Positions 1-64,000 of a stretch of DNA of 64,000 nucleotides are shown here, piece by piece (the stretch's first letter is position 1; every line of letters begins with the position of its first letter). A program made the position numbers and the translations under genes. The DNA comes from Aggregatilinea lenta (GTDB lineage: Bacteria > Chloroflexota > Anaerolineae > Aggregatilineales > Aggregatilineaceae), in contig NZ_BFCB01000003.1 in assembly GCF_003569045.1 (NCBI RefSeq), positions 434,001-498,000 of the forward strand, given 5' to 3'. The notes beneath the pieces are model-generated. The model searched no databases, had not been told where the DNA came from, and saw only the letters and a list, made by a program, of their open reading frames with translations.

Positions 1-795
1 CGCGGCAAGACGACGCGCAATCGTCTGCGTCGCACGGATCTGTTCCTGCTACTCAACGAAGGGCCGCTGGTCCGCGCGGAGGGCGGAGCTTATGACCGCG
101 CCTACTTCGTGGATCTGGGCTACGGCGCGGAGCCGTTCACCACGCTCGAAAGCGCCGAACGGCTGCGCGCGGCGAACCCGCGCCTGCCGGTGCTGGGCGT
201 GGAGATCGACTCGGAGCGCGTGGCGCGTGCCGTGCCGTATGCGGGTGAGGGCGTATTGTTCCGGCTGGGCGGCTTCAACGTGCCGCTGGCGGCGGGCGAG
301 TCGGCGCGGATCATCCGCGCGTTCAACGTGCTGCGCCAGTACGAGGAAGGCCAGGTGCGCGAGGCGTGGCAGGTCATGGGGCGCACGCTGCTGCCCGGCG
401 GCGTGCTGATGGAGGGTACGTCCGATCCGTTTGGGCGGCTCTGGGTTGCCAACCTGCTGCGGCGGACCGGGGATACGCTGGTCTATGAGGGGCTGCTGTT
501 CAGCACGAATTTCCGCTGGGGATTCGAGCCGCGCCTGTTCCAGCCTGTGCTGCCCAAAAACTGCATCCACCGGATGCTGCCCGGTGAGCCGATCAACGAC
601 TTCATGGACGGCTGGCACCGCGCCGCGCGCGAGACGGTGGCGTTCAACGAGTGGGGGCTGCGACAGTGGTTCGAGGCCAGCGCGCACGCGCTCGTCGCGC
701 AAGGCTTCCGGGTGGATGGGCGGCGCAAGCTGCTGCGGCGCGGCTTCTTGGTGTGGAAGGAGTCGCCGCACGGCGATGCGCTGATCCCGCTTTAG
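1..795 (+). CDS. Class I SAM-dependent methyltransferase-like protein (5' end outside window)
   Basis: The frame is open from the first base of the window, so the N-terminus is missing; the 264 visible codons end in TAG at 793-795. A glycine-containing nucleotide-binding segment (VDLGYGAEP, about residue 36 of the visible part) followed by LGVEID looks like motifs I and II of class I methyltransferases. The rest is a mixed alpha/beta region with no diagnostic motif, so the substrate is unknown. It converges on the minus-strand mobA gene with only 12 bp between the stops. The internal GTG at 109 is not a likely start because the SAM motif lies across it. Confidence 0.6.
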   Translation, partial: RGKTTRNRLRRTDLFLLLNEGPLVRAEGGAYDRAYFVDLGYGAEPFTTLESAERLRAANPRLPVLGVEIDSERVARAVPYAGEGVLFRLGGFNVPLAAGESARIIRAFNVLRQYEEGQVREAWQVMGRTLLPGGVLMEGTSDPFGRLWVANLLRRTGDTLVYEGLLFSTNFRWGFEPRLFQPVLPKNCIHRMLPGEPINDFMDGWHRAARETVAFNEWGLRQWFEASAHALVAQGFRVDGRRKLLRRGFLVWKESPHGDALIPL

Positions 796-807
796 GCGCG
801 AGGGGGA

Positions 808-1425
808 TCAGCCGGGGTTGTCGGCGGTGAGGTGGTTCGCAGCGTCCAGCTCGTCGGGCGTGTTGATGTTCATGAACGACAGCCCTTGCGGATCGACCTG
901 CCGCGTTTCGGCCTCGTCCACGTAGCGCACTTTCACGCGGTCGTAAAACCCGAACAGCTTCAGCCGCCCCGCGTCGATCTGCTCGCGGATGACGGGCATG
1001 CACGCCTTGCTGTAAATGGCGAGCGTGCCCTGCGGCAGATCGCCCACGCGCGGCGCGATGACGTCGTAGGGGCCGGATGGCTCCGCGCGCAGCGTATTCA
1101 TGTGCCGCAGCAGCGCCGGGCTGATGAACGGCATGTCGCACGCGACGACCAGCACCGCGTCCGTGCGGCTGTGATGCAGCGCGGTCAGCACGCCGCCGAG
1201 CGCGCCCTTGTTGGGGATGAGGTCGGGGTAGGCGGGCAGATTCAGGTGCGCGAACTGCTCTGCCGAGTTGGTGATCAGAATCGTCTCGTCCACGCCGGGG
1301 ACCTGCGCGATCCGGGCGAGGATGTGCTCGATCAGCGGGCGGCCTTGCAGCAGCACGAATGCTTTGTTTTGCCCCATGCGCGAGCTTTTGCCGCCCGCCA
1401 TGAGCGCTACGGTTAACCCTGACAC
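808..1425 (-). CDS. mobA: Molybdenum cofactor guanylyltransferase MobA
   Basis: MobA transfers GMP from GTP to molybdopterin to make the bis-MGD cofactor of DMSO-reductase-family enzymes, in the cytoplasm. The N-terminus shows the nucleotidyltransferase signature LMAGGKSSRMGQNKA with the GTP-binding loop. Further on are ACDMPF, which holds the metal-binding Asp, and PQGTLAIYS. The C-terminal FMNINTPDEL is typical of the family. I prefer the GTG start at 1425, just before the first beta strand; the frame extends to an ATG at 1476, but neither start has a good ribosome-binding site. About 205 residues is normal for MobA. It could serve the molybdoenzyme encoded at 29669, although the two genes are not linked. 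Confidence 0.85.
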   Translation of the reverse strand: MSGLTVALMAGGKSSRMGQNKAFVLLQGRPLIEHILARIAQVPGVDETILITNSAEQFAHLNLPAYPDLIPNKGALGGVLTALHHSRTDAVLVVACDMPFISPALLRHMNTLRAEPSGPYDVIAPRVGDLPQGTLAIYSKACMPVIREQIDAGRLKLFGFYDRVKVRYVDEAETRQVDPQGLSFMNINTPDELDAANHLTADNPG

Positions 1426-1566
1426 GATCCCGTCACTTTGCCTGCTTAACGTCCGGCGCAAACGAATGAAAAGCATAGCGCATCTTGGGCGATGTGTCAG
1501 GTGTAAGTGCGCACTTAAAACGCGGCGCGGCGGGGTGTGGGGCGGTTCGGCGCGGGGATGGACGCG

Positions 1567-1935
1567 TCAGCCGGCGTTCAGTTTGTCGTTGACAATCCTG
1601 AGCAGCTCGTTTGCTTCGAAGGGCTTGGTGAGGTAGTGGTCGATGCCCAGCGCCAGCCCGCGCTCGATTTCCGACTGGCTGGCTTTGGCCGTCATGAACA
1701 CGAACGGGATCGAGGCTGTCTCGGCGGACTGCCGCAGCAGGGCCAGCACGCCGTACCCGTCCAGCACCGGCATGCGGATGTCGCATATGATCAGGTCAGG
1801 CAGGTGTTCGCGCGCCGCCTTCAGCCCGGTGACGCCGTTCTCGGCGTCGAGGATGGTATGCCCTTCAAATTCCAGCAGCTTGCGCAGCGTGCGCTGCAGC
1901 ACAATCTCATCTTCGATGATCAGGATGGTCGCCAT
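1567..1935 (-). CDS. Single-domain response regulator (CheY-like receiver)
   Basis: This is a stand-alone receiver domain of 122 residues. It begins ILIIEDE (acidic pair E8/D9), has the phospho-acceptor Asp at about residue 52 in LIICDIRMP, FVFMTAKA with the conserved Thr, and HYLTKPF with the conserved Lys. There is no output domain, so it probably signals by protein contact. No kinase is adjacent on the same strand; the kinase at 2349 is divergent, separated by a 413-bp intergenic region, and has its own full-length partner. Start ATG at 1933-1935. Confidence 0.88.
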   Translation of the reverse strand: MATILIIEDEIVLQRTLRKLLEFEGHTILDAENGVTGLKAAREHLPDLIICDIRMPVLDGYGVLALLRQSAETASIPFVFMTAKASQSEIERGLALGIDHYLTKPFEANELLRIVNDKLNAG

Positions 1936-2348
1936 TGTGATCTAGCTTTCGGGCAGGCGCGGTGCGCCGTATGTCGTCCTTCCGCCCCGCCAGGTTGAAC
2001 AAGGACACTTGCAATAATGGATTTATGTGTTTCTGTGCTACGCCGAGCCAACCCTAATGGAGACAGAGGGGATATGCTACCTCTGAACCCGGTTAGGCGG
2101 ACTGCTATAGGTACATTTCGAGATACGACCTCATTAGCCATGAACTTTAACATATAGTTGATAATCAATCATTAAAAATTTACAGTTTATAGTTGTAATT
2201 TAGCTGGTATTGATGTAGACACGCGCCGCATCGGCGTGCGGATGCCCGGTTTGTCCCGCGCTGCCCGGCGGTCATGCTTCCGCGCGCGGCGAATTATTAC
2301 AATCATCACTGGACAAATTCCCGCGCGAACGGGAAAGTAGAGCTATTG
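1936..2348. other. Divergent intergenic region, AT-rich in the middle
   Basis: This region separates the receiver gene (minus) from the histidine kinase (plus) and holds no convincing gene. About 2135-2215 is clearly richer in A and T than its surroundings, as expected for promoters. At 2049-2097 there is a small two-stem structure: an inner stem CAGAGG/CCTCTG and an outer CCTAA/TTAGG. I could not match it to a known riboswitch or to a terminator. Confidence 0.5.
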
Positions 2349-4019
2349 ATGGATTACTGTGTGGCGAGACACGAACGCGTGAAGCGACCGACTATCTGGG
2401 AAACGTTCTGGCTGTGGGCGGGTCGTGTGCCGCTGCGCACCAAAATCATCGGCATCGTCATTGCGCCGCTGCTGATCCTGGGCACGACGATGGCGTGGTG
2501 GGTGCGCAACGAGCTGGGAGGCTGGCTGTCGTACCTGCTCAGCGAGGAGCGCGTCGCCCAGGCGATGTCGGTCGGCATGCGCGGTGTGCTCATCGTCACG
2601 CTGATCGCGGCGATCTCCGGCCTGGGCATCGCGTGGTTCCTGACGTGGCTGCTGACGCGCCCCGTGCTGCAGATCACCCACGTGGCGACCAGCGTCAAAA
2701 ACGGCGATCTCTCGCTGCGCGCGCCGGTGTGGGCCAACGACGAAATCGGCGGCCTGGGACGCGCATTCAACGCCATGATCGACAGCCTACAGCGCTCCCG
2801 CCAGGAGCTTGAACAGTCCAACCAGCAGCTCACCGAGCGCAACAACGAGCTAGGCGTGCTTTACGATCTGGCGCGCATCGCCGGGCGCCCGCACACGCCG
2901 GGATCGGTGCTGGGCTACAGCCTGCGGCGCGGCCTGGACGTGATCGAGGCCGACGCGGGCATGATCATCTCCTTTGCGGGGGACACACTGTCGATTGCGG
3001 CCAGCTTCAACCTGTCGCAGGTGTTTTTGGAGATCGGCACGCACGATCCGGAGGCGATGACGTTTTTCCGCACGCTGACCGAGCACGACGAGGTGTGCTA
3101 CATTCCCGACATCGCGGCCCACCCCGCCGCGCCGGAGTCGCTGATCGTGGCGAGCCAGCGCGAAAGCCTGACGACCTACGTGCTGGTTCCGCTGCTGTCC
3201 AAAAACACAGTGCTCGGCGCGTTGGCGATCCTCAGCGCGCAGCCGATGGTGCTTGACGAACGCAACCAGCGCCTGTTGGCGGGCATCTGTGGGCAGCTCA
3301 GCGTGACCATCGAGAACAATCACTTGTGGGAAGAACTGAAGCAAAAGGAGCGCCTGCGCGCGCAATTGCTAAGCAAGGTCGTGTCCGCGCAGGAAGACGA
3401 GCGCCAGCGCATCAGCCGCGAGCTGCACGACGAAACAGGCCAGGCGCTGACCTCCCTGCTGATCCAGCTCAAGATTTTGGAGCGCCAGAACACGCTCGAC
3501 GCGATGAAGTCCCAGGTGCAGGAGATGCGCAACGCCACAGCGCAGACGCTGCAGGAGGTGCGCCGTCTGGCCGCCGACCTGCGCCCGGCGGCACTCGACG
3601 ATCTGGGGCTGATCGCCGCGCTGGAAAGCTATATCGAGGAATACACGCGGGCGACCGATATCCCGGTCAGCTTCAAGACGCAGCACCTCGAAAACGTGCG
3701 GCTGCCGCACAACGTCGAGATCACGCTCTACCGCGTGATCCAGGAGTCGCTGACGAACATCGCGCGGCACGCCGAGGCGACGCACGTTGAGGTGTCCCTT
3801 GCGTTGGAGCGCAGCACGATCCGTGTCCTGATTGTGGACAACGGCTGCGGGTTCGACATCGAGCGCACCCTGGGCGCGGATGAGCGCGGCCTGGGGCTGC
3901 TGGGAATGCAGGAGCGTATCGAGCTGATCAGCGGTACGCTTAAGCTGGAATCACAGTCGGGCCAGGGCACGCGCATTCAAATTCAACTGCCGGTCCTGGA
4001 AGAATCGTATCAGGGTTGA
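2349..4019 (+). CDS. Membrane sensor histidine kinase, NarX/NarL-type (HAMP-GAF-HisKA_3)
   Basis: The kinase has two N-terminal transmembrane helices (about residues 30-52 and 78-105) with only a short stretch between them, then a HAMP linker, a GAF-like domain, a HisKA_3 dimerisation domain with phospho-acceptor His360 (ISRELHDETGQ) and a HATPase_c domain (VDNGCGFD, GLGLLGMQER). The short extracytoplasmic loop suggests that sensing is by the membrane or GAF part. An ATG at 2274 is in frame, but 2349 is preceded by a better purine-rich stretch. The gene ends 1 bp before the response regulator and heads a run that continues into rdhA1. It is therefore the likely sensor for that dehalogenase, comparable to the RdhS/RdhT pairs near rdhA genes in Dehalococcoides. 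Confidence 0.85.
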   Translation: MDYCVARHERVKRPTIWETFWLWAGRVPLRTKIIGIVIAPLLILGTTMAWWVRNELGGWLSYLLSEERVAQAMSVGMRGVLIVTLIAAISGLGIAWFLTWLLTRPVLQITHVATSVKNGDLSLRAPVWANDEIGGLGRAFNAMIDSLQRSRQELEQSNQQLTERNNELGVLYDLARIAGRPHTPGSVLGYSLRRGLDVIEADAGMIISFAGDTLSIAASFNLSQVFLEIGTHDPEAMTFFRTLTEHDEVCYIPDIAAHPAAPESLIVASQRESLTTYVLVPLLSKNTVLGALAILSAQPMVLDERNQRLLAGICGQLSVTIENNHLWEELKQKERLRAQLLSKVVSAQEDERQRISRELHDETGQALTSLLIQLKILERQNTLDAMKSQVQEMRNATAQTLQEVRRLAADLRPAALDDLGLIAALESYIEEYTRATDIPVSFKTQHLENVRLPHNVEITLYRVIQESLTNIARHAEATHVEVSLALERSTIRVLIVDNGCGFDIERTLGADERGLGLLGMQERIELISGTLKLESQSGQGTRIQIQLPVLEESYQG

Positions 4020-4020
4020 T

Positions 4021-4680
4021 ATGACGCAAACGACTATTTCAATTTTGTTGGCTGACGATCACGCCGTGCTGCGCGCCGGGCTGCGTGTGCTGCTCAATGG
4101 CGAGCCGGACATGACGGTGATTGGCGAGGCGGGCAGCGGCGACGAGGCCCTGCGCCAGATCGAGGCGTGTCGCCCTGACGTGGTCGTGCTCGATCTGTCG
4201 ATGCCAGGCATGAACGGGCTGGACGCGCTGGAACGCATCACCGCGCAGTACCCGCAGACACGCGTGCTGGTGCTGACCATGCACGCCGACAAGCAGTACA
4301 TCCTGCGCGTGCTCCAGGCGGGCGGCGCGGGCTACGTGCTGAAAAGCGGCGCGGACACCGAGCTGATCCACGCCATCCGGCATGTGTCGGCGGGCGGATC
4401 GTACCTGTACCCCGACGCGACGCAGGTGCTGCTCGACGAGTATCGCGGGCACAAGGAACCGGTCGAACAGGACACGCTCGATCTGCTCAGCGAGCGCGAG
4501 CGCGAAGTCCTGCGCATGATCGCGCTGGGCTACGGCAGCCGCGAGATCGGGGAGATGCTGTTCATCAGCCCCAAGACAGTCGATACCTACCGCCAGCGCG
4601 CTATGGAAAAGCTGGGCCTGGAAAGCCGCGCCGACATCGTGCAGTACGCCCTCAAAAAACGGCTGCTCGACGCGGAGTAG
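4021..4680 (+). CDS. NarL-family response regulator
   Basis: The N-terminal receiver has the acidic pair in LLADDHAVLRAGLR, the phospho-acceptor Asp in VVVLDLSMPGMNG and the conserved Lys in GYVLKSGAD. The C-terminal LuxR-type helix-turn-helix contains LSEREREVLRMIALG and SPKTVDTYRQRAMEKL. Its 219 residues are normal for the family. It is the cognate regulator of the kinase ending one base upstream. The small membrane protein follows 6 bp downstream and overlaps rdhA1, so regulator and dehalogenase are probably co-transcribed and the system may be autoregulated. Confidence 0.9.
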   Translation: MTQTTISILLADDHAVLRAGLRVLLNGEPDMTVIGEAGSGDEALRQIEACRPDVVVLDLSMPGMNGLDALERITAQYPQTRVLVLTMHADKQYILRVLQAGGAGYVLKSGADTELIHAIRHVSAGGSYLYPDATQVLLDEYRGHKEPVEQDTLDLLSEREREVLRMIALGYGSREIGEMLFISPKTVDTYRQRAMEKLGLESRADIVQYALKKRLLDAE

Positions 4681-4686
4681 CGCCGT

Positions 4687-5094
4687 GTGGACGAAACCAG
4701 AGTGACTTCAATGCCTTCTTCGCCCCAGGATAAGTCTCAATCACCGCCCGATTACGTGCTCAAAGTGGAACACGCGCCACTGTACGTGTGGCTGGCGCGT
4801 CTCACGTGGGTGATCATATTGATCGTCTTGCTGGAATTCGACGTCACCAGTTGGCAGGAGCGCGAGCCGCACGCCGCGATCCTGGCGACCGCGCTGTTGA
4901 TCGTGCTGCTGCTGGCGGGCATCCTCGTCGAAGTGGTACGGCACGTCGAGGCGCGCTCGCCCTACAACCGCTCGGCGTCACGGTACGAGTTGCCGGACGA
5001 CGAACCGGTTGACGATCTGGACGCTTCCTTCCCGGCGTCGATGGACAGTCCCTATTCACCGCCCATTCATAGCAGCATCAAGGATGTCCTATGA
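4687..5094 (+). CDS. Small two-helix membrane protein preceding rdhA1
   Basis: This 135-residue protein has two hydrophobic helices (about residues 32-52 and 63-84) and a hydrophilic, Ser/Pro/Asp-rich C-terminal tail. I do not recognise the family. The start may be GTG 4687 or ATG 4711. Its stop overlaps the rdhA1 start (ATGA at 5091-5094), which implies translational coupling. Classical RdhB anchors have three helices and follow rdhA, as the gene at 8602 does. This protein is different, but it may serve as the membrane partner of RdhA1, which has no rdhB downstream. That role is inference from position only. Confidence 0.7.
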   Translation: MDETRVTSMPSSPQDKSQSPPDYVLKVEHAPLYVWLARLTWVIILIVLLEFDVTSWQEREPHAAILATALLIVLLLAGILVEVVRHVEARSPYNRSASRYELPDDEPVDDLDASFPASMDSPYSPPIHSSIKDVL

Positions 5095-6476
5095 GTAACG
5101 ACATTAAGATGAGCCGGCGCAACTTCTTGAAGAACGTGGGGATGGCCGGCGTGACGGCAGGCGTCGCCGGCTCGACCGGGCTGACCCTCGCCGGAGAAGT
5201 GTTCGGCAGCACGACCTCCGGCGGTGTGTACCGCCGCCCGTGGTGGGTGCGCGAGGTGGACGAGCCAACCACTGGTATCCGCTGGGAGCAGATCAAGCGC
5301 GTGGACGCCTCGCAAGATACGCTGTTCGGCAACGTGTTGGGACGCTTTGCCAGCGAGGAAGAAAACCGGCGGCTGGTCCAGGTGCGCAGCGATCTGCTGC
5401 TGGAACGCCTGAACGCGGAAGAGCCGGGCTACATGCTGAAGGACCAGGCGCTCGAAAACGCGGTGCGGCAGACGCGGACCGCCATCCCACGCAGCTTCCT
5501 GGGGGCGCAGCGCGCGCTGACCCCGGAGCAGCGCGGCGTGCCGCGTTGGGAAGGCACGCCTGACGAGGCGGCGCACATCGTCAAGGTGGCGCTGCGACAG
5601 ATGGGCGCGGCCAGCGTGGGTATCGTGCATCTCGACGAGCGCACCCGCAAGCTGATATACGCCGTCGATGCCGACGGCAAGCGCATTGAGTTCGAAGACG
5701 TGGAGCAGGCGTACGAAACCGCCCAGAAGCGTGTGATCCCTAACCGCGCCGAGTGGGTGATCGTCTACGCGGTGCAGATGTCCGAGGACGCGCTGCGCCG
5801 CGCGCCGACCAAGATCGCAGAGTTCGGCACGCAGTCGGCCTACCAGCGTGGGCTGCTGATCCAGAACGGGCTGCAAGAGTTTCTGCACGGCCTGGGCTAT
5901 CAGGGCCTGGGCGAAGTGGTGCTGAACGGGCTGGGCATCAGCCCGGCGCTGGCGGTGATGGGCGGGCTGGGCGAGCTGTCGCGCCAGAACCGCGTGATCA
6001 CGCCCGAATATGGCCCGATGGTGCGTCTCTTCAAGCTGGTGACCGACCTGCCGCTGGCGGCGGACCGGCCCATCGACGCGGGCATCACGCGCTTCTGCAA
6101 GACGTGCAAGAAGTGCGCGGAGGCGTGCCCGCCCAGCGCGCTGAGCTTCGATACGGAGCCGGGCTGGACACCGGTGGGCGAGTGGAGCAACCCCGGCCAC
6201 CAGGCGTGGTTCGAGAACTCGCTGCGCTGCCGCCGCTTCTGGTACGAAGAGGCGGGGACCAACTGCGGCATTTGCTTCGCGGTGTGCCCATTCACCAAGC
6301 AGGGCAAGAGCTTCATGCACCAGTTCGTGCACATGCAAATCGCCACCGCGCCCACCGTCAACTCGCTGACGCGCAGCATGGACGACGCCTTTGGCTATGG
6401 CGTCCGCAAAGATCCTGACGCGTGGTGGAACCTCGACCTGCCAGAATACGGCATCGACACGACCAAAGGCAAGTAG
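5091..6476 (+). CDS. rdhA: Reductive dehalogenase catalytic subunit RdhA1
   Basis: RdhA enzymes remove halogens from organohalides using a corrinoid and two [4Fe-4S] clusters, and are exported by Tat to the outer face of the membrane. This protein (461 residues) has a twin-arginine signal (SRRNFLK, residues 9-15) followed by a hydrophobic stretch. A central RdhA domain comes next (PRWEGTPDE, ITPEYGPMVRLFKLVTDLP). Two Fe-S motifs follow: C336-x2-C339-x2-C342-x3-C346-P, then C380-x11-C392-x2-C395-x3-C399-P. Length and motif order match Dehalococcoidia-type RdhA. It is clearly paralogous to RdhA2 (7183). The substrate cannot be read from sequence. A strong terminator follows at 6514. Confidence 0.93.
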   Translation: MSNDIKMSRRNFLKNVGMAGVTAGVAGSTGLTLAGEVFGSTTSGGVYRRPWWVREVDEPTTGIRWEQIKRVDASQDTLFGNVLGRFASEEENRRLVQVRSDLLLERLNAEEPGYMLKDQALENAVRQTRTAIPRSFLGAQRALTPEQRGVPRWEGTPDEAAHIVKVALRQMGAASVGIVHLDERTRKLIYAVDADGKRIEFEDVEQAYETAQKRVIPNRAEWVIVYAVQMSEDALRRAPTKIAEFGTQSAYQRGLLIQNGLQEFLHGLGYQGLGEVVLNGLGISPALAVMGGLGELSRQNRVITPEYGPMVRLFKLVTDLPLAADRPIDAGITRFCKTCKKCAEACPPSALSFDTEPGWTPVGEWSNPGHQAWFENSLRCRRFWYEEAGTNCGICFAVCPFTKQGKSFMHQFVHMQIATAPTVNSLTRSMDDAFGYGVRKDPDAWWNLDLPEYGIDTTKGK

Positions 6477-6513
6477 CTCCGCCAGTTCCCCTCAGAATAC
6501 ACACCTTGTTAGG

Positions 6514-6555
6514 CGGCTCTGTCAGGCTTTTTCCGACAGGGCCGTCTGCATTTTT
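6514..6555 (+). terminator. Intrinsic terminator after rdhA1
   Basis: A long hairpin, CGGCTCTGTCAGG (6514-6526) pairing with CCGACAGGGCCG (6533-6544) around a six-base loop, is followed by TCTGCATTTTT. It lies 37 bp after the rdhA1 stop and separates that transcript from the riboswitch-controlled operon. Confidence 0.75.
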
Positions 6556-6614
6556 CTGACGGCGTCGTACGCAATCCACGGCGTTTTCCCGACAGACAAT
6601 CTGCCCCCTCCTGA

Positions 6615-6643
6615 CAGACAAGAGCGGCTCCATTTTGCATAAT
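6615..6643 (+). promoter_or_regulatory. Putative sigma70-type promoter of the riboswitch transcript
   Basis: CAGACA (6615-6620) and CATAAT (6638-6643) are separated by 17 bp and sit just upstream of the cobalamin aptamer. The -35 match is only four of six, so the call rests partly on position. Confidence 0.4.
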
Positions 6644-6660
6644 AGGGACCATCAGCAGTA

Positions 6661-6795
6661 AACGACGCGATGGTAGAAATAGGTGAAGGCTGCCGGATGC
6701 GTCGGGGGGAAAACCGGTGCAACTCCGGTGCTGGGCCGCAACTGTGAGGCCGGATAACTTACCCGGTCAAGTCAGGATACCCGCTGCGAGACTTA
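6661..6795 (+). promoter_or_regulatory. Cobalamin (B12) riboswitch aptamer
   Basis: The conserved core of the cobalamin family is present in order: GCCGGATGCG at about 6690, GGGGGAAAACCGGTGCAACT, CCGGTGCTGGGCCGCAACTG, then the B12-box-like GTCAGGATACCC at about 6771. Bound corrinoid should change the folding of the RNA just downstream, where an intrinsic terminator begins at 6811. The element lies between rdhA1 and the fmdB-like/rdhA2/rdhB genes on the same strand, so it controls a corrinoid-dependent dehalogenase operon rather than B12 synthesis or uptake genes. Exact 5' and 3' limits are approximate. Confidence 0.93.
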
Positions 6796-6810
6796 TCTCT
6801 ACGAGCCTAG

Positions 6811-6851
6811 AGAGCTGGATTATTCCCTCAGGGGAATAACCGGCTCTTTTT
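6811..6851 (+). terminator. Riboswitch expression-platform terminator
   Basis: AGAGCTGGATTATTCCC (6811-6827) pairs with GGGAATAACCGGCTCT (6832-6847) over a four-base loop, with one bulge and one mismatch, followed by TTTTT. A competing six-base-pair hairpin, TCTCTA/TAGAGA (6797-6802 with 6807-6812 or nearby), overlaps the base of the 5' arm and could take part in switching. The terminator lies 20 bp before the first start codon of the operon. Confidence 0.85.
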
Positions 6852-6871
6852 CGTTATGGAGGAAGGGACCT

Positions 6872-7117
6872 ATGGCAACGTATTCGTACCGCTGCCGCGA
6901 CTGCCAAACCCTATTCCAGGTTCAGAAGCCAATGGCCGAGATCGACGCGGAAACATTGTGCCCCGCCTGCGGTGCAGCCGAGACGCAGCGGTTGATTTCA
7001 GCAGTAGCGGTGTTCTCGTCGAGCGCCGATGGTCAGCGCCGCGCCCTGGCTGGCGCGCCGAGCTGCGGCAGTTGCGGGATGGCTGCAACGGGCTGCACGA
7101 GCTGCGGCCCGCATTAA
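6872..7117 (+). CDS. FmdB-family small zinc-ribbon protein
   Basis: The 81-residue protein starts MATYSYRC, the hallmark of FmdB-type zinc ribbons, with C-x2-C near residues 8-11 and a second C-x2-C near 31-34. An additional Cys-rich tail (SCGSCG, GCTSCG) could hold a second metal or be disordered. The ATG at 6872 has a GGAGGAAGG ribosome-binding site; an upstream ATG at 6856 is in another frame. It is the first gene behind the B12 riboswitch, 65 bp before rdhA2. The family is loosely tied to regulation or maturation, and no specific function is established. Here a role linked to RdhA expression or cofactor insertion is only a guess. Confidence 0.85.
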   Translation: MATYSYRCRDCQTLFQVQKPMAEIDAETLCPACGAAETQRLISAVAVFSSSADGQRRALAGAPSCGSCGMAATGCTSCGPH

Positions 7118-7182
7118 TCGTCCGGTAATTCCGATCGGCTAAATAGTCTTTATCCGTTCAATGTCGCTGAAGGAGATTCAAT

Positions 7183-8565
7183 ATGCCGTTCAATCTTAAC
7201 CGCCGCGAGTTTTTGAGGGACATGGGGCTGCTCGGCCTGGGCGCTACCACGGCCAGCCTGGGGCCGATTGCTGCCTTCGGTGAAGACTGGGGCGATAAGG
7301 CAACCATCAATTCACGCCCGTTTTACGTGAAGGAAGTGGATACCCCCACGGTCGAGATCGACTGGGCCGCCATCTACCGCTTCAACGAGCGCGACACCGT
7401 GCGTCGCGGTCTGGCGAAGTACGTTGGTGAGGACGAGGCCACACGCATCACAGGGATGCGCGAGAGCAATCAGAACAAGTTCGCGCTCGAAGGTCGCCCC
7501 GGTTATTCGATCCGCGACATCGCCATGTACGCTGCGTCGGGGATTGGCGCGACCCAGTCGTTCCTGCCGCCGGATAACATCAGCACGCCGGAAGATCGTG
7601 GCGTGCCGCGTTGGGAAGGCACGCCGGAAGAGAACTCCGAGATGATCCGCTCGGCCCTGCGCGCGTTCGGCGCGGCGACCGTCGGCTTCGTGGAGTTGGA
7701 AGAAGAGACCACCAAGAAGCTCATCTACTCGATTGACCCTGACGGCAAGGAACTGGTGTTCAAGGAGCAGGACCAGCCGGAAGAAGACGAGACCACCCGC
7801 GTCATCCCCAACAAGTGCCGCTACGTCATTGTGTGGACCGTGCAGATGTCTGCCGAGCAGCTTCAGCGCGCTCCCACGCCGCTGGGCGCCGCGACCACCA
7901 GCCTGGCCTACTCGCAGAACCGCGCCATCCAGAGCCGCCTGCAGGGCTTCCTGCGCAGCATCGGCTACCTGGGCCTGGGCGAAAACGAAACCAACGCGCT
8001 CGGTATCGCGCCCGCGTTCGGCGTCATGGCTGGCCTGGGCGAACTGTCGCGCCTGAACCGTCTCGTCACGCCGGAATACGGCCCGATGGTCCGCGTCTTC
8101 AAGATGGTCACCGACCTGCCCGTCGCGCCGACCAAGCCGATCAACGCCGGGATCATGAACTTCTGCAAGACCTGCAAGACCTGCGCGACCTACTGCCCGT
8201 CCGGCTCGCTGAGCCTCGAATCCGAACCGTCCTACGAGACGCAGGGCGGCTGGAACCGTGGCGGCGTGAAGACCTGGTACGAAAATTCGGTCACCTGCCG
8301 TACGTACTGGGGTGAAGTGGGCACGAACTGCGGTATCTGCTTCTCGGTCTGCCCGTTCGCGGTCAAGAACAAGGCGCTCATCCACTCGATGGTCAAGGGC
8401 GTTATCGGCACCACCCCGATCTTCGACAGCGCGCTGGCCAGCATGAGCCGCACCGCGTACATCAGCGAAGACCTCGGCCAACCGCAGAAGGACTGCGAAG
8501 AGTGGTGGAAGCTCGACTACTCCGAGCTGGGCTACGACACGACCATGGGCCACCAGGACGCATAG
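7183..8565 (+). CDS. rdhA: Reductive dehalogenase catalytic subunit RdhA2
   Basis: This is a 460-residue corrinoid/Fe-S dehalogenase exported by Tat (signal NRREFLRDMG, residues 5-14, followed by a hydrophobic stretch). The RdhA domain carries the same landmarks as RdhA1 (PRWEGTPEE, VTPEYGPMVRVFKMVTDLP). Cluster motifs are C328-x2-C331-x2-C334-x3-C338-P and C372-x10-C383-x2-C386-x3-C390-P. The ribosome-binding site AAGGAGA precedes the ATG. It has its own rdhB 36 bp downstream and is transcribed behind the cobalamin riboswitch, unlike RdhA1. The halogenated substrate cannot be inferred. Confidence 0.93.
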   Translation: MPFNLNRREFLRDMGLLGLGATTASLGPIAAFGEDWGDKATINSRPFYVKEVDTPTVEIDWAAIYRFNERDTVRRGLAKYVGEDEATRITGMRESNQNKFALEGRPGYSIRDIAMYAASGIGATQSFLPPDNISTPEDRGVPRWEGTPEENSEMIRSALRAFGAATVGFVELEEETTKKLIYSIDPDGKELVFKEQDQPEEDETTRVIPNKCRYVIVWTVQMSAEQLQRAPTPLGAATTSLAYSQNRAIQSRLQGFLRSIGYLGLGENETNALGIAPAFGVMAGLGELSRLNRLVTPEYGPMVRVFKMVTDLPVAPTKPINAGIMNFCKTCKTCATYCPSGSLSLESEPSYETQGGWNRGGVKTWYENSVTCRTYWGEVGTNCGICFSVCPFAVKNKALIHSMVKGVIGTTPIFDSALASMSRTAYISEDLGQPQKDCEEWWKLDYSELGYDTTMGHQDA

Positions 8566-8601
8566 CGCGCGGCGCTGCGGATAAGAAAGGATAACCGACC
8601 A

Positions 8602-8886
8602 ATGTTGTGGTTAATTCTGGGTATTCTGATCGGCGCGGGGTTCATCTTCCTCGCTCATCGTTCCGAATTTAAGCTGGCGTGGTACGATTACATCATCCTC
8701 GCCGTGTCCATCGTGTTCCTGCTGCTGGCGATCGCGAACTTCAGCGGCTCCCGCGCGGAACTCGAATACAAGGCCGCGAACATCCTGCTGCTGTCGTTCG
8801 GCGTGCCTGGCCTCATCCTGATGGCGGTGGTGGGTGTACGCGCGTGGCGCAGCTACCAGACGCTGACGGCGAAGAGCGCCAAGTAA
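8602..8886 (+). CDS. rdhB: RdhB-like membrane anchor of reductive dehalogenase
   Basis: The 94-residue protein has three predicted membrane helices (about residues 2-18, 27-47 and 61-80), the size and layout of RdhB. It follows rdhA2 directly, with AAGGATAA upstream of the ATG. RdhB anchors RdhA at the outer face of the membrane. No cofactor-binding residues are visible, as is usual for RdhB. Identification rests on size, topology and position, since RdhB sequences are poorly conserved. Confidence 0.85.
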   Translation: MLWLILGILIGAGFIFLAHRSEFKLAWYDYIILAVSIVFLLLAIANFSGSRAELEYKAANILLLSFGVPGLILMAVVGVRAWRSYQTLTAKSAK

Positions 8887-8934
8887 GCGACTGACGCCTT
8901 ATCTGCCGGGCGGCGCGCAAGTGCTGCCCGGCTC

Positions 8935-9059
8935 AGAGCGTGTTCGGAAACCCTCATCCCCCGGCCCCTTCTCCCTCAGGGAGAAGGGGAGCAGAACAGC
9001 AGAAGGTGCTTGCCGCGAGTAACGCGACGGGGTATAAAGCCGCTTTCCATACACGCTCT
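8935..9059 (+). repeat. MITE-like 125-bp inverted-repeat element, copy 1
   Basis: The element is bounded by the perfect terminal inverted repeat AGAGCGTGT / ACACGCTCT. Inside is CCCTCATCCCCCGGCCCC followed by a strong hairpin (CTTCTCCCT/AGGGAGAAG), then a conserved stretch ending GGGGTATAAAGCCGCTTT. It has no coding capacity. A second copy of exactly the same length begins 181 bp later. Confidence 0.75.
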
Positions 9060-9115
9060 CAGTTACCTTCCCCGCGCCGTTCGCTTTGAGCGGGACAGCG
9101 GGGCCGTTGTTTCAT

Positions 9116-9240
9116 AGAGTGTGTCCGGAAACCCTCATCCCCCGGCCCCTTCTCCCTCAAGGAGAAGGGGAGCAAGACAGCGGAAGGCGCTGGCGGTGAG
9201 TAACGCGACGGGGTATAAAGCCGCTTTTCATACACGCTCT
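9116..9240 (+). repeat. MITE-like 125-bp inverted-repeat element, copy 2
   Basis: It has the same length and order as copy 1. Its ends are AGAGTGTGT / ACACGCTCT (one mismatch in the terminal repeat), and the CCCTCATCCCCCGGCCCC block and inner hairpin are nearly identical. Differences are scattered substitutions, so the copies are related but not freshly duplicated. Confidence 0.75.
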
Positions 9241-9314
9241 TAACTCACCTGACCGATTTTACGGTTGCGGGCCGCCAACCGGGCCGCAGCCGCAGCCACA
9301 ACATCGAAGCAGCC

Positions 9315-10547
9315 ATGGCAACAGCACGAACGCTTCCCGTTCAAAATGCCCTACAACTCCAACGCGCGCGCCAGCGCCGCCGCCAAACCATTGTCACGGC
9401 CATCGCGCTGGCGATCATCATCGCGGCGTGGCTGATTGGCTATGCCAACACCGGCAGCAGCGACGCAGGTCCATACGTGAAGAACGTCCTGCCCGGCGCA
9501 GACCGGATCGAGACGCGCCGCGACCTGTACGTTGGCTACCAGGGCGACACCCTGGTCGGCTACGCGCAGGTCGGCACGGCGAGCGGCTATGGCGGGCCGG
9601 TGGAGGTGCTGGTCGGCATCGATCCCGATGGCAACATCACCGGCGCGCAGATCGTCGGCCACAAGGAGACGCCGGGCTTCTTCCGCCTGATTGGGCGCGA
9701 GAATTTCCTGGCGCAGTTCGTCGGCTTGAGCTACAAAGACCCAATGCAGCTCGGCGACGACATCGACCGCGTGAGCGGCGCGACCTTCAGCGCCGAAGGC
9801 GTCGCGCGCAGCATCCGCGAGGCGGTGCGCGATCTGTCGACCAGCGAACTGAATGCCTCCGTGCCTGCCGAGCACCGCTCGATCAAGTTCGGTATCCCCG
9901 AAGCGACGCTGATCGCGCTGTTCGTGGTCAGCTATTTCCTGCACAAGACGCGCCGCAAAAACGTGAAACATTATGGACGCTGGGCCGTGATGCTGACCGG
10001 GATCGTGGTGCTGGGATTCCTGTACAATAAGCCGTTCACGCTGTCCAACGTGGTCTCGCTGTTGGCAGGGTTCTGGCCGGACTGGCAGGATAACCTCTAC
10101 TGGTTCCTGCTGTTGGGCGGCATTTTCTCGGTGACCTTCATTCAGGGCAAGAACCCGTACTGCTCGTGGTTCTGCCCGTTCGGCGGCGTGCAGGAGATTC
10201 TCGGCTCGTTTACCGGGGCGAAGGTGTACCGTCCGCGCTCGATCTATACCAAACTGCAGTGGGCGCAGCGCGTGCTGGCGTTTGGCGCGATTGTCGCGGG
10301 CCTGGCGCTGCGTATGCCGGGTGCGGCCAGCTATGAGCCGTTCGGCACGCTGTTCAACCTGAAAGGCTCGTGGCCGCAGTGGGTGCTGCTGGTGCTGGTG
10401 ATGCTGGCCTCACTGGTTATTTACCGGCCCTGGTGCAATTATATCTGTCCCCTGGGACCCGTTGTGGATTACGTCGGCGAAGTTCGTCATTGGGCAAAAG
10501 ACGCATGGAAAAACGGAAAAGCTCGCTTTTCAAACAAAGCTTCCTGA
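9315..10547 (+). CDS. rdhC: RdhC/NosR-like FMN-binding polyferredoxin membrane protein
   Basis: This 410-residue protein begins with a membrane helix (about 26-43), then an extracytoplasmic FMN-binding domain with the flavinylation motif SGATFS, where Thr157 is the expected covalent FMN attachment site. Several more membrane helices follow, along with two CxxxCP motifs (C283/C287 in CSWFCP and C374/C378 in CNYICP) characteristic of the NosR/NapH/RdhC group. Such proteins are proposed to pass electrons across the membrane to periplasmic reductases. Placement after rdhB and before apbE supports a role in supplying electrons to the RdhAs, as suggested for RdhC/PceC. It may be a separate transcript because repeats intervene upstream. 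Confidence 0.85.
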   Translation: MATARTLPVQNALQLQRARQRRRQTIVTAIALAIIIAAWLIGYANTGSSDAGPYVKNVLPGADRIETRRDLYVGYQGDTLVGYAQVGTASGYGGPVEVLVGIDPDGNITGAQIVGHKETPGFFRLIGRENFLAQFVGLSYKDPMQLGDDIDRVSGATFSAEGVARSIREAVRDLSTSELNASVPAEHRSIKFGIPEATLIALFVVSYFLHKTRRKNVKHYGRWAVMLTGIVVLGFLYNKPFTLSNVVSLLAGFWPDWQDNLYWFLLLGGIFSVTFIQGKNPYCSWFCPFGGVQEILGSFTGAKVYRPRSIYTKLQWAQRVLAFGAIVAGLALRMPGAASYEPFGTLFNLKGSWPQWVLLVLVMLASLVIYRPWCNYICPLGPVVDYVGEVRHWAKDAWKNGKARFSNKAS

Positions 10548-10786
10548 TCGCGTTCATCGCGGTGTGTATGGTGATGGCAGTGCTGGCGCTGATCATCGCC
10601 TTCGACGAGGCGAACGCCAGCGGCGGCGAGGGCCAGCAGTTTCTGGCGATCCGTGAGGCGTCACGCACGCCTTACGCGACGGCCCCGGCGATCACGGCGA
10701 CGCCGTCGCCGGTCGTCACGCACGTACCAACGGCCACGCCCGATCCGCTTCAGCCAACGCTGATTATCGACGATGATTTGCAATAG
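10505..10786 (+). CDS. Small single-helix membrane-anchored protein
   Basis: This 93-residue protein overlaps the end of the rdhC-like gene by 43 bp in another frame. It has a basic N-terminus, one membrane helix (about residues 10-33) and a Thr/Pro-rich extracytoplasmic tail. No domain is recognised. The tight overlap with rdhC and the 8-bp gap to apbE make it part of this operon. It may be a structural partner of the RdhC-like protein. Confidence 0.6.
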   Translation: MEKRKSSLFKQSFLIAFIAVCMVMAVLALIIAFDEANASGGEGQQFLAIREASRTPYATAPAITATPSPVVTHVPTATPDPLQPTLIIDDDLQ

Positions 10787-10794
10787 AGGGCGCT

Positions 10795-11835
10795 ATGACG
10801 TCGAACATTGAAACCTCAGCCCTGAACAGGACGCGTTTCTCGCGCCGCCAGTTCATCAAGATCACCGCGCTGGCGGGAGGCGTCGTGGCGCTTGGCGGGG
10901 TGGGTCTGGATCTTGCGCGGTCTCCCGGCGTCCATCGCGTGCAAGAAACGCGCTTGCTGCTGGGCACAGTCGCCAACCTGACCGTGATTTCGGACGATCC
11001 CGGCACGGCACGCGCCGCGATTCGCGCCTCCTTCGAGCGCATGGCGGCGCTGGAGGGTATCTTCAGCCGCTTCCGCGCCGACAGCCAGTTGACGACGCTC
11101 AACACGACGGGCCGTCTCGATGCGCCCGACCCGGCGTTACGGGATGTGCTGACGCGTGCGGTTGAGTACGGCGATTTGACGAGTGGCGCCTTCGACGTGA
11201 CCGTCGAGCCGGTGCTGGCGCTGTACCGCGCGCGGTCGGCGGAAGGCCGCCTGCCGGACGCGGACGAACTGGCGCAGGCCGAGGCGCTGGTCGATTATCG
11301 CCATCTCGCGCTGGGCACGGATCGCGTCACGCTGGCGAAGCCGGGCATGGCCGTCACGCTGGACGGCATCGCCAAGGGTTACATCATCGATGCGGGCGCG
11401 GCGGTGTTCGTGGGCTATGGCTTCGATCGCGTGATGGTCGAGCTGGGCGGTGATATGCAGGCGTTGGGCAGCGCCGGGAGCCGCCCGTGGCAGGTGGGCA
11501 TCCAGCCGCCGCGCGCCGGAGACGCCGAGTTTGCCGCCGTGACGCAGATCGATAACCGCGCGCTGGCGACCTCCGGCGATTACATGAACACCTTCACGCC
11601 CGATTTCCGCCTGAACCACATCCTCGATCCGCACACCGGGGCCTCGCCGCTGGCGCTCAGCAGCGCGAGCGTGATCGCGCCGACTGCGTGTGACGCCGAC
11701 GCGCTGGCAACGGCGATGATGGTGCTCGGCCCGGTCGATGGGCTGGCGCTGGTCGAGCGGCTGCCGGGCGTCGAGGCGCTGCTGATCGCCAAAGACGGCA
11801 GCATGACGCGCTCGTCGGGTTTCCCGGAGGTCTAG
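10795..11835 (+). CDS. apbE: FAD:protein FMN transferase (ApbE family), Tat-exported
   Basis: ApbE covalently attaches FMN to a Thr of target proteins outside the cytoplasm. This 346-residue protein has a twin-arginine signal (SRRQFIK, residues 16-22), then the ApbE domain with LDGIAKGYIID, ELGGDMQALG, ALATSGDYMN and ILDPHTG, which form the FAD- and Mg-binding site. The likely substrate is encoded two genes upstream: the RdhC-like protein with its SGATFS acceptor motif. Export by Tat rather than as a lipoprotein fits the monoderm or atypical envelope expected for this phylum. It ends the operon and is followed by a repeat and hairpin. Confidence 0.92.
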   Translation: MTSNIETSALNRTRFSRRQFIKITALAGGVVALGGVGLDLARSPGVHRVQETRLLLGTVANLTVISDDPGTARAAIRASFERMAALEGIFSRFRADSQLTTLNTTGRLDAPDPALRDVLTRAVEYGDLTSGAFDVTVEPVLALYRARSAEGRLPDADELAQAEALVDYRHLALGTDRVTLAKPGMAVTLDGIAKGYIIDAGAAVFVGYGFDRVMVELGGDMQALGSAGSRPWQVGIQPPRAGDAEFAAVTQIDNRALATSGDYMNTFTPDFRLNHILDPHTGASPLALSSASVIAPTACDADALATAMMVLGPVDGLALVERLPGVEALLIAKDGSMTRSSGFPEV

Positions 11836-11846
11836 GGGACGCAACG

Positions 11847-11945
11847 CGACCTCACCCCCGGCCCCTCTCCAATCTGGGTTGGAGAGGGGAGACAAGCGAA
11901 AAACGCGCGATCCGTAGGGTGATGCTTGCATCGCCCGTTTTTTCA
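11847..11945 (+). repeat. Dispersed CCTCACCCCCGGCCCC repeat with hairpin, copy 1
   Basis: CCTCACCCCCGGCCCCTCTC and a hairpin (CCTCTCCAA/TTGGAGAGG) are followed by GGGGAGACAAG, ending with TCGCCCGTTTTTT. A sister copy is at 50302. It lies right after apbE and probably also terminates that transcript. Confidence 0.65.
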
Positions 11946-12061
11946 TTCTTCCGCTTACGTGGGAAAGAGGCGGGATGGAGAAGCCGTTTGCGCGGGAGGG
12001 CGTGCTCAGTATAGTTGCAGATAGGAAACAGTCTCCTCAAGCGGTTTCAGGAGCGCCCCGA

Positions 12062-12556
12062 ATGAACCGAGTTATTCGTTCCTTTTTCCCCTGGCACTCT
12101 GTCGTCGTTCTAGAGACGCCGTTCTCGGTTTCATATTGCTTCAATAGATTCAAAAAGGGCCTTGAAGTCGAAAACAACCAACGTTGGAAGCGTCCCTATT
12201 CAATCCACATCACTGATATCGATGTCGCGGCGAATACCTGTCGCGTTTTGATACGCGGCTCGATGGGGATACCTGCGGTCGATGTCCTGATTCAGCTCCA
12301 CCCTGTCGGCAAGCGGTCAACTCGATTGGAACTCGAATTCGAAACTACCCCAACCTCTCGAAGGCTTCGTTATTTAGTTGAAATTCCTGTTCTTGTGATG
12401 TCGTTACTGGCTTTTCCCTGCGCGCTGCTGGTGTTCCCATTTTACTTTTTTACCAAAGCAGATGGCATGAAAAAGATGAATACCATCTTAATTGATGCGC
12501 TGGAACAAAGCCTTGGAGTAATCTCTGTTAAGAATAAGAATAGTTTTGAAAGCTGA
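12062..12556 (+). CDS. Hypothetical protein with C-terminal membrane segment
   Basis: I do not recognise this 164-residue protein. The ATG at 12062 is preceded by CAGGAG at a good distance; the frame extends to 11975 but without a better start. The first 100 residues look like a small beta-rich domain. About residues 115-140 form a hydrophobic hairpin or helix pair, with a short charged tail. Codon use is noticeably richer in A and T than that of the flanking genes, which suggests a recent arrival. It stands alone between the rdh locus and the lysine operon. Confidence 0.6.
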   Translation: MNRVIRSFFPWHSVVVLETPFSVSYCFNRFKKGLEVENNQRWKRPYSIHITDIDVAANTCRVLIRGSMGIPAVDVLIQLHPVGKRSTRLELEFETTPTSRRLRYLVEIPVLVMSLLAFPCALLVFPFYFFTKADGMKKMNTILIDALEQSLGVISVKNKNSFES

Positions 12557-12743
12557 GAGATCACTTGGCCGCCCATCTCCTAACTATTCAATTGACTTCT
12601 GAGCGACGAGGTGGGCAGATTGTACAAAGCCCGTTGATGCAGCGTCGCACATTTGACGGTTGAGGGCCAGAATCGTTACGCTTTAAAGGGACATGGCGAT
12701 CTATGCTGCGATGGGCACGGAAAAATTTGTACCAATGTGCCTA
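12557..12743. other. Intergenic stretch upstream of the lysine-operon promoter
   Basis: No gene is seen. An imperfect inverted repeat (GCCCATCTC at about 12575 and GAGGTGGGC at about 12610) may terminate the upstream ORF, but it lacks a good T-tract. Confidence 0.4.
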
Positions 12744-12773
12744 TTGACGGATGGGGTCTAAACCGCCTATCCT
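12744..12773 (+). promoter_or_regulatory. Putative promoter of the lysine operon leader
   Basis: TTGACG (12744-12749) and TATCCT (12768-12773) are 18 bp apart. Transcription would begin near 12780, about 50 nt before the leader-peptide ATG and about 165 nt before the attenuator terminator, a normal size for an attenuation leader. Confidence 0.55.
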
Positions 12774-12832
12774 AGTGCCAGCGTTAGAACGACACCCGCA
12801 GATCCTGCGGAGATGGTATCGACGACTTCACC

Positions 12833-12922
12833 ATGAACGATCCCTGTTTTCAACTTGTAAGCCAGATTAATCTGGTTAAGCAGAGCAAGAAGGAGACCAC
12901 GTCTAGCGGCGATTGCCGGTAG
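12833..12922 (+). CDS. Lysine operon leader peptide (29 codons)
   Basis: This short ORF runs from ATG 12833 to TAG 12920-12922 and encodes 29 residues with three Lys codons among five positions (K16, K19, K20; all AAG). The stop lies 23 nt before the terminator arm. Tandem codons for the end product of the operon are the signature of attenuation leader peptides, and a leader-peptide attenuator has been described for the Thermus thermophilus lysine cluster. A weak point is the ribosome-binding site: the nearest purine run (GCGGAG, about 12808) is rather far from the ATG. A seven-codon ORF at 12813 overlaps the ATG and might couple translation. Confidence 0.7.
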   Translation: MNDPCFQLVSQINLVKQSKKETTSSGDCR

Positions 12923-12954
12923 CGTTCTTGGTGTTAGTACCTTCCAAGCGCCTC
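12884..12954 (+). promoter_or_regulatory. Attenuator and antiterminator RNA segments of the lysine leader
   Basis: Three mutually exclusive pairings can be read. Segment 1, CAAGAA (12886-12891), lies in the AAG AAG Lys codons and is complementary to segment 2, TTCTTG (12925-12930). Segment 2 can instead pair as GCG-tt-CTTGG (12922-12931) with segment 3, CCAAGCGC (12944-12951), forming an antiterminator. Segment 3 is also the 5' arm of the terminator. Ribosome stalling at the Lys codons would free segment 2 and switch the operon on. A ribosome reaching the stop at 12920 would cover segment 2 and allow termination. Confidence 0.75.
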
Positions 12955-12986
12955 CCCGAGCACATCGCCGGGCGAGGCGCTTTTTG
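12946..12986 (+). terminator. Attenuator terminator of the lysine operon
   Basis: AAGCGCCTC (12946-12954) pairs perfectly with GAGGCGCTT (12974-12982). An inner CCCG/CGGG extends the stem to 13 base pairs with one bulge, and a run of T follows. It sits 62 bp before lysW with no complete gene upstream except the leader peptide, so it is an attenuator rather than an end-of-operon terminator. Confidence 0.88.
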
Positions 12987-13047
12987 TTTGTCCAGTTGTC
13001 CAATGTCCGGTGAGCAAGCACGAAGCAGAGTAAGGGAGATCCAAACG

Positions 13048-13218
13048 ATGTTGCAGACGGAATGTGTGGAATGTGGCGCGGCAATTGAACTGCCCGAAGA
13101 CGTGATGCAGGGCGAAATTCTGACCTGCGGCGACTGCGGCGCGGAACTCGAAGTGATCGAACTGGAACCGCTGACGGTCGATCTGGCCCCGGTAGAAATG
13201 GAAGATTGGGGCGAATGA
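13048..13218 (+). CDS. lysW: Amino-group carrier protein LysW
   Basis: LysW carries alpha-aminoadipate, and later intermediates, on its C-terminal glutamate during lysine synthesis. The 56-residue protein has two C-x2-C zinc ligands (TECVECG and LTCGDCG) and ends in the diagnostic EDWGE. I chose the ATG at 13048, with AAGGGAGA upstream, because the longer frame from 12913 would run through the attenuator. Its stop overlaps the lysX start. Confidence 0.95.
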
Positions 13219-14072
13219 GCGTCGGTATTCTGTGCAGCCGGATTCGCGTCGAAGAGAAACTGCTTTTCGAGGCGTTCGAGTCGCTCGGCGTGGCGGTGAC
13301 GCGCCTGGACGAGCGGGAAATTACGGCGCGCGTGGGCGACTATGCCGCGCCGGTCGATGTGGTGCTGGAACGCAGCGTGAGCACCAGCGCCGGGCTGGTC
13401 GCGTCGATGCTGCTCGAAGCGGCGGGCGTGCACGTCATCAACAACAGCAGCACGGCCAGCATCTGCGCGGATAAAATCCGCACCTCGCTGGCGCTGGCGG
13501 CGGCAGACGTGCCCCAGCCGCGCACCGAAGTCGCGCTCAGCCCCGAAGCGGCCCTGGAGGCCATCGAGCGTCTGGGTTACCCGGTCGTGCTCAAACCCCC
13601 GGTCGGCTCGTGGGGGCGGCTGCTGGCGCGCGTCAACGACCGCGACGCGGCGGAAGCGGTCATCGAGCACAAAGAAGTGCTCGGCGGCGTCGCGCATCAT
13701 GCGTACTACATCCAGGAATACGTCGAGAAACCGCTGCGCGACATCCGCGCGTTCGTGGTTGGCATAGAGACGATCTGCGCGATCTACCGCACCTCGCCGC
13801 ACTGGATCACCAATACGGCGCGCGGCGGGCAAGCCTCGAACTGCCCGGTCACGCCGGAGATCGCGGACTTGTGTACGCGGGCGGCGCTGGCCGTCAGCAG
13901 CGGTGCAGGCGGCGTCCTGGCCATCGACCTGTTCGAAGATCCCCAACGCGGTCTCCTCGTAAACGAAGTCAACCACACCATGGAATTCAGAAACAGCATC
14001 ACCACCACCGGCGTCAACATCCCCCAGCGCATCGCACAATTTGTACTCGAATCGGCGGGGGTGCCCGCATGA
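13215..14072 (+). CDS. lysX: Alpha-aminoadipate--LysW ligase LysX
   Basis: LysX is an ATP-grasp ligase of the RimK group that joins alpha-aminoadipate to the C-terminal Glu of LysW. The 285-residue protein shows the N-terminal domain start [13 protein letters not shown], the ATP-grasp segments [15 protein letters not shown] and [15 protein letters not shown], and the Mg-binding end AIDLFE...[12 protein letters not shown]. The start overlaps the lysW stop (ATGA), so translation is coupled. A function in arginine synthesis (ArgX) is possible for this family, but the presence of the homocitrate pathway genes favours LysX. Confidence 0.93.
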
Positions 14073-15127
14073 GCGGCGGCGCGGATCGTCTGACGGTGGG
14101 CGTGGTCGGCGCGTCCGGCTATGCGGGCGGCGAGCTGCTGCGACTGCTGCTGGGGCATCCCGGCGTGGAAGTGACGCAGGTCACGTCCGAGCGCAGCGCG
14201 GGCAAATTCGTCCACCAGGTGCACCCGCACCTGCGCGGGCGCACGACGCTGCGTTTCGTCAGCCGCGACGGGCTGCAACCCTGCGACGTGCTGTTCCTGG
14301 CGCTGCCGCACGGCCAGTCGCAGGAGCACATCGCGCAGTATGCGGCGCTCGCGCCCCGCATCGTGGACCTGAGCGCGGACTTCCGCCTGCGCGACGCGGC
14401 GGACTACGCGGCAACGTACGGGCACGATCACGCGGCCCCTGAGCGGCTGGCGGATTTCGCCTACGGCCTGCCGGAGCTGCACCGCGACGCCCTGCGCGGC
14501 GCGTCGTACGCCAGCGGCGTCGGCTGCAACGCCACCGCGACCACGCTCGCGCTGTGGGCAGTGGTCCGGGGCGGCCTGCTGGTCCCCGGCCAGCCGGTGA
14601 TCGTGGACATCAAGGTCGGCAGCAGCGAGGGCGGCAACACTCCCAGCGAAGCCAGCCACCACCCGGTGCGCAGCGGCGTCGTGCGGCCCTACGCGCTGAC
14701 CGGCCACCGCCACGAGGCGGAAGTACGCCAGAACCTCGCCCCATGCGGCATGTACGACGTGCGCATGGCCGTGACCAGCGTCGAGATGGTGCGCGGCGTG
14801 GCGGCGGCGGCCTACGTCTCGCTGCCGTCCGGCCTGACCGAGCGCGACCTGTGGAAATGCTACCGTGAGGCGTGGAACGATGAGCCGTTCGTGCGCGTCG
14901 TGCACGAAAAATCCGGCATTCACCGCCACCCGGAACCCCGCCCGCTGATCGGCACGAACTACGCCGACGTGGGCTGGGACTACGACCCGGTGACCGGGCG
15001 CGCGGCGCTGCTGTGCGCGCTGGATAACCTGGGCAAAGGCGCGGCGGGATCGGCAGTCCAATGTATGAACCTGATGTGCGGCTTCGACGAGACGACCGCG
15101 CTGGACTTTGGAGGCATCTACCCATGA
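14069..15127 (+). CDS. lysY: LysW-gamma-aminoadipyl phosphate reductase LysY
   Basis: LysY reduces LysW-aminoadipyl phosphate to the semialdehyde with NADPH. It is homologous to ArgC: the N-terminal dinucleotide fold reads [21 protein letters not shown], and the catalytic Cys lies in [14 protein letters not shown]. The C-terminal part has [12 protein letters not shown]. The start is the ATG at 14069 overlapping the lysX stop, although the frame is open much further upstream. At 352 residues it has the normal family length. Confidence 0.93.
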
Positions 15128-15951
15128 CCGGCACGACACACGTTTTGAAACTGGGCGGCGGCGCGGGCGTCGATCACACCCGCACGCTGCGGAATCTGGC
15201 GCAACGCATCCAACGCGGCGAGTGCTGGGTGCTGGTCCACGGCACGAGTGCGGCGGCCAACGACCTCGCGCAGCAGGTCGGCTACACGGTGCAGACCATC
15301 ACCAGCCCCGGCGGGCACACCAGCCGCTACACCGACGCGCGCATGATCGAGATCTACTGCGCGGCGGCGGCCTCGGTCAACCAGCGCCTGACGGCGGAAC
15401 TGGCGGGCCTGGGCGTGCGCGCGGTCGGGCTGGCTGGGCCGACGGTCATCTCTGCGCGGCGCAAAGAGGCGATCCGCGCACTGCGTAACGGGCGGCCCGT
15501 GCTGGTGCGTGACGACTTTTCGGGCGCGATTACGGGCGTGGACGGCGATGTGCTGGAACACCTGCTTGAGTCCGGCGTGACGCCGGTCATCGCGCCGGTG
15601 GCGCTGGGCGCGGCCTTCGAGCGGCTGAACGTGGACGGCGATCTCGTTGCGGCGACGGTCGCCCACGCGCTGGACGCGGACACGCTGACCATCCTCAGCA
15701 ACGTGCCCGGCCTGCTGCGCGACGTGGACGATCCCGGCTCGCTGGTGGCGCAGTTCGGCCTGAACGAGCTGGCGCGTTACGAACCGCTGGCCCAGGGTCG
15801 CATGAAGAAAAAACTGCTGGCCGCGCAGGCCGCCGGGGTCGCGCGCGTGATCCTGGCCGATTCGCGCCTGGACGATCCCATCGACGCGGCGCTGGCCGGG
15901 GCCGGAACGCATATCGTGAACGAGGTGCGGCATGTCGAGCATGCTTTCTGA
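15124..15951 (+). CDS. lysZ: LysW-aminoadipate kinase LysZ
   Basis: LysZ is an amino-acid kinase of the N-acetylglutamate kinase group and phosphorylates LysW-bound aminoadipate. The N-terminus VLKLGGGAG and the HGTSAAAN turn form the phosphate-binding region. TVISARRKEAIRA and the late KKKLLAAQAA segment, with the conserved Lys, are also visible. The ATG at 15124 overlaps the lysY stop, and the end overlaps lysJ by 20 bp. At 275 residues it is of normal length. Confidence 0.92.
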   Translation: MTGTTHVLKLGGGAGVDHTRTLRNLAQRIQRGECWVLVHGTSAAANDLAQQVGYTVQTITSPGGHTSRYTDARMIEIYCAAAASVNQRLTAELAGLGVRAVGLAGPTVISARRKEAIRALRNGRPVLVRDDFSGAITGVDGDVLEHLLESGVTPVIAPVALGAAFERLNVDGDLVAATVAHALDADTLTILSNVPGLLRDVDDPGSLVAQFGLNELARYEPLAQGRMKKKLLAAQAAGVARVILADSRLDDPIDAALAGAGTHIVNEVRHVEHAF

Positions 15952-17125
15952 TCGCGTGATGGACTGGGCGGCGCTGGAAGATACGCACAGCAGCGGCACG
16001 TACGTCAAACGCGACGTGCAGATCGTGCGCGGGCAGGGCGCGACGCTGGAAGACGCCGAAGGCCGCCGTTACATCGACTGCGTGGGCGGGCAGGGCGCGG
16101 CCAACCTGGGCCATGGCCACCCCGCCGTGCTGGAAGCGATCCGCGCGCAGTCGGCGGAGCTGATCACCTGCCCGGAGCTGTTTCATAACCCCGTGCGGGC
16201 GCGCTATCAGGCGGCGCTGTGCGAGGCGGCAGGCATGGCCCGCGTCTATCTGTGCAACAGCGGTGCGGAAGCGGTCGAGGCGGCGCTGAAGGCGGCGCGG
16301 CTGGCGACCGGGCGCGACGGCTTCGTGGCAACCATGCGCGGCTTTCATGGCCGCACGCTGGGCGCGCTGAGCTTCACCTGGGAGCGGCACTACCGCGAGC
16401 CGGTCGGCCCGTTGTTGATGTCGACCGTGACCCACGTTCCGTTCAACAACGTCGAGCGGCTCGCAGCAGCGCTGAACGACACTATCGCGGCGGTGATCGT
16501 CGAGGTGGTGCAGGGCGAAGGCGGCGTGCATCCGGCGGAGGCGGGCTATCTGCGCGCCGTGCAGGACCTGTGCCGCGCCAACGGATCGCTGCTGATCGTG
16601 GACGAGATTCAAACCGGCTTCGGGCGTACGGGCACACTGTTCGCTTACGAGCAGGACGGCATCGCGCCGGACGTGCTGTGTCTCGCCAAGAGCATGGCGG
16701 GCGGTCTGCCAGTGGGCGCGGCGCTGCTGGCGGAGACGGTCCCCGCGCTGCCGCCCGCGTCACACGGCAGCACGTTCGGCGGCAATCCGCTGGCATGCGC
16801 GGCGGGGCTGGCGGTGTTGGACGTGCTGCAAAACACCGACCTGATCGAGCGGGCGCGGACGCGCGGCGAGGCCGTGCGCGATCACCTGCGGGCCAATTTA
16901 CCGGGATCGGTCGCGCGTGACGTGCGCGGGCGCGGCCTGATGATCGGGATCGAGCTGCGCGGCAGGGTCGCTCCGGTGCTGTCGGCGCTGCAAGCGCGCG
17001 GCGTCCTGGCGCTGCCCGCCGGGAAAACGGTGCTGCGGCTGCTGCCGCCGCTGGTCATTACGGACGACGAACTATGGCAGGCGGTGGACACCGTCGAGGA
17101 GACTTTGAGCGATGCCGCTGAATAA
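15932..17125 (+). CDS. lysJ: LysW-gamma-lysine aminotransferase LysJ
   Basis: LysJ is a PLP-dependent class III aminotransferase related to ArgD. It converts LysW-aminoadipate semialdehyde to LysW-lysine with glutamate as donor. The 397-residue protein shows the PLP phosphate-binding region NSGAEAVEAALKAAR, the aromatic GFHGRTLG, VDEIQTGFGRTG with the PLP Asp, and the Schiff-base Lys in CLAKSMAGGLPVGA. It overlaps both neighbours, so it is well inside the operon. Acetylornithine activity as a second function is known for some relatives and cannot be excluded. Confidence 0.92.
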   Translation: MSSMLSDRVMDWAALEDTHSSGTYVKRDVQIVRGQGATLEDAEGRRYIDCVGGQGAANLGHGHPAVLEAIRAQSAELITCPELFHNPVRARYQAALCEAAGMARVYLCNSGAEAVEAALKAARLATGRDGFVATMRGFHGRTLGALSFTWERHYREPVGPLLMSTVTHVPFNNVERLAAALNDTIAAVIVEVVQGEGGVHPAEAGYLRAVQDLCRANGSLLIVDEIQTGFGRTGTLFAYEQDGIAPDVLCLAKSMAGGLPVGAALLAETVPALPPASHGSTFGGNPLACAAGLAVLDVLQNTDLIERARTRGEAVRDHLRANLPGSVARDVRGRGLMIGIELRGRVAPVLSALQARGVLALPAGKTVLRLLPPLVITDDELWQAVDTVEETLSDAAE

Positions 17126-18248
17126 CTACGCGATTATCGAAAGCACGCTGCGCGAAGGCGAGCAGTTCAGCACGGCGACGTTCAGTACGGCGCAGAAGTT
17201 GGAAATCGCCGGGATGCTCGACCAGTTCGGCGTCGAGATGATCGAAATGACCTCCCCCTGCGCCTCGCCGCAAAGCGAAGCGGACATCCGCGCCGTCGTG
17301 GCACAAAACCTCAACGCGCGCATCCTGACGCACATCCGCTGCAACCGCGACGACGCCCTGCGCGCGCTCGACACCGGCGTGCATGGCATCGACATCGTGA
17401 TCGGCACGTCGCCGCAGCTCATGGAGCACAGCCACGGCAAATCCATCCGGCAGATCGTCGATCTGGCCGCCGACGTGCTGAGCTTCGTGCGCGAGCAGGC
17501 GCCGGACATCATTCTGCGCTTCAGCACCGAAGACACGTTCCGCAGCCGCGAATCGGACCTGCTGCGCGTCTATCTGGCCGTGGCGGACCTGGGGCTGGTG
17601 AACCGGCTGGGCGTAGCGGACACGGTCGGGGTGGCGATGCCGCAGCAGGTCGAGGCGATGGTGCGCCAACTCGTACGCCTAACGCGGCTCGACGTCGAGT
17701 TCCACGGCCACAACGACAGCGGCTGCGCGATCGCCAACGCCTGCGCCGCGCTCGAAGGCGGCGCGACGCACGTCGATACGACCGTGCTGGGCATCGGCGA
17801 GCGCAACGGCATCACGCCGCTGGGCGGGCTGATGGCGCGGCTGTACACGCTCGACCGCTCGTACGTCGAGAAATACAACCTGCCGCTGCTGCCGCAAGTC
17901 GATGCGATGATCGCCAATATCTGCGGGCTGTCGATCCCGTTCAACAACTACATCACCGGGGCGAGCGCCTTCATCCACAAGGCGGGCATTCACGCCAAAG
18001 CGGTGCTGGCCGATCCGGGCACGTACGAAATTCTGCGGCCCGAAGACTTCGGACTGGTGCGCGAGGTCGCCATCGGTCACCGGTTGACCGGGTGGAACGC
18101 GGTGCGCCAGCGCGCGCAGACGCTGGGCCTGAACCTGGACGACGCCACGCTGCGCGCCATCACGCAGGACGTGAAGCGCCGCGCCGACGTGCAGCCGCTC
18201 AACCTGACCGAAGTCGATCAGTTGCTAATGGCCGCGGCGGGGCAGTAA
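17112..18248 (+). CDS. lys20: Homocitrate synthase
   Basis: This enzyme condenses acetyl-CoA with 2-oxoglutarate, the first step of the aminoadipate pathway. The 378-residue DRE-TIM protein begins with STLREGEQF and shows the metal-binding [18 protein letters not shown] and [10 protein letters not shown]. This pattern is shared by homocitrate synthases and related to isopropylmalate and citramalate synthases. The neighbouring homoaconitase-type and LysW genes decide for homocitrate synthase. Feedback inhibition by lysine is known for the Thermus enzyme and is plausible here. Its start overlaps the end of lysJ. Confidence 0.9.
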
Positions 18249-18250
18249 GC

Positions 18251-19513
18251 ATGAGCACAGGACGCACCTTTGCGGAAAAAGCGCTGGCCCGCGCCGCGGG
18301 CCTGGACGACGTACGCGCCGGGGATCTGATCGACGTCGCGCCGGACGTGATGCTCAGTCACGACAACTCCGCCGCGATCCGGCGCATCTTCGAGGAGACG
18401 GGCGCGCCGCGCATCGCCTACCCGGAGCGCGTGGCGATCACGCTCGATCACGCCGTGCCTGCGCCGACGACCAAACACGCCCAGAACCACGCCGAGATCC
18501 GCGAGTGGGTGCGGCAGCAGGGCATCGCGCACTTTTACGAGATCGGGCGCGGCATCTGCCACCAGGTGCTCAGCGAGGAAGCGGTCGTGCTGCCCGGCGA
18601 GACGATCTTCGGCGCGGACAGCCACACCACGCACTTCGGCTGGATGGGCGCGTTTGGCGCGGGCATCGGGCGCACGGAGATGGCCGCGCTGTGGGCCACT
18701 GGCGAGCTGTGGGTGCGCGTGCCGGAGGCGATGCGCATCACGCTGACCGGGACGCTGCCGCCGTGGGTGACGGCCAAAGACCTCAGCCTGCGCCTTCTGG
18801 GCGACCTGGGAGCGGACGGCGGGCTGTACCGCTCGGTGGAGTTCGCCGGGGACGGGATCGTCTCGCTCTCGGTCGAGTCGCGCATGGTGATCCCGAACAT
18901 GATGGCCGAGTTTGGCGCGAAAAACGCCTACCTGCCGCCGGACGAGGGTGTGTTCGAGTACCTGGAGCCGCACCGGACGCGCGACTATACGCCGCTCTAT
19001 CCCGACGCGGACGCCGTTTATGCCGCCGAATACACGCTCGACGTCAGCGCGCTGGAACCGCAGATCGCGCGTCCGCACCGCCCGGACCGCGTCGTGTCGC
19101 TCTCCGAGGTGGCGGGCCAGCCGGTGCAGCAGGCGTTTTTGGGCACGTGCACCAACGGGCGGATCGAGGATCTGCGCGCGGCGGCGGCGGTGCTGCGCGG
19201 CCAGCACGTGCGCTGCCGGATGGTGGTCATTCCCGCCAGCTCGCAGGTGTATTTGCAGGCGGCGCGTGAAGGGCTGATCGAGGTGTTTCTGGAGGCGGGC
19301 GCGGCCATCGGCACGCCGGGCTGCGGGCCGTGTATGGGCAATCACATGGGCATCCCCGCGCCGGGCGAGGTCACGATCAGCAGCGCCAACCGCAACTTCC
19401 GGGGGCGCATGGGCACGCCGGAATCGGACGTGTATCTCGCCAGCCCCGCCGTGGTGGCGGCCAGCGCGATCTGCGGCCAGATTGCCGATCCGAGGGAGGT
19501 GGTGCGGGAGTAA
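18251..19513 (+). CDS. hacA: Homoaconitase large subunit
   Basis: This LeuC-family Fe-S hydrolyase subunit interconverts homocitrate and homoisocitrate together with the small subunit at 20424. The 420-residue protein carries [17 protein letters not shown] and the three Fe-S cysteines in GTCTNGR and [16 protein letters not shown] binds substrate. I take the ATG at 18251, two bases after the homocitrate synthase stop; an open frame upstream is a shadow. LeuC itself is almost indistinguishable by eye, so the assignment depends on the operon. Confidence 0.88.
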
Positions 19514-19657
19514 GGGGACGTTAAGCGAGTCTACCTTAACCCTACCACAGCTTTTGGGTTTGCACATCGGCGTCTTTGTACGAGGTTCTGCGGCGGCTCC
19601 GGCCTATACTCGGTTTTTCCGGTCTATGACAGGTCTGTTTGAGGGGAGAAACTGAGT

Positions 19658-20395
19658 ATGAACACGATCGATGCCGCGCCGCAGCGGCTGTACCTGATGC
19701 AGTTGAGCGCCGCGTCTGTGCCCGTCGCGCCGGGGCGATCGCTGGACATGGTGTGCGTGTGTTACCTCGTCGAGCTGAGCGACGGTCGGCGCGTGCTGAT
19801 CGATACCGGCCTGCCGGACGGCGCGTCGCTGATGGGTCTGCCGTCCATCGAGGGGAGCCTCACCGTGATCGACGCGTTGGCCGAGTTGGACCTGCGCCCG
19901 GCGGACATCGACGTGTTGGTTTGCACGCACTTCGACGTGGACCACGTGGGTTTTCACGATGCCTTCCCGCAGGCGGCGTGCATCGTGCAGCGGCGGCACT
20001 ACGAGCAGGCGCGCGGCGGCGATGCGCGGTATGCGGCGGCGCGCGAGCACTGGGATCACCCCGCGCTGCGCTACCGGCTGGTGGACGGCGACGTCGAGTT
20101 GTTTCCTGGCCTGACGCTGATCGAGACCAGTGGGCACGCGCCGGGACACCAGTCCGTGCTGGTGCGGCTGCCGCACACGGGTCCGGTGCTGCTGGCGATC
20201 GACGCGGTGATGATGGCGCGGCTGTTCACGCCCGATCGTGCGGCGTGGCCGATGGATGACAACGAGGCCGAACTGCGTGCCAGCACGCAGAAGCTGCTCG
20301 ACGTGGCCGCGCACGAGGGCGTCACCCTGACCGTGTTCGGGCACGATGGCGAACAGTGGCGCACGCTCAAACGCGCGCCGGAGTTTTACGATTGA
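19658..20395 (+). CDS. Metallo-beta-lactamase-fold hydrolase inserted in the lysine operon
   Basis: The 245-residue protein has the MBL-fold metal motif as HFDVDH (with Asp in place of the middle His of HxHxDH), a downstream SGHAPGH and a late AIDAV Asp region. It resembles N-acyl-homoserine-lactonase-like members. AGGGGAGAA precedes the ATG. It lies between the two homoaconitase subunits, 144 bp after hacA and 28 bp before hacB, and is read in the same direction. No step of the lysine pathway needs such an enzyme. A lactone or thioester housekeeping role is conceivable but unsupported. Confidence 0.85.
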   Translation: MNTIDAAPQRLYLMQLSAASVPVAPGRSLDMVCVCYLVELSDGRRVLIDTGLPDGASLMGLPSIEGSLTVIDALAELDLRPADIDVLVCTHFDVDHVGFHDAFPQAACIVQRRHYEQARGGDARYAAAREHWDHPALRYRLVDGDVELFPGLTLIETSGHAPGHQSVLVRLPHTGPVLLAIDAVMMARLFTPDRAAWPMDDNEAELRASTQKLLDVAAHEGVTLTVFGHDGEQWRTLKRAPEFYD

Positions 20396-20423
20396 TCGAA
20401 ACCCCTGGATCGAGAGGGGAACA

Positions 20424-20948
20424 ATGGGTAATTCGCAGGACGGATCATGGACCACGCACCGCGTGTGGGTCTACGGCGACGACGTGAACACCGACGTGAT
20501 TTTCCCGGGCCGCTATACGTACACGGTCAGCGCGGCGAACGAGGTCGCGGCGCACGCGCTCGAAGACCTCGATACGTCGTTTGCGGCGCAAGTGCAGCCG
20601 GGCGACGTGATCGTGGCCGGGCGCAACTGGGGTAACGGCAGCAGCCGCGAGCAGGCCGTGACCGCGCTCAAGTACGCGGGGGTGGCGGCGGTCATTGCGG
20701 AGTCGTTCGCGCGCATCTACTACCGCAACTGCATCAACCAGGGCCTGCTGCCGGTGGTGTGTCCCGGTCTAGCCGCGCGCCTGCATACCGGCGACACGAT
20801 CCAGATCGACCGCGCCGCCGGGCGGTTGCTCGCGGCGGGACAGGAATACACCATCTCGCGCCTGTCGCCCTCCGTGCAGGCCATCCTGGACGCGGGTGGG
20901 CTGGTCCCCATGCTCCAACGGCGCTTCAAAGGAGAATCCGTTTCATGA
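20424..20948 (+). CDS. hacB: Homoaconitase small subunit
   Basis: This LeuD-type swivel-domain subunit (174 residues) shows YGDDVNTDVIFPGRY, GRNWGNGSSREQA with the substrate-recognition loop, and FARIYYRNCINQGL. It completes the homoaconitase whose large subunit is at 18251. I chose the ATG at 20424, with GAGAGGGGA upstream, over the longer open frame from 20346. Its stop overlaps the dehydrogenase start at 20945. Confidence 0.9.
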   Translation: MGNSQDGSWTTHRVWVYGDDVNTDVIFPGRYTYTVSAANEVAAHALEDLDTSFAAQVQPGDVIVAGRNWGNGSSREQAVTALKYAGVAAVIAESFARIYYRNCINQGLLPVVCPGLAARLHTGDTIQIDRAAGRLLAAGQEYTISRLSPSVQAILDAGGLVPMLQRRFKGESVS

Positions 20949-21916
20949 CACACCTGATTACACTCATCTCCGGTGACGGCATCGGCGCGGAAGTGATTCC
21001 GGCGGCGCGGACCGTGTTGGAAGCGCTCGATCTGCCGCTGCGCTTCCAGGAAGCGGATGCAGGCTTCGGCACGTTCGAGCGCGTGGGCGACGCGCTGCCG
21101 CCTGCCACGCTCGACGCCTGCGCCGCCAGCGACGCGATCCTGTTCGGCGCGACCAGCTCGCCCATGGCTAAGGTGGCGGGCTACCAAAGCCCGATCCTTA
21201 ACCTGCGCCGCCACTTTGACCTGTTCGCCAACCTGCGCCCGGCGGTGGGCGAGGGTGTCGATCTGCTGATCGTGCGCGAAAACACCGAGGGCCTCTACAG
21301 CCGCCGCGAGCGCGTGGAGGACGGCGGCGCGACCGCTATTGCGGAACGCGTAATCACGGCGGCGGCATCCGAGCGTATCACGCATGTGGCGTGCGAGCAG
21401 GCGCGCGCCCGTCGCGGCAAACTGACCATCGTGCACAAGGCCAACGTGCTCAAGGAGACGTGCGGCCTGTTCCGGCGCGCTGCTTTTGGGGTGGCGACGG
21501 ACTATCCCGATCTGGCCGTCGAGGAGCTGCTGGTTGATACGGCGGCGATGCGGCTGGTGCAGGACCCAGGGCGTTTCGACGTGCTGGTGACGACGAATCT
21601 GTTCGGGGACATTTTGAGCGATCTTGCCGCCGGGATGACCGGTGGGCTGGGTATGGCCCCGTCGGCCAACGTGGGAGCGGGACACCCGGCGCTGTTCGAG
21701 CCGGTGCACGGCAGCGCGCCGGACATCGCGGGTCAGGGGATCGCCGATCCGCGTGCTGCGATCCTCAGCGCGGCGATGCTGCTCGACTTTCTGGGGTACA
21801 CAGAGGCGGCCTCGGCGCTGCGCCGCGCGACCTATGCCACGCCGCACACGGGGAACACGGCGCACACCGCGCGGGCGATCCTGGCGCAGATGGAACGAGA
21901 CGGCGCGCATGTCTGA
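20945..21916 (+). CDS. Homoisocitrate dehydrogenase
   Basis: This beta-decarboxylating dehydrogenase (323 residues) oxidises homoisocitrate to 2-oxoadipate with NAD. Family features are [14 protein letters not shown] at the N-terminus, [22 protein letters not shown], the catalytic IVHKANVLK and [16 protein letters not shown], which holds the metal-binding Asp residues. [14 protein letters not shown] and the cofactor-binding end complete the fold. Isopropylmalate and isocitrate dehydrogenases look alike; the operon favours homoisocitrate. The ATG overlaps the hacB stop. Confidence 0.87.
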
Positions 21917-22958
21917 TCTGCTGATTGAGCTGGTCCGGCGCACGAGTCTGTCGGGGCAGGAAGCGCCCGCCGTGCGCTATCTGGTGGCGTGGATGGCCGC
22001 GCACGGCTTCGACGCGATCGTGGACGAGGCGGGCAGCGCCTGCGGCGTGCGCGGGTCGCAGGACGCGCCGCATACGCTGATGCTGTTGGGGCACATCGAC
22101 ACCGTGCCGGGCGAGATCCCGGTGCGCGTGGAGGACGGCGTGCTCTATGGGCGCGGCAGCGTGGATGCCAAGGGGCCGCTGTGCGCCTTCACGGAAGCCG
22201 CCGCCAGCGCCGCGATCCCGGACGGCTGGCGCGTGGTCGTCGTCGGGGCGGTCGAGGAGGAAAGCGCGACGAGCAAGGGCGCGCGCACTGTGCGCGACTG
22301 CTTCACGCCGGATGCTTGCATCATCGGAGAGCCGAGCGGGGTGGAGCACGTCACGCTGGGCTACAAGGGCCGCCTGCTGGTCGATTTTACGCTGCGCCGC
22401 CCGGTCGCGCACACCTCCCGGCCAGAGCCGACCGTCGGCGCGTTGGGGGCGGCGTTCTGGAGTCAGGTCGCGGCGTGGTGCGAGGCGCAAAACAAAGGGG
22501 CGGAGCGCGCCTTCGATCAGGTGCTGCCGAGCCTGCGCAGTATCAATACCGAGTCGGACGGCTTCCACGACACGGTGCGCCTGACGGTCGGGTTCCGCCT
22601 GCCACCGCGGCTGTCGCCGGAAGCGGTGCGGAGCGCGATCGCGCCCTTCGCCCCGGCGGACGCCGAACTGCGCACCTACGGGCCGGAGCAGGCTTACCAG
22701 GGCGACAAAAACAACGCGCTCGTGCGCGCACTTCTGGCCGCAATCCGCACGCAGGGATCGCGCCCCGGCTTCGTGCTGAAGGGCGGCACGAGCGACATGA
22801 ACGTGGTCGGCCCCGCCTGGAACTGCCCGATCGTCGCGTACGGTCCCGGCGACAGCGCGCTCGACCACACGCCCGACGAGCACATCTCGCTGGCGGAATA
22901 CGCGCAGGGCGTCGCCACGCTGCGCCACGTGATCGAGCACCTGCCCGCAGGAATGTAA
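21909..22958 (+). CDS. lysK: LysW-lysine hydrolase LysK
   Basis: LysK releases lysine from LysW, the last step of the pathway. The 349-residue M20-type metallopeptidase shows [11 protein letters not shown] (metal-binding His and the catalytic-pair Asp), [29 protein letters not shown] with the catalytic Glu-Glu, and [17 protein letters not shown] near the C-terminus. The start ATG lies within the last codons of the dehydrogenase gene. It ends the operon; the mscL promoter region follows. Confidence 0.92.
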
Positions 22959-23063
22959 GTACAATCCTCCTAAGAAGATTGCGCTAAAAGAAGTAATGAC
23001 CTCATAATAAGGGCATGGAAAGTTGGCATAGCGACCTGCTCCCGGCACCATAAGGAGGATTCC

Positions 23064-23495
23064 ATGCTCAAAGAGTTTCGTGACTTCATCATGCGCGGTA
23101 ACGTGCTCGATCTCGCCGTTGGTATCATCATCGGTCTGGCGTTCACAACCGTTGTGAACTCGCTGGTGAACGATATCATCATGCCGCCGATCGGCGTGCT
23201 GATCGGCGGCCTCGACTTTTCGGCCATTGTGATCACGCTGAAGGAAGCCCAGGGCGACGATCCGGCGGTGACCATGAACGTCGGCGTGTTCATCAACGCT
23301 ATCATTAACTTTTTGATCGTCGCCCTGGCCGTGTTTATGCTGGTCAAAGGCGTGAATAGTGCAATGGAGCAGATGCGCCGCCGGCAAAAGGCCCAAGACG
23401 CCGTCGCGCCGCCGGAGCCGACCGTGGACGAGAAGACACTCGCCGCGTTGGAGCAGTTGAACGGTACTTTGGAGAAGCTCGAACACAAATTGTGA
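23064..23495 (+). CDS. mscL: Large-conductance mechanosensitive channel MscL
   Basis: MscL opens at high membrane tension to release osmolytes. The 143-residue protein starts MLKEFRDFIMRGNVLDLAVG, the diagnostic N-terminus. It has TM1 (about 15-45), a periplasmic loop, TM2 (about 75-98) and a charged cytoplasmic helix bundle. AAGGAGG lies before the ATG. A weak promoter (TTGCGC at 22979 and CATAAT 18 bp later) suggests independent transcription. A strong terminator follows. Confidence 0.95.
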   Translation: MLKEFRDFIMRGNVLDLAVGIIIGLAFTTVVNSLVNDIIMPPIGVLIGGLDFSAIVITLKEAQGDDPAVTMNVGVFINAIINFLIVALAVFMLVKGVNSAMEQMRRRQKAQDAVAPPEPTVDEKTLAALEQLNGTLEKLEHKL

Positions 23496-23513
23496 CCACG
23501 ACGCTACACACGA

Positions 23514-23552
23514 AAAACGAGCTACCCTTTATACCAGGACAGCTCGTTTTTT
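23514..23552 (+). terminator. Bidirectional terminator between mscL and the DtxR gene
   Basis: AAAACGAGCT (23514-23523) and AGCTCGTTTT (23541-23550) form a perfect ten-base-pair stem with T-runs on both strands. It sits between two convergent genes and probably serves both. Confidence 0.88.
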
Positions 23553-23575
23553 ATGGGTTATGGAGATGGTGGGCG

Positions 23576-24226
23576 TCAGGGCGCTTCGACGTACAGCTCG
23601 CTGGCCAGCTCGTTGCCGATGACAAAACGGTCGCCTTCACAGTCCAGATGCACCGGGCCGTTGAACGGGCTGCGCGCGGTCACGGTGACCAGCCGCCCCG
23701 GAATCAGGCTCACGTCGCGCAGATAGCGCAGCTTCTCGACGTCGTGTGTCTTGACGCGGCTGACGCGTGCGGGCTTCTTTTCGTCCCACTCACTCAGCGG
23801 CCCGTCGATGACCTTCGGCATGACGCCGTCCCTGGTCGGGATCGGCTCGCCGTGCGGGCAGCGCTTGGGGAACCCGGCCATCGCGTCCATGCGGTCGATC
23901 AGCTTATCGTCTACGCCGCGCTCCAACCGCTCTACCATGTCGTGCACTTCTTCCCACCCGAAGCCCATCACCTTGACCATGTAGACTTCGAGGATGCGAT
24001 GGCGGCGGATGACCATCAGGGCGATGGCCGCGCCGTCCGGCGTGAGGCGGATGCCCTTATACGGTTCGTGTTCGATGTACCCGTTCTCGGCCATGCGCCG
24101 GATCATGCGCGAGGCAGCCTGTAACGAGACGCCCATGCTCTCTGCCACCATCGACAGGGTGACCCAGTCGTGGCCTTCCTGAAGGCGGTAGATCTCGCCT
24201 AGATAAAACCATACTGTGGGGCACAT
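23576..24226 (-). CDS. DtxR/MntR-family metal-dependent transcriptional regulator
   Basis: The 216-residue protein has an N-terminal winged helix (VTLSMVAESMGVSLQAASRMIRRMAENGYIEH) and then the dimerisation and metal-binding domain with HRILEVYMVKVMGF and EEVHDMVERLE. RCPHGEPIP is typical of DtxR members, and a C-terminal SH3/FeoA-like domain begins near residue 150. It is expected to bind Fe(II) or Mn(II) as corepressor. The divergent neighbour is an FhuF-like iron reductase, which favours iron. The start is the ATG at 24226. Confidence 0.9.
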   Translation of the reverse strand: MCPTVWFYLGEIYRLQEGHDWVTLSMVAESMGVSLQAASRMIRRMAENGYIEHEPYKGIRLTPDGAAIALMVIRRHRILEVYMVKVMGFGWEEVHDMVERLERGVDDKLIDRMDAMAGFPKRCPHGEPIPTRDGVMPKVIDGPLSEWDEKKPARVSRVKTHDVEKLRYLRDVSLIPGRLVTVTARSPFNGPVHLDCEGDRFVIGNELASELYVEAP

Positions 24227-24551
24227 CTCGTCTTCGTTAATCCTTCCGTTGGAGGCCGAGGTTTAAAGGCCATTGAAACTACGTTTTCCTCGCCAAGCTA
24301 CTTGACGTTTCATATTGGGGCCTAGTTTTAAAGATAATTGTCTTGCAAACTATATCTGCTTGTGCATTCGGGCGCAACCAATTTCATTGTTTCTCACGCT
24401 TTTCATATGCCATTTTGGATAGTTTGGCCCGGACCGGAGCATGAGGCATTCAAACGGGGCGACTGCGCCGTGACGTGCGCCTATTTTGACATCTGCGCGT
24501 GACGGATGCCACACATTCGCGAGCGTGTCTCGAACACCGGAAGGAGACGTC
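24227..24551. promoter_or_regulatory. Divergent dtxR-type/fhuF-like control region
   Basis: This AT-rich region carries no gene. It contains a near-palindrome AAGATAATTGTCTT at 24331-24344 (12 of 14 positions symmetric) that could be the operator of the adjacent regulator. GGAAGGAGA at about 24539 is the ribosome-binding site of the fhuF-like gene. No clear -35/-10 pair could be fixed. Confidence 0.45.
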
Positions 24552-25370
24552 ATGGTTATCCATGCCACAAAGGATACCCACGTCACAAACGAGGTCACGC
24601 CGTTGGACGGCACGCTCCAGCGTTTGGTGCGGCTCTATCCCTACCTCGAGCTGCGGACGGGAGACGACCTGCCGCCGGGCTGGGTGAACGCGAAGGATCT
24701 GATCGCATCTGGATCGCCCCATCTGCCGCGCCTCGTGCGGACGGTCGGCGCGACGAGCGGCACCGACGACCGGCAGGTCGCCGTCAGCTTCTTCTTGAAC
24801 GGCTACGCGTGGCTCGTCGCGGTGGTGGGGTTGGGCTGCCTGCTGGCCGAGGGGCGTGTGCCAGACCTGACCTTCGAGGACGTGGCGCTGCGATTCGACG
24901 AGCAGGGGAACGCGGCGGGCATGGCGCTGTCGAACGGGCGCTTCCTGGCGCTGCCGCAGGACCGTGATGCGGACCATCACCGCGCGACGATCGTGCCCGA
25001 TCGCGGCGCGCTGCGCGACGCCTTCCGCCACGAGATTGAGGCGCACATGGCGCACGTCATTCCGGCGCTGCGCGCGCAGTCGTCGCTGGGCACGCGAGCG
25101 CTGTGGATCACCGTGATCGATCGCTGTGCAACGTTCCTCTACTGGGCGAATCACCTGAAGCCGGATCTGGTGTCGCGCGAGACGGTGCGCGACGACGTGG
25201 CCGCGCTGGCGCACGTTCCCGGTTCCCCGATGGCGAACAAGCTGACGCGCCTCGATCCGGTTGACACGCCCGACGGTCCCGCCCTGGCCCTGCGGCGCGG
25301 ATCGTGCTGCCTGAATTACCGCCGCCCCGACGGCGAACTGTGCGATAGCTGCCCGATTCGGAAGGAATAG
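24552..25370 (+). CDS. FhuF-like [2Fe-2S] ferric-siderophore reductase
   Basis: The 272-residue protein ends with the FhuF cluster motif: adjacent Cys-Cys, ten residues, then C-x2-C (SCCLNYRRPDGELCDSCP), which binds an unusual [2Fe-2S] centre. FhuF-type proteins reduce ferric iron in hydroxamate siderophores in the cytoplasm. The rest is helical and weakly conserved, as in the family. The ATG at 24552 has GGAAGGAGA upstream. The divergent DtxR-type gene suggests iron-dependent repression. No siderophore transporter is nearby. Confidence 0.78.
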   Translation: MVIHATKDTHVTNEVTPLDGTLQRLVRLYPYLELRTGDDLPPGWVNAKDLIASGSPHLPRLVRTVGATSGTDDRQVAVSFFLNGYAWLVAVVGLGCLLAEGRVPDLTFEDVALRFDEQGNAAGMALSNGRFLALPQDRDADHHRATIVPDRGALRDAFRHEIEAHMAHVIPALRAQSSLGTRALWITVIDRCATFLYWANHLKPDLVSRETVRDDVAALAHVPGSPMANKLTRLDPVDTPDGPALALRRGSCCLNYRRPDGELCDSCPIRKE

Positions 25371-25406
25371 TCGTTGGTCAAAGCAAAAAGCGGCGCCGTT
25401 CGTTGG

Positions 25407-25466
25407 ACACGATCGTAAGGGCGCGTAGGGGCGTATTGCGATACGCCCCGCCCCTACGGATCGTGT
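25407..25466. repeat. Palindromic GTAGGGGCGTAT repeat, copy 1
   Basis: Nested inverted repeats are present: the outer ACACGATC/GATCGTGT, and the inner GTAGGGGCGTAT with ATACGCCCC-g-CCCCTAC around TGCG. It lies between the convergent fhuF-like and desulfurase-like genes. A second copy of the inner palindrome is at 50425. Confidence 0.75.
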
Positions 25467-25489
25467 ATTTCTCCGCTGCGCTCGCCCTG

Positions 25490-26746
25490 TCAGTTCGCCA
25501 GCAGCTTGACCGCGTCCAACAGGCGATCCACTTCCGCGATCGTGTTATAGTGCACGGGGCCGACGCGGACCATGCCGTGCTCGCCGCGCCCCAGTCGCTC
25601 CATGATTTCCTTCGCGTAGTAGTTGCCGTTCCATACGTAGATATCGTGCCGGTCAAGGTGCTCCGCGACGTCGCGCGGGGTGTAGCCGTCCAGCACGAAC
25701 GCGACGGTCGGCACGCGCTCTGCGGCCCGCGCAGGCTCGGTGATGCCCGCGATGGTCACGCCGGGGATCGCCTGAAGTCCCGCGATCAGGTGCTTGCCGA
25801 GTTCCTGTTCGTAGGTTTCGACGGCGTGCATGGCCTGGACCAGCAGCCCGCGTCGTCCCGCCGCCGGATCGGGCGCATTGCCGAACTGCTCCCCGATCCA
25901 CGCCAGGAAATCAACCGCTGCTGTCAGCCCGTTGAGCAGCTCGAAGCTCGGCGCGCCGGTTTCGAAGCGGAAGGGCGGCACGTCTTTCGCCGGGCGCACC
26001 TTGTAGGCGGGTAGATCGGCCAGCAGGTCATAGCGGCCCCACAGCGTACCGATGTGCGGCCCACAGAACTTGTAGGCCGAGCACAGCAGGAAGTCGCAGC
26101 CGATGTCCTGCACGTCGATGGCGACGTGCGGCGTGCTCTGCACCGCGTCGAGGACGTGCAGCGCCCCGGCGGCATGCGCCATCGCCGCGATCTGCTTCGC
26201 GTCGTTGATCGTGCCTACCGCGTTAGAAGCGTGCGCCGTCGCCACGATGCGCGTCCGCTCATTGAGCGCCGCTTCCAGCCCGTCCATGTCCAGCGTGCAG
26301 TCCTCGGTGTGGATGTCCACCCAGCGGATCACCAGATCGCGATCCTCCGCGATGCGCAGCCAGGGCGCGATATTGCCGTCGTGGTCCATACGCGTGACGA
26401 CGATCTCGTCGCCGGGCGACAGCGTCTTGCCCAGCGCGCGGGTCAGCGCGAAGCTGAGCGTGGTCATGTTCGGGCCGAAGACGATCTCCTCCGGACTGGC
26501 GGCGTTGAGCAGAGCGGCCATGCGCTCACGCGCGGCGTAGTGCATCGCCTCGGAGCGGCGGCTGGTTGCAAACGCGCCGCCGGGATAGGCATTCATCGTC
26601 AAATAATAGTCGCGCACGGCGTCGATGACGGTCTGCGGAACCTGTGAGCCTGCCGGGTTATCAAAGAAGACGGGAAGCTGGCCGCTTGCGGCGGGGATGT
26701 GCAGCGACGGGAAGCAGGCGCGAACTTGCTCGACATCGTACTTCAT
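25490..26746 (-). CDS. Cysteine-desulfurase-like PLP protein
   Basis: The 418-residue class V aminotransferase-fold protein has the PLP Lys in LLCSAYKFCGPHIG, the Asp-Ala-Val-Gln cofactor contact in VLDAVQSTPH, and ATAHASNAVGTIN. It resembles the cysteine-desulfurase-like subgroup that begins FPSL...FDNPAGSQVP rather than classical IscS or SufS. No mobile loop with the catalytic Cys is obvious. The sulfur substrate is therefore unsure. AAAGAGG precedes the ATG. It appears monocistronic. Confidence 0.82.
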   Translation of the reverse strand: MKYDVEQVRACFPSLHIPAASGQLPVFFDNPAGSQVPQTVIDAVRDYYLTMNAYPGGAFATSRRSEAMHYAARERMAALLNAASPEEIVFGPNMTTLSFALTRALGKTLSPGDEIVVTRMDHDGNIAPWLRIAEDRDLVIRWVDIHTEDCTLDMDGLEAALNERTRIVATAHASNAVGTINDAKQIAAMAHAAGALHVLDAVQSTPHVAIDVQDIGCDFLLCSAYKFCGPHIGTLWGRYDLLADLPAYKVRPAKDVPPFRFETGAPSFELLNGLTAAVDFLAWIGEQFGNAPDPAAGRRGLLVQAMHAVETYEQELGKHLIAGLQAIPGVTIAGITEPARAAERVPTVAFVLDGYTPRDVAEHLDRHDIYVWNGNYYAKEIMERLGRGEHGMVRVGPVHYNTIAEVDRLLDAVKLLAN

Positions 26747-26916
26747 GAGGGGCCTCTTTCGGTGGGCGGTGGATCTAAATTTGTGCCTCTACTCTAACGA
26801 CTTTACGGGGTGGCGGCGATGGCGTTTTGTACAAGTCGGGCGGGTCATGATTGCAACCGGCAGGCCGCAGCCGCGTAGAACGATATGACCGGATGCAGGC
26901 GCAAAAGGAGGCCGCA

Positions 26917-27228
26917 GTGCAGCGCTGGGAGTATTACACGACGTTCATGTGGGCGGACGTAAACAAGGACAAGCGTGATTTTCTCGCCATGTTCCCCGAC
27001 GCGGAAAATATCCCCAAGTATCACCCGATGGCGCTGATCCCCGAACTGGACAGCCTGGGGCAGGATGGCTGGGAGCTGGTGCATATGGAGCCGGTGATCG
27101 TGGGCAATAACTACGACGTGTGCGCGGGCAGCAGCGACCAGACGTCGCAGCGGCCCTGGACCAACGCGTACTTGTGCGTATTCAAGCGGCCCGCCGAGGA
27201 TGATTCAGCCCCGGACAACGGCGTGTAA
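26917..27228 (+). CDS. Small conserved-looking protein, DUF4177-like
   Basis: The 103-residue protein begins QRWEYYTTFMWADV and contains LDSLGQDGWELVHMEPV, a pattern seen in small DUF4177-like proteins of unknown function. The GTG at 26917 is the best start because AAGGAGG lies 5 bp before it; in-frame TTG 26851 and ATG 26893 have no such site. No membrane segment or signal is visible. The function is unknown. Confidence 0.68.
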   Translation: MQRWEYYTTFMWADVNKDKRDFLAMFPDAENIPKYHPMALIPELDSLGQDGWELVHMEPVIVGNNYDVCAGSSDQTSQRPWTNAYLCVFKRPAEDDSAPDNGV

Positions 27229-27312
27229 CGCGCACTTGCTTACTGTCGTGACAAAAAATCGGGCGCACCTGCATGGATGCGCCTGATCGCGTTTCGGGGG
27301 ATTCGGCTGCCG

Positions 27313-28047
27313 TCAGAACGACAGCTTCTTGAACATCGACTCCGGTAAGACACGGATGAGCAGCATCACGTAGCGCCAGAACCAGGGCACGTAGACTACG
27401 TCCTGGCCCTTGAGCATGGCGGTATAGATGCGCTTGCCGACCGCGTCCGGCTTGGCGAACAGCGGGTTCTTTTTCACGTGGGCGGTCATCGGCGTATCGA
27501 CGAAACCGGGCTTGATCGTCACCACGGCCACGCCCGATTTTTCCAGGCGGCCCCGCAGCCCGCTCAGGAACACCGTCAGCGCGCTCTTGGCCGCGCCGTA
27601 GACGTAGTTGCTGCTGCGGCCCCGGTCGCCCGCGACGGACGAGATCGCCGCGATGCAGCCGCGCCGCTGCGCCTCGAAGCGGTTGCCCAGGATCGTCAGC
27701 AGCGAGATCGCGCTCAGGCAGTTGGTCTGGAACTCCTGCAAAGCCTGCTCGACGCTGGCCTGCACCGCCGCTTGGTCGGGCAGCGTGCCGTGCGCGATCA
27801 GCGCCGCGTCCAGCCCGCCGAGCGCCTCAAACGCGGCGTCGATCATGGCCTCGTGCTGCGCCAGGTCGTTCAGGTCGAGTGTGTAGGTCACCACCTGCGA
27901 CGCACCGCGCACTTCCAGGTCGTGCTGGATGGCGGCCAGCTTCTCGGCGCTGCGGCCCACCAGGAAAAGCGCCGCGCCATCGGTGGCGAAACACCGCGCC
28001 GTCTCGTGCGCGATGGCCGAGCTTGCGCCCACAACCAACAGTTTCAT
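27313..28047 (-). CDS. SDR-family oxidoreductase, DprE2-like
   Basis: The 244-residue short-chain dehydrogenase has VVGASSAIAHETAR as the NAD(P)-binding loop, IAHGTLPDQ at the NNAG position, catalytic Ser in AISSVAGDRG and Tyr-x3-Lys in YVYGAAKSA. The C-terminal WFWRYVMLLIRVLPE is hydrophobic and may touch the membrane. In mycobacteria DprE2 reduces the keto intermediate made by DprE1 to give decaprenyl-phosphoryl-arabinose. The gene upstream on this strand is DprE1-like and ends 7 bp away, which supports the pairing. Confidence 0.82.
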   Translation of the reverse strand: MKLLVVGASSAIAHETARCFATDGAALFLVGRSAEKLAAIQHDLEVRGASQVVTYTLDLNDLAQHEAMIDAAFEALGGLDAALIAHGTLPDQAAVQASVEQALQEFQTNCLSAISLLTILGNRFEAQRRGCIAAISSVAGDRGRSSNYVYGAAKSALTVFLSGLRGRLEKSGVAVVTIKPGFVDTPMTAHVKKNPLFAKPDAVGKRIYTAMLKGQDVVYVPWFWRYVMLLIRVLPESMFKKLSF

Positions 28048-28054
28048 GGGGTCC

Positions 28055-29395
28055 TCATTCCGTGGTGCGCGTCACACGACGCCAGAAACTCGACGAGAAC
28101 TTCGGATCGACGTACTGCGAAAAGTCCTGCCACTGCGGGTAAAACGACTGGAAGCCCTGCGCCGACATGCGTGAGTCCTTGGCCGGGTAGATTGCGCCGC
28201 CCTCGTCCTGCACGACGCGGTCCAGCCGGTCGAGCAGATCGAGCGTGTGCTGCCCCCGGACGGGGAAGTCCAGCGCCAGCGTGACGCCGGGGCGTGGGAA
28301 CGACAGCATGCCCGGCGACGGCACATCCCCGAAGACCTTCAGCACGGACAGCAGCGACAACACGCCCGAATCGCTGATTTGCTTGAAGATCGACTTGATC
28401 GCGCTGCGGTCGTGGTCGAACGGGATCACGAACTGGTACTGGATGAAGCCCGGCGAGCCGTACAGACGGTTCCACTCGTGAATCATATCGAGCGGGTAGA
28501 AGAACGAATCGTAGGGGACCACCTTGCGCTTGCTTTTGCCAAGCTGCGAGTGGTACAGTGCGGTGTTGAACACCCTGGCCGTCACCATGTTCAGCGCGAA
28601 CCAGGGCAGATCGACCGGCACGGTGAACAGCGAGCGCTGCCCGGCCTTTTTGCCCGGCACTTTGTTCGGCCAGGCATGGTTGCCGCGCATGAACAGCCCG
28701 CGCCCCAACTGCTTGCCCGCAGCGAGACAGTCCACCCAGGCGACGGTGTACTCGAAGCGGTGCTCCGACTCGGCGCTGATGTCGAAGAACTCGTCCACGT
28801 TGCGGAAGCGGATCTGTTCGCTGGCGATGAACGGTCCCGGCACGCGCCGCAGCTTGAACTCCGCCCACAGGATCAGCCCGGTCAAGCCCAATCCGCCGAT
28901 GGTGGCGCGGTACATCTCCGCGTTTTGCTCCGGCGAACAGATCAAACGCTCGCCGTTGGAGCGCAGCAGCTCGAACTGCGTCACGTGCCGCCCGAACGTC
29001 CCGGCGACGTGGTGATTTTTGCCGTGTACGTCGTTGGCGATCGCGCCGCCGATCGTCACGAATTTGGTGCCGGGCGTGGTGGGCAAAAACCAGCCGCGCG
29101 GCACGATGACCTTCAAAATATCGGCCAGGGAGACGCCCGCTTCACAGCGCAGCAGCCCGGCGTCCTCGTCGAACGCAATCATGCGGTTCAGCGGCGCGAT
29201 GTCGATCAGCGTGCCGCCTTCGTTCTGGCAGCTATCGCCATAGCTGCGTCCCAAACCGTAAGGCAAAATAGTGCCGTCGATGGCCGATAGGTCGATCTGA
29301 TCGTCGCGCCAATAGACCGGGACGACCTTCTGCTGCCGGATCTTGGGGTAGCGCCCCCAGGAGCGGTGATCCCTCGCGCATGCCTTGTTTGCCAT
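28055..29395 (-). CDS. FAD-dependent oxidoreductase, DprE1-like
   Basis: The FAD-binding (VAO/PCMH type) oxidoreductase of about 446 residues contains YGLGRSYGDSCQN, TPGTKFVTIGGAIANDVHGKNHHVAGTFG and GGLGLTGLI, which match the flavin-binding half of DprE1. The C-terminal half is the D-arabinono-lactone-oxidase-like cap. Polyprenyl-phosphoryl-ribose is the known DprE1 substrate; here the sugar lipid is an assumption. I prefer the ATG at 29395 to the 29470 start because the extra 25 residues do not look like this family. It heads a two-gene operon with the DprE2-like SDR. Confidence 0.83.
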   Translation of the reverse strand: MANKACARDHRSWGRYPKIRQQKVVPVYWRDDQIDLSAIDGTILPYGLGRSYGDSCQNEGGTLIDIAPLNRMIAFDEDAGLLRCEAGVSLADILKVIVPRGWFLPTTPGTKFVTIGGAIANDVHGKNHHVAGTFGRHVTQFELLRSNGERLICSPEQNAEMYRATIGGLGLTGLILWAEFKLRRVPGPFIASEQIRFRNVDEFFDISAESEHRFEYTVAWVDCLAAGKQLGRGLFMRGNHAWPNKVPGKKAGQRSLFTVPVDLPWFALNMVTARVFNTALYHSQLGKSKRKVVPYDSFFYPLDMIHEWNRLYGSPGFIQYQFVIPFDHDRSAIKSIFKQISDSGVLSLLSVLKVFGDVPSPGMLSFPRPGVTLALDFPVRGQHTLDLLDRLDRVVQDEGGAIYPAKDSRMSAQGFQSFYPQWQDFSQYVDPKFSSSFWRRVTRTTE

Positions 29396-29668
29396 TCCGT
29401 TGAGTCCTACTGATGAGTCCTGCTGACAGTCTACGTCCGCGACAGTGGCCGTTGGGCGCTGTGCGCTCACCCGCCTGCGGCGTCATTTTAACACGCGCGC
29501 CCAATTCTGACAGCGTGCGCCGGGTCCTGCGGCGGGGTATGTGCAGTTCCTCTACAAAAGTGATGTGTTTTTGGACGGGGCAGAACGCCCCCGCCGCCAT
29601 AGAATGGTTAAGTAAAAGAGAAAGCACGTTTATTCATCGACGGATTATCAAGGGTCGCGCAGAACCGC

Positions 29669-32530
29669 ATGGCACACACAACCGAGCAGACCCGGCTCAC
29701 CATCCTCTGCATTACCCAGGACGTCGCGCTCTCCGGCCTCGTAACGGCGATCCTCAGCAGCCAGGCGGAATTCAAGCTGGTGAGCGCGGGCGGTTTCGAG
29801 GCGGCGCTGGACCGGCTGCGGCAGGGAGCCGACGTCGTGCTGGTCGATGCCGCGATGCTGCCGGACGATACGCTGCTGCGCGACTTCAAGACCAAAGCGG
29901 GTAGCACGCCCGTGATCGTGCTGCTCGGTAGACACGAGGGCATCGCTGCCGAGCCTGCCTTCGAGCACGATGCGAACGGCGTCGTGCGCCGCGACAGCGT
30001 AGCGGCGGATCTTCGTCCGACGATCCAGCACACGCTTACGCGGCGCGGCCTGGTGGACAGCGTCGCAGACCACATCGCTGGCGTCGCGCAGGTGTCCGCG
30101 CCCGCCGGGGAAGCGGCGGATGATACGCGCATGGTCGCGCTGCAAAGCAGCCTCGCCGTCGAGCAGCTCGCGCCCGTGCTCGGCCTCGACGGGCCATCGC
30201 TGGCCGATAGGCCGCACGCAGCGGCCTTAGACCAACGTAAATTCCTGCGCGGGCTGACGCTCTCGTCTGACGTGCCACTGAACGGCGGCTCGCACGTCTA
30301 TCGCAGCGCCTGCGCGCTTAACTGCGGCGCGCATTTCTGCGGTTTGTCCGCCACCGTGCGCGACGGACACATCGTCAAGATTGAGGCGGCGCCTTTCCCC
30401 GACGCGCGCTACCAGCGCGTGTGCCTGAAGGGGATCAGCCAGGTGCAGATGGCGGCCCACGCCGACCGCCTGATGACGCCGCTGCGCCGCACCGGGCCGC
30501 GCGGGTCGGGAACCTTCGAGCCGGTGAGCTGGGACGAGGCGCTGGACGCGATTGTGGCCCGGATGGGCGCGCTGTCCGCCGAGTTTGGCCCCGAAAGCCT
30601 GATGTTTTTTACCGGGTCCGGGCAGATCACCGCGCTGAACTGCTTCAACGGCGTTTACCAGCGGCTGGCGAGCTTGCTGGGCACGTCTGCGTCGGACGCA
30701 ACCCAATTCGGGCTGGACAGCGCCGTACCGAGCGGCATCGAGGACACGTTCGGGACGGACAGCGGCTACCTCGCCAACAGCTATTCGGACTTGCCCAATT
30801 CGCGTCTCGTGCTGCTGTGGGGCACCAACCCGGTCTACAGCCGCATGAACTGGTGGCCGTTCTTTGCCGACGCGCAGAACGGCGGCACGCGGCTGGTCGC
30901 CATCGACCCGCGTTACTCCGCGACGGCCAACAAGAGCGATGAGTGGCTGCCGATCCAGCCCGGCACGGACCTGTACCTGGCGCTGGGGCTGCTGCGCGAG
31001 ATCATCACACGTGGCTGGATCGATCACGACTTCGTGACGCGCCACACCGTCGCGCCGCTGCTGGTCCGCCTGGACGATGGGTGTTACCTGCGGACCGGCG
31101 CGGGGCAGTTCGCGGTGTGGGACACGGCGCGCGGGCAGGTTTGCGCACCGGAACAGGCCGAAGCGCCCATGCTCGACGGCATGGTGATGATCCGCAACGT
31201 GGCGTGCCGCCCGGCCTACGCGCTGCTGCGCGACATGGCCGAGCCTTACACGCTGGACGTCGTCGCGTCCCAGACGGGCCTGTCCGCGGAGCGCATCGCC
31301 GCGCTGGCGCACGACTATGCCACGACCAAACCCGCGCGCATTTATACGCTCTACGGTGTGGACCGCTGGCATCACGGCGCGACGTTCGGGCGGCTGATCG
31401 CCACGCTGGCCGCGCTGACGGGTAACATCGGCGTGCCCGGCGGCGGCGCGGGCGTAGATGGCTTCTGTGACGGGGCCTCGTTTATCACGTCGTTCCCCAC
31501 GCCGGACGGCAAGCATTACCTCCCGGTCAACCCGGCGGCGCTCCCGGCGCAGATCCTGAGCGAGCAGCCCAACCCGATCAAAATGGTATGGGTGGCGTTT
31601 TCCAACTGGCTCAACCAGTGGCCGGACCAGACGCGCATGCGCAGCGAGATCATCCCCAAGCTCGACCTGCTGGTGGTGACCGATACGTTTTTGACCGAGA
31701 CGGCGCGCTGGGCCGATTACGTGCTGCCCGCCGCGAACATTTTCGAGCGCGAGGACATGGTCAAGGGGCCGGACCCCTACGTGCAGCACCAGCCCGCGTT
31801 CATGACCCCTCCCGGCGAGTGCCGATCGGACTTCGACATCGCGCGGGCGGTAGCGGAGCGCTTCGGGCTGGGGCGCTGGTTCGCCGAGGACCCCTCGACG
31901 TATCTGGCTCAAATCCTGAGCGAGCAGCCGGGCGGATCGGATCTGTCGTTCGAGACGCTGCGGCGCGAGGGCGTGCTGCTGCGCCCGCTCTCGGACGCGT
32001 ACCGCGTGGCACACGTCGACCGCCAGTTCGCCACGCCGACGGGCCGGGCCGAGTTTTATGTGGAGCGGCTGGTGCCTTTTCACCGCGCGCTGCCCGATTA
32101 CGAGCCGCCCATTGAGGCCGGGCACGACAACAAGCTGCGCAAACGCTTCCCGCTGGTGTGCATCACGCAGCACGGCCTCTACCGCGTACACTCGACCTTC
32201 GTGAATGCGCCGTGGCTGCGCGAGATGGAGCAGGAGCCGCATGCGCTGCTGAACCCGTCCGAGGCGGCGGCGCGGCAGGTGGAAGACGACGACCTTGTGC
32301 GCGTGTTCAACGAGCGCGGCTACGTGGTGGTGCGCACGCACCTGGACGATTCCGTCCCGCCCGGCACGGTCTACTTCACGCAGGGCTGGCAGCCGGATGA
32401 CTTCATCGCCGGGCATCCGCAGACGCTGACCCACGACCACGCCCACCCGCACAACGTGTATGGCCCCAACAGCTCCTTCTCGGACGTACTGGTCCAGATC
32501 GTGAAAGAGCAGGCGCATGGAGCGCTCTAA
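29669..32530 (+). CDS. Receiver-like domain fused to DMSO-reductase-family molybdoenzyme
   Basis: The 953-residue protein has two parts. Residues 9-125 resemble a NarL-type receiver: TQD (one acidic residue kept, D18), ADVVLVDAAM with candidate phospho-acceptor D60, PVIVLL, and ANGVVRRDS where Arg replaces the usual Lys. After a linker, residues 205-950 are a molybdopterin oxidoreductase with a [4Fe-4S] motif C215-x3-C219-x4-C224-x27-C252 and the typical WGTNPVYSRMN and DTFLTETARWADYVLP segments. A Ser in FGLDSAVPSG is a possible Mo ligand. No Tat signal is present, so the enzyme is probably cytoplasmic. The Fe-S subunit overlaps its end. The substrate is unknown. Confidence 0.85.
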   Translation: MAHTTEQTRLTILCITQDVALSGLVTAILSSQAEFKLVSAGGFEAALDRLRQGADVVLVDAAMLPDDTLLRDFKTKAGSTPVIVLLGRHEGIAAEPAFEHDANGVVRRDSVAADLRPTIQHTLTRRGLVDSVADHIAGVAQVSAPAGEAADDTRMVALQSSLAVEQLAPVLGLDGPSLADRPHAAALDQRKFLRGLTLSSDVPLNGGSHVYRSACALNCGAHFCGLSATVRDGHIVKIEAAPFPDARYQRVCLKGISQVQMAAHADRLMTPLRRTGPRGSGTFEPVSWDEALDAIVARMGALSAEFGPESLMFFTGSGQITALNCFNGVYQRLASLLGTSASDATQFGLDSAVPSGIEDTFGTDSGYLANSYSDLPNSRLVLLWGTNPVYSRMNWWPFFADAQNGGTRLVAIDPRYSATANKSDEWLPIQPGTDLYLALGLLREIITRGWIDHDFVTRHTVAPLLVRLDDGCYLRTGAGQFAVWDTARGQVCAPEQAEAPMLDGMVMIRNVACRPAYALLRDMAEPYTLDVVASQTGLSAERIAALAHDYATTKPARIYTLYGVDRWHHGATFGRLIATLAALTGNIGVPGGGAGVDGFCDGASFITSFPTPDGKHYLPVNPAALPAQILSEQPNPIKMVWVAFSNWLNQWPDQTRMRSEIIPKLDLLVVTDTFLTETARWADYVLPAANIFEREDMVKGPDPYVQHQPAFMTPPGECRSDFDIARAVAERFGLGRWFAEDPSTYLAQILSEQPGGSDLSFETLRREGVLLRPLSDAYRVAHVDRQFATPTGRAEFYVERLVPFHRALPDYEPPIEAGHDNKLRKRFPLVCITQHGLYRVHSTFVNAPWLREMEQEPHALLNPSEAAARQVEDDDLVRVFNERGYVVVRTHLDDSVPPGTVYFTQGWQPDDFIAGHPQTLTHDHAHPHNVYGPNSSFSDVLVQIVKEQAHGAL

Positions 32531-33143
32531 GCACTACGTCATGGTGATCGATCTGCGGCTATGCATCGGCTGCGACACGTGTTCCGTGGCCTGCAAGCAG
32601 GAGAACAACCTGCCCGAAGGCGTGTGGTGGACGCGCGTGATCCGGGTGAACATGGACGGCGTACGCGACGCCGATGCCGCTTACGCCGACCTGAAGACGG
32701 AGCACCTGACGCTGGGCTGCCAGCACTGCGCCAACGGCCCGTGCGTCGAGGTCTGCCCGACCTCCGCGACGTATCGCACGCCGGACGGGCTGGTGATGCA
32801 GGACCCCAGCCTGTGCATTGGTTGCCGCTACTGCACGATCGTGTGCCCGTTCACGGGCGTGCGCGTATACGCCTCGGAGCAGCCGACTTATGCGCTGCCC
32901 TTCCCGACCGGCGACAATCCGATGGTGCACCGCGCCAAGACGACCGAAAAGTGCACCTTCTGCGCGCACCGCCTGGAACAGGGCAAACTGCCCGCCTGCA
33001 TCGATGCGTGCCCGCTGAAGGCGCGCACCTTTGGCGACCTGAACGATCCCGACAGCGAGGTATCGCGGCGGCTGCGCGAGCGCCCGCACTTCCGTTTGTT
33101 AGTCGAAAAGGGGACGGAACCCTCCGTCTATTATCTGGCATGA
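32517..33143 (+). CDS. Four-cluster ferredoxin subunit (DmsB/PsrB type)
   Basis: The 208-residue electron-transfer subunit carries four sets of cysteines in the DmsB/NrfC arrangement: C16-x2-C19-x2-C22-x3-C26, CQHCANGPCVEVCP, CIGCRYCTIVCP, and CTFCAHRLEQGKLPACIDACP. It passes electrons between the molybdoenzyme and a donor. It overlaps the catalytic-subunit gene by 14 bp and the chaperone gene by 4 bp. No NrfD- or DmsC-type membrane anchor gene is present, so the quinone or other partner is unclear. Confidence 0.92.
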   Translation: MERSKHYVMVIDLRLCIGCDTCSVACKQENNLPEGVWWTRVIRVNMDGVRDADAAYADLKTEHLTLGCQHCANGPCVEVCPTSATYRTPDGLVMQDPSLCIGCRYCTIVCPFTGVRVYASEQPTYALPFPTGDNPMVHRAKTTEKCTFCAHRLEQGKLPACIDACPLKARTFGDLNDPDSEVSRRLRERPHFRLLVEKGTEPSVYYLA

Positions 33144-33850
33144 ACGATCACAGCGCTGACATGATGATGCCCGATCCGAAGGCGCGCGCCTTCGAGATCC
33201 TGGCCCGCGTTGCCGGGTTCCGCAGCATGGTCTACGGCTGGCTGGCGCTGTCGTTTTACCCGCCCGATGAGCCGCTGGTGAGCGCGCTGGCGAGCGGCTC
33301 GCTGGTCGCCGAGCTGTCCACGCTAACGAGCTGGCTGGGGGCCGATCAGGCGCGCTTGCAGCCGGGCATCGACGCGCTGGCACAGTTCGCGGGCGTGACG
33401 ATGGAAGCCCTGCAAGAGACATACCAGCGCTGTTTCGGCAAGAGCGTGCGCCGCATCTCGCCGCGTGAATCGACTTACTGCTGGCGCGACGCCTCGGACG
33501 TGCTGGGCGCGCGCGAGGATCTGGCCCATGTGCTGCTCCAGCAGTACCGGCAGTTCGGCGTGGTGCCGCAGCCGGGGCAGGAGGATCACGTCGCGGTGGA
33601 GCTGGAGCTGCTGGCCTACCTGTGCGAGCGCGAGGCGACGAGCTGGAAAGCGGGCCGCGCCGAGGAGGCCAAGCAGATGCGGCGGCAGCAGCGCAATTTT
33701 CTCGACGACCATCTGGGGCGCTGGCTGCCGGAATTTAGCTGGCAGCTTAGCAGCGTGATGCGCGGATCGTTTTACGCCAACCAGGCTGTTCTGGCCGATA
33801 CCTGGCTGGAAATGGAGTATGGGCCGGGCTACACGGCTGTAGGCGCATGA
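33140..33850 (+). CDS. TorD/DmsD-family molybdoenzyme chaperone
   Basis: The 236-residue all-helical protein has the family pattern YQRCFGKSVRRISPRESTY, then PGQEDHVAVELELLAYL (the EDH motif). TorD-type chaperones bind the apo-molybdoenzyme and help cofactor insertion. The usual Tat-proofreading role would be irrelevant here because the catalytic subunit has no Tat signal. The ATG at 33140 overlaps the ferredoxin stop; an upstream open frame is a shadow. It also overlaps the kinase start. Confidence 0.85.
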   Translation: MNDHSADMMMPDPKARAFEILARVAGFRSMVYGWLALSFYPPDEPLVSALASGSLVAELSTLTSWLGADQARLQPGIDALAQFAGVTMEALQETYQRCFGKSVRRISPRESTYCWRDASDVLGAREDLAHVLLQQYRQFGVVPQPGQEDHVAVELELLAYLCEREATSWKAGRAEEAKQMRRQQRNFLDDHLGRWLPEFSWQLSSVMRGSFYANQAVLADTWLEMEYGPGYTAVGA

Positions 33851-35751
33851 CCGACCCGATCTATCTGGTTTACGGACTCGCCTTCTTTAGCCTGGGGCTG
33901 GCTGCCTGGCTGGAGATCCGCGAGTCGAGCGGGCTTGCGCTGGGGCGGCAGCTCCCGTGGCTGGCCGCGTTCGGCATCACGCACGCGGCGGTCGAGTGGT
34001 GCAGCCTGTTTATGCACGGCACGCCGAACAACATCGCGGTGGCGATGCCGACGTTGCGGCTGGCGCTGCTGCAAATTTCCGCTGTGCTGCTGATCCGCTT
34101 CGGCATCGGCCTGATCGCGGAGGTCGGTCCCCTGCCGGACTGGGTGACGTTTGCGCGGGCGGTACTGTTCGTGCCGATCACACTGATCGTCGCCTACGCG
34201 CTGGTGACGGTGACGACCGACAGCCGCGCCAACCTGAGCGCCGAGATCTGGTCGCGCTATTTGCTGCTGCTGCCAGGCGCGCTGCTGACGATGGTCGGAT
34301 TCGCGCGGCACTGGCACAGGGTGCCCTTCACGGCGCTGCGGCGGACCTATAACTGGCTGCTGGTGGCGGCCATCGGCAGCTTGTTTTTTGCCATCACGGC
34401 GGGGCTGATCGTGCCGGATGGGCCGTATGGCCTGGCGCACCACATCAACGACGCGACGGTCAAAGACCTGACGCACGTGCCGCTCTCGTTGTGGCGCACC
34501 GGGGTCGCCGTGCTGCTGGCCATCTCGGTGATCCGGGCGCTGGGCGTGTTTGCCGCCGAGCGCAAAAGCGAAATCGTGCAGCTCCAGCGCGAGCGCGAGC
34601 GCGCGCAGCACGCATCACTGGCGGCGCAGAGCGAAGCGCGCCGCGTCGCGGAGAACTGGATCGAGGCGCTGGTGCAGATCAGCCGCCAGATCGCCACGCT
34701 GGAACCGCTCGACACGGTGCTGGCCAGCATCGTGGAGCGTGCGCGGGTGCTGCTGGGCGCGAAAGCGGTCGTGCTGGCGCTGTGGGACGAGCAATACAGC
34801 GATCTGATCGTGAAGGCGTTTGCATCGCCGACTGGCGTCAGTGCGCCGGATGCGCGCATCAGCCAGGGGCCGATTGCGGAAGCGGCGCGACAGCACAAGC
34901 CAACGCTGCTGCTCGACGGCAGTAACTGGCACTGCCCGCTGTTAAAGTCGATGTTGCATTCCGCCGTAGTCGCGCCGCTGCTATTCGAAGGCGAGACGCT
35001 GGGTGTGCTGTGGGCGGCCAGCCGCGACGACACGTCGTTCGCCCCGGCGGATGTGGACCGAGTCGAGCACTTGAGCGCGCAGGCGGTGATCGCCATCCAG
35101 CACGCGCTGATGGCGGGACGGCTGCAGTCGCTGGCCGTGGTCGAGGAGCGCTCGCGTATCGCCCGCGAGATGCACGATGGGCTGGCGCAATTGCTGGGCT
35201 ATATGAGCCTGGAAATGCAGACGCTCGAAGCGTTGGTCCGCCAGGAGAATCGCGACAGCGCGTTGGGCGAGCTGGCCCAGGTGCGCACGCAGATCAACTC
35301 GGCGCAGGCCGACGTGCGCGAGAATATCCTGAGTCTGCGCACGACCCTGGCCGGAGACGCGGGGCTGCTCCAGTCGCTCGAAGAATACGTGGCCGAGTTT
35401 GGCATCCAGACCGGTATCGAGACACACTTCGCCAACGAGCTGACCGACGCGCCCCGGCTGTCGTCGCTGGCCGAAACGCAGCTGGTGTGCATCGTGCAGG
35501 AGGCGCTCGCCAACGTGCGCAAGCACGCCTGCGCCCGGCAGGTCCAACTGCGACTGCTGGCGCGCAACGGCTGCCTGCAAGTCACCGTGACCGATGACGG
35601 CGTGGGTTTCGTGCCGCGCACGGCACGCCGCCACTTCGGCCTGCAGACCATGCGCGAGCGCTCGCAGAGCGTGGGCGGCGGGCTGACGGTGACGTCCAAG
35701 CCCGACGAAGGCACTCAGGTCGCGGTGTGGCTGCCGCGCCTGAAGCAGTGA
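33847..35751 (+). CDS. Seven-helix membrane histidine kinase with GAF domain
   Basis: The 634-residue kinase starts with about seven membrane helices (residues 3-240), followed by a coiled coil, a GAF-like domain (about 270-430), HisKA_3 with His443 (IAREMHDGLAQ) and HATPase_c (VTDDGVGF, FGLQTMRERSQSVGG). The ATG overlaps the TorD stop, so the kinase is translated with the molybdoenzyme genes. The cue is unknown. The membrane part may sense a respiratory substrate or quinone state. The response regulator follows 53 bp downstream. Confidence 0.87.
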   Translation: MTDPIYLVYGLAFFSLGLAAWLEIRESSGLALGRQLPWLAAFGITHAAVEWCSLFMHGTPNNIAVAMPTLRLALLQISAVLLIRFGIGLIAEVGPLPDWVTFARAVLFVPITLIVAYALVTVTTDSRANLSAEIWSRYLLLLPGALLTMVGFARHWHRVPFTALRRTYNWLLVAAIGSLFFAITAGLIVPDGPYGLAHHINDATVKDLTHVPLSLWRTGVAVLLAISVIRALGVFAAERKSEIVQLQRERERAQHASLAAQSEARRVAENWIEALVQISRQIATLEPLDTVLASIVERARVLLGAKAVVLALWDEQYSDLIVKAFASPTGVSAPDARISQGPIAEAARQHKPTLLLDGSNWHCPLLKSMLHSAVVAPLLFEGETLGVLWAASRDDTSFAPADVDRVEHLSAQAVIAIQHALMAGRLQSLAVVEERSRIAREMHDGLAQLLGYMSLEMQTLEALVRQENRDSALGELAQVRTQINSAQADVRENILSLRTTLAGDAGLLQSLEEYVAEFGIQTGIETHFANELTDAPRLSSLAETQLVCIVQEALANVRKHACARQVQLRLLARNGCLQVTVTDDGVGFVPRTARRHFGLQTMRERSQSVGGGLTVTSKPDEGTQVAVWLPRLKQ

Positions 35752-35804
35752 CGCTCAAGTAAGGCAATGAAGCAAGACATTGTAGGGATAGAAGGGGAAC
35801 GATC

Positions 35805-36458
35805 ATGTTTACACTTCCGCTGAAGGTTCTCGTCGCCGACGACCATCGCCTCTTCCGGCAGGGTTTAATCAGCCTGATGCGAACTCGCCCCGACCTCGTA
35901 CAAGTGCTGGCCGAGGCCGAAAGCGGCAGCGAGACGCTGGCGCTGGCGGAGGAACTGCATCCCGACGTGGTGCTGCTGGACATTTACATGCCCGAAGGCG
36001 ACGGGCTGCAAATTGCCGCGCAACTGCGGCAGATGATGCCCAACACGGCGATCATCATGCTGACCGCGTCCGAGATTGACGAGCACGTCTACCGCGCGGT
36101 GCGGTTGGGCGCAGCGGGCTATCTGCTCAAAAGCCTGGATGCCAGCGAGCTGTTCGGCCTGCTGGAAGGCGTCGCACGCGGCGAAGTGTCCTTGACCCGC
36201 GCGATGGCGGCGCGGCTGCTGCGCGAGCTGGGGAAGGCCGACCAGGGTCACATGCCCACGCCGGAAGTGCTGACCGAACGCGAGCTGGAAGTGCTCAGGC
36301 TGGTGGCGCAGGGGGCCAGCAATCCGCAGATCGCTGATGACCTCCACATCACGATCAACACAGTCAAGGTGCATCTGCGCAACATTCTGGAAAAGCTCCA
36401 GGTGGAGAACCGCACGCAGGCCGCCGCCTATGCGGTGCAGGCCGGACTGGTGTCGTGA
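35805..36458 (+). CDS. NarL-family response regulator of the molybdoenzyme locus
   Basis: The 217-residue protein has a receiver with VLVADDHRLFRQGL, the phospho-acceptor D59 in VVLLDIYMPEGDG and GYLLKSLDAS, and a LuxR-type helix-turn-helix LTERELEVLRLVAQGASNPQIADDL...NTVKVHLRNIL. AGAAGGGGA precedes the ATG. It is the obvious partner of the kinase just upstream. The receiver-like domain fused to the molybdoenzyme is a second, atypical candidate partner. Confidence 0.9.
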   Translation: MFTLPLKVLVADDHRLFRQGLISLMRTRPDLVQVLAEAESGSETLALAEELHPDVVLLDIYMPEGDGLQIAAQLRQMMPNTAIIMLTASEIDEHVYRAVRLGAAGYLLKSLDASELFGLLEGVARGEVSLTRAMAARLLRELGKADQGHMPTPEVLTERELEVLRLVAQGASNPQIADDLHITINTVKVHLRNILEKLQVENRTQAAAYAVQAGLVS

Positions 36459-36575
36459 GTGGCGCGCAGGGTGGAACTTTACCCGGTTGGGTGATGCTGC
36501 CTGGCGCGACCTGCGTTATGCTGATCGGTAACGGCGGGCGTTCGGCCCGCATAGACTCTTAGAAAACTGGCGACC

Positions 36576-37799
36576 ATGTTAGAAGTCCTGGAACGGTTTG
36601 GAGCCGCGCAAGACGGCCCGCGTGTGCGGGTGGACGCGGCGCGCTGCGTGCACAGCATCGACGTATTTGCGAGCTGCCAGGTGTGCGCCGAGGAATGCCC
36701 GGTCGGGGCGGTGCAGGTCGCGGATACGGTGACGCTGGAAGCCGAGGCGTGCGTCGAGTGCGGCGCGTGTGCCCATGCCTGCCCGGTGGGGGCGTTCGAC
36801 GCGCCCGACCTTGCCACGCCCGCGCTGCGCTGCGTCTCGCGCATTCCCGATCATGCCGCGCTGGAGCTGATTTGCGCGCACCATCCCATTGACGAGCGCA
36901 GCCCGCGCCCGGTCGACGCGGCGGTGGTGGTTGGCGGCTGTCTGGCGGCACTGGGACCGTCGGCGTATGCGGGCCTGTATGCGCTGGGCGTCGAGCGCGT
37001 CGAGGTGTGCCTGGACGCCTGCGACGGCTGCCCGGCCAACGCGCGTGCGACAATCGAGCATACGCTGGAAAAGGCCCGACGCGTCCTGCGACCGTGGGAC
37101 GCGCAGATTGAGGCGGTCACCGCAGCGGACGGGGGTCTGACCCGCGCCCGCCCGGTGTTCTATGCCAACCAGCCACCCGTCTCGCGGCGGCGGCTGCTGC
37201 ACCCGCTGGCCGAGGCCGACGCGGACCGGCAGCTCGCGGCGCTGATCGCGGACGATGAGCCGCCCACCGGGCGTAAGTTTGCCGCGCCGGAGCGGCGGCG
37301 GCTGCTGAACGCGCTGCGGCTGCTGCCCGCTGCCGGGCAGGCGATGTGCCCCATGCCGCTGGCCGGGCAGATTTTCATGCAGCACGGCGTCGAGGCCGAG
37401 TGCAGCGCGTGCGGCGCGTGCGAAAAATCGTGCCCGACCGGGGCGCTGACGCTCGATGCACGCGACGACACGGGCGTGTTCACCCTGTCGCACCGGGCCG
37501 CGATGTGCGCGGGCTGCGGCGTGTGCATCGATCTATGCGAGTGTGGCGTGCTGGAGCGGGCAGGCGTGCCATTCTTCGGCGCGCTGCAAAGCGACGATGA
37601 AGCCGTGATCACGTCAGGCACGTATCGGCGCTGCGCGCGCTGTGGTGCGCGCATGCCTGCCTCGAACGAAGGCGACCTGTGCGAGCTGTGCGCGTTCCGG
37701 CGCAGCAATCCGTTTGGCTCGCGTATCCCGGAACGGATGCGCGCACGTATGAATGACCGTCAGGCTCGGCTGGGCCGCTTGCCCGCCGAGCCTAATTAA
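36576..37799 (+). CDS. Multi-cluster ferredoxin protein with C-terminal zinc finger
   Basis: The 407-residue soluble protein has two N-terminal cluster motifs (C34-x2-C37-x3-C41-P with C24 nearby; C59-x2-C62-x2-C65-x3-C69-P). A middle domain carries VVVGGCLAALG and VEVCLDACDGCP cysteines. A second ferredoxin pair (CSACGACEKSCP and CAGCGVCIDLCE) follows, then a C-terminal CARCGARM...CELC finger. I do not know a named family for the whole. It looks like an electron-distribution subunit. It lies 117 bp after the response regulator and just before the FmdE-like gene. Confidence 0.8.
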   Translation: MLEVLERFGAAQDGPRVRVDAARCVHSIDVFASCQVCAEECPVGAVQVADTVTLEAEACVECGACAHACPVGAFDAPDLATPALRCVSRIPDHAALELICAHHPIDERSPRPVDAAVVVGGCLAALGPSAYAGLYALGVERVEVCLDACDGCPANARATIEHTLEKARRVLRPWDAQIEAVTAADGGLTRARPVFYANQPPVSRRRLLHPLAEADADRQLAALIADDEPPTGRKFAAPERRRLLNALRLLPAAGQAMCPMPLAGQIFMQHGVEAECSACGACEKSCPTGALTLDARDDTGVFTLSHRAAMCAGCGVCIDLCECGVLERAGVPFFGALQSDDEAVITSGTYRRCARCGARMPASNEGDLCELCAFRRSNPFGSRIPERMRARMNDRQARLGRLPAEPN

Positions 37800-37832
37800 G
37801 CGGCGATCCGCCGCAGTCACGAGGAAAACGTG

Positions 37833-38450
37833 ATGCTCACCCTAGAAGAATTGCTCGAACGGTCGTCTGCACTGCACAACCACCTCTGCCCGCGCCAGGT
37901 GCTCGGCGTGCGCATGGGGATGTATGCCGGGATCGTGTTGGAGCTGGATCTGCCTCAGGTTGACGAGAAGCGCCTGTTCACTTTCATGGAGACGGACGGC
38001 TGCGGCGCGGACGGCGTTTCTGTGGCGACGGGCTGCTGGCCGGGTCGTCGCACGATGCGCATGATGGACTACGGCAAGATGGCGGCGACGTTCGTGGACA
38101 CGCAGACCTGCCGCGCCGTGCGGCTGGTGCCGCATCTCGAATCGCGCCAGCGCGCGCTGGCCTACGCGCCGGAGGATCTGTCGCATTGGAAGGCGCAGCT
38201 TATCGGCTACCGGACCCTGCCCGACGAGGCGATGTTTGTCGTGCAGCCAGTCGAGCTGACCGTCTCGCTGGAGGCGATCCTCAGCAAGCACGGCATGCGC
38301 GTGGCGTGCCAGCGCTGCGGCGAGGAAATCATCAACGAGCGCGAAGTGATCGTGGATGGCGAGACGCTGTGCCGCGCCTGTGCGGGTGACGCCTACTACC
38401 GGCTGGCCGTCGGCGAACCGGCTCACCCCTCGACTGCTGCCGAGCGCTGA
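37833..38450 (+). CDS. FmdE-like protein with C-terminal zinc finger
   Basis: The 205-residue protein matches the FmdE domain found with formylmethanofuran and formate dehydrogenases: HNHLCPRQVLGVRMG, METDGCGADGVSVATGC and KMAATFVD. The C-terminus has a treble-clef-like finger (CQRCGEEIINE...CRACAG). Stand-alone FmdE proteins occur in many anaerobes near molybdenum or tungsten enzymes; their role is uncertain, and a link to cofactor handling is inference. A GTG at 37830 directly before the ATG is an alternative start. A strong terminator follows. Confidence 0.85.
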   Translation: MLTLEELLERSSALHNHLCPRQVLGVRMGMYAGIVLELDLPQVDEKRLFTFMETDGCGADGVSVATGCWPGRRTMRMMDYGKMAATFVDTQTCRAVRLVPHLESRQRALAYAPEDLSHWKAQLIGYRTLPDEAMFVVQPVELTVSLEAILSKHGMRVACQRCGEEIINEREVIVDGETLCRACAGDAYYRLAVGEPAHPSTAAER

Positions 38451-38478
38451 TCGTTCCGTTTAACATCGAGTTCCACAG

Positions 38479-38505
38479 GCCGGTGCACACCGCACCGGCT
38501 TTTTT
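38479..38505 (+). terminator. Intrinsic terminator after the FmdE-like gene
   Basis: GCCGGTGC (38479-38486) and GCACCGGC (38492-38499) form a perfect eight-base-pair stem with a five-base loop, followed by TTTTTT. It ends the molybdoenzyme region. Confidence 0.92.
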
Positions 38506-38742
38506 GTCCCCTGCGTTTCCCCTCCGCTGGCGGGTTTTTGGCTTACCGGACTGAAACATCGTGCGGGTTTTCACGTACAAGTAGTGGGACGCGCTCACCC
38601 TGATTTGCCTCCGCACCGGACAGGTGGTGTGCCGTAGGCATGGCGTTAGCAACAGACGGAAGAAAGCTCATTACAATCAGGGTGGCTGGATGTATGGGTC
38701 GCCGGAGTCTCCCTCCGCACGGCCCAGATAGGGCGGGATTTC

Positions 38743-40014
38743 ATGACTAGTGCGCAGTCCGATCTCCAACAATTGGAACAGATCGAGCAGCTCGGGCGGG
38801 GGCCGAACGGGCCCTATACGCTGACCGTGCCGCCGCGCCAGCGCGGGCTGGTGAGCCAGGTGACGATGGTGCTGGTGCGCCCCGGCGAGTTCTTCGACGC
38901 GCTGGCGATCGTGCGCACGTCGCGCCAGTGGGTCTGGATCGCAGCGGTGGTGCTGGCCCTGGTCGGGCTGAGCGCTGTGCGCTACCAGTCGGCGTCTCAG
39001 CAGGTGGCGGACGGCGATCCGGCTGGCGGCGCTGACGTGTCCGGCGGCGTGCCGATCGATCCGTTTGGCGGGAGCGGCGGCGTGGCGGTGGAAGGCAGCT
39101 TCGACACCGGCCTGTCCGACACGGGCGCGCCTTCGGCGGGCGGAGCGGTGAGCGATAAGGATGTCACGGACGAGTGGACGACGGCGCTGATTGCGGGCAG
39201 TAACGTGCTGCTGGCGTGGGGCATTCTGGCTGTGCTGCTGGGCGTGGTGTCGCTGATGAACGGGCGCGCGCCGCGCTTTGGGCATAACGTGCAGGTCGCG
39301 GTGTGGGCCAGCGTGCCGTTGGGCCTGATGGCCGGGCTGCAAATGATCTTCTTCCTGATGGGCGGCAGCGCCGGAGCGGCGGGCCTGTCGGGATTGCTGG
39401 CGGATTGGTCCGGCTATGCGTCGCTGTCCGAGCCGGTGCAAAAGCTGGCCGTCTCGGCGGCGGAGCGGCTGACGTTGTTCGCCGTGTGGACGGTGGCGCT
39501 GGCGTACATCGGCGCGCGGCACGCGCTGCGCGGACGCTGGTGGGTGGTGGTGCCTGTGGTGGTGGCCTGGGCCGCGATTATCATCGTGCTGCCGGTGTTG
39601 GCGGGCACGGTCGATCTGCCGCAGAGTGACGAGGTCGCACAAGGTGACGACCTGCAGATGGTCGATCCGGCGATGATGGACGGCGGCATGCCGGGCGAGG
39701 CCGATAGTATGATCGAGCCGGGCATGGAGGGCGCGCTGCCAGATGGTATGGGCGGCATAAATGGCCTGGACGACACGAACGGCCTGCCGCTCGACGGCAC
39801 AGCGGAAGCCGCCCCCGGCGAGGTCGGGCCGTTCGCCACCGAAGACGCGCTTTCCGGCGAGCCGGGCGGCGCGGAATCGGGGGCCGATTCGGCCCTTGAC
39901 CCGACTTCGGAACCCGCATCGGAGCCGGTCATGATCCCGCGCGACGGGGGATCAGCGTCCTCCGGCGGATCGGGCGTGATCGTGCAGCCCGCGCCTGTCG
40001 TGAAACCTCGATGA
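38743..40014 (+). CDS. YIP1-like membrane protein with acidic low-complexity tail
   Basis: The 423-residue protein has a cytoplasmic N-terminus with RPGEFFDAL, a phrase seen in bacterial YIP1-domain proteins, then about five membrane helices (residues 65-85 and 145-295). A long extracytoplasmic tail (about 300-423) is rich in Gly, Met, Asp and Pro and is probably disordered. It overlaps the ABC ATPase gene by 4 bp, so it belongs to the same transport operon. The function is unknown. Confidence 0.72.
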   Translation: MTSAQSDLQQLEQIEQLGRGPNGPYTLTVPPRQRGLVSQVTMVLVRPGEFFDALAIVRTSRQWVWIAAVVLALVGLSAVRYQSASQQVADGDPAGGADVSGGVPIDPFGGSGGVAVEGSFDTGLSDTGAPSAGGAVSDKDVTDEWTTALIAGSNVLLAWGILAVLLGVVSLMNGRAPRFGHNVQVAVWASVPLGLMAGLQMIFFLMGGSAGAAGLSGLLADWSGYASLSEPVQKLAVSAAERLTLFAVWTVALAYIGARHALRGRWWVVVPVVVAWAAIIIVLPVLAGTVDLPQSDEVAQGDDLQMVDPAMMDGGMPGEADSMIEPGMEGALPDGMGGINGLDDTNGLPLDGTAEAAPGEVGPFATEDALSGEPGGAESGADSALDPTSEPASEPVMIPRDGGSASSGGSGVIVQPAPVVKPR

Positions 40015-40757
40015 GCGGCACAAACGGATCGAAATCGAACGGCAGGCAGCCGGTGATCGTGGTCGAAGGGCTGGACAAGACGTTCCAGATCGGCGACCAA
40101 TGGGTGCACGCGCTCGACGGCGTCAGCGTGAAGGTGCCCGCCGGGCAGTTCCTGGCGATCATGGGACCGAGCGGTTCCGGAAAGAGCACGCTGCTTTACC
40201 TGCTGGGCGGGCTGGATCGCCCGTCGGCGGGGCGGGTCATGGTCGCCGGGCGGCGTCTGGACAACATGAACGGCGACGATCTGGCGCAGTTCCGGCGCGA
40301 GACGGTCGGCTTTATCTTCCAGGCGTTCCACCTCATCCCCACCATGACCGCGCTGCAAAACGTGGCGCTGCCGGGGGTGTTCGCGGCGGTCCCGCGCGAG
40401 CAGCGCGAACAGCGTGCGGCGTGGCTGTTGGGGCTGCTGGGTATGACCCCACGGATGCACCACAAGCCGTCGCAGCTTTCGGGTGGTCAGCAGCAGCGCG
40501 TGGCAATCGCGCGAGCGCTGTTCAACAATCCGCCCGTGATCATGGCCGACGAGCCGACCGGCGCGCTGGACAGCAAGACCGGACAGGCCGTGATGTCCCT
40601 GCTGCGCCGCCTGTGCAGCAAGCTCGGCAAGACGGTGATCGTCGTGACGCACGATGCGGCCATCGCGCGCTACGCGGACCGTATGCTGCTGTTGAAAGAC
40701 GGACGCGTGATCGACGACCGCGCGCCCACCCAGGAGGAGAAACGAGATGTCGCGTAA
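40011..40757 (+). CDS. ABC transporter ATP-binding protein, MacB/LolD type
   Basis: The 248-residue ATPase has Walker A (GPSGSGKST), the Q-loop phrase FIFQAFHLIPTMTALQNVALP typical of the LolD/MacB/FtsE group, the signature LSGGQQQRVAIARAL, Walker B with MADEPTGALDS and the H-loop VVTHD. Its partner permease is the FtsX-fold protein at 42968. Overlaps with both neighbours show a tight operon. Such systems do mechanical work on periplasmic or surface partners or export peptides. Confidence 0.93.
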   Translation: MSGTNGSKSNGRQPVIVVEGLDKTFQIGDQWVHALDGVSVKVPAGQFLAIMGPSGSGKSTLLYLLGGLDRPSAGRVMVAGRRLDNMNGDDLAQFRRETVGFIFQAFHLIPTMTALQNVALPGVFAAVPREQREQRAAWLLGLLGMTPRMHHKPSQLSGGQQQRVAIARALFNNPPVIMADEPTGALDSKTGQAVMSLLRRLCSKLGKTVIVVTHDAAIARYADRMLLLKDGRVIDDRAPTQEEKRDVA

Positions 40758-42966
40758 TTCAGAGCGGCGCGCCGCCGCGCGCGCGATTTTAGGGCTGGCG
40801 ATCCTGGTCACGATCGTGGCCTTGTGGCAGTACGACGCGCCCGCCGGAGCGCAAGGGCCTTCGACTGAGGAGCCAACCTTCACGCCGACGAATACGCCCA
40901 CCCCGACGCCGACATCGACTCCGACCAATACGCCCGTTCCCACTGACACTCCCGTGCCGACCGCAACGCTGACGTTGACGCCCTCCGCCACCGCCACCCA
41001 GCCGCCCGCCCCGGTCCAGGTGACGCGCTCCGAACCGAATGTGGTCGTGTCCGGCAGTGAAGCGGTGCTGTCCGTGTTTGGCGCGGGCTTCACGGACACC
41101 AGCGCAGCGCGTCTGGTAGGCGTGGGCCTGCTGGACACCACGCTGATCAACGGCGGCGCGCTTAAGGCGATCGTGCCGCCGAGCGTCGGCCCCGGCCAGT
41201 ACACGGTGCAGGTCAACGACGCACAGGGCAACTGGATCTCGTCGCCCAACCCGCTGATCGTCGTGCCGCCGACGCCGACGCCGCTCGCGCCGACGGACGT
41301 GCCGCCGCCAACCAGTACGGCGATCCCCACCGATACGCCGGTCCCGACCAATACGCCGCTGCCGCCAACGCCCGTGCCCGGCCAGCCGTCGCTGCTGGTG
41401 CGCAACTTTGTGGTGAGTCCGGCGGTGACCGGTCCCGGCGGGCGGGTCTTCCTGACGTTCGAGGTGGTCAACCAGGGCAGCCGCACCGCCGAGGGCATTT
41501 CCGCCACGGTGGGCGATGGCAGCAAGTTCGTCCCGGCCAACGGGCAGGCGGGCGCAACGCTGCCGGACATCGCACCCGGCGGCAGCGCGTCCGTGTCGCT
41601 GGGCGTGAACGCGGCGGACGACGCACCGCCCGGCCCGAACAGCATCCCGGTCAGCCTGACCTATTACGACTTCGAAGGCAACGCCTTCAGCACCGACGCC
41701 TCGCTGAGCGTGATCGTCAGCGAGCTGGCGGAGTCGTCGCAGATCGTGCTGGCGAGCTATACCATCGATCCGGAGTCGCCGCAGCCGGGCGACACCGTGC
41801 GGGTGACGCTGCACGTGACCAACACCGGCAACGCGATGGCGCAGCAGGTCATCGCGCGTATCACCGGAGCGGACAGCATCCTGCTGCCCGGCCCCGATGG
41901 CGACAGCCTGCCGATCGGCTCGCTGGCGCCGGGTCAGGTCGTGGAAGCGGCGCTGGACATGATTCTGGATAACAAGGCCGAAGCCGGATTGAAGGTGCAG
42001 CCGGTCACACTGAGCTTCATGCAGGACGGCGAGCCGCAGGAAGTCGCCAGCAGCGTGACGGTCGCGGTGGCGAGCGTGACTGGCAACGCGCCGCTGCTGC
42101 TGCTCGACGCCTACGACGTGGGCGCCGATCAACTCCAGCCCGGCGAGCAGTTCACGCTGGCGCTGACGCTCAAGAACGTCGGCGACGGCGCGGTGTCCGG
42201 CCTGCTGGTGACGTTCGGCACGGTCGAATCGACCGGCGGCTCGACGGGCGGTGATAGCGGCACGCCGAGCAACACAGGCGGCATCGGATCGGGATCGAGC
42301 ACGACGCCCAGCACAACCTTCGCGCCGTTGGGCGGCGGGGGCACGATCTTCGTGGGTGACGTCGGCGCGGACGGCGAGAGCGTGGCGCTGAACCAGGACT
42401 TCATCGTCAACGGCACGGTGAACAGCGGCATCTACAGCCTGCCGATCACGCTGCGTTACCAGAAGCCGGACGGGACCAGCGCTCAAGACGACCTGCGCGC
42501 CAGCGTCGTGGTGGTCGCGCCGCCGCGCGTGCAGCTCAACCTGCAAGCGCCGCTCCCTGAGACGATCAACGTGGGCGAGCCGTATCCGCTGGCGATCACG
42601 GTCGTCAACATGGGCAGCGGCACGGTTAGCTTGCTTAACGCCGTGACCGAGGCCGACAACGGCGAGATAGTGGACGGTGCTGACCAGTTCATCGGGCCGG
42701 TGCAGACGGGCGACGATGCGACGGTGGCCCCGATGGTCATGCCGCTCGAAGAAGGGCCGGTTGAAGTTACGCTGAAGCTGCACTACCTGAACGATCTCAA
42801 CCAGGACGCCGTGCTGGTCAAGACCTACACGCTGAGCGCCGTTGCGCCGCCGCCCATGCCGGAGGAGGTCACGCCGCCGCCGGACATGCAGGAGGTGGTC
42901 GTCGAGGACGAAGACGGCGACACGATCGGACGGATTCTGCTGGGCCTGCTGGGGTTAGGTAGCTGA
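40747..42966 (+). CDS. Secreted CARDB-domain surface protein
   Basis: The 739-residue protein has an N-terminal signal or anchor helix (about 12-28), a Thr/Pro-rich linker of TPTPT repeats, an IPT-like beta domain, another Thr/Pro linker, then three or more CARDB-like immunoglobulin-fold domains (QGSRTAEGIS, NTGNAMAQQV, NVGDGAVSGL). A C-terminal hydrophobic segment ends at the stop. It occupies the position of a periplasmic adaptor between the ATPase and permease of a MacB-like system. A role as substrate-binding or envelope-bridging partner is inference. Confidence 0.78.
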   Translation: MSRNSERRAAARAILGLAILVTIVALWQYDAPAGAQGPSTEEPTFTPTNTPTPTPTSTPTNTPVPTDTPVPTATLTLTPSATATQPPAPVQVTRSEPNVVVSGSEAVLSVFGAGFTDTSAARLVGVGLLDTTLINGGALKAIVPPSVGPGQYTVQVNDAQGNWISSPNPLIVVPPTPTPLAPTDVPPPTSTAIPTDTPVPTNTPLPPTPVPGQPSLLVRNFVVSPAVTGPGGRVFLTFEVVNQGSRTAEGISATVGDGSKFVPANGQAGATLPDIAPGGSASVSLGVNAADDAPPGPNSIPVSLTYYDFEGNAFSTDASLSVIVSELAESSQIVLASYTIDPESPQPGDTVRVTLHVTNTGNAMAQQVIARITGADSILLPGPDGDSLPIGSLAPGQVVEAALDMILDNKAEAGLKVQPVTLSFMQDGEPQEVASSVTVAVASVTGNAPLLLLDAYDVGADQLQPGEQFTLALTLKNVGDGAVSGLLVTFGTVESTGGSTGGDSGTPSNTGGIGSGSSTTPSTTFAPLGGGGTIFVGDVGADGESVALNQDFIVNGTVNSGIYSLPITLRYQKPDGTSAQDDLRASVVVVAPPRVQLNLQAPLPETINVGEPYPLAITVVNMGSGTVSLLNAVTEADNGEIVDGADQFIGPVQTGDDATVAPMVMPLEEGPVEVTLKLHYLNDLNQDAVLVKTYTLSAVAPPPMPEEVTPPPDMQEVVVEDEDGDTIGRILLGLLGLGS

Positions 42967-42967
42967 A

Positions 42968-44263
42968 ATGCTCTCCGAGCTGGTGCAGCTGGCGCTGGGG
43001 AACCTGTCGCGGGCACGCACGCGCTTCCTGATGACGGCGGGCGGGGTGCTGGTGGGCACTACCGCCGTGATCATGCTGGTGGCGCTAACCTTCGGCTTGC
43101 AGCGCTCGGCGGAGGCCAGCATCGGCTCCAGCGCGTCGCTGACGCAGATCGACGTGTACCCTTCGTGGGGTGGACAGCCGGATCAGGACGTGCCGCAGCT
43201 TACGGTGGACGCCGTGCGGGCGTTCTGGCGGATTCCCGGCGTGCAGGTCGTGGTCCCGTTCGCCTCACTCCAGTCGGGCGGCGAGCTGATCGCCGGAGAC
43301 TACCACGGCTGGGGTGAGGTGCTCGGCATCGACCCGGCGCTGCTGCCCTACATGGGCGTGCAGATGCAGCAGGGACAGGCGTCGCTGGGGGCTGGGGAGG
43401 TGATCGTCGGCGCGCAGGTCGGCCAGAACTTTTACGATCCTGAAGCGTCCAGCGAGGAGTGGCAGCCGGTGGAGGTGGACCTGGCGACGACGCCCGTCCA
43501 GCTCAGCGTCTACCGCTACACCGAGACGGCTTATTCCACCAAAGAGATCGACCTGAAGGTGACCGGCACGCTGGCTCCTGGCGGCTCGTACGACTATTCG
43601 ATTCTGATGAACCTTCAGGACGTGATGGCGCTCAACGAGTGGGCCAGCGGCGAGGAAACCGACCCGGAGACGTTCACCTTCAGCCGGGTGACAGTACAGG
43701 CCACCAGCCGCGACACCGTCAGCGACGTGTCGGACGCGATCCGCGCGATGGGCTACGGCACGGGCGGCATCGGCGACTATATCAACGAGCTGAACAGCTT
43801 CTTCCAGACGATGCGCCTGCTGCTGGGCGGCGTGGGACTGGTGGCGTTGGTGGTGGCGGCGTTTGGCGTGTTCAACACCATGTCGATGGCCGTGCTGGAA
43901 CGCACGAAAGAGATCGGGCTGATGAAGGCCATCGGCGCAACCGACCGCGACGTGCTGACCGTGTTCGTGGTCGAGTCGGCGCTGGTCGGTCTGTCGGGCG
44001 GCATCGCGGGCGCGCTGCTGTCCGCCGGGCTGCAAAACCTCGTCAACAGTCTGTTCCAGACGCCCGCCGATGGGCAGGTCAGCGGCGTGACGGCCTTTTT
44101 ACCTTTCGATACCTCGCAGTTGGGCGGCAACCTGATCATCATCCCCACGGAGCTGACGCTGCTGAGCATCGCCCTGGCGACCCTCATTGGCACCGTGGCG
44201 GGATTCATCCCCGCGCGGCGTGCCTTCCGCATGCTGCCGGTCGGTGCGCTAAAGGAAGAGTAG
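42968..44263 (+). CDS. ABC transporter permease, MacB/FtsX type
   Basis: The 431-residue permease has the MacB topology: TM1 near the N-terminus (about 18-40), a large extracytoplasmic domain (about 45-270), then three C-terminal helices with GVFNTMSMAVLERTKEIGLMKAIGATDRDV, the FtsX-family hallmark, and a final FIPARRAFRMLPVGALKEE. It begins 1 bp after the CARDB protein. With the ATPase at 40011 it forms the core transporter. Confidence 0.92.
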   Translation: MLSELVQLALGNLSRARTRFLMTAGGVLVGTTAVIMLVALTFGLQRSAEASIGSSASLTQIDVYPSWGGQPDQDVPQLTVDAVRAFWRIPGVQVVVPFASLQSGGELIAGDYHGWGEVLGIDPALLPYMGVQMQQGQASLGAGEVIVGAQVGQNFYDPEASSEEWQPVEVDLATTPVQLSVYRYTETAYSTKEIDLKVTGTLAPGGSYDYSILMNLQDVMALNEWASGEETDPETFTFSRVTVQATSRDTVSDVSDAIRAMGYGTGGIGDYINELNSFFQTMRLLLGGVGLVALVVAAFGVFNTMSMAVLERTKEIGLMKAIGATDRDVLTVFVVESALVGLSGGIAGALLSAGLQNLVNSLFQTPADGQVSGVTAFLPFDTSQLGGNLIIIPTELTLLSIALATLIGTVAGFIPARRAFRMLPVGALKEE

Positions 44264-44593
44264 CGCGCTTCGCCGCCTGCCCGCTTATTCCCCTGGCAAT
44301 ACGCACAGTTGAGCCGGTCCCCGCGCTGTGTTTCCCTGAATATTTTTATAGTAACAATCGTCGAAATACAAAAGTAGAGCAGAAACTGTGCTACTTCGAC
44401 AGTAGTTGTACATTTTGCTCAGTTGATAGCTTATACGCTTTCGTCCTACAATGCTTTAACGTTCCACGACGTATAGCTCTTCATACCCGGCGGCGCAGTC
44501 TTTACGTGAGGAGGTTAATTCGGAAGTCAGCGACCCATGCCGCCGCTTTTTTGCTGCAACCATCCGGCATTCATTCAAGGAGGCACACTCCCT
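44264..44593. other. Intergenic region with the liv operon promoter
   Basis: No gene is seen in this region, which is AT-rich from about 44335 to 44465. An imperfect inverted repeat (AAGTAGAGCA and TGCTACTT, about 44372-44396) lies upstream of the promoter and could be an operator. The ribosome-binding site AAGGAGG is at about 44578. Confidence 0.5.
44423..44452 (+). promoter_or_regulatory. Putative liv operon promoter
   Basis: TTGATA (44423-44428) and TACAAT (44447-44452) are 18 bp apart in an AT-rich stretch, giving a leader of about 135 nt before the binding-protein gene. Confidence 0.6.
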
Positions 44594-45805
44594 ATGTCTA
44601 AGCGTTTGATCACTTTGCTGCTCACTTTGGTTCTGTTGGTGGGCGCGATCGGTCCGCTGACCGTTGCCGCGCAAGATGACTGCGACTTCGCGGGTGAGGT
44701 CGTCGTCGGCGTGATCGCGTCGCTCACGGGCGAGCGTCCCCAGGTGGGCGTGAGCACGGAAGAGGCCGCGCAAATGGCGGCGGATGAAAAGAATGCCGCC
44801 TGCGGCGTGCAAATCGACGGCGAGAACTACGAAGTGGTGATCCTCGTCGAAGACAGCGAAGCCAAGGCCGAATCGGCTGTTGCGGCGGCCACGCGTCTGA
44901 TCGTGGACGAGCAGGTCCATGCCATCATCGGCCCGCAGGCCAGTGTCGAAGCGATCCCGGCAGGCCAGGTCGCCAACGACCGCGAGACGCCGATGATCAG
45001 CCCGTGGTCCACCAACCCCGCGACGACCGTTGACCGTCCGTGGGTTTTCCGCGCGGCGTTCCTCGACCCGTTCCAGGGGCCGGTGGTTGCCAACTTTGCC
45101 CAGGCGGAGTTCGGCGCGACAACAGCCGCCGTCCTGTATGACATTGCCAGCGACTATCCCAAGGGTCTGGCGGAAAACTTCCGCGAAGCGGCGGAAGCCA
45201 ACGGCATCGAGGTGGTGGCCTTCGAGAGCTTCACCACGGGCGACACCGATTTCAGCTCGCAGTTGACCAACATCATCCAGCAGAACCCCGACGTGCTGTT
45301 CACGCCGCAGTATTACAACGAAGTGCCGCTGATCGTCCAGCAGGCGCGCGAGCTGGGTTATGAGGGCGAGATCCTCGGCAGCGACAGCTGGGGCACTCCG
45401 GACCTGATCGACCTGTGTGGCGACGCGTGTAACGGCCTGTTCTTCAGCACGCACTACGCGCCGGACATTGCGACCGAAGTCGGCCAGGCATTCATCGGGA
45501 ACTATGAGAGTCTCTTCGGCAGCAAGCCCGACGACGTGGCCGCGCTGACCTACGACTCCTTCCAGCTGCTGTACACGGCCATCGAGAACGCGCAGTCGTT
45601 GGAGCGTGCGGACATCCGTGACGCGCTGGCGAACATCCAGCTTTTCGAAGGCGTAACCGGTATCATGAGCTTCGACGAGCAGGGCGACCCGATCAAGTGC
45701 GCGGTCATCATCCAGATTCAGGAGGGCGCGTTCACCTACTACGACCAGGCGTGTCCCGCCGGGTTCCCGCCCGCGAGCGCTGACGCGACCGCCGAGCCAG
45801 GCTAA
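44594..45805 (+). CDS. livK: Branched-chain amino-acid-type ABC substrate-binding protein
   Basis: The 403-residue protein has a signal peptide (basic MSKR, hydrophobic core to about residue 26, cut near AAQDD) and a type I periplasmic-binding fold (VVVGVIASLTGERPQVG, IIGPQASVEAIPAGQVAND, TPMISPWSTNP, AAFLDPFQGPVVANFA). There is no lipobox Cys. It heads the LivKHMGF cluster. Substrates of this family include branched-chain amino acids, amides and urea, so the ligand is open. Confidence 0.9.
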   Translation: MSKRLITLLLTLVLLVGAIGPLTVAAQDDCDFAGEVVVGVIASLTGERPQVGVSTEEAAQMAADEKNAACGVQIDGENYEVVILVEDSEAKAESAVAAATRLIVDEQVHAIIGPQASVEAIPAGQVANDRETPMISPWSTNPATTVDRPWVFRAAFLDPFQGPVVANFAQAEFGATTAAVLYDIASDYPKGLAENFREAAEANGIEVVAFESFTTGDTDFSSQLTNIIQQNPDVLFTPQYYNEVPLIVQQARELGYEGEILGSDSWGTPDLIDLCGDACNGLFFSTHYAPDIATEVGQAFIGNYESLFGSKPDDVAALTYDSFQLLYTAIENAQSLERADIRDALANIQLFEGVTGIMSFDEQGDPIKCAVIIQIQEGAFTYYDQACPAGFPPASADATAEPG

Positions 45806-45919
45806 CATCGCACCGTGAGCGCCTCCGCCGCGGGGCGCTTTTGTCATATTCACACCGGGCGCACGGCAGTTGTGACGCGTGCGCCCGGCTGTTGATGCGG
45901 GGCTTTTTGGAGAACGCGA

Positions 45920-46816
45920 ATGACTTACTTTGTTCAACAATTTCTTAACGCGCTTCAGCTCGGCAGTCTTTACGCGCTCATCGCACTCGGCTACACGATG
46001 GTGTACGGCGTGCTGCTGCTGATTAACTTCGCCCACGGCGACATCTTCATGATCGGCGCGTTCCTGGGCGTGACCGGCTCGATGGTGTTGGGCCTGCCGT
46101 TCGTGCCGACGCTGCTGCTGTCGATGACCATCACCGGGTTGATGGGCGTCGCGATCGAGCGCATCGCCTACAAGCCCATTCGCCATGCCTCGCGATTATC
46201 GGTGGTGATCACAGCGCTCGGCGTCGGGCTGCTGCTCGAAAACGGGATGCTGGCGCTGACCGGGGCTGACCCGCGCAGCTATCCCAGCGATTTCATCACG
46301 ACGACCACCTACGAGAAGTGGGGCATCAACATCAGCAACGTGAAGATCATCATCATCGTGCTGGCGTTCGTGCTGTTCATCGGCCTCTATTTGATCGTGC
46401 AGCGCACCAAGTGGGGCATGGCGATGCGCGCGATCTCGTACGACAAGTTCGCCGTGCCGCTGATGGGTGTCTCGCAGGACCAGATCATTTCGCTCACGTT
46501 TTTGATGGGCGCGAGTCTGGCGGCGGCGGGCGGCATTTTGTGGGGGGTGGCCTTCCCTGTGCTCAATCCCTATATGGGTATGCGCGTCGGCTGGAAGGCA
46601 TTCATCGCCGCGGTGGTCGGCGGGATCGGAGATATTCGCGGCGCGATGCTTGGCGGGCTGCTGCTGGGCTTCATCGAGATCATGGTCCCGGCCTATGGCA
46701 AGTCCATCGGCATTTCCTCGACGTGGCGCGACCCGATCGCCTTTGCCCTCCTGCTGCTTATTCTGGTCATCCGCCCGACGGGCCTCTTTGGCGTGGCACG
46801 TCGGCAGAAAGTGTAG
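45920..46816 (+). CDS. livH: Branched-chain amino-acid ABC permease LivH
   Basis: The 298-residue membrane protein has LivH features: an N-terminal FLNALQLGSLYALIALGYTMVYGVLLLINFAHGD and a late ATPase-contact loop AAVVGGIGDIRGAMLGGLLLG. About eight helices are predicted. It follows the binding-protein gene after 114 bp, with TTGGAGA before the ATG. Confidence 0.93.
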   Translation: MTYFVQQFLNALQLGSLYALIALGYTMVYGVLLLINFAHGDIFMIGAFLGVTGSMVLGLPFVPTLLLSMTITGLMGVAIERIAYKPIRHASRLSVVITALGVGLLLENGMLALTGADPRSYPSDFITTTTYEKWGINISNVKIIIIVLAFVLFIGLYLIVQRTKWGMAMRAISYDKFAVPLMGVSQDQIISLTFLMGASLAAAGGILWGVAFPVLNPYMGMRVGWKAFIAAVVGGIGDIRGAMLGGLLLGFIEIMVPAYGKSIGISSTWRDPIAFALLLLILVIRPTGLFGVARRQKV

Positions 46817-46825
46817 AAACGCGCG

Positions 46826-48823
46826 ATGAGCCGTTCACCGCGATTGGTTCGGACGGCGGCTGCCGCGCTGACGCTGCTGTGCGCCGTGACGATGCTGGCC
46901 GCCTTTTTCTTGTTGACATGGTTCGTCGATCTGCCTGAAGGGGGCGACGTCACCGGATACGAGCTGGTTACCCTCGACGAGGAGGCGGAAAACCCCATCG
47001 AGCTGCCGCGCGACGTCGAGAACAGCTTCCTGATCGTTCTGCCAGCCGTAGCCGCCCTGGTCGGGCTGGTGGCGCTGTGGGAGCTGGCGACCGGCGAATC
47101 AAGCCGCCGCACGCGCGTCGCCGTGGCGCTCGCCGCGCTGGTGGCGCTGGTCTATTACTACGGACTGATGCTGTACCAGGGCACGGAGGAGACCCGTCTG
47201 TCCGATCTGGCCGGGCCGGGCTTCTACGTTGCGCTGGTCGGGGCCGCCGGACTGGTGCTCACGGGCTTTTGGCCGATAGGTGCGGCGGCTGCGGTTGAGA
47301 CAGGGGCGGAGACGGAAGTCGAGCCAGAAGCGGCTCCCGCCCCGCCGACCGCGCCCCGGAAGCGTTGGACGCTGCCGTTCGTGTGGCTGCGGCGGCAGTT
47401 CACCGGCGCGCCCGTGCTGGTGTTTCTACTCGGCTTGTGGGCCGGGGTGGAGCTGGAACTGCGCGACGGCGACTCGTTCGTCCGGTTCCTGGGCGATCGT
47501 AAGGTCCCGACGCTGTTCGGCGTGGACAACCTGCTGGAGCCGTTTTCCAAGCTCGACTTTTCCGGCGTGCTGTCGCCGTTCTTCCCCTCGCCGACGCAAG
47601 AGGTCGATGCGCCGCTGCGCGCCTCGTGGGAGGCGATCCGGCAGCTCGGCGAAGACTTCATCAGCGCGTTCTCGACGCAGGGCAGCCGCGAGCCGGGCTT
47701 CTTCCGCGTGGTGGGGCAGATCTTCAGCTACGACATGGTGATCTACGTGATCCCGATCCTGCTGATCGCGCTGCTGCTGGCGCGCCCCGCCAGCCGCCTG
47801 CTGGCACGGCTGCCGCGCGGCGCAGCGCTGGCGCTGCACCTTGTGGTGTTGTACGCGGCGCTCTACCGCTGGGGCGACCCCAACGACTACCGCGAACTGG
47901 TGCTGATCTACATGGGCGTCAACATCATGCTCACCGTGAGCCTGAACCTGATCAACGGCTACATGGGCGAGTTCTCCGTCGGGCATGCGGGCTTCATGGC
48001 GGTGGGCGCGTACGTGGCGTCCGTGCTGACCATGATCGCGTTCACGAACAGCAGCACGTTCGGTGACGCGCTGCTCTCGCCGGATCTGGGGCTGCCGTTC
48101 GGCTTCATCATCGCCCTGATTGCGGGCGGTGTCGCGGCGGCGCTGGCCGGGCTGATGGTCGCCTTCCCGTCGTTCCGCACGCGCGGCGACTATTTGGCGA
48201 TCGTCACGCTGGCGGTCAACTTCATCGTGCAGGGCGTGATCAACAACATCGAGGCGATTGGCGGGCCGCGCGGCTTGAACGGCGTCCCGCTGTGGAGCAC
48301 GCTGACCTGGGTATTCGTCATCACGATCGTCGCCCTTTTCATCGTGCATAATCTGGTGACCTCGACCTTCGGCAAGGGCATCATCGCCATCCGCGAGGAC
48401 GAGATCGCCGCCGAGTTGATGGGCGTCAATACGCAGCGCATCAAGTTGGTGGCGTTCCTGGTGTCGTCGTTCATCGCGGGCGTGGCGGGCGGCCTGTTCG
48501 CGCACGTGCTGGCTTATGTGAACCCCGCGACGTTCGGCATCCTCAAATCCACCGAGGCACTGGTCATGGTTTACCTGGGCGGCATGGGCAGCATCACCGG
48601 TTCGGTCGTCGCCGCCGTGCTGTTCACGCTGATGATCGAAGCGCTGCGCCCACTGGCCGTGCTCAAGTGGGTCGTGCTGCCGCTGATTCTGATCTTCCTG
48701 ATGTTCCGCCGCCCGCAGGGGCTGTTTGGCTTCCGCGAGATCAAGCTCAACCTGGGCGGGACCAAACCGGACAAATCACGTTATACGCTTGGGGAAGCGC
48801 GCCATGATGCTGCTTCAGATTAA
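46826..48823 (+). CDS. livM: LivM permease with long N-terminal membrane extension
   Basis: The 665-residue protein is about twice the usual LivM length. The LivM core lies in roughly residues 350-650 (NLINGYMGEFSVGHAGFMAVGAY, FRTRGDYLAIVTLAVNFI, GGMGSITGSVVAAVLF). The first 150 residues hold four helices. A Glu/Ala/Pro-rich linker and two further hydrophobic stretches around a soluble loop of about 100 residues follow. The extension is in frame with no sign of frameshift, so it is a true fusion or elongation of unknown purpose. It overlaps livG. Confidence 0.88.
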   Translation: MSRSPRLVRTAAAALTLLCAVTMLAAFFLLTWFVDLPEGGDVTGYELVTLDEEAENPIELPRDVENSFLIVLPAVAALVGLVALWELATGESSRRTRVAVALAALVALVYYYGLMLYQGTEETRLSDLAGPGFYVALVGAAGLVLTGFWPIGAAAAVETGAETEVEPEAAPAPPTAPRKRWTLPFVWLRRQFTGAPVLVFLLGLWAGVELELRDGDSFVRFLGDRKVPTLFGVDNLLEPFSKLDFSGVLSPFFPSPTQEVDAPLRASWEAIRQLGEDFISAFSTQGSREPGFFRVVGQIFSYDMVIYVIPILLIALLLARPASRLLARLPRGAALALHLVVLYAALYRWGDPNDYRELVLIYMGVNIMLTVSLNLINGYMGEFSVGHAGFMAVGAYVASVLTMIAFTNSSTFGDALLSPDLGLPFGFIIALIAGGVAAALAGLMVAFPSFRTRGDYLAIVTLAVNFIVQGVINNIEAIGGPRGLNGVPLWSTLTWVFVITIVALFIVHNLVTSTFGKGIIAIREDEIAAELMGVNTQRIKLVAFLVSSFIAGVAGGLFAHVLAYVNPATFGILKSTEALVMVYLGGMGSITGSVVAAVLFTLMIEALRPLAVLKWVVLPLILIFLMFRRPQGLFGFREIKLNLGGTKPDKSRYTLGEARHDAASD

Positions 48824-49577
48824 TCACCTGACCCACCAGTTCGGCGGCCTGCGCGCCGTCGACGACTTCAACCTTGAGCTGCAACAGGGCGAACTGATCG
48901 GCCTGATCGGTCCCAATGGCGCGGGCAAGACGACGATCTTCAACCTCGTGACCGGGGCCTATCACGCCACGAGCGGCGAGATCCTGCTGGAAGGCGAGAA
49001 CATCGTCGGCAAGCCGCCGCACACGATCAGCGTGATGGGCATCAGCCGCACGTTCCAGACCATCCGGCTGTGGAACCAGATGACCGTGCTGGATAACGTG
49101 CGCGTGGCGCACCACGGGCGGCTGCGTTACGGGCTGGCGGGGGCGCTGCTGCGCACACCCGCCTACCAGCGCCAGGAGCGCGAGATCGAAGATCGCTCGA
49201 TGGAGCTGCTGCGGCTGTTCAAGCTGGAGCGCTTCGCGGAGGAGCCGGTGCGTAACCTGGCCTACGGCCAGCAGCGTCGCGTAGAGATCGTGCGCGCGAT
49301 GGCGACGCAGCCCAAGCTGCTGCTGCTGGACGAGCCTGCGGCGGGCATGAATCCGAACGAGATCGGCGCGCTGATGGACTTCATTCACTGGATCCGCGAT
49401 GAGTTCCACCTGACGATCTGGCTGATCGAGCACCAGATGCGGCTGGTGATGGGCATCTGCGAGCGGATCAAGGTGCTGGACTTCGGCGCGACGATTGCCG
49501 AGGGCACAGCCGACGACATCCGCAACGACGCGCGCGTGATCGAGGCGTACCTGGGCGAAACAGGGGAGGCCGTCTGA
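48804..49577 (+). CDS. livG: Branched-chain amino-acid ABC ATPase LivG
   Basis: The 257-residue ATPase has Walker [31 protein letters not shown], the signature as [16 protein letters not shown], Walker [16 protein letters not shown] and the H-loop IEHQM. The RLW and PAAGMN phrases are typical of LivG. I chose the ATG at 48804; a second ATG follows immediately. It overlaps livM by 20 bp and touches livF. Confidence 0.94.
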
Positions 49578-50281
49578 TGCTGCTGAGTGTCCGCGACCTG
49601 CACGTATCGTATGGCAGCGTGCACGCCGTGCACGGCGTTTCCTTCGACGTGGAGAAGGGCGAGATCGTCACGCTGATCGGGGCGAATGGGGCGGGGAAGT
49701 CCACCATCCTCAATACCATCGCCGGACTGCACAGCCCGGATTCGGGCGAGATTCTGTACCAGGGCACCAACATCGCGCCGATGGGCGCGCATCAGGTCGT
49801 GCGGCAGGGGCTGGCGCTGGTCCCCGAAGGGCGGCGCATCTTCGGCAACCTGACCGTGTATGAGAATCTGCGGCTGGCCGGGTTCCAGGTGCAAGCCGCG
49901 ACGTTCAACCAGCGGCTGAAGCGCGTGTTCGAGTACTTCCCACGTCTGGAGGAGCGGCGCACGCAGCTTGGCGACACGCTCTCCGGCGGCGAGCAGCAGA
50001 TGCTGGCCGTGGGCCGCGCACTGGTCACCGGGGGCGAGTTCATGCTGCTCGACGAGCCGTCAATGGGCCTCGCGCCGATCCTGGTCCAGCAAATCTTCGG
50101 CATTCTGGAAGAGATCAACGCGCAGGGCACGACTATTTTGCTGGTCGAGCAGAATGCGCACATGGCGCTGAAGATCGCCAGCCGGGGCTACGTGCTGGAA
50201 ACCGGCACGATCGTGCTGGCCGGTCCCAGCGGCGAGCTGGCGAGCAGCCCGGAGGTGCAGAAGGCGTACCTGGGCGGGTAA
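49577..50281 (+). CDS. livF: Branched-chain amino-acid ABC ATPase LivF
   Basis: The 234-residue ATPase has Walker A GANGAGKST, LVPEGRRIFGNLTVYENL (a LivF hallmark), the signature LSGGEQQMLAVGRAL, Walker B FMLLDEPSMGLAP and LLVEQN. Its start overlaps the livG stop by one base. It completes the transporter and is followed by a dispersed repeat that may terminate transcription. Confidence 0.95.
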   Translation: MLLSVRDLHVSYGSVHAVHGVSFDVEKGEIVTLIGANGAGKSTILNTIAGLHSPDSGEILYQGTNIAPMGAHQVVRQGLALVPEGRRIFGNLTVYENLRLAGFQVQAATFNQRLKRVFEYFPRLEERRTQLGDTLSGGEQQMLAVGRALVTGGEFMLLDEPSMGLAPILVQQIFGILEEINAQGTTILLVEQNAHMALKIASRGYVLETGTIVLAGPSGELASSPEVQKAYLGG

Positions 50282-50301
50282 CGCGACGGTTCGATCTTCG
50301 T

Positions 50302-50405
50302 GGAGACCTCACCCCCGGCCCCTCTCCAATCAAGTTGGAGAGGGGAGACAAGAGAACAAATCGGCGGGTTTTGTAGGGGCGTGTTACAAACTCGCCCGTT
50401 TTTGT
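50302..50405 (+). repeat. Dispersed CCTCACCCCCGGCCCC repeat with hairpin, copy 2
   Basis: Sister of the element at 11847: CCTCACCCCCGGCCCCTCTC, a CTCTCCAA...TTGGAGAG hairpin and GGGGAGACAAG, ending with CTCGCCCGTTTTT. It contains GTAGGGGCGTGTTACAAACT, related to the palindrome just downstream. It follows livF. Confidence 0.65.
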
Positions 50406-50424
50406 CCTGGATCGCAACAAAACA

Positions 50425-50452
50425 GTAGGGGCGTATTGCTATACGCCCCTAC
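50425..50452. repeat. Palindromic GTAGGGGCGTAT repeat, copy 2
   Basis: GTAGGGGCGTAT (50425-50436) and ATACGCCCCTAC (50441-50452) form a perfect 12-base-pair stem around TGCT. The same palindrome occurs at 25425. It lies between two convergent operons. Confidence 0.8.
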
Positions 50453-50488
50453 GGCACATCCATGTTCGGCTTCCGGCGCGCGATGCCG

Positions 50489-51466
50489 CTACCTGGTGGG
50501 CAGCGTCTCGTAGGATTGGTACCAGTCCTCGTCGGGCATGGGCGCGGCATAGAACTCGGTCCACGGTTTGGCGTGCTTGACGGTGATATCCGTCAGGCGG
50601 CGCAGACGCTCCGGCGCGACCTCGGCCAGGAACGGCACGCGCTCCTCCGGCGACATCTTGATCGCCTCTTTCCACACGGCGCGCCCGGCCAGGAAGCCGC
50701 TCGCACCGCCTTCGCACGCGACGAGCACCTGCTGCTCGAACGTGTCGAACGACACCCCGGCGCTCAGCAACACCCACGGGGCCGCGCATGCCTCGCTGAC
50801 GGCTTCGCATTCGCGCCGCCACTCGGCTTCGTCCGAATTGAACGTGACATCCACCGGGAACTCCAGCTTGATCACGTCAGGACCCAGCGCGCTCAGGCGG
50901 CGGGCCGTCTCGCGCACGACGTACGGGCGCGTCTTGGCGAAGGCTTCGCTCTCTTTGGCGACCGCCGCGTCGAGGCTGTACGACATCGGCTCCAGGAACA
51001 GGGGCAGGTCGTACTGGTGACATTCCTGTGATACCTTGCGCACGATGTCTTCAAGCTGCTCGGCCAGCTCGTCCGTGTCGGGATGGTAGTAGACCATCAT
51101 CTTCACGGCGCTCGCACCCATGCGCTTGATCTTCTCGACAGTCCAGCCGTCCTGGAACTCCAGGCCGCGATAGGTCGCGTCGCCGCTGTAGCCGCTCTTT
51201 TCCAGCGACATGATCAGGCCCGCCTGGCCAGACATCGACATCGCCGAATCCAGGCCGTACATCGAATCCAGCAGGACTGCGCTCGTGTACGGCGCCAGCG
51301 CCGTAACGATCTGCTTCTTCAACGCGACGGCGTCGCCGTAGGACACGTTATCGGGCATCATGCGGCGGTACGTGCCGCGCTGGTCGAATGCCAGGATGGT
51401 AAAGACGTTTCCTTCTACGCTGGTCGCCTTCAGTCCGCGCCAACGTCCTGGTGAAAGAGATTCCAC
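50489..51466 (-). CDS. LacD-type class I aldolase (tagatose-1,6-bisphosphate aldolase-like)
   Basis: The 325-residue protein matches the LacD group: LAFDQRGTYRRMM, LLDSMYGLDSA, AVKMMVYYHPD and PDVIKLEFPVD with a candidate Schiff-base Lys, then LLSAGVSFDTFEQQV and GFLAGRAVWKEA. These enzymes cleave ketose bisphosphates such as tagatose-1,6-bisphosphate; the sulfofructose-phosphate aldolase YihT is related. GTG start with AGGAGGA upstream. It is last in the sugar ABC operon, after a PfkB kinase that could make its substrate. Confidence 0.85.
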   Translation of the reverse strand: MESLSPGRWRGLKATSVEGNVFTILAFDQRGTYRRMMPDNVSYGDAVALKKQIVTALAPYTSAVLLDSMYGLDSAMSMSGQAGLIMSLEKSGYSGDATYRGLEFQDGWTVEKIKRMGASAVKMMVYYHPDTDELAEQLEDIVRKVSQECHQYDLPLFLEPMSYSLDAAVAKESEAFAKTRPYVVRETARRLSALGPDVIKLEFPVDVTFNSDEAEWRRECEAVSEACAAPWVLLSAGVSFDTFEQQVLVACEGGASGFLAGRAVWKEAIKMSPEERVPFLAEVAPERLRRLTDITVKHAKPWTEFYAAPMPDEDWYQSYETLPTR

Positions 51467-51512
51467 ACTGTCCTCCTATGAGACCTTAAACCATGGGTTT
51501 GGGATCGCAGGT

Positions 51513-52469
51513 CTACGCACGCTGCGTTTGGGCCTGGATGAATGCTTCGACCTCTGGCAGCGACTTAATCCCCGCCATTGGGCCTTGTGCTGTCACGGCC
51601 AGCGCGCCGCAGCCGTTGGCGAAACGCGCCGCTTCGATAGGCGAGCCGCCGTTCAGCCAGCGGACCAGGAACCCGGCGTCGAAGCAGTCGCCTGCGCCGG
51701 TGGGGTCCACTTCCTCGACGGTGAAGCCGGGGACGTGCGTGGTGCCCTCCGCCGTATACACCTGACAGCCCCGTGCGCCCTGCGTGATGATGATCACCCG
51801 TCCGGGCCGGTCCGCCAGCAGCGTATCAACCGCGTCCTCTACGGACGCGGTGCCGGTCAGCAGTTGGGCTTCTTCGGCGGTGGGCAAAATGACGTCCGCG
51901 GCGGCCACGAAAGGCGCAAACGCCTCACGCGCGCGCTCCGGCGGCAGAAGCTGCGGGCGCAGGTTCGGGTCGAAGCTGATCTTCGCCCCGGCCTGCCCGG
52001 CCAATTCTAGCGCCTTAAGCCCGGTTGCCAATGCCTCCGCATGAATCGACAGCGTCGATCCCATCAGGTGCAGCACCTTCAGCCCCTCGAACAACTCCGG
52101 CTTGAGCAGGTCGGGTGCGAGCTGGCCCGCCGCCGCGTGCCGCAAGTGGAACACAAAATCGCGCGAGCCGTCGGACGAATAGCCGACGAACGCGACGCCG
52201 GTCGTATAGCCTTCGCGCACATGAATGCCCCGCATATCGACGTGGTCGGCGGCGAGCTGGTCCGTCAGGCACTTGCCGAACGCGTCATCGCCCACGACGC
52301 CGATCGCCGCCGCCTGCGCCCGTAGGCGCGCGGCCTGTACGGCAAAAATGAACGGCGCGCCGCTGGGGTAGGGTCCGGTGAACAACGCCGGACGGTCGAG
52401 AGGTTGGTCGAGGCCGGTGCGCATGACCTCGACCAATGCTTCACCAAACGTCAGAATATCCAGGGACAT
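51513..52469 (-). CDS. PfkB-family sugar kinase
   Basis: The 318-residue ribokinase-fold kinase starts LDILTFGEALVEVM and has AAIGVVGDDAFG, FDPNLRPQLLP, and the anion-hole/catalytic-base motif DPTGAGDCFDAGFLVRWL with the active-site Asp. Ketodeoxygluconate, fructose or phosphoketose kinases all look like this. Placement between the ABC ATPase (1 bp away) and a LacD-type aldolase suggests a keto-sugar or keto-sugar phosphate substrate. Confidence 0.9.
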   Translation of the reverse strand: MSLDILTFGEALVEVMRTGLDQPLDRPALFTGPYPSGAPFIFAVQAARLRAQAAAIGVVGDDAFGKCLTDQLAADHVDMRGIHVREGYTTGVAFVGYSSDGSRDFVFHLRHAAAGQLAPDLLKPELFEGLKVLHLMGSTLSIHAEALATGLKALELAGQAGAKISFDPNLRPQLLPPERAREAFAPFVAAADVILPTAEEAQLLTGTASVEDAVDTLLADRPGRVIIITQGARGCQVYTAEGTTHVPGFTVEEVDPTGAGDCFDAGFLVRWLNGGSPIEAARFANGCGALAVTAQGPMAGIKSLPEVEAFIQAQTQRA

Positions 52470-52470
52470 G

Positions 52471-53262
52471 TTATACCCCGTTCCTTACGGCGTCCCCTTC
52501 TGCGCCCATGATGTAGCTGATCAATTTCTCCGTCGTGACCTCGCTGCGCGGCACATTGGCATTGATACTGCCTCGCAGCATGACCACGAAGCGATCGGCC
52601 ACTTCCAGCACGTCTTGCATATTGTGGCTGATTATAATCACCGGCACGCCCTGGTCACGCAGCAGCCGGACCATTGCCAGCACTTTGCGCTGCTCGGGTA
52701 CGCCCAGGGCTGCCGTCGGCTCGTCCATGATGACCAGCCTGGCATCCCAGTACAGCGCGCGCGCAATTGCGACGGCCTGGCGCTGCCCGCCCGAGAGGCT
52801 GACCAGCTTCTGCTTGAGCGAAGGGATCACGATGTCAAGCCGCTTGACGGCCTTCGACGCCTCGGCGCGCATGTAGTCGTCGTCTGTGACGGGGATTACG
52901 CCCGCGAAGCGTTTGGTCTTCTCTTTGCCCAGGAACACATTCGCGCCGACGTCCAGATTTTCGGCCAGCGCCAGGTCCTGATAGATCGTCTCGATGCCTG
53001 CGTCGCGCACGGCAGCCGGGGTCAGGTGGGTGATGTCGGTCCCGTCGAATTCGATCAGTCCGGCGTCTGGCTTGTACACGCCGGAGATGCACTTGATCAG
53101 CGTGGACTTGCCCGCGCCGTTGTCGCCCAGCAGGGCTACGACTTCGCCGGGGTAGACCTCAAAATCGACGTTGTCGAGCGCCGTCAGACCGCCGAAGTAC
53201 TTGGCGACCTGCGTGGCGCGCAGAACAGGCTCCGCCTGTGAAGGGGTTGTTTGTGTGCTCAT
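52471..53262 (-). CDS. Sugar ABC transporter ATP-binding protein, FrcA-like
   Basis: The 263-residue ATPase has Walker A GDNGAGKST, signature LSGGQRQAVAIARAL, Walker B LVIMDEPTAALG and the H-loop IISHN. It is a single-domain ATPase, unlike the double RbsA/XylG type, and so resembles FrcA of fructose importers. I chose the ATG at 53262, which overlaps the permease stop; the longer frame to 53355 is within the permease gene. Confidence 0.9.
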   Translation of the reverse strand: MSTQTTPSQAEPVLRATQVAKYFGGLTALDNVDFEVYPGEVVALLGDNGAGKSTLIKCISGVYKPDAGLIEFDGTDITHLTPAAVRDAGIETIYQDLALAENLDVGANVFLGKEKTKRFAGVIPVTDDDYMRAEASKAVKRLDIVIPSLKQKLVSLSGGQRQAVAIARALYWDARLVIMDEPTAALGVPEQRKVLAMVRLLRDQGVPVIIISHNMQDVLEVADRFVVMLRGSINANVPRSEVTTEKLISYIMGAEGDAVRNGV

Positions 53263-54386
53263 GCGGTGTGTTCCTGCTGTTTTTCGAAGTACGCCTGGAG
53301 CTGGTTGACCAGGACGGCGATGATGATGATGACGCCCACCACGATGAACTGCCACAGGGAATCGACGTTGAGGATGACCAGGCCCGTTTGCAGCACCGCG
53401 ATAATCAGGGAGCCGATGACCGTCCCAATCACCTTGCCGGAGCCGCCCATCAGGCTTGCACCGCCAATGACCACGGCGGCCACTGAGTTCAGGACTTCAG
53501 AGTCACCAACCATCGGTGAGCCTGCCGTGAAGCGGAAGACGTGCAGCACGCCTGCGCAGCCAGCCAAAAAGCCAGCCAGAACGTAGATGATCGTGAGCGT
53601 GCGGGTGACGTTAATTCCGGATCGCAGCGCAGCTTCTTTGTTGCCGCCAATCGCATAGATATGGCGTCCGAAGGTCGTGCGCGCCAGAACGAACGCGAAG
53701 ATCCCTACGATGATGGCGACGATGATGATGGGGTAGGGCATCAATCGTTCCAGTCCACGCAACTGCTCGTTTGTGAGGTCGGCAGGCTGCTTGAGCCAGG
53801 CCAGCCCCTCCCCCGGGATTCGATACGCCAGGCTGCCGTTACCCACGAGGCGCAGATGCTCACGCACGCCAGGGGGCAGGTCGCCGACGATGTTCTTGCC
53901 GGTGGTCAGCAGGAAAGCCGCGCCTCGAACGATACCCATCACGCCAAGGGTCGCAATCATCGGAGGCACTTTCGCCCGCGCGACCAACATACCGTTCATC
54001 AGGCCGGGGATGACAGTGACCGCCAGGCCCGCTAGAATGCCCAACAGAATGGACAGGTCTGTTGCCAGCCCCGCATTGGCGAGATCGCGCATGACGGTGG
54101 CGCTGATGACGGAGGCCAGCCCTAAGGTGTACCCGATGGAGAGGTCGATGCCCGCCGTGATGATCACGTAGGTCTGGCCGGTCGCCATGAGCATCACCAT
54201 GGTGCTCGTGACCATGATGTTGCCCAGGTTACGAACTGTGAAGAAGCCGGTTCCTGTAATCGAGAAGAAGATCAACATCACCAGCAAGAAGAGCCACGAC
54301 CACAACCTGGCGATGAGGTTGATCGTTCTCATGCTGTCGAAACCGCCTGTACGGACCTTCTGTCGCTGTGCAGCTGTTACATCCAT
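53259..54386 (-). CDS. Sugar ABC transporter permease, RbsC/FrcC-like
   Basis: The 375-residue permease of the ribose/xylose/fructose family has about ten helices. It shows GQTYVIITAGIDLSIGYTLGLASV, GLMNGMLVARAKVPPMIATLGVMGIVRG, YAIGGNKEAALRSGINV and VIGGASLMGGSGKVIGTVIG, which are family hallmarks. It lies between the binding protein and ATPase genes. A hairpin in the 103-bp gap upstream may lower its expression relative to the binding protein. Confidence 0.93.
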   Translation of the reverse strand: MDVTAAQRQKVRTGGFDSMRTINLIARLWSWLFLLVMLIFFSITGTGFFTVRNLGNIMVTSTMVMLMATGQTYVIITAGIDLSIGYTLGLASVISATVMRDLANAGLATDLSILLGILAGLAVTVIPGLMNGMLVARAKVPPMIATLGVMGIVRGAAFLLTTGKNIVGDLPPGVREHLRLVGNGSLAYRIPGEGLAWLKQPADLTNEQLRGLERLMPYPIIIVAIIVGIFAFVLARTTFGRHIYAIGGNKEAALRSGINVTRTLTIIYVLAGFLAGCAGVLHVFRFTAGSPMVGDSEVLNSVAAVVIGGASLMGGSGKVIGTVIGSLIIAVLQTGLVILNVDSLWQFIVVGVIIIIAVLVNQLQAYFEKQQEHTA

Positions 54387-54431
54387 GAAATTCTTCCACT
54401 CAGTATGTTGAATAAACAGGAGAGATGTAGA

Positions 54432-54457
54432 GTGGGCAGGGGGTTTGCCCTGCCCAC
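54432..54457 (-). promoter_or_regulatory. Intercistronic hairpin between binding protein and permease
   Basis: GTGGGCAGGG (54432-54441) and CCCTGCCCAC (54448-54457) form a perfect ten-base-pair stem around six bases with no T-run. Such hairpins after binding-protein genes commonly protect the upstream mRNA or cause partial termination. Confidence 0.7.
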
Positions 54458-54489
54458 CCCACAGACCTATTTATTGTGCGACACGCTGT

Positions 54490-56403
54490 TTACTGTTCGC
54501 GGTAGATGAAGATGCTGATTTCCGGATCGTCGATGTTTTCAGCCGTCATCACGGCGTAGCCAGTCGGGATGCGCTTCGGGACGCTCACCACACCGCGCGC
54601 GTTGGCGACGGCGGTCAGGACCGCATAGTAACCCATGTCGGCGGGCTTCTGGGCGATGACTTCGGTTACCGTGCCTTCACGCAGCAACTCGATCGCGAAC
54701 TCGGAGGCGTCGAACGCCACGACTTCCACCGCACCACCGAGGCCAGCGTTCTGGACGGCTGCACCAGCGGCCTGCGCGCTGAAGGTGTTGGCGCCGAAGA
54801 CACCGGCGAGGTCGGGGTTGGCTTCAAGGCGGGCAGCGGTCTGCTGCTGGCCGGTGTTGGGATCATCTTCGTTGTAGTCCACGCCGATGACTTCCAGACC
54901 GTAGTCTTCCGCAGCCTTAACGCAGCCCTGCTCGCGCTGGTCAGTCGTGCTGATGCCAGGACGCACGTTCTGGATGTAGATCTGCGCGCCTTCGCCGAGC
55001 TTTTCGGCGAGGGTTTCGCAGGCGATGTAACCGCCCTGGAAGTTATCCGAGCCGATGTAGGTGAGCGGGAAGGTGACTTCGCCGTTGGCGTAGTCGCCGT
55101 CGCCGATGAAGGTGTCAACCGTCAGCAGGGGGATGCCCGCGTCACGGACGGCTTCGAGCACCGGGATCATCTGCTGCTTGTCGGTGGGGGCGGTGAACAT
55201 GAAGTTGATGTCACCACGGGATACCAGGGCTTCGATGATCGGGGTCTGGACCGTCGGGTTAAATTCCTGCGGGTCCTGCTGGATCAGCTCGATGCCATAG
55301 GCATCCGCCGCTTCATTCGCACCAACCGACATGGTCACGTAGAAGGGATCGGGGTTCACGCCAGGAACGAACGCGACCTTGTAGCCTTCCAGCGCCGGTT
55401 CGGGTTCGCGCGGGGTTTCGGTATAGATGTACTGGGCGATCTCAGGATCGTCGATGTTCTCGGCGGTCATCACGGCGTAGCCGGTCGGGACGCGCTTCGG
55501 AACGCTCTGGTAGCCCTTGAGGTATGCTACGGCGAAGGACACCGCGAGGTAACCCATGTCGTAGGGCTTCTGAGCGATGACTTCGGTTACAGTGCCTTCA
55601 CGCAGCAGCTCGATGGCGAACTCGGAGGCGTCAAAGGCCACGACTTCCACCGCACCACCGAGGCCAGCGTTCTGGACGGCTGCACCAGCGGCCTGCGCGC
55701 TGAAGGTGTTGGCGCCGAAGATACCGGCGAGGTCGGGGTTGGATTCGAGGCGAGCGGCGGTCTGCTGCTGGCCGGTGTTGGGGTCATCTTCGTTGTAGTC
55801 CACGCCGATGACTTCCAGGCCGAAATCTTCCGCAGCCTTAACGCAGCCCTGCTCGCGCTGGTCAGTCGTGCTGATGCCAGGACGCACGTTCTGGATGTAG
55901 ATCTGCGCGCCTTCGCCGAGCTTCTCAGCGAGGGTTTCGCAGGCGATGTAACCGCCCTCGAAGTTGTCCGAGCCGATGTAGCTGATCGGGAAGGTGACTT
56001 CGCCGTTCTCGTAATCGCCGTCGCCGATGAAGGTGTCAACCGTCAGCAGGGGGATGCCTGCATCGCGGATGCCTTCGAGCACGGGGATCAGTTGTTGTTT
56101 GTCGGTGGGGGCCGTGATCAGGAAGTCGACGTCGCCACGCGCGGCCATCGCTTCGATGATCGGGGTCTGGACCGTCGGGTTAAATTCCTGCGGGTCCTGC
56201 TCGATGATTTCAACGCCCAGGTCCTGCGCGGCCTGGTTGACACCGGCGGCCATCGTCACGTAGAACGGGTCGGGATTCACGCCGGGAACAAATGCAATGG
56301 TGATCGGATCATCCTGGGCCTTAACCGAGTTCACAGACGAAACTGGAACCAGGGCGAGGGCCATGGCCACACAAACCGCTACGACGAGCAGTTTCTTTAA
56401 CAT
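54490..56403 (-). CDS. Sugar ABC substrate-binding protein with duplicated binding domain
   Basis: The 637-residue secreted protein has a signal peptide (LKKLLVVAVCVAMALALVPV) followed by two near-identical type I sugar-binding domains in tandem. Both contain FVPGVNPDPFYVTM, QDPQEFNPTVQTPIIEA, TAPTDKQQ, GDGDY, GEGAQIYIQNVRPGISTTDQ and VAFDASEFAIELLREGTVTEV. The repeat offset is 921 bp (307 codons). A short EPEPALEGYK linker joins the domains. Normal family members have one domain (about 310-340 residues). AAGGAG precedes the ATG. It heads the minus-strand sugar operon. Confidence 0.92.
   Translation of the reverse strand: MLKKLLVVAVCVAMALALVPVSSVNSVKAQDDPITIAFVPGVNPDPFYVTMAAGVNQAAQDLGVEIIEQDPQEFNPTVQTPIIEAMAARGDVDFLITAPTDKQQLIPVLEGIRDAGIPLLTVDTFIGDGDYENGEVTFPISYIGSDNFEGGYIACETLAEKLGEGAQIYIQNVRPGISTTDQREQGCVKAAEDFGLEVIGVDYNEDDPNTGQQQTAARLESNPDLAGIFGANTFSAQAAGAAVQNAGLGGAVEVVAFDASEFAIELLREGTVTEVIAQKPYDMGYLAVSFAVAYLKGYQSVPKRVPTGYAVMTAENIDDPEIAQYIYTETPREPEPALEGYKVAFVPGVNPDPFYVTMSVGANEAADAYGIELIQQDPQEFNPTVQTPIIEALVSRGDINFMFTAPTDKQQMIPVLEAVRDAGIPLLTVDTFIGDGDYANGEVTFPLTYIGSDNFQGGYIACETLAEKLGEGAQIYIQNVRPGISTTDQREQGCVKAAEDYGLEVIGVDYNEDDPNTGQQQTAARLEANPDLAGVFGANTFSAQAAGAAVQNAGLGGAVEVVAFDASEFAIELLREGTVTEVIAQKPADMGYYAVLTAVANARGVVSVPKRIPTGYAVMTAENIDDPEISIFIYREQ
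54493..56336 (-). repeat. Intragenic tandem duplication, period 921 bp
   Basis: The two halves of the binding-protein gene match over most of their length at a fixed 921-bp offset; for example, GTGCCTTCAC occurs at 54671 and 55592. Differences are scattered and mostly synonymous or conservative, and both copies stay in frame. Boundaries are approximate. Confidence 0.88.
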
Positions 56404-56531
56404 GGAACGCTCCTTAAAACATGGTGTATAGGAAAACCTGAAGCCAAATGGCTAAATTGCGTTTCGCTGCGCTCTATACCTGCTCCTTTCCCTGCACAGC
56501 ATCAATTGTATATTTGGTCAATAAACGCGGT

Positions 56532-57332
56532 CTATACGCGTACGACCTCGACGCCTTCATTTTCGATCAGGCGAGCGCTTTGATCGCTCAAGCCTGCATC
56601 GGTAATCAGCAAATCCACTTTCTTCAGCGGGATGATGGTGATAGGCCGCACCTGGCCGAACTTGCTGCTGTCGGCCATGAATACGACGCGGCGGCCCTGC
56701 CGGGCGATGGCGCGCTTGACCTCGACCTCGAAGATGTTCGAGTTCGTCAGGCCCTGGTCGAGCGTGAAGCCACCCGCCGCCAGAAAGACAAGATCGGCGT
56801 TGATCGTCTCCAGCGTGCTGATCGCGGCGGGGCCGATCAGCAGGCGCGTCAGGTGGCGCAGCACGCCGCCAGTCATGACCAGCTCGACGTAGGGGTATTG
56901 GGAGGCAGATGCGGCGACGTTGAGCGCAGGGGTGACGATGCGCAGGTATTCCAGGTCGCGCGGGAGCTGCTTGACCAGTTCGACGGTGGTGCTGCCCGCA
57001 TCGACGATGATCGTCTGGCCGACCTCAATGAGCTGCACGGCGGCCAGCCCGATGCGCTGTTTGGCGTCCCGGTTGAGTAGAGTGCGCTGTTGGAGCAGGG
57101 TTTCGCGGTCTTCGACCGGCATGTTACGGGCGACCGCGCCGCCCCATACGATCTCGCAGGTGCCTGTCTTTTCCAGCTCGCGGAGGTCAGAGCGGATGGT
57201 CGACGAGGAAACTTTAAGGAGATCTTTTAGCTCATTGGTGCGCACAACGCCCTCGCTCTCTAATACTTCAGCGATGATGCGTTGGCGCTCGATGGCAAGT
57301 AAATTACTATCCGTGTAATCGTCGTTTTTCAT
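56532..57332 (-). CDS. DeoR-family transcriptional regulator
   Basis: The 266-residue repressor has an N-terminal winged helix (ERQRIIAEVLESEGVVRTNELKDLL, SSSTIRSDLRELEKTG) and a DeoR C-terminal sugar-phosphate sensor domain with VDAGSTTVELVKQL and MADSSKFGQVRP. It lies between the ABC sugar operon (same strand, downstream) and the divergent phosphofructokinase gene, and probably controls both in response to a phosphorylated sugar. Confidence 0.93.
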   Translation of the reverse strand: MKNDDYTDSNLLAIERQRIIAEVLESEGVVRTNELKDLLKVSSSTIRSDLRELEKTGTCEIVWGGAVARNMPVEDRETLLQQRTLLNRDAKQRIGLAAVQLIEVGQTIIVDAGSTTVELVKQLPRDLEYLRIVTPALNVAASASQYPYVELVMTGGVLRHLTRLLIGPAAISTLETINADLVFLAAGGFTLDQGLTNSNIFEVEVKRAIARQGRRVVFMADSSKFGQVRPITIIPLKKVDLLITDAGLSDQSARLIENEGVEVVRV

Positions 57333-57535
57333 TGATTTTGAGCGGACTCAACAATTCTTCGTTTTACTTTCAAATTTTTCACTTTCTTGCCCTTATGATA
57401 GGGCGATTTATGCCATCTGTCAACGCTTTTCCTCTCTTTTTGCGGTTTTGGCGTAGAAAGTTGATAGAATGAAAAAAATCACACTATAATGAAGGCGCAA
57501 AACAAAAAGCTTGCGCAAAAAGGAGAAAAAAGCAC
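57333..57535. promoter_or_regulatory. Divergent DeoR/phosphofructokinase control region
   Basis: For the plus strand a very good promoter is present: TTGATA (57461-57466), an 18-bp spacer and a perfect TATAAT (57485-57490). ACTTTC occurs at 57366 and 57381 and in inverse orientation (GAAAGT) at about 57456, overlapping the -35; these may be DeoR half-sites. A direct repeat GCGCAAAA lies just after the start point. Confidence 0.7.
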
Positions 57536-58513
57536 TTGAAAACACTTTTTGTCGTCAGCGGCGGCGATGCACCCGGCATTAACGCCGTGATGGGCTATTA
57601 CGCGGCCCTGGCGACGCGCTACGGGCACGAGGTTGCCGGCGCGCGGGACGGCTTCGCCGGGCTGGTGGCGGGTCGCATCGTGCCACTGACCGGTGACGTT
57701 ATCGGCCCGTGGGTGTCGCAGCCCGGCTCTTACCTACCCTCCAGCCGCGTGCCGGTGCTGAAGGACGCCGAGGGCCAGCAGGCGATGGCGGATGTGCTGG
57801 CGCAGCACGACATCGACAACGTGATTCTCTTCGGCGGCGACGGCACGCTGCGCTACATCCCGCCGATCGTCGCGCAGCTTGGTATCCCCTGCATCGGCCT
57901 GCCCACCACCATCGACAACGACGTGCCCGGCACGGAGCTTACGCTCGGCTTCGATTCCGCATGCAACTTCGCCTACCACGCCATCGACGGCGCGCTGGCG
58001 ACCGGACGCGCGCTGCCGGGGCGGATCTTCATGGTCGAGACGCTGGGCGGTTTTTCGGGCATGATCGCGCTCGACGTGGCGTTCGGTGCGGGAGCGCACG
58101 CAGTGCTCGTGCCGGAGTACGCCTACGACGACGCATGGCTCGGCGCGCGCCTGCTAGAAGCGGCCCAGCGCGACGGTTACGCGCTGTTGGTGCTGTCCGA
58201 GGGCGTGGCCGCCAGCCGCACGTTGTTCGACGACATTTTACGCTGGACCAATATCCGCGTGCGCGACATCCGGCTGGGACACGCGCAGCGCGGCGGTATC
58301 CCCACGCACCGCGACCGCTCGCTGGCGGCACAGATGGCGCGGCTCTCGTTCGAGGCGCTGAACGCTGACGTGCTGCGCGGCACGGTCGTCGTGCGCGGCG
58401 GCGCGACGCTGCTGCACGAGGGCGCGCTGGACGGCCCGGAGCGCCTGCCCGACGTGAGCCGCTATAACTTTGTCAATGGATTTGATCCCGACTATGAACC
58501 TGCTCGCAATTGA
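57536..58513 (+). CDS. pfkA: 6-phosphofructokinase
   Basis: The 325-residue enzyme phosphorylates fructose-6-phosphate (or a related ketose phosphate) to the bisphosphate. It shows VVSGGDAPGINAVM at the N-terminus, LFGGDGTLRY and LPTTIDNDVPGTELTLGFDSA, with the catalytic TIDND. Gly in GGDGT favours ATP over pyrophosphate as donor. The start is TTG 57536 with AAAGGAGAA before it. It overlaps the ROK kinase gene, which suggests a sugar-to-bisphosphate pair. Confidence 0.88.
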   Translation: MKTLFVVSGGDAPGINAVMGYYAALATRYGHEVAGARDGFAGLVAGRIVPLTGDVIGPWVSQPGSYLPSSRVPVLKDAEGQQAMADVLAQHDIDNVILFGGDGTLRYIPPIVAQLGIPCIGLPTTIDNDVPGTELTLGFDSACNFAYHAIDGALATGRALPGRIFMVETLGGFSGMIALDVAFGAGAHAVLVPEYAYDDAWLGARLLEAAQRDGYALLVLSEGVAASRTLFDDILRWTNIRVRDIRLGHAQRGGIPTHRDRSLAAQMARLSFEALNADVLRGTVVVRGGATLLHEGALDGPERLPDVSRYNFVNGFDPDYEPARN

Positions 58514-59429
58514 CTTTGGCGGCACGCGCACGCGCGCCGCGTGGTTTTCGGATGGCGTGACGCTGGTCCAGCGCGACGAGACGTTGTCCCAGGTGGACCA
58601 GCCCGCGCAGCAGGTGCTCGACCGCCTGATCGAAGTGGCGCGCGGGGTGATTCCGCCCGGCGCGACAGTGGACGCGATCGGCATCTCCGCGCCCGGCCCA
58701 TTGGACGCCGCGCAAGGTGTGATCTTGCAGGCCAAGACCCTGCCCGACTGGTACGACGTGCCGCTGGCGCAGATCATCAGCGACGCGTTCGGCGGCGTGC
58801 CGGTCTTCGTGCAGAACGACGCGAATCTGGCAGCGCTGGCCGAATATCACCTGGGCGCGGCCCAGGGCGCGGACCCGACCCTCTATCTAACGGTGAGCAC
58901 CGGCATCGGCGGCGGCGCGGTGATCGGCGGCGCGTTGTTCACGGGCTGTCGCGGGCTGGCGATCGAGCCAGGACACATGCGCTTCGCCATGCCGGACGGG
59001 CGCATCCGGCGGCTGGAAGAGCTGGCGTCGGGCACGGGTATCGGACGGCTGGCGTGTGAATATCTGGCCGCGTCGGACATGCCCTCGTCGCTGCGCGACG
59101 GCGACTGCGTGGACGGTAAGGCGGTCGGCAGGGCGGCCCAGGCCGGGGACGCGCTGGCGCTGGACGTAGTGAACGCGGCGGCGCGGTGGTTCGGGCTGGG
59201 GCTGGTGAACCTGATTCACCTGTTCAATCCGCAGGCGATCGTGCTGGGCGGCAGCGTGATCCAGCTCGGCGACCTGTTCCTGGACCCGGCGCGGCGTATC
59301 ATCGAGCAGGAGCTGCTCGACCCGCGCTTTAACAGCGACGACCTGATCCGCGTGGCGCAGCTTGGCGACAGCGTGTGCCTGTACGGCGCGGCGCTCTATG
59401 CGCGCGGGAAGCTGGCAAGCGCGCGCTAG
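58494..59429 (+). CDS. ROK-family sugar kinase lacking the zinc motif
   Basis: The 311-residue kinase shows the ATP/phosphate loop LLAIDFGGTRTRAAW, the catalytic Asp in FVQNDANLAALAE, STGIGGGAVIGG and IEPGHMRF. The usual ROK zinc site (CxCGxxGCxE) between GHM and the ASGTGI segment is absent; the sequence runs DGRIRRLEELASG instead. Glucokinase or fructokinase activity is plausible. I chose the ATG at 58494, which overlaps the phosphofructokinase end. Its stop codon touches a repeat element. Confidence 0.85.
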   Translation: MNLLAIDFGGTRTRAAWFSDGVTLVQRDETLSQVDQPAQQVLDRLIEVARGVIPPGATVDAIGISAPGPLDAAQGVILQAKTLPDWYDVPLAQIISDAFGGVPVFVQNDANLAALAEYHLGAAQGADPTLYLTVSTGIGGGAVIGGALFTGCRGLAIEPGHMRFAMPDGRIRRLEELASGTGIGRLACEYLAASDMPSSLRDGDCVDGKAVGRAAQAGDALALDVVNAAARWFGLGLVNLIHLFNPQAIVLGGSVIQLGDLFLDPARRIIEQELLDPRFNSDDLIRVAQLGDSVCLYGAALYARGKLASAR

Positions 59430-59637
59430 AGCCTGTTATGAACTTATAGCCCCCCATCCCCTGGCCCCTTCCCCCACGCAGCGGAGGGAAGAGGGAAAAC
59501 CACCCCACGCAACCCTGTTGCGCGGGGACCCCGGGTAAGCAAGATCCGGGCGGGTTACAAACCCGCTCCTACCGATCATGCGTCAATGGGCAGGGGTGGA
59601 ACCAGTTTCCTCCCTCAAAAAGTGCATAACACGCTCT
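59428..59637. repeat. MITE-like element with 16-bp terminal inverted repeats, third relative
   Basis: Ends AGAGCCTGTTATGAAC and GTGCATAACACGCTCT are inverted repeats matching at 14 of 16 positions and share the AGAGCGTGT core with the copies at 8935 and 9116. Inside is a CCATCCCCTGGCCCC block similar to theirs, and a GGCGGGTTACAAACCCGC palindrome. The left end overlaps the ROK kinase stop codon. Confidence 0.65.
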
Positions 59638-59672
59638 GGCGCTTACGCTCGCACATCGAGTTCACACAACAC

Positions 59673-59704
59673 GCGGCGGGATCCCGGTGTAGGGATCCCG
59701 CCGC
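59673..59704 (+). terminator. Strong hairpin, probable terminator
   Basis: GCGGCGGGATCCC (59673-59685) and GGGATCCCGCCGC (59692-59704) form a perfect 13-base-pair stem around six bases, followed by TATTTG. The T-run is weak. Confidence 0.65.
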
Positions 59705-59976
59705 TATTTGATTCTCCGATGAGCGCTGCCTCCGCCCGCGCAAGGGTTGCCGGGCTAATCACGTTACAAAAATTCAGACAAAATTCAGCCGCGTTCGCTT
59801 TTCCAACCCTCATTACTTATATACAATGAAGCTGATTATTTATGCTATTAAGCAGCACTGATCGGATCCTGCTAGATTACTGTTGATCGATCGAGCAGGT
59901 CGCGCCCGATCACTGCGGCGAAATACCGTTTATCGCCATAGTACGTGTATCGTCATAGTGAGGTGGGGGACACCTG
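59705..59976. other. AT-rich intergenic region before the membrane-protein operon
   Basis: No gene is seen. The stretch around 59760-59870 is AT-rich and likely holds the promoter of the downstream operon; I could not fix a convincing -35/-10 pair. Confidence 0.4.
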
Positions 59977-60963
59977 ATGGAAACAACTTTGCCTCTGTCG
60001 GCGTCGCGGGACCGCGTCGTCGACGTCATCGACCGCACGTTCCGCGTGTATCGCACCAACTTCTTGAGCTACGTGCTCCTCTTCGCGATCGTACTCATCC
60101 CGTTCTATTTTATGCAAGAAGCGATTGCCAATCAGGATCTGCTTAGCGGCGCTACCACGTGGGAGGAATACTACGATCGAGTCGATACGCAAACCCGATC
60201 ACTACGGGCCTTGTCAGGACTTTATAACATCGCGCTGCTGGTGGTTGTCTACGGGTTGACGACCTACATGGCCTCTGAGGCGTATCTGGGCCGCAAGATC
60301 ACCCCGTGGCGCGCACTGCGGGAGCGCGGGGGGCGGCTATGGCGGCTGGGACTGACGTGGCTGCTGATGGGATTTGTGTTCGGCCTCAGCGCCATACTGG
60401 TGGTTGTTATTGGGGTGCTTTGCTGGATTCCATTCATTCTGCTGCCGGTGATCCTGTATCTGTGGGTGTCTACCTACTTTTTCATCACTCAGGTCATGAT
60501 GCTCGAAAACATTGGCGTTAACTATGGTGTGCGCCGGGCGATAGATCTGGGCAAGACGCACTTCTGGCCGGTGTTTGGACTGGTGCTGGGCCTGGGTCTG
60601 ATCAGCGTCGTGATTGAGATCGCATTCGGCGCGACCTCGCTGATCGTATTGTCGACGGAAACGACCGCTTCCTATCCCCTCATATCGCTGGGGCTGTCGA
60701 TCCTGCTCGGCCCGCTGATGCCAATTGGACTGACGATGATGTACTATCATTACCGCACGCGCTATGAGGGCCTCGACCTGGCGCTGCAAGCAAGCGACGT
60801 GCCGGACGCGCGCCCGTGGCACCTGCTGTCGCCCGATGTGGAACACCCGCTGGTGACCGGGCAGGACATCCTGAATATGGTCATTCTGGTCGCCGCCTTC
60901 GTGGTGCTTTTCATCGCGCTGGTGGCGGTTGGGGTCAGCCTGACGTCCTACTACACTACGTAA
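59977..60963 (+). CDS. Polytopic membrane protein of unknown function
   Basis: The 328-residue protein has about six helices (roughly 25-45, 80-100, 120-165, 190-215, 225-250 and 295-320). The N-terminal phrase RVVDVIDRTFRVYRTNFLSY resembles membrane domains found next to glycerophosphodiesterase or DUF4129 genes. It is followed 27 bp later by the DUF4129 gene, so it belongs to that cluster. The function is unknown. Confidence 0.75.
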   Translation: METTLPLSASRDRVVDVIDRTFRVYRTNFLSYVLLFAIVLIPFYFMQEAIANQDLLSGATTWEEYYDRVDTQTRSLRALSGLYNIALLVVVYGLTTYMASEAYLGRKITPWRALRERGGRLWRLGLTWLLMGFVFGLSAILVVVIGVLCWIPFILLPVILYLWVSTYFFITQVMMLENIGVNYGVRRAIDLGKTHFWPVFGLVLGLGLISVVIEIAFGATSLIVLSTETTASYPLISLGLSILLGPLMPIGLTMMYYHYRTRYEGLDLALQASDVPDARPWHLLSPDVEHPLVTGQDILNMVILVAAFVVLFIALVAVGVSLTSYYTT

Positions 60964-60990
60964 CCATCTCAGTTTTAGAGCGGGAAAGTT

Positions 60991-61926
60991 GTGCCGATCT
61001 TGCGCCTTTTACCCCTGTTCGCCGCGATTGTGCTGCTGACGATGAGCCTGGGAACTGCCCAGGCTCAATCGGGCACGGTGGACGAGGCCGAGTTCTGGCG
61101 GCGCTTCCAGCAGACGGACAGCCTGCTGGAAACAGCGCTCGCCCAGCCCCGCAGCGCGCGCCAATCGACGCTGGCCGAAGCCGACCGGCTGTGGGCGGGC
61201 GTGACATCCGTGCGTCTGCTGGATGGCACGATCATCGACGTGAACGTGGCCTGGGTGCGCGTGTCGGGCGCAACTGAAGGGGAGATCCGGCAGGTGCAGG
61301 CGCGCGTGCAGGCCATCCTCGCTTACGAGTCCGAACACCTCACCGCGCTGGCTGATGCGGTGGCGCTGCAAGAGCAGCTCAACCGCGTGCTGCGCGATCA
61401 GGAAGCCGCCCAGCCGGACGCGGAACCTGCTGGCGCGTCCAGCAGCAGCGGTTCCAGATCGAGCAGTTCCAGTTCCGGGTCTGGCGGCTCGTGGTTCGCC
61501 CAGATGATGCTGATCGCGTTGGCGGTTGTGATCGTCGGCGTGGTGGTGGCCTCCGTGCTGCGCACGATGCAAATGCAGCGCGTGACGATCGATCTGCCAC
61601 CGGACGACGACGCGCCGGTTTCCGCACAGGAGGCCGTCGCGCGGGCCGAATCCGCGACGGCGACGCAGGATTACCGCACCGCGATCCGCTACCTGTACCT
61701 TTCCGGCCTGCTGGCGCTCGACGAGCGCGGCATCATCCGCTACGACCCCTCGCTGACCAACCAGGAACATCTCGCGCAGCTGGCCGGACAGCCCCGGCTG
61801 CGGGCGCTGTTCGAGCCGGTGGTGACGATCTTCGACCGCGTATGGTACGGCGTACAGCCCGCCGACGCCGCGCTGTACGAGGACTTCCGGCGCGCGCTCG
61901 AACAAGTGGAACGGCAGCGCCCATGA
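60991..61926 (+). CDS. DUF4129-domain membrane protein
   Basis: The 311-residue protein begins with a signal or anchor segment (LLPLFAAIVLLTMSLGTAQA). A coiled extracytoplasmic domain (about 25-140), a Ser-rich linker and one membrane helix (about 170-190) follow, then a cytoplasmic DUF4129-like domain (YRTAIRYLYLSGLLALDERG, YGVQPADAALYEDFRRALEQV). GTG start with GCGGGAAAG upstream. The family occurs beside MoxR and DUF4350 genes, as here. Confidence 0.82.
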   Translation: MPILRLLPLFAAIVLLTMSLGTAQAQSGTVDEAEFWRRFQQTDSLLETALAQPRSARQSTLAEADRLWAGVTSVRLLDGTIIDVNVAWVRVSGATEGEIRQVQARVQAILAYESEHLTALADAVALQEQLNRVLRDQEAAQPDAEPAGASSSSGSRSSSSSSGSGGSWFAQMMLIALAVVIVGVVVASVLRTMQMQRVTIDLPPDDDAPVSAQEAVARAESATATQDYRTAIRYLYLSGLLALDERGIIRYDPSLTNQEHLAQLAGQPRLRALFEPVVTIFDRVWYGVQPADAALYEDFRRALEQVERQRP

Positions 61927-63110
61927 CCCGTCTGCGCCGTTTCAAGATCACCGATCTGCACCTGCTGATTGCCGCGCTGGTGGCCCTGGTGGCGCTGGTC
62001 GTGCTGATGCCTACTTCCGAGCCGGATGAGTCATGGCGCAGGCTGAGCATCCGCAACAGCAGCAGCGGCGGCGCATCGGTGCTGCGCATGTGGATGGAAC
62101 AGCTCGGTTACGACGTACGCGAGCTGACGACGGTCGATCGCCTGTCGGGGGACGTGGACGCGATGTTCATGCTCAACCCCGCGCAACCCTATTCGCCGGA
62201 CGAGGCCGAGGCGCTGTACGACTGGGTAGCAGCGGGGCATATGCTGCTCGTCGTCGGCACCGAGGACGACGCGGTCAACTCGGTCCTGATGCCGTTTGAC
62301 GTGTCGCTGACCTCGATCGAGTGGTTCGACAGCACCCTGTCGCTCGCCAGCCCGACGCTGACCACGCCGCCGTTCGATCACGTCGCGGTGGGCTACGCAA
62401 GCACGATCAAAAGCGCGCGCACGGATCTGGTCGTGCACATCATGGCGGAGGGCCAGCCCGTGCTGGCCTCGCTGGGCGTGGGCGGCGGCATAGTGTGGAT
62501 TTCGGGTATCTCGACGCCCTTCACGAACAGCGGGCTGCGTGACGAGTCGAGTGCGCGACTGGTGGCGAACCTGCTGCTGCGCCTGCCCGACGGCGCGACC
62601 GTGGCATTTGACGAATCCGACATCGACTCTGATACTGAATCCGGTGTCGAATCCGAGCGGGAAGTCGCCGCGCCGAGGAGCCTCGAACACTGGATGATCT
62701 CGTCTCCCGGCGGCTGGAGCATCCTGTTGGCCGGAGCGCTGGTGATGGGCTACCTGCTGCTGCGCGGTCGCCGGTTCGGGCGCATCGTCCCGGTGGAGGG
62801 GCAGCAGTTACGGCGCGAGCCGACCGAATACGTGCGGGCAATCGCCAACCTGATGCGCCGCACCCGCCAGCGTGACGTGGCGCTGCGGCACTATCGCGGC
62901 GAGCTGCGCCGCGCGCTGGCGAAACGTTATGTGATCGATCCGGGCCTGAGCGACGCGGCGTTTGTGCGCGTGCTGGCCGACCGCGATCCCACGCTGGACG
63001 TGGACGCGCTGGCGGACCTGCTGCGGCGGCTGTCGGCGCGGAACGCGAGCGAGCACGATCTGGTATCCCTGGCGATGGCCGTTGACGACTGGATAGGAGA
63101 GGGACGGTGA
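61923..63110 (+). CDS. DUF4350-domain membrane protein
   Basis: The 395-residue protein has an N-terminal helix (about 12-30), a DUF4350-like domain with [21 protein letters not shown] and [15 protein letters not shown], a second membrane helix near residue 265 and a cytoplasmic C-terminal helical domain. The ATG at 61923 overlaps the DUF4129 stop. Together with MoxR (4-bp overlap) it forms a common but poorly understood cluster linked to envelope or protein-complex maturation. Confidence 0.82.
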
Positions 63111-64000
63111 GTGTGGAAGAGCTGCAATCGCTGGTGACCACGCTGCGCGGCGAGGCGTCGCGCGTGCTGGTGGGCCAGGAGGACGCGGTAGAGCACCTGA
63201 TCATCGCGCTGTTCACCGGCGGCCACGTGCTGCTGGAAGGCGTGCCCGGCACGGCCAAAACCCTGCTGGCAAAGACCCTGGCACACCTGATCGAGGCCGA
63301 CTATGGGCGCATCCAGTTCACGCCGGACCTGATGCCCTCGGACGTGGTCGGCACGATCGTGTACGACATCCAGTCCAGCCGGTTCAACCTCAAGCGCGGG
63401 CCGATCTTCACGCAGATCCTGCTGGCGGACGAGATCAACCGCGCCCCGGCCAAGACGCAAGCCGCCCTGTTGGAAGCGATGGAGGAGCGGCAGGTGACCA
63501 TCGAGGGCCAGACGCAGATGCTGCCCCAGCCGTTCATGGTGATCGCCACACAGAACCCAGTCGAGATGGACGGCACGTACCCGCTGCCCGAAGCGCAGCT
63601 TGACCGCTTCCTGTTCAAGGTGAAGATCGGCTACCTGCCGCAGGACGACGAAGTCGAGGTACTGCGGCGCTATCACCAGGGCTTCGATGCGCACAATCTG
63701 GCGGGGGCGGGACTGTCGCCCGTGATCCGGCCGGCAGACATCGACGCGGCGCGGCAGATGATCAACACCGTGCGCGTGGAGGACGGCGTGCTCGGTTACA
63801 TCACCGCGATCATTCGCGCCACGCGCACCAGCCCGGATCTGGCGCTGGGCGCAAGCACGCGCGCGGGCGTCGCGCTGCTGCTGGCTGCCAAGACGCGCGC
63901 CGCGCTCTACGGGCGCGACTACGTGTTCCCCGACGACGTGAAGGCGCTCGTTCCGCCGGCGCTGCGGCACCGCGTCGTGCTGCGGCCCGAAGCGGAGATC
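63107..64000 (+). CDS. MoxR-family AAA ATPase (3' end outside window)
   Basis: The 298 visible residues start at GTG 63107 (overlapping the previous stop) and run off the window. Walker A is [15 protein letters not shown], Walker B is [25 protein letters not shown] and sensor 1 is VIATQNPVE, the MoxR signature. The lid domain begins near residue 215. MoxR proteins act as chaperones for metal insertion or complex assembly; a DUF58 gene would be expected next. Confidence 0.93.

Follow-up and report, generated by a model that had tools for sequence, protein, structure and literature searches.

The lysine cluster of Thermus thermophilus is reportedly controlled by leader-peptide attenuation. Until they described their Firmicutes example in 2010, the authors of PMC2965389 were aware of no leader-peptide system beyond the Proteobacteria and Actinobacteria. 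A survey of Rfam regulatory RNAs that included five Chloroflexi genomes had leader motifs available only for His, Leu, Thr and Trp (PMC3766115), and the tandem attenuators of mgtCBR, which respond to different signals, have been termed a singular example (PMC3641672). We found no account of leader-peptide attenuation in the Chloroflexota or Anaerolineae in the literature searched, in which subscription journals are thinly covered, and the remark in the preliminary description of this DNA that no such description was known to it for the phylum holds within that partial coverage. Here we propose, on comparative and computational evidence, that the LysW-type lysine operon present in the 64 kb stretch of Anaerolineae DNA analysed (the window) is very probably controlled by ribosome-mediated transcription attenuation in response to charged tRNA-Lys.

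The leader ORF begins with the ATG at 12833 and ends with a TAG at 12920-12922, and the last of its Lys codons ends at 12892. The arrangement of these codons, K-QS-KK with three Lys in five codons, is weaker than the KKxKK usual among relatives, and the KQNKKK cluster of one related locus (L016) is a near variant of it. The start codon is uncertain because there is no well-placed Shine-Dalgarno sequence; a GGAG lies about 20 nt upstream of the ATG (12809-12812). The predicted terminator stem (12946-12982; -27 kcal/mol) is followed by a T-run and stands 65 nt upstream of lysW, and folding of the attenuator region beats 200 of 200 shuffles (z = -4.1). The genes downstream match family models (Table 1), and by these matches are predicted to form a complete LysW-type alpha-aminoadipate lysine operon. 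The preliminary description had reported the 29-codon ORF with Lys codons at positions 16, 19 and 20, a terminator with a T-run formed by its segments 3 and 4, and a LysW-type operon behind them; reading of the sequence bears out the first, the strong stem at 12946-12982 the second, and the family-model matches the third. Among other features of the window, the ORF translations include a metallo-beta-lactamase-like ORF (19658-20395) between the two homoaconitase subunit genes and an MscL-like ORF (large-conductance mechanosensitive channel; 23064-23495) directly behind the lysine operon, and a cobalamin riboswitch is located at 6677-6802 on the + strand (44.2 bits).

Table 1. Predicted features of the leader region and lysine operon, in window coordinates
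Feature	Position	Strand	Basis or remark
Promoter-like site, TTGACG-18-TATCCT	12744-12773	+	Sequence; similar sites in relatives
Leader ORF, 29 codons + TAG	12833-12922	+	Read from sequence; translation MNDPCFQLVSQINLVKQSKKETTSSGDCR
Regulatory Lys codons 16, 19 and 20	12878-12892	+	Sequence; AAG 12878-12880, AAG AAG 12887-12892
Segment 1:2 pairing, CAAGAA 12886-12891 with TTCTTG 12925-12930	12886-12930	+	6-bp match
Antiterminator 5' strand, core GGCGAT 12908-12913	12907-12919	+	Comparative analysis and folding
Small hairpin, CGGC(GATT)GCCG	12907-12918	+	Folding model; probability about 1 up to 12964
Segment 2:3 pairing, 12922-12931 with 12944-12951	12922-12951	+	Apical part of antiterminator hairpin
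Intrinsic terminator and T-run	12946-12988	+	Outer stem 12946-12954/12974-12982, inner stem 12955-12958/12969-12972
Antiterminator 3' strand, core ATCGCC 12964-12969	12956-12970	+	Loop and upper stem of terminator
lysW, amino-group carrier protein	13048-13218	+	TIGR01206 above cut-off
lysX	13215-14072	+	TIGR02144 above cut-off
lysY, ArgC-like reductase	14069-15127, approximate start	+	TIGR01850 above cut-off
lysZ, [LysW]-aminoadipate kinase	15121-15951, approximate start	+	NF010659 above cut-off
lysJ-type aminotransferase	15932-17125	+	TIGR00707 above cut-off; LysJ model under its cut-off
Homocitrate synthase	17112-18248	+	TIGR02146 above cut-off
Homoaconitase large subunit	18236-19513, approximate start	+	TIGR01343 above cut-off
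Homoaconitase small subunit	20418-20948, approximate start	+	TIGR02087 above cut-off
Homoisocitrate dehydrogenase-like	20939-21916, approximate start	+	TIGR02088 best match, under its cut-off
lysK, [LysW]-lysine hydrolase	21909-22958, approximate start	+	NF003367 above cut-off

Since the Lys arrangement in the window is modest when taken alone (three Lys in five codons), the terminator could be thought to belong to an upstream gene, or to act as a constitutive brake, and the Lys codons to be accidental. However, when the 133 terminator-like sites found on the two strands of the 64 kb are scanned for an ORF with three or more Lys within six codons and a stop no more than 135 nt from the T-run, this unit is the sole hit, and it is kept across many families with a covarying antiterminator; a chance association is therefore extremely improbable.

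For comparison, searches for lysW covered 61 related genomes and searches for lysX covered 396 from the class as well as named genomes; the upstream regions extracted constitute, after removal of near-identical sequences, a set of 140 distinct lysW loci. These loci share descent, for which the controls are that removal and a similarity-reduced set. At 76 of the 140 an intrinsic terminator is preceded by a short Lys-rich ORF, with three or more Lys within six codons; this, together with stem covariation in the antiterminator, is the outcome that the comparison of upstream regions proposed beforehand was expected to give. Lysine is the enriched residue in the leader ORFs: at the same threshold Arg reaches 43 loci and most other residues far fewer, and where at least four of six codons are required Lys is found at 51 loci and Arg, the next residue, at 12. 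The KKxKK pattern is kept among the relatives, and the use of both AAG (379 codons) and AAA (56) indicates that it is the amino acid that is kept rather than the exact RNA. Tandem pairs of Lys units, which the preliminary description did not recognise as the usual form in relatives, are present at 44 of the 76 loci; the other 32 have a single unit, as does the window. Upstream of the first leader, a TTGACA/TATAAT-like site scoring at least 9 of 12 is found at 67% of loci (9% of shuffles), and one scoring at least 10 of 12 at 46% (2% of shuffles); the similar site in the window is probably the promoter of both leader and operon.

About half of the class-wide lysW loci have no leader by the scan used, and it detected none at those loci of Caldilineaceae, Chloroflexia and Ktedonobacteria that were examined. 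The scan may overlook units with unusual starts; upstream of one lysW gene (L029) there is a KKGGKK cluster and a terminator with no clear in-frame ATG, GTG or TTG, and an unusual start codon is possibly used. Two Chloroflexus-type loci (L109 and L113) have two adjacent copies of lysW upstream of lysX.

An intrinsic terminator before the operon would also be expected if a metabolite riboswitch or a T-box were in control and the Lys ORF incidental, and the class does have T-boxes upstream of trpE. However, neither the Rfam covariance model of the lysine riboswitch nor that of the T-box (RF00230) recognises the leader in the window or any of 20 lysW loci from relatives, and because trpE T-boxes were detected in the same group, the method is able to see T-boxes. 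Both candidates were rejected, and as the Lys-specific enrichment in 76 loci and the fixed spacing to the antiterminator also argue against this explanation, we give it almost no credence.

The conserved antiterminator is predicted to consist of 12907-12919 paired with 12956-12970, a helix that excludes the terminator. In an alignment of 15 proximal leaders (A1) the corresponding helix, between alignment positions 47-53 and 126-132 (GGCGATT with AATCGCC), is paired in 94% of cells. The antiterminator together with a second helix, P1, has 10 pairs that changed on both sides as compared with 4.4 in shuffles, exceeding all 500 of them; sliding the partner strand abolishes the antiterminator covariation signal, and RNAalifold picked the antiterminator helix unprompted. 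The core helix differs in sequence from family to family (CGGCGAT with ATCGCCG, GCGGTAAACC with GGTTTACCGC, GCCAGACTGG with CCAGTCTGGC, and GATCTGGAT with GTCCAGATC) and its pairing is kept. Because sequence and helices change between families, a covariance model of the proximal unit (R1) matched only close relatives across the 396 genomes, and a partner-swap test was therefore used. Pairing with a unit's own strand is favoured over pairing with one swapped in from another locus, by 6.7 kcal/mol for proximal units and by 5.4 kcal/mol for distal ones (permutation p <= 0.0002), with the same outcome in the similarity-reduced set.

The preliminary description proposed a different switch made of three mutually exclusive pairings, in which 12922-12931 with 12944-12951 (segments 2:3) is the antiterminator and 12886-12891 with 12925-12930 (segments 1:2) its protector. 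All of these pairings exist on paper, and segment 2:3 does form, with a probability of about 0.78 in a partial transcript, where it makes up the apex of a longer hairpin. However, 2:3 lacks covariation (64.9% paired in A1, against 63.5% when shuffled), the own partner in pairings of this type is not superior to swapped partners (p about 0.2-0.5), and p < 0.05 is reached in 3% of units, which is the chance level. Segment 1:2 has a probability of about zero wherever the folding model can evaluate it; the homologous helix of the relatives, P1, is well supported in their distal units and weak in proximal units and in the window. The part of the 2:3-containing hairpin that is conserved is its base, 12907-12919:12956-12970, which had been overlooked, and it is very unlikely that the switch operates by exactly the scheme first described.

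The spacing fits control of the antiterminator by a translating ribosome. In 78% of units, as compared with 29% of shuffled controls, the distance from the last Lys codon to the start of the antiterminator core is 10-18 nt, and in the window the antiterminator 5' strand begins 14 nt after that codon. Since a ribosome shields roughly nine bases beyond the codon in its A site, the antiterminator strand would be just exposed during a stall at Lys. Across the units the stop codon is at or behind the antiterminator 5' element, so that a terminating ribosome would cover this strand or have just cleared it. When folding is modelled with polymerase at 12974 and a Lys-stalled ribosome, the pairing of 12908-12913 with 12964-12969 has a probability of 0.78-0.99; without a ribosome it is 0.04, because the segment stays in the small hairpin, which in the model sequesters the antiterminator 5' strand before the terminator is transcribed. 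A ribosome placed at the stop codon in this model hides the 5' strand, and the RNA folds into the terminator. The same change is seen in 105 units, where arrival of the ribosome at the stop reduces the number of antiterminator pairs from 16 to 4 in proximal and from 12 to 4 in distal units, although the loss is complete in only about a third. In the complete transcript at equilibrium the terminator is always the more stable structure, so the decision must be kinetic, as is likewise assumed for known attenuators.

A stalled ribosome need not signify a shortage of tRNA-Lys, and many units have conserved C-terminal motifs, PDxRSG and WRRL, after the Lys cluster, as might be expected of an arrest peptide in which the nascent chain causes the stall, for example through a polybasic sequence or in response to a small-molecule signal. 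At the RNA level, however, these motifs fall on the antiterminator strand, and they vary between families, the Lys codons alone being common to all, and we consider an arrest peptide very unlikely.

For sensing of charged tRNA-Lys, we infer translation of the leader, stalling, a response to lysine and a kinetic outcome as follows. When lysine is plentiful, the ribosome would pass the Lys codons, reach the stop at 12920 and cover 12907-12919, and the terminator (12946-12988) would fold and end transcription. When charged tRNA-Lys is short, the ribosome would stall at codon 16, 19 or 20 and its front would lie near 12890-12902, leaving 12907-12919 free to pair with 12956-12970 while the terminator's 3' arm has yet to be synthesised; with the antiterminator formed, RNA polymerase would continue into lysW. 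If the leader is not translated, upstream folding would hold the segment in the small hairpin and the terminator would tend to win. Several features of attenuators as a class are found here, namely codons for the product amino acid in a short ORF, a terminator between the leader ORF and the first gene, and a conserved antiterminator that excludes the terminator; by geometry and the folding model, and in part in some relatives, a ribosome at the Lys codons frees the antiterminator strand and one at the stop codon masks it. The conserved Lys ORF and terminator and the covarying antiterminator thus support the reading of this region as amino-acid attenuation given in the preliminary description.

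Leaders of other amino-acid genes were also observed. A short ORF with a His cluster and a terminator lies upstream of hisG in the same genome (L270, G000:C1, at 149659), and many relatives (among hisG loci L259-L282) have an ORF with a HAHAHHHH-like cluster and a terminator; judged by these sequences, histidine attenuation probably exists in the class too. In several hisG leaders an ATG stands 7-8 nt behind a TATACT -10 box, which suggests a leaderless leader ORF. Neither ilvB nor trpE yielded a leader peptide when the regions before them were scanned in the same way. T-box leaders of trpE are present in the same genome and its relatives (L246, at 1029-1339, and loci L244, L245, L253-L256 and L258), and together with the leader-peptide units they indicate that the class mixes T-box and leader-peptide attenuation.

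We think it fairly probable that the Anaerolineae have conserved a serial arrangement of attenuators for one and the same amino acid that provides two independent Lys checkpoints, with histidine leader-peptide attenuation also present in the class. If so, transcription of the operon would require polymerase to clear both checkpoints, which would tighten the off-state and steepen the response, and because there are many natural versions with one unit and with two, the effect of stacking on dynamic range is testable. Tandem units for one amino acid are unusual, and leader-peptide attenuation would, on strong comparative evidence, extend to the Chloroflexota.

The closest counterpart is the Thermus lysine attenuator, which is said likewise to combine a leader peptide with Lys codons, a terminator and genes of the LysW/alpha-aminoadipate pathway; it belongs to another phylum and is likened here by architecture, and the Anaerolineae units differ in being often tandem and placed before lysW. 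The Firmicutes His-leader attenuators (PMC2965389, PMC9413887) are also leader-peptide systems outside the Proteobacteria found by comparison, although for another amino acid and in another phylum. Two short ORFs serially arranged in one leader are likewise present in Salmonella mgtCBR (PMC3641672), where they respond to two different signals, ATP and proline, whereas in the Anaerolineae each unit has Lys codons and a terminator of its own. With the attenuators of the Proteobacteria (trp, his, thr, leu, ilv and phe) these units share regulatory codons, mutually exclusive antiterminator and terminator, and a masking stop codon, but here the amino acid is lysine, the units occur in tandem, and the antiterminator, which begins some 15 nt past the final Lys codon, has the terminator's loop and upper half as its partner.
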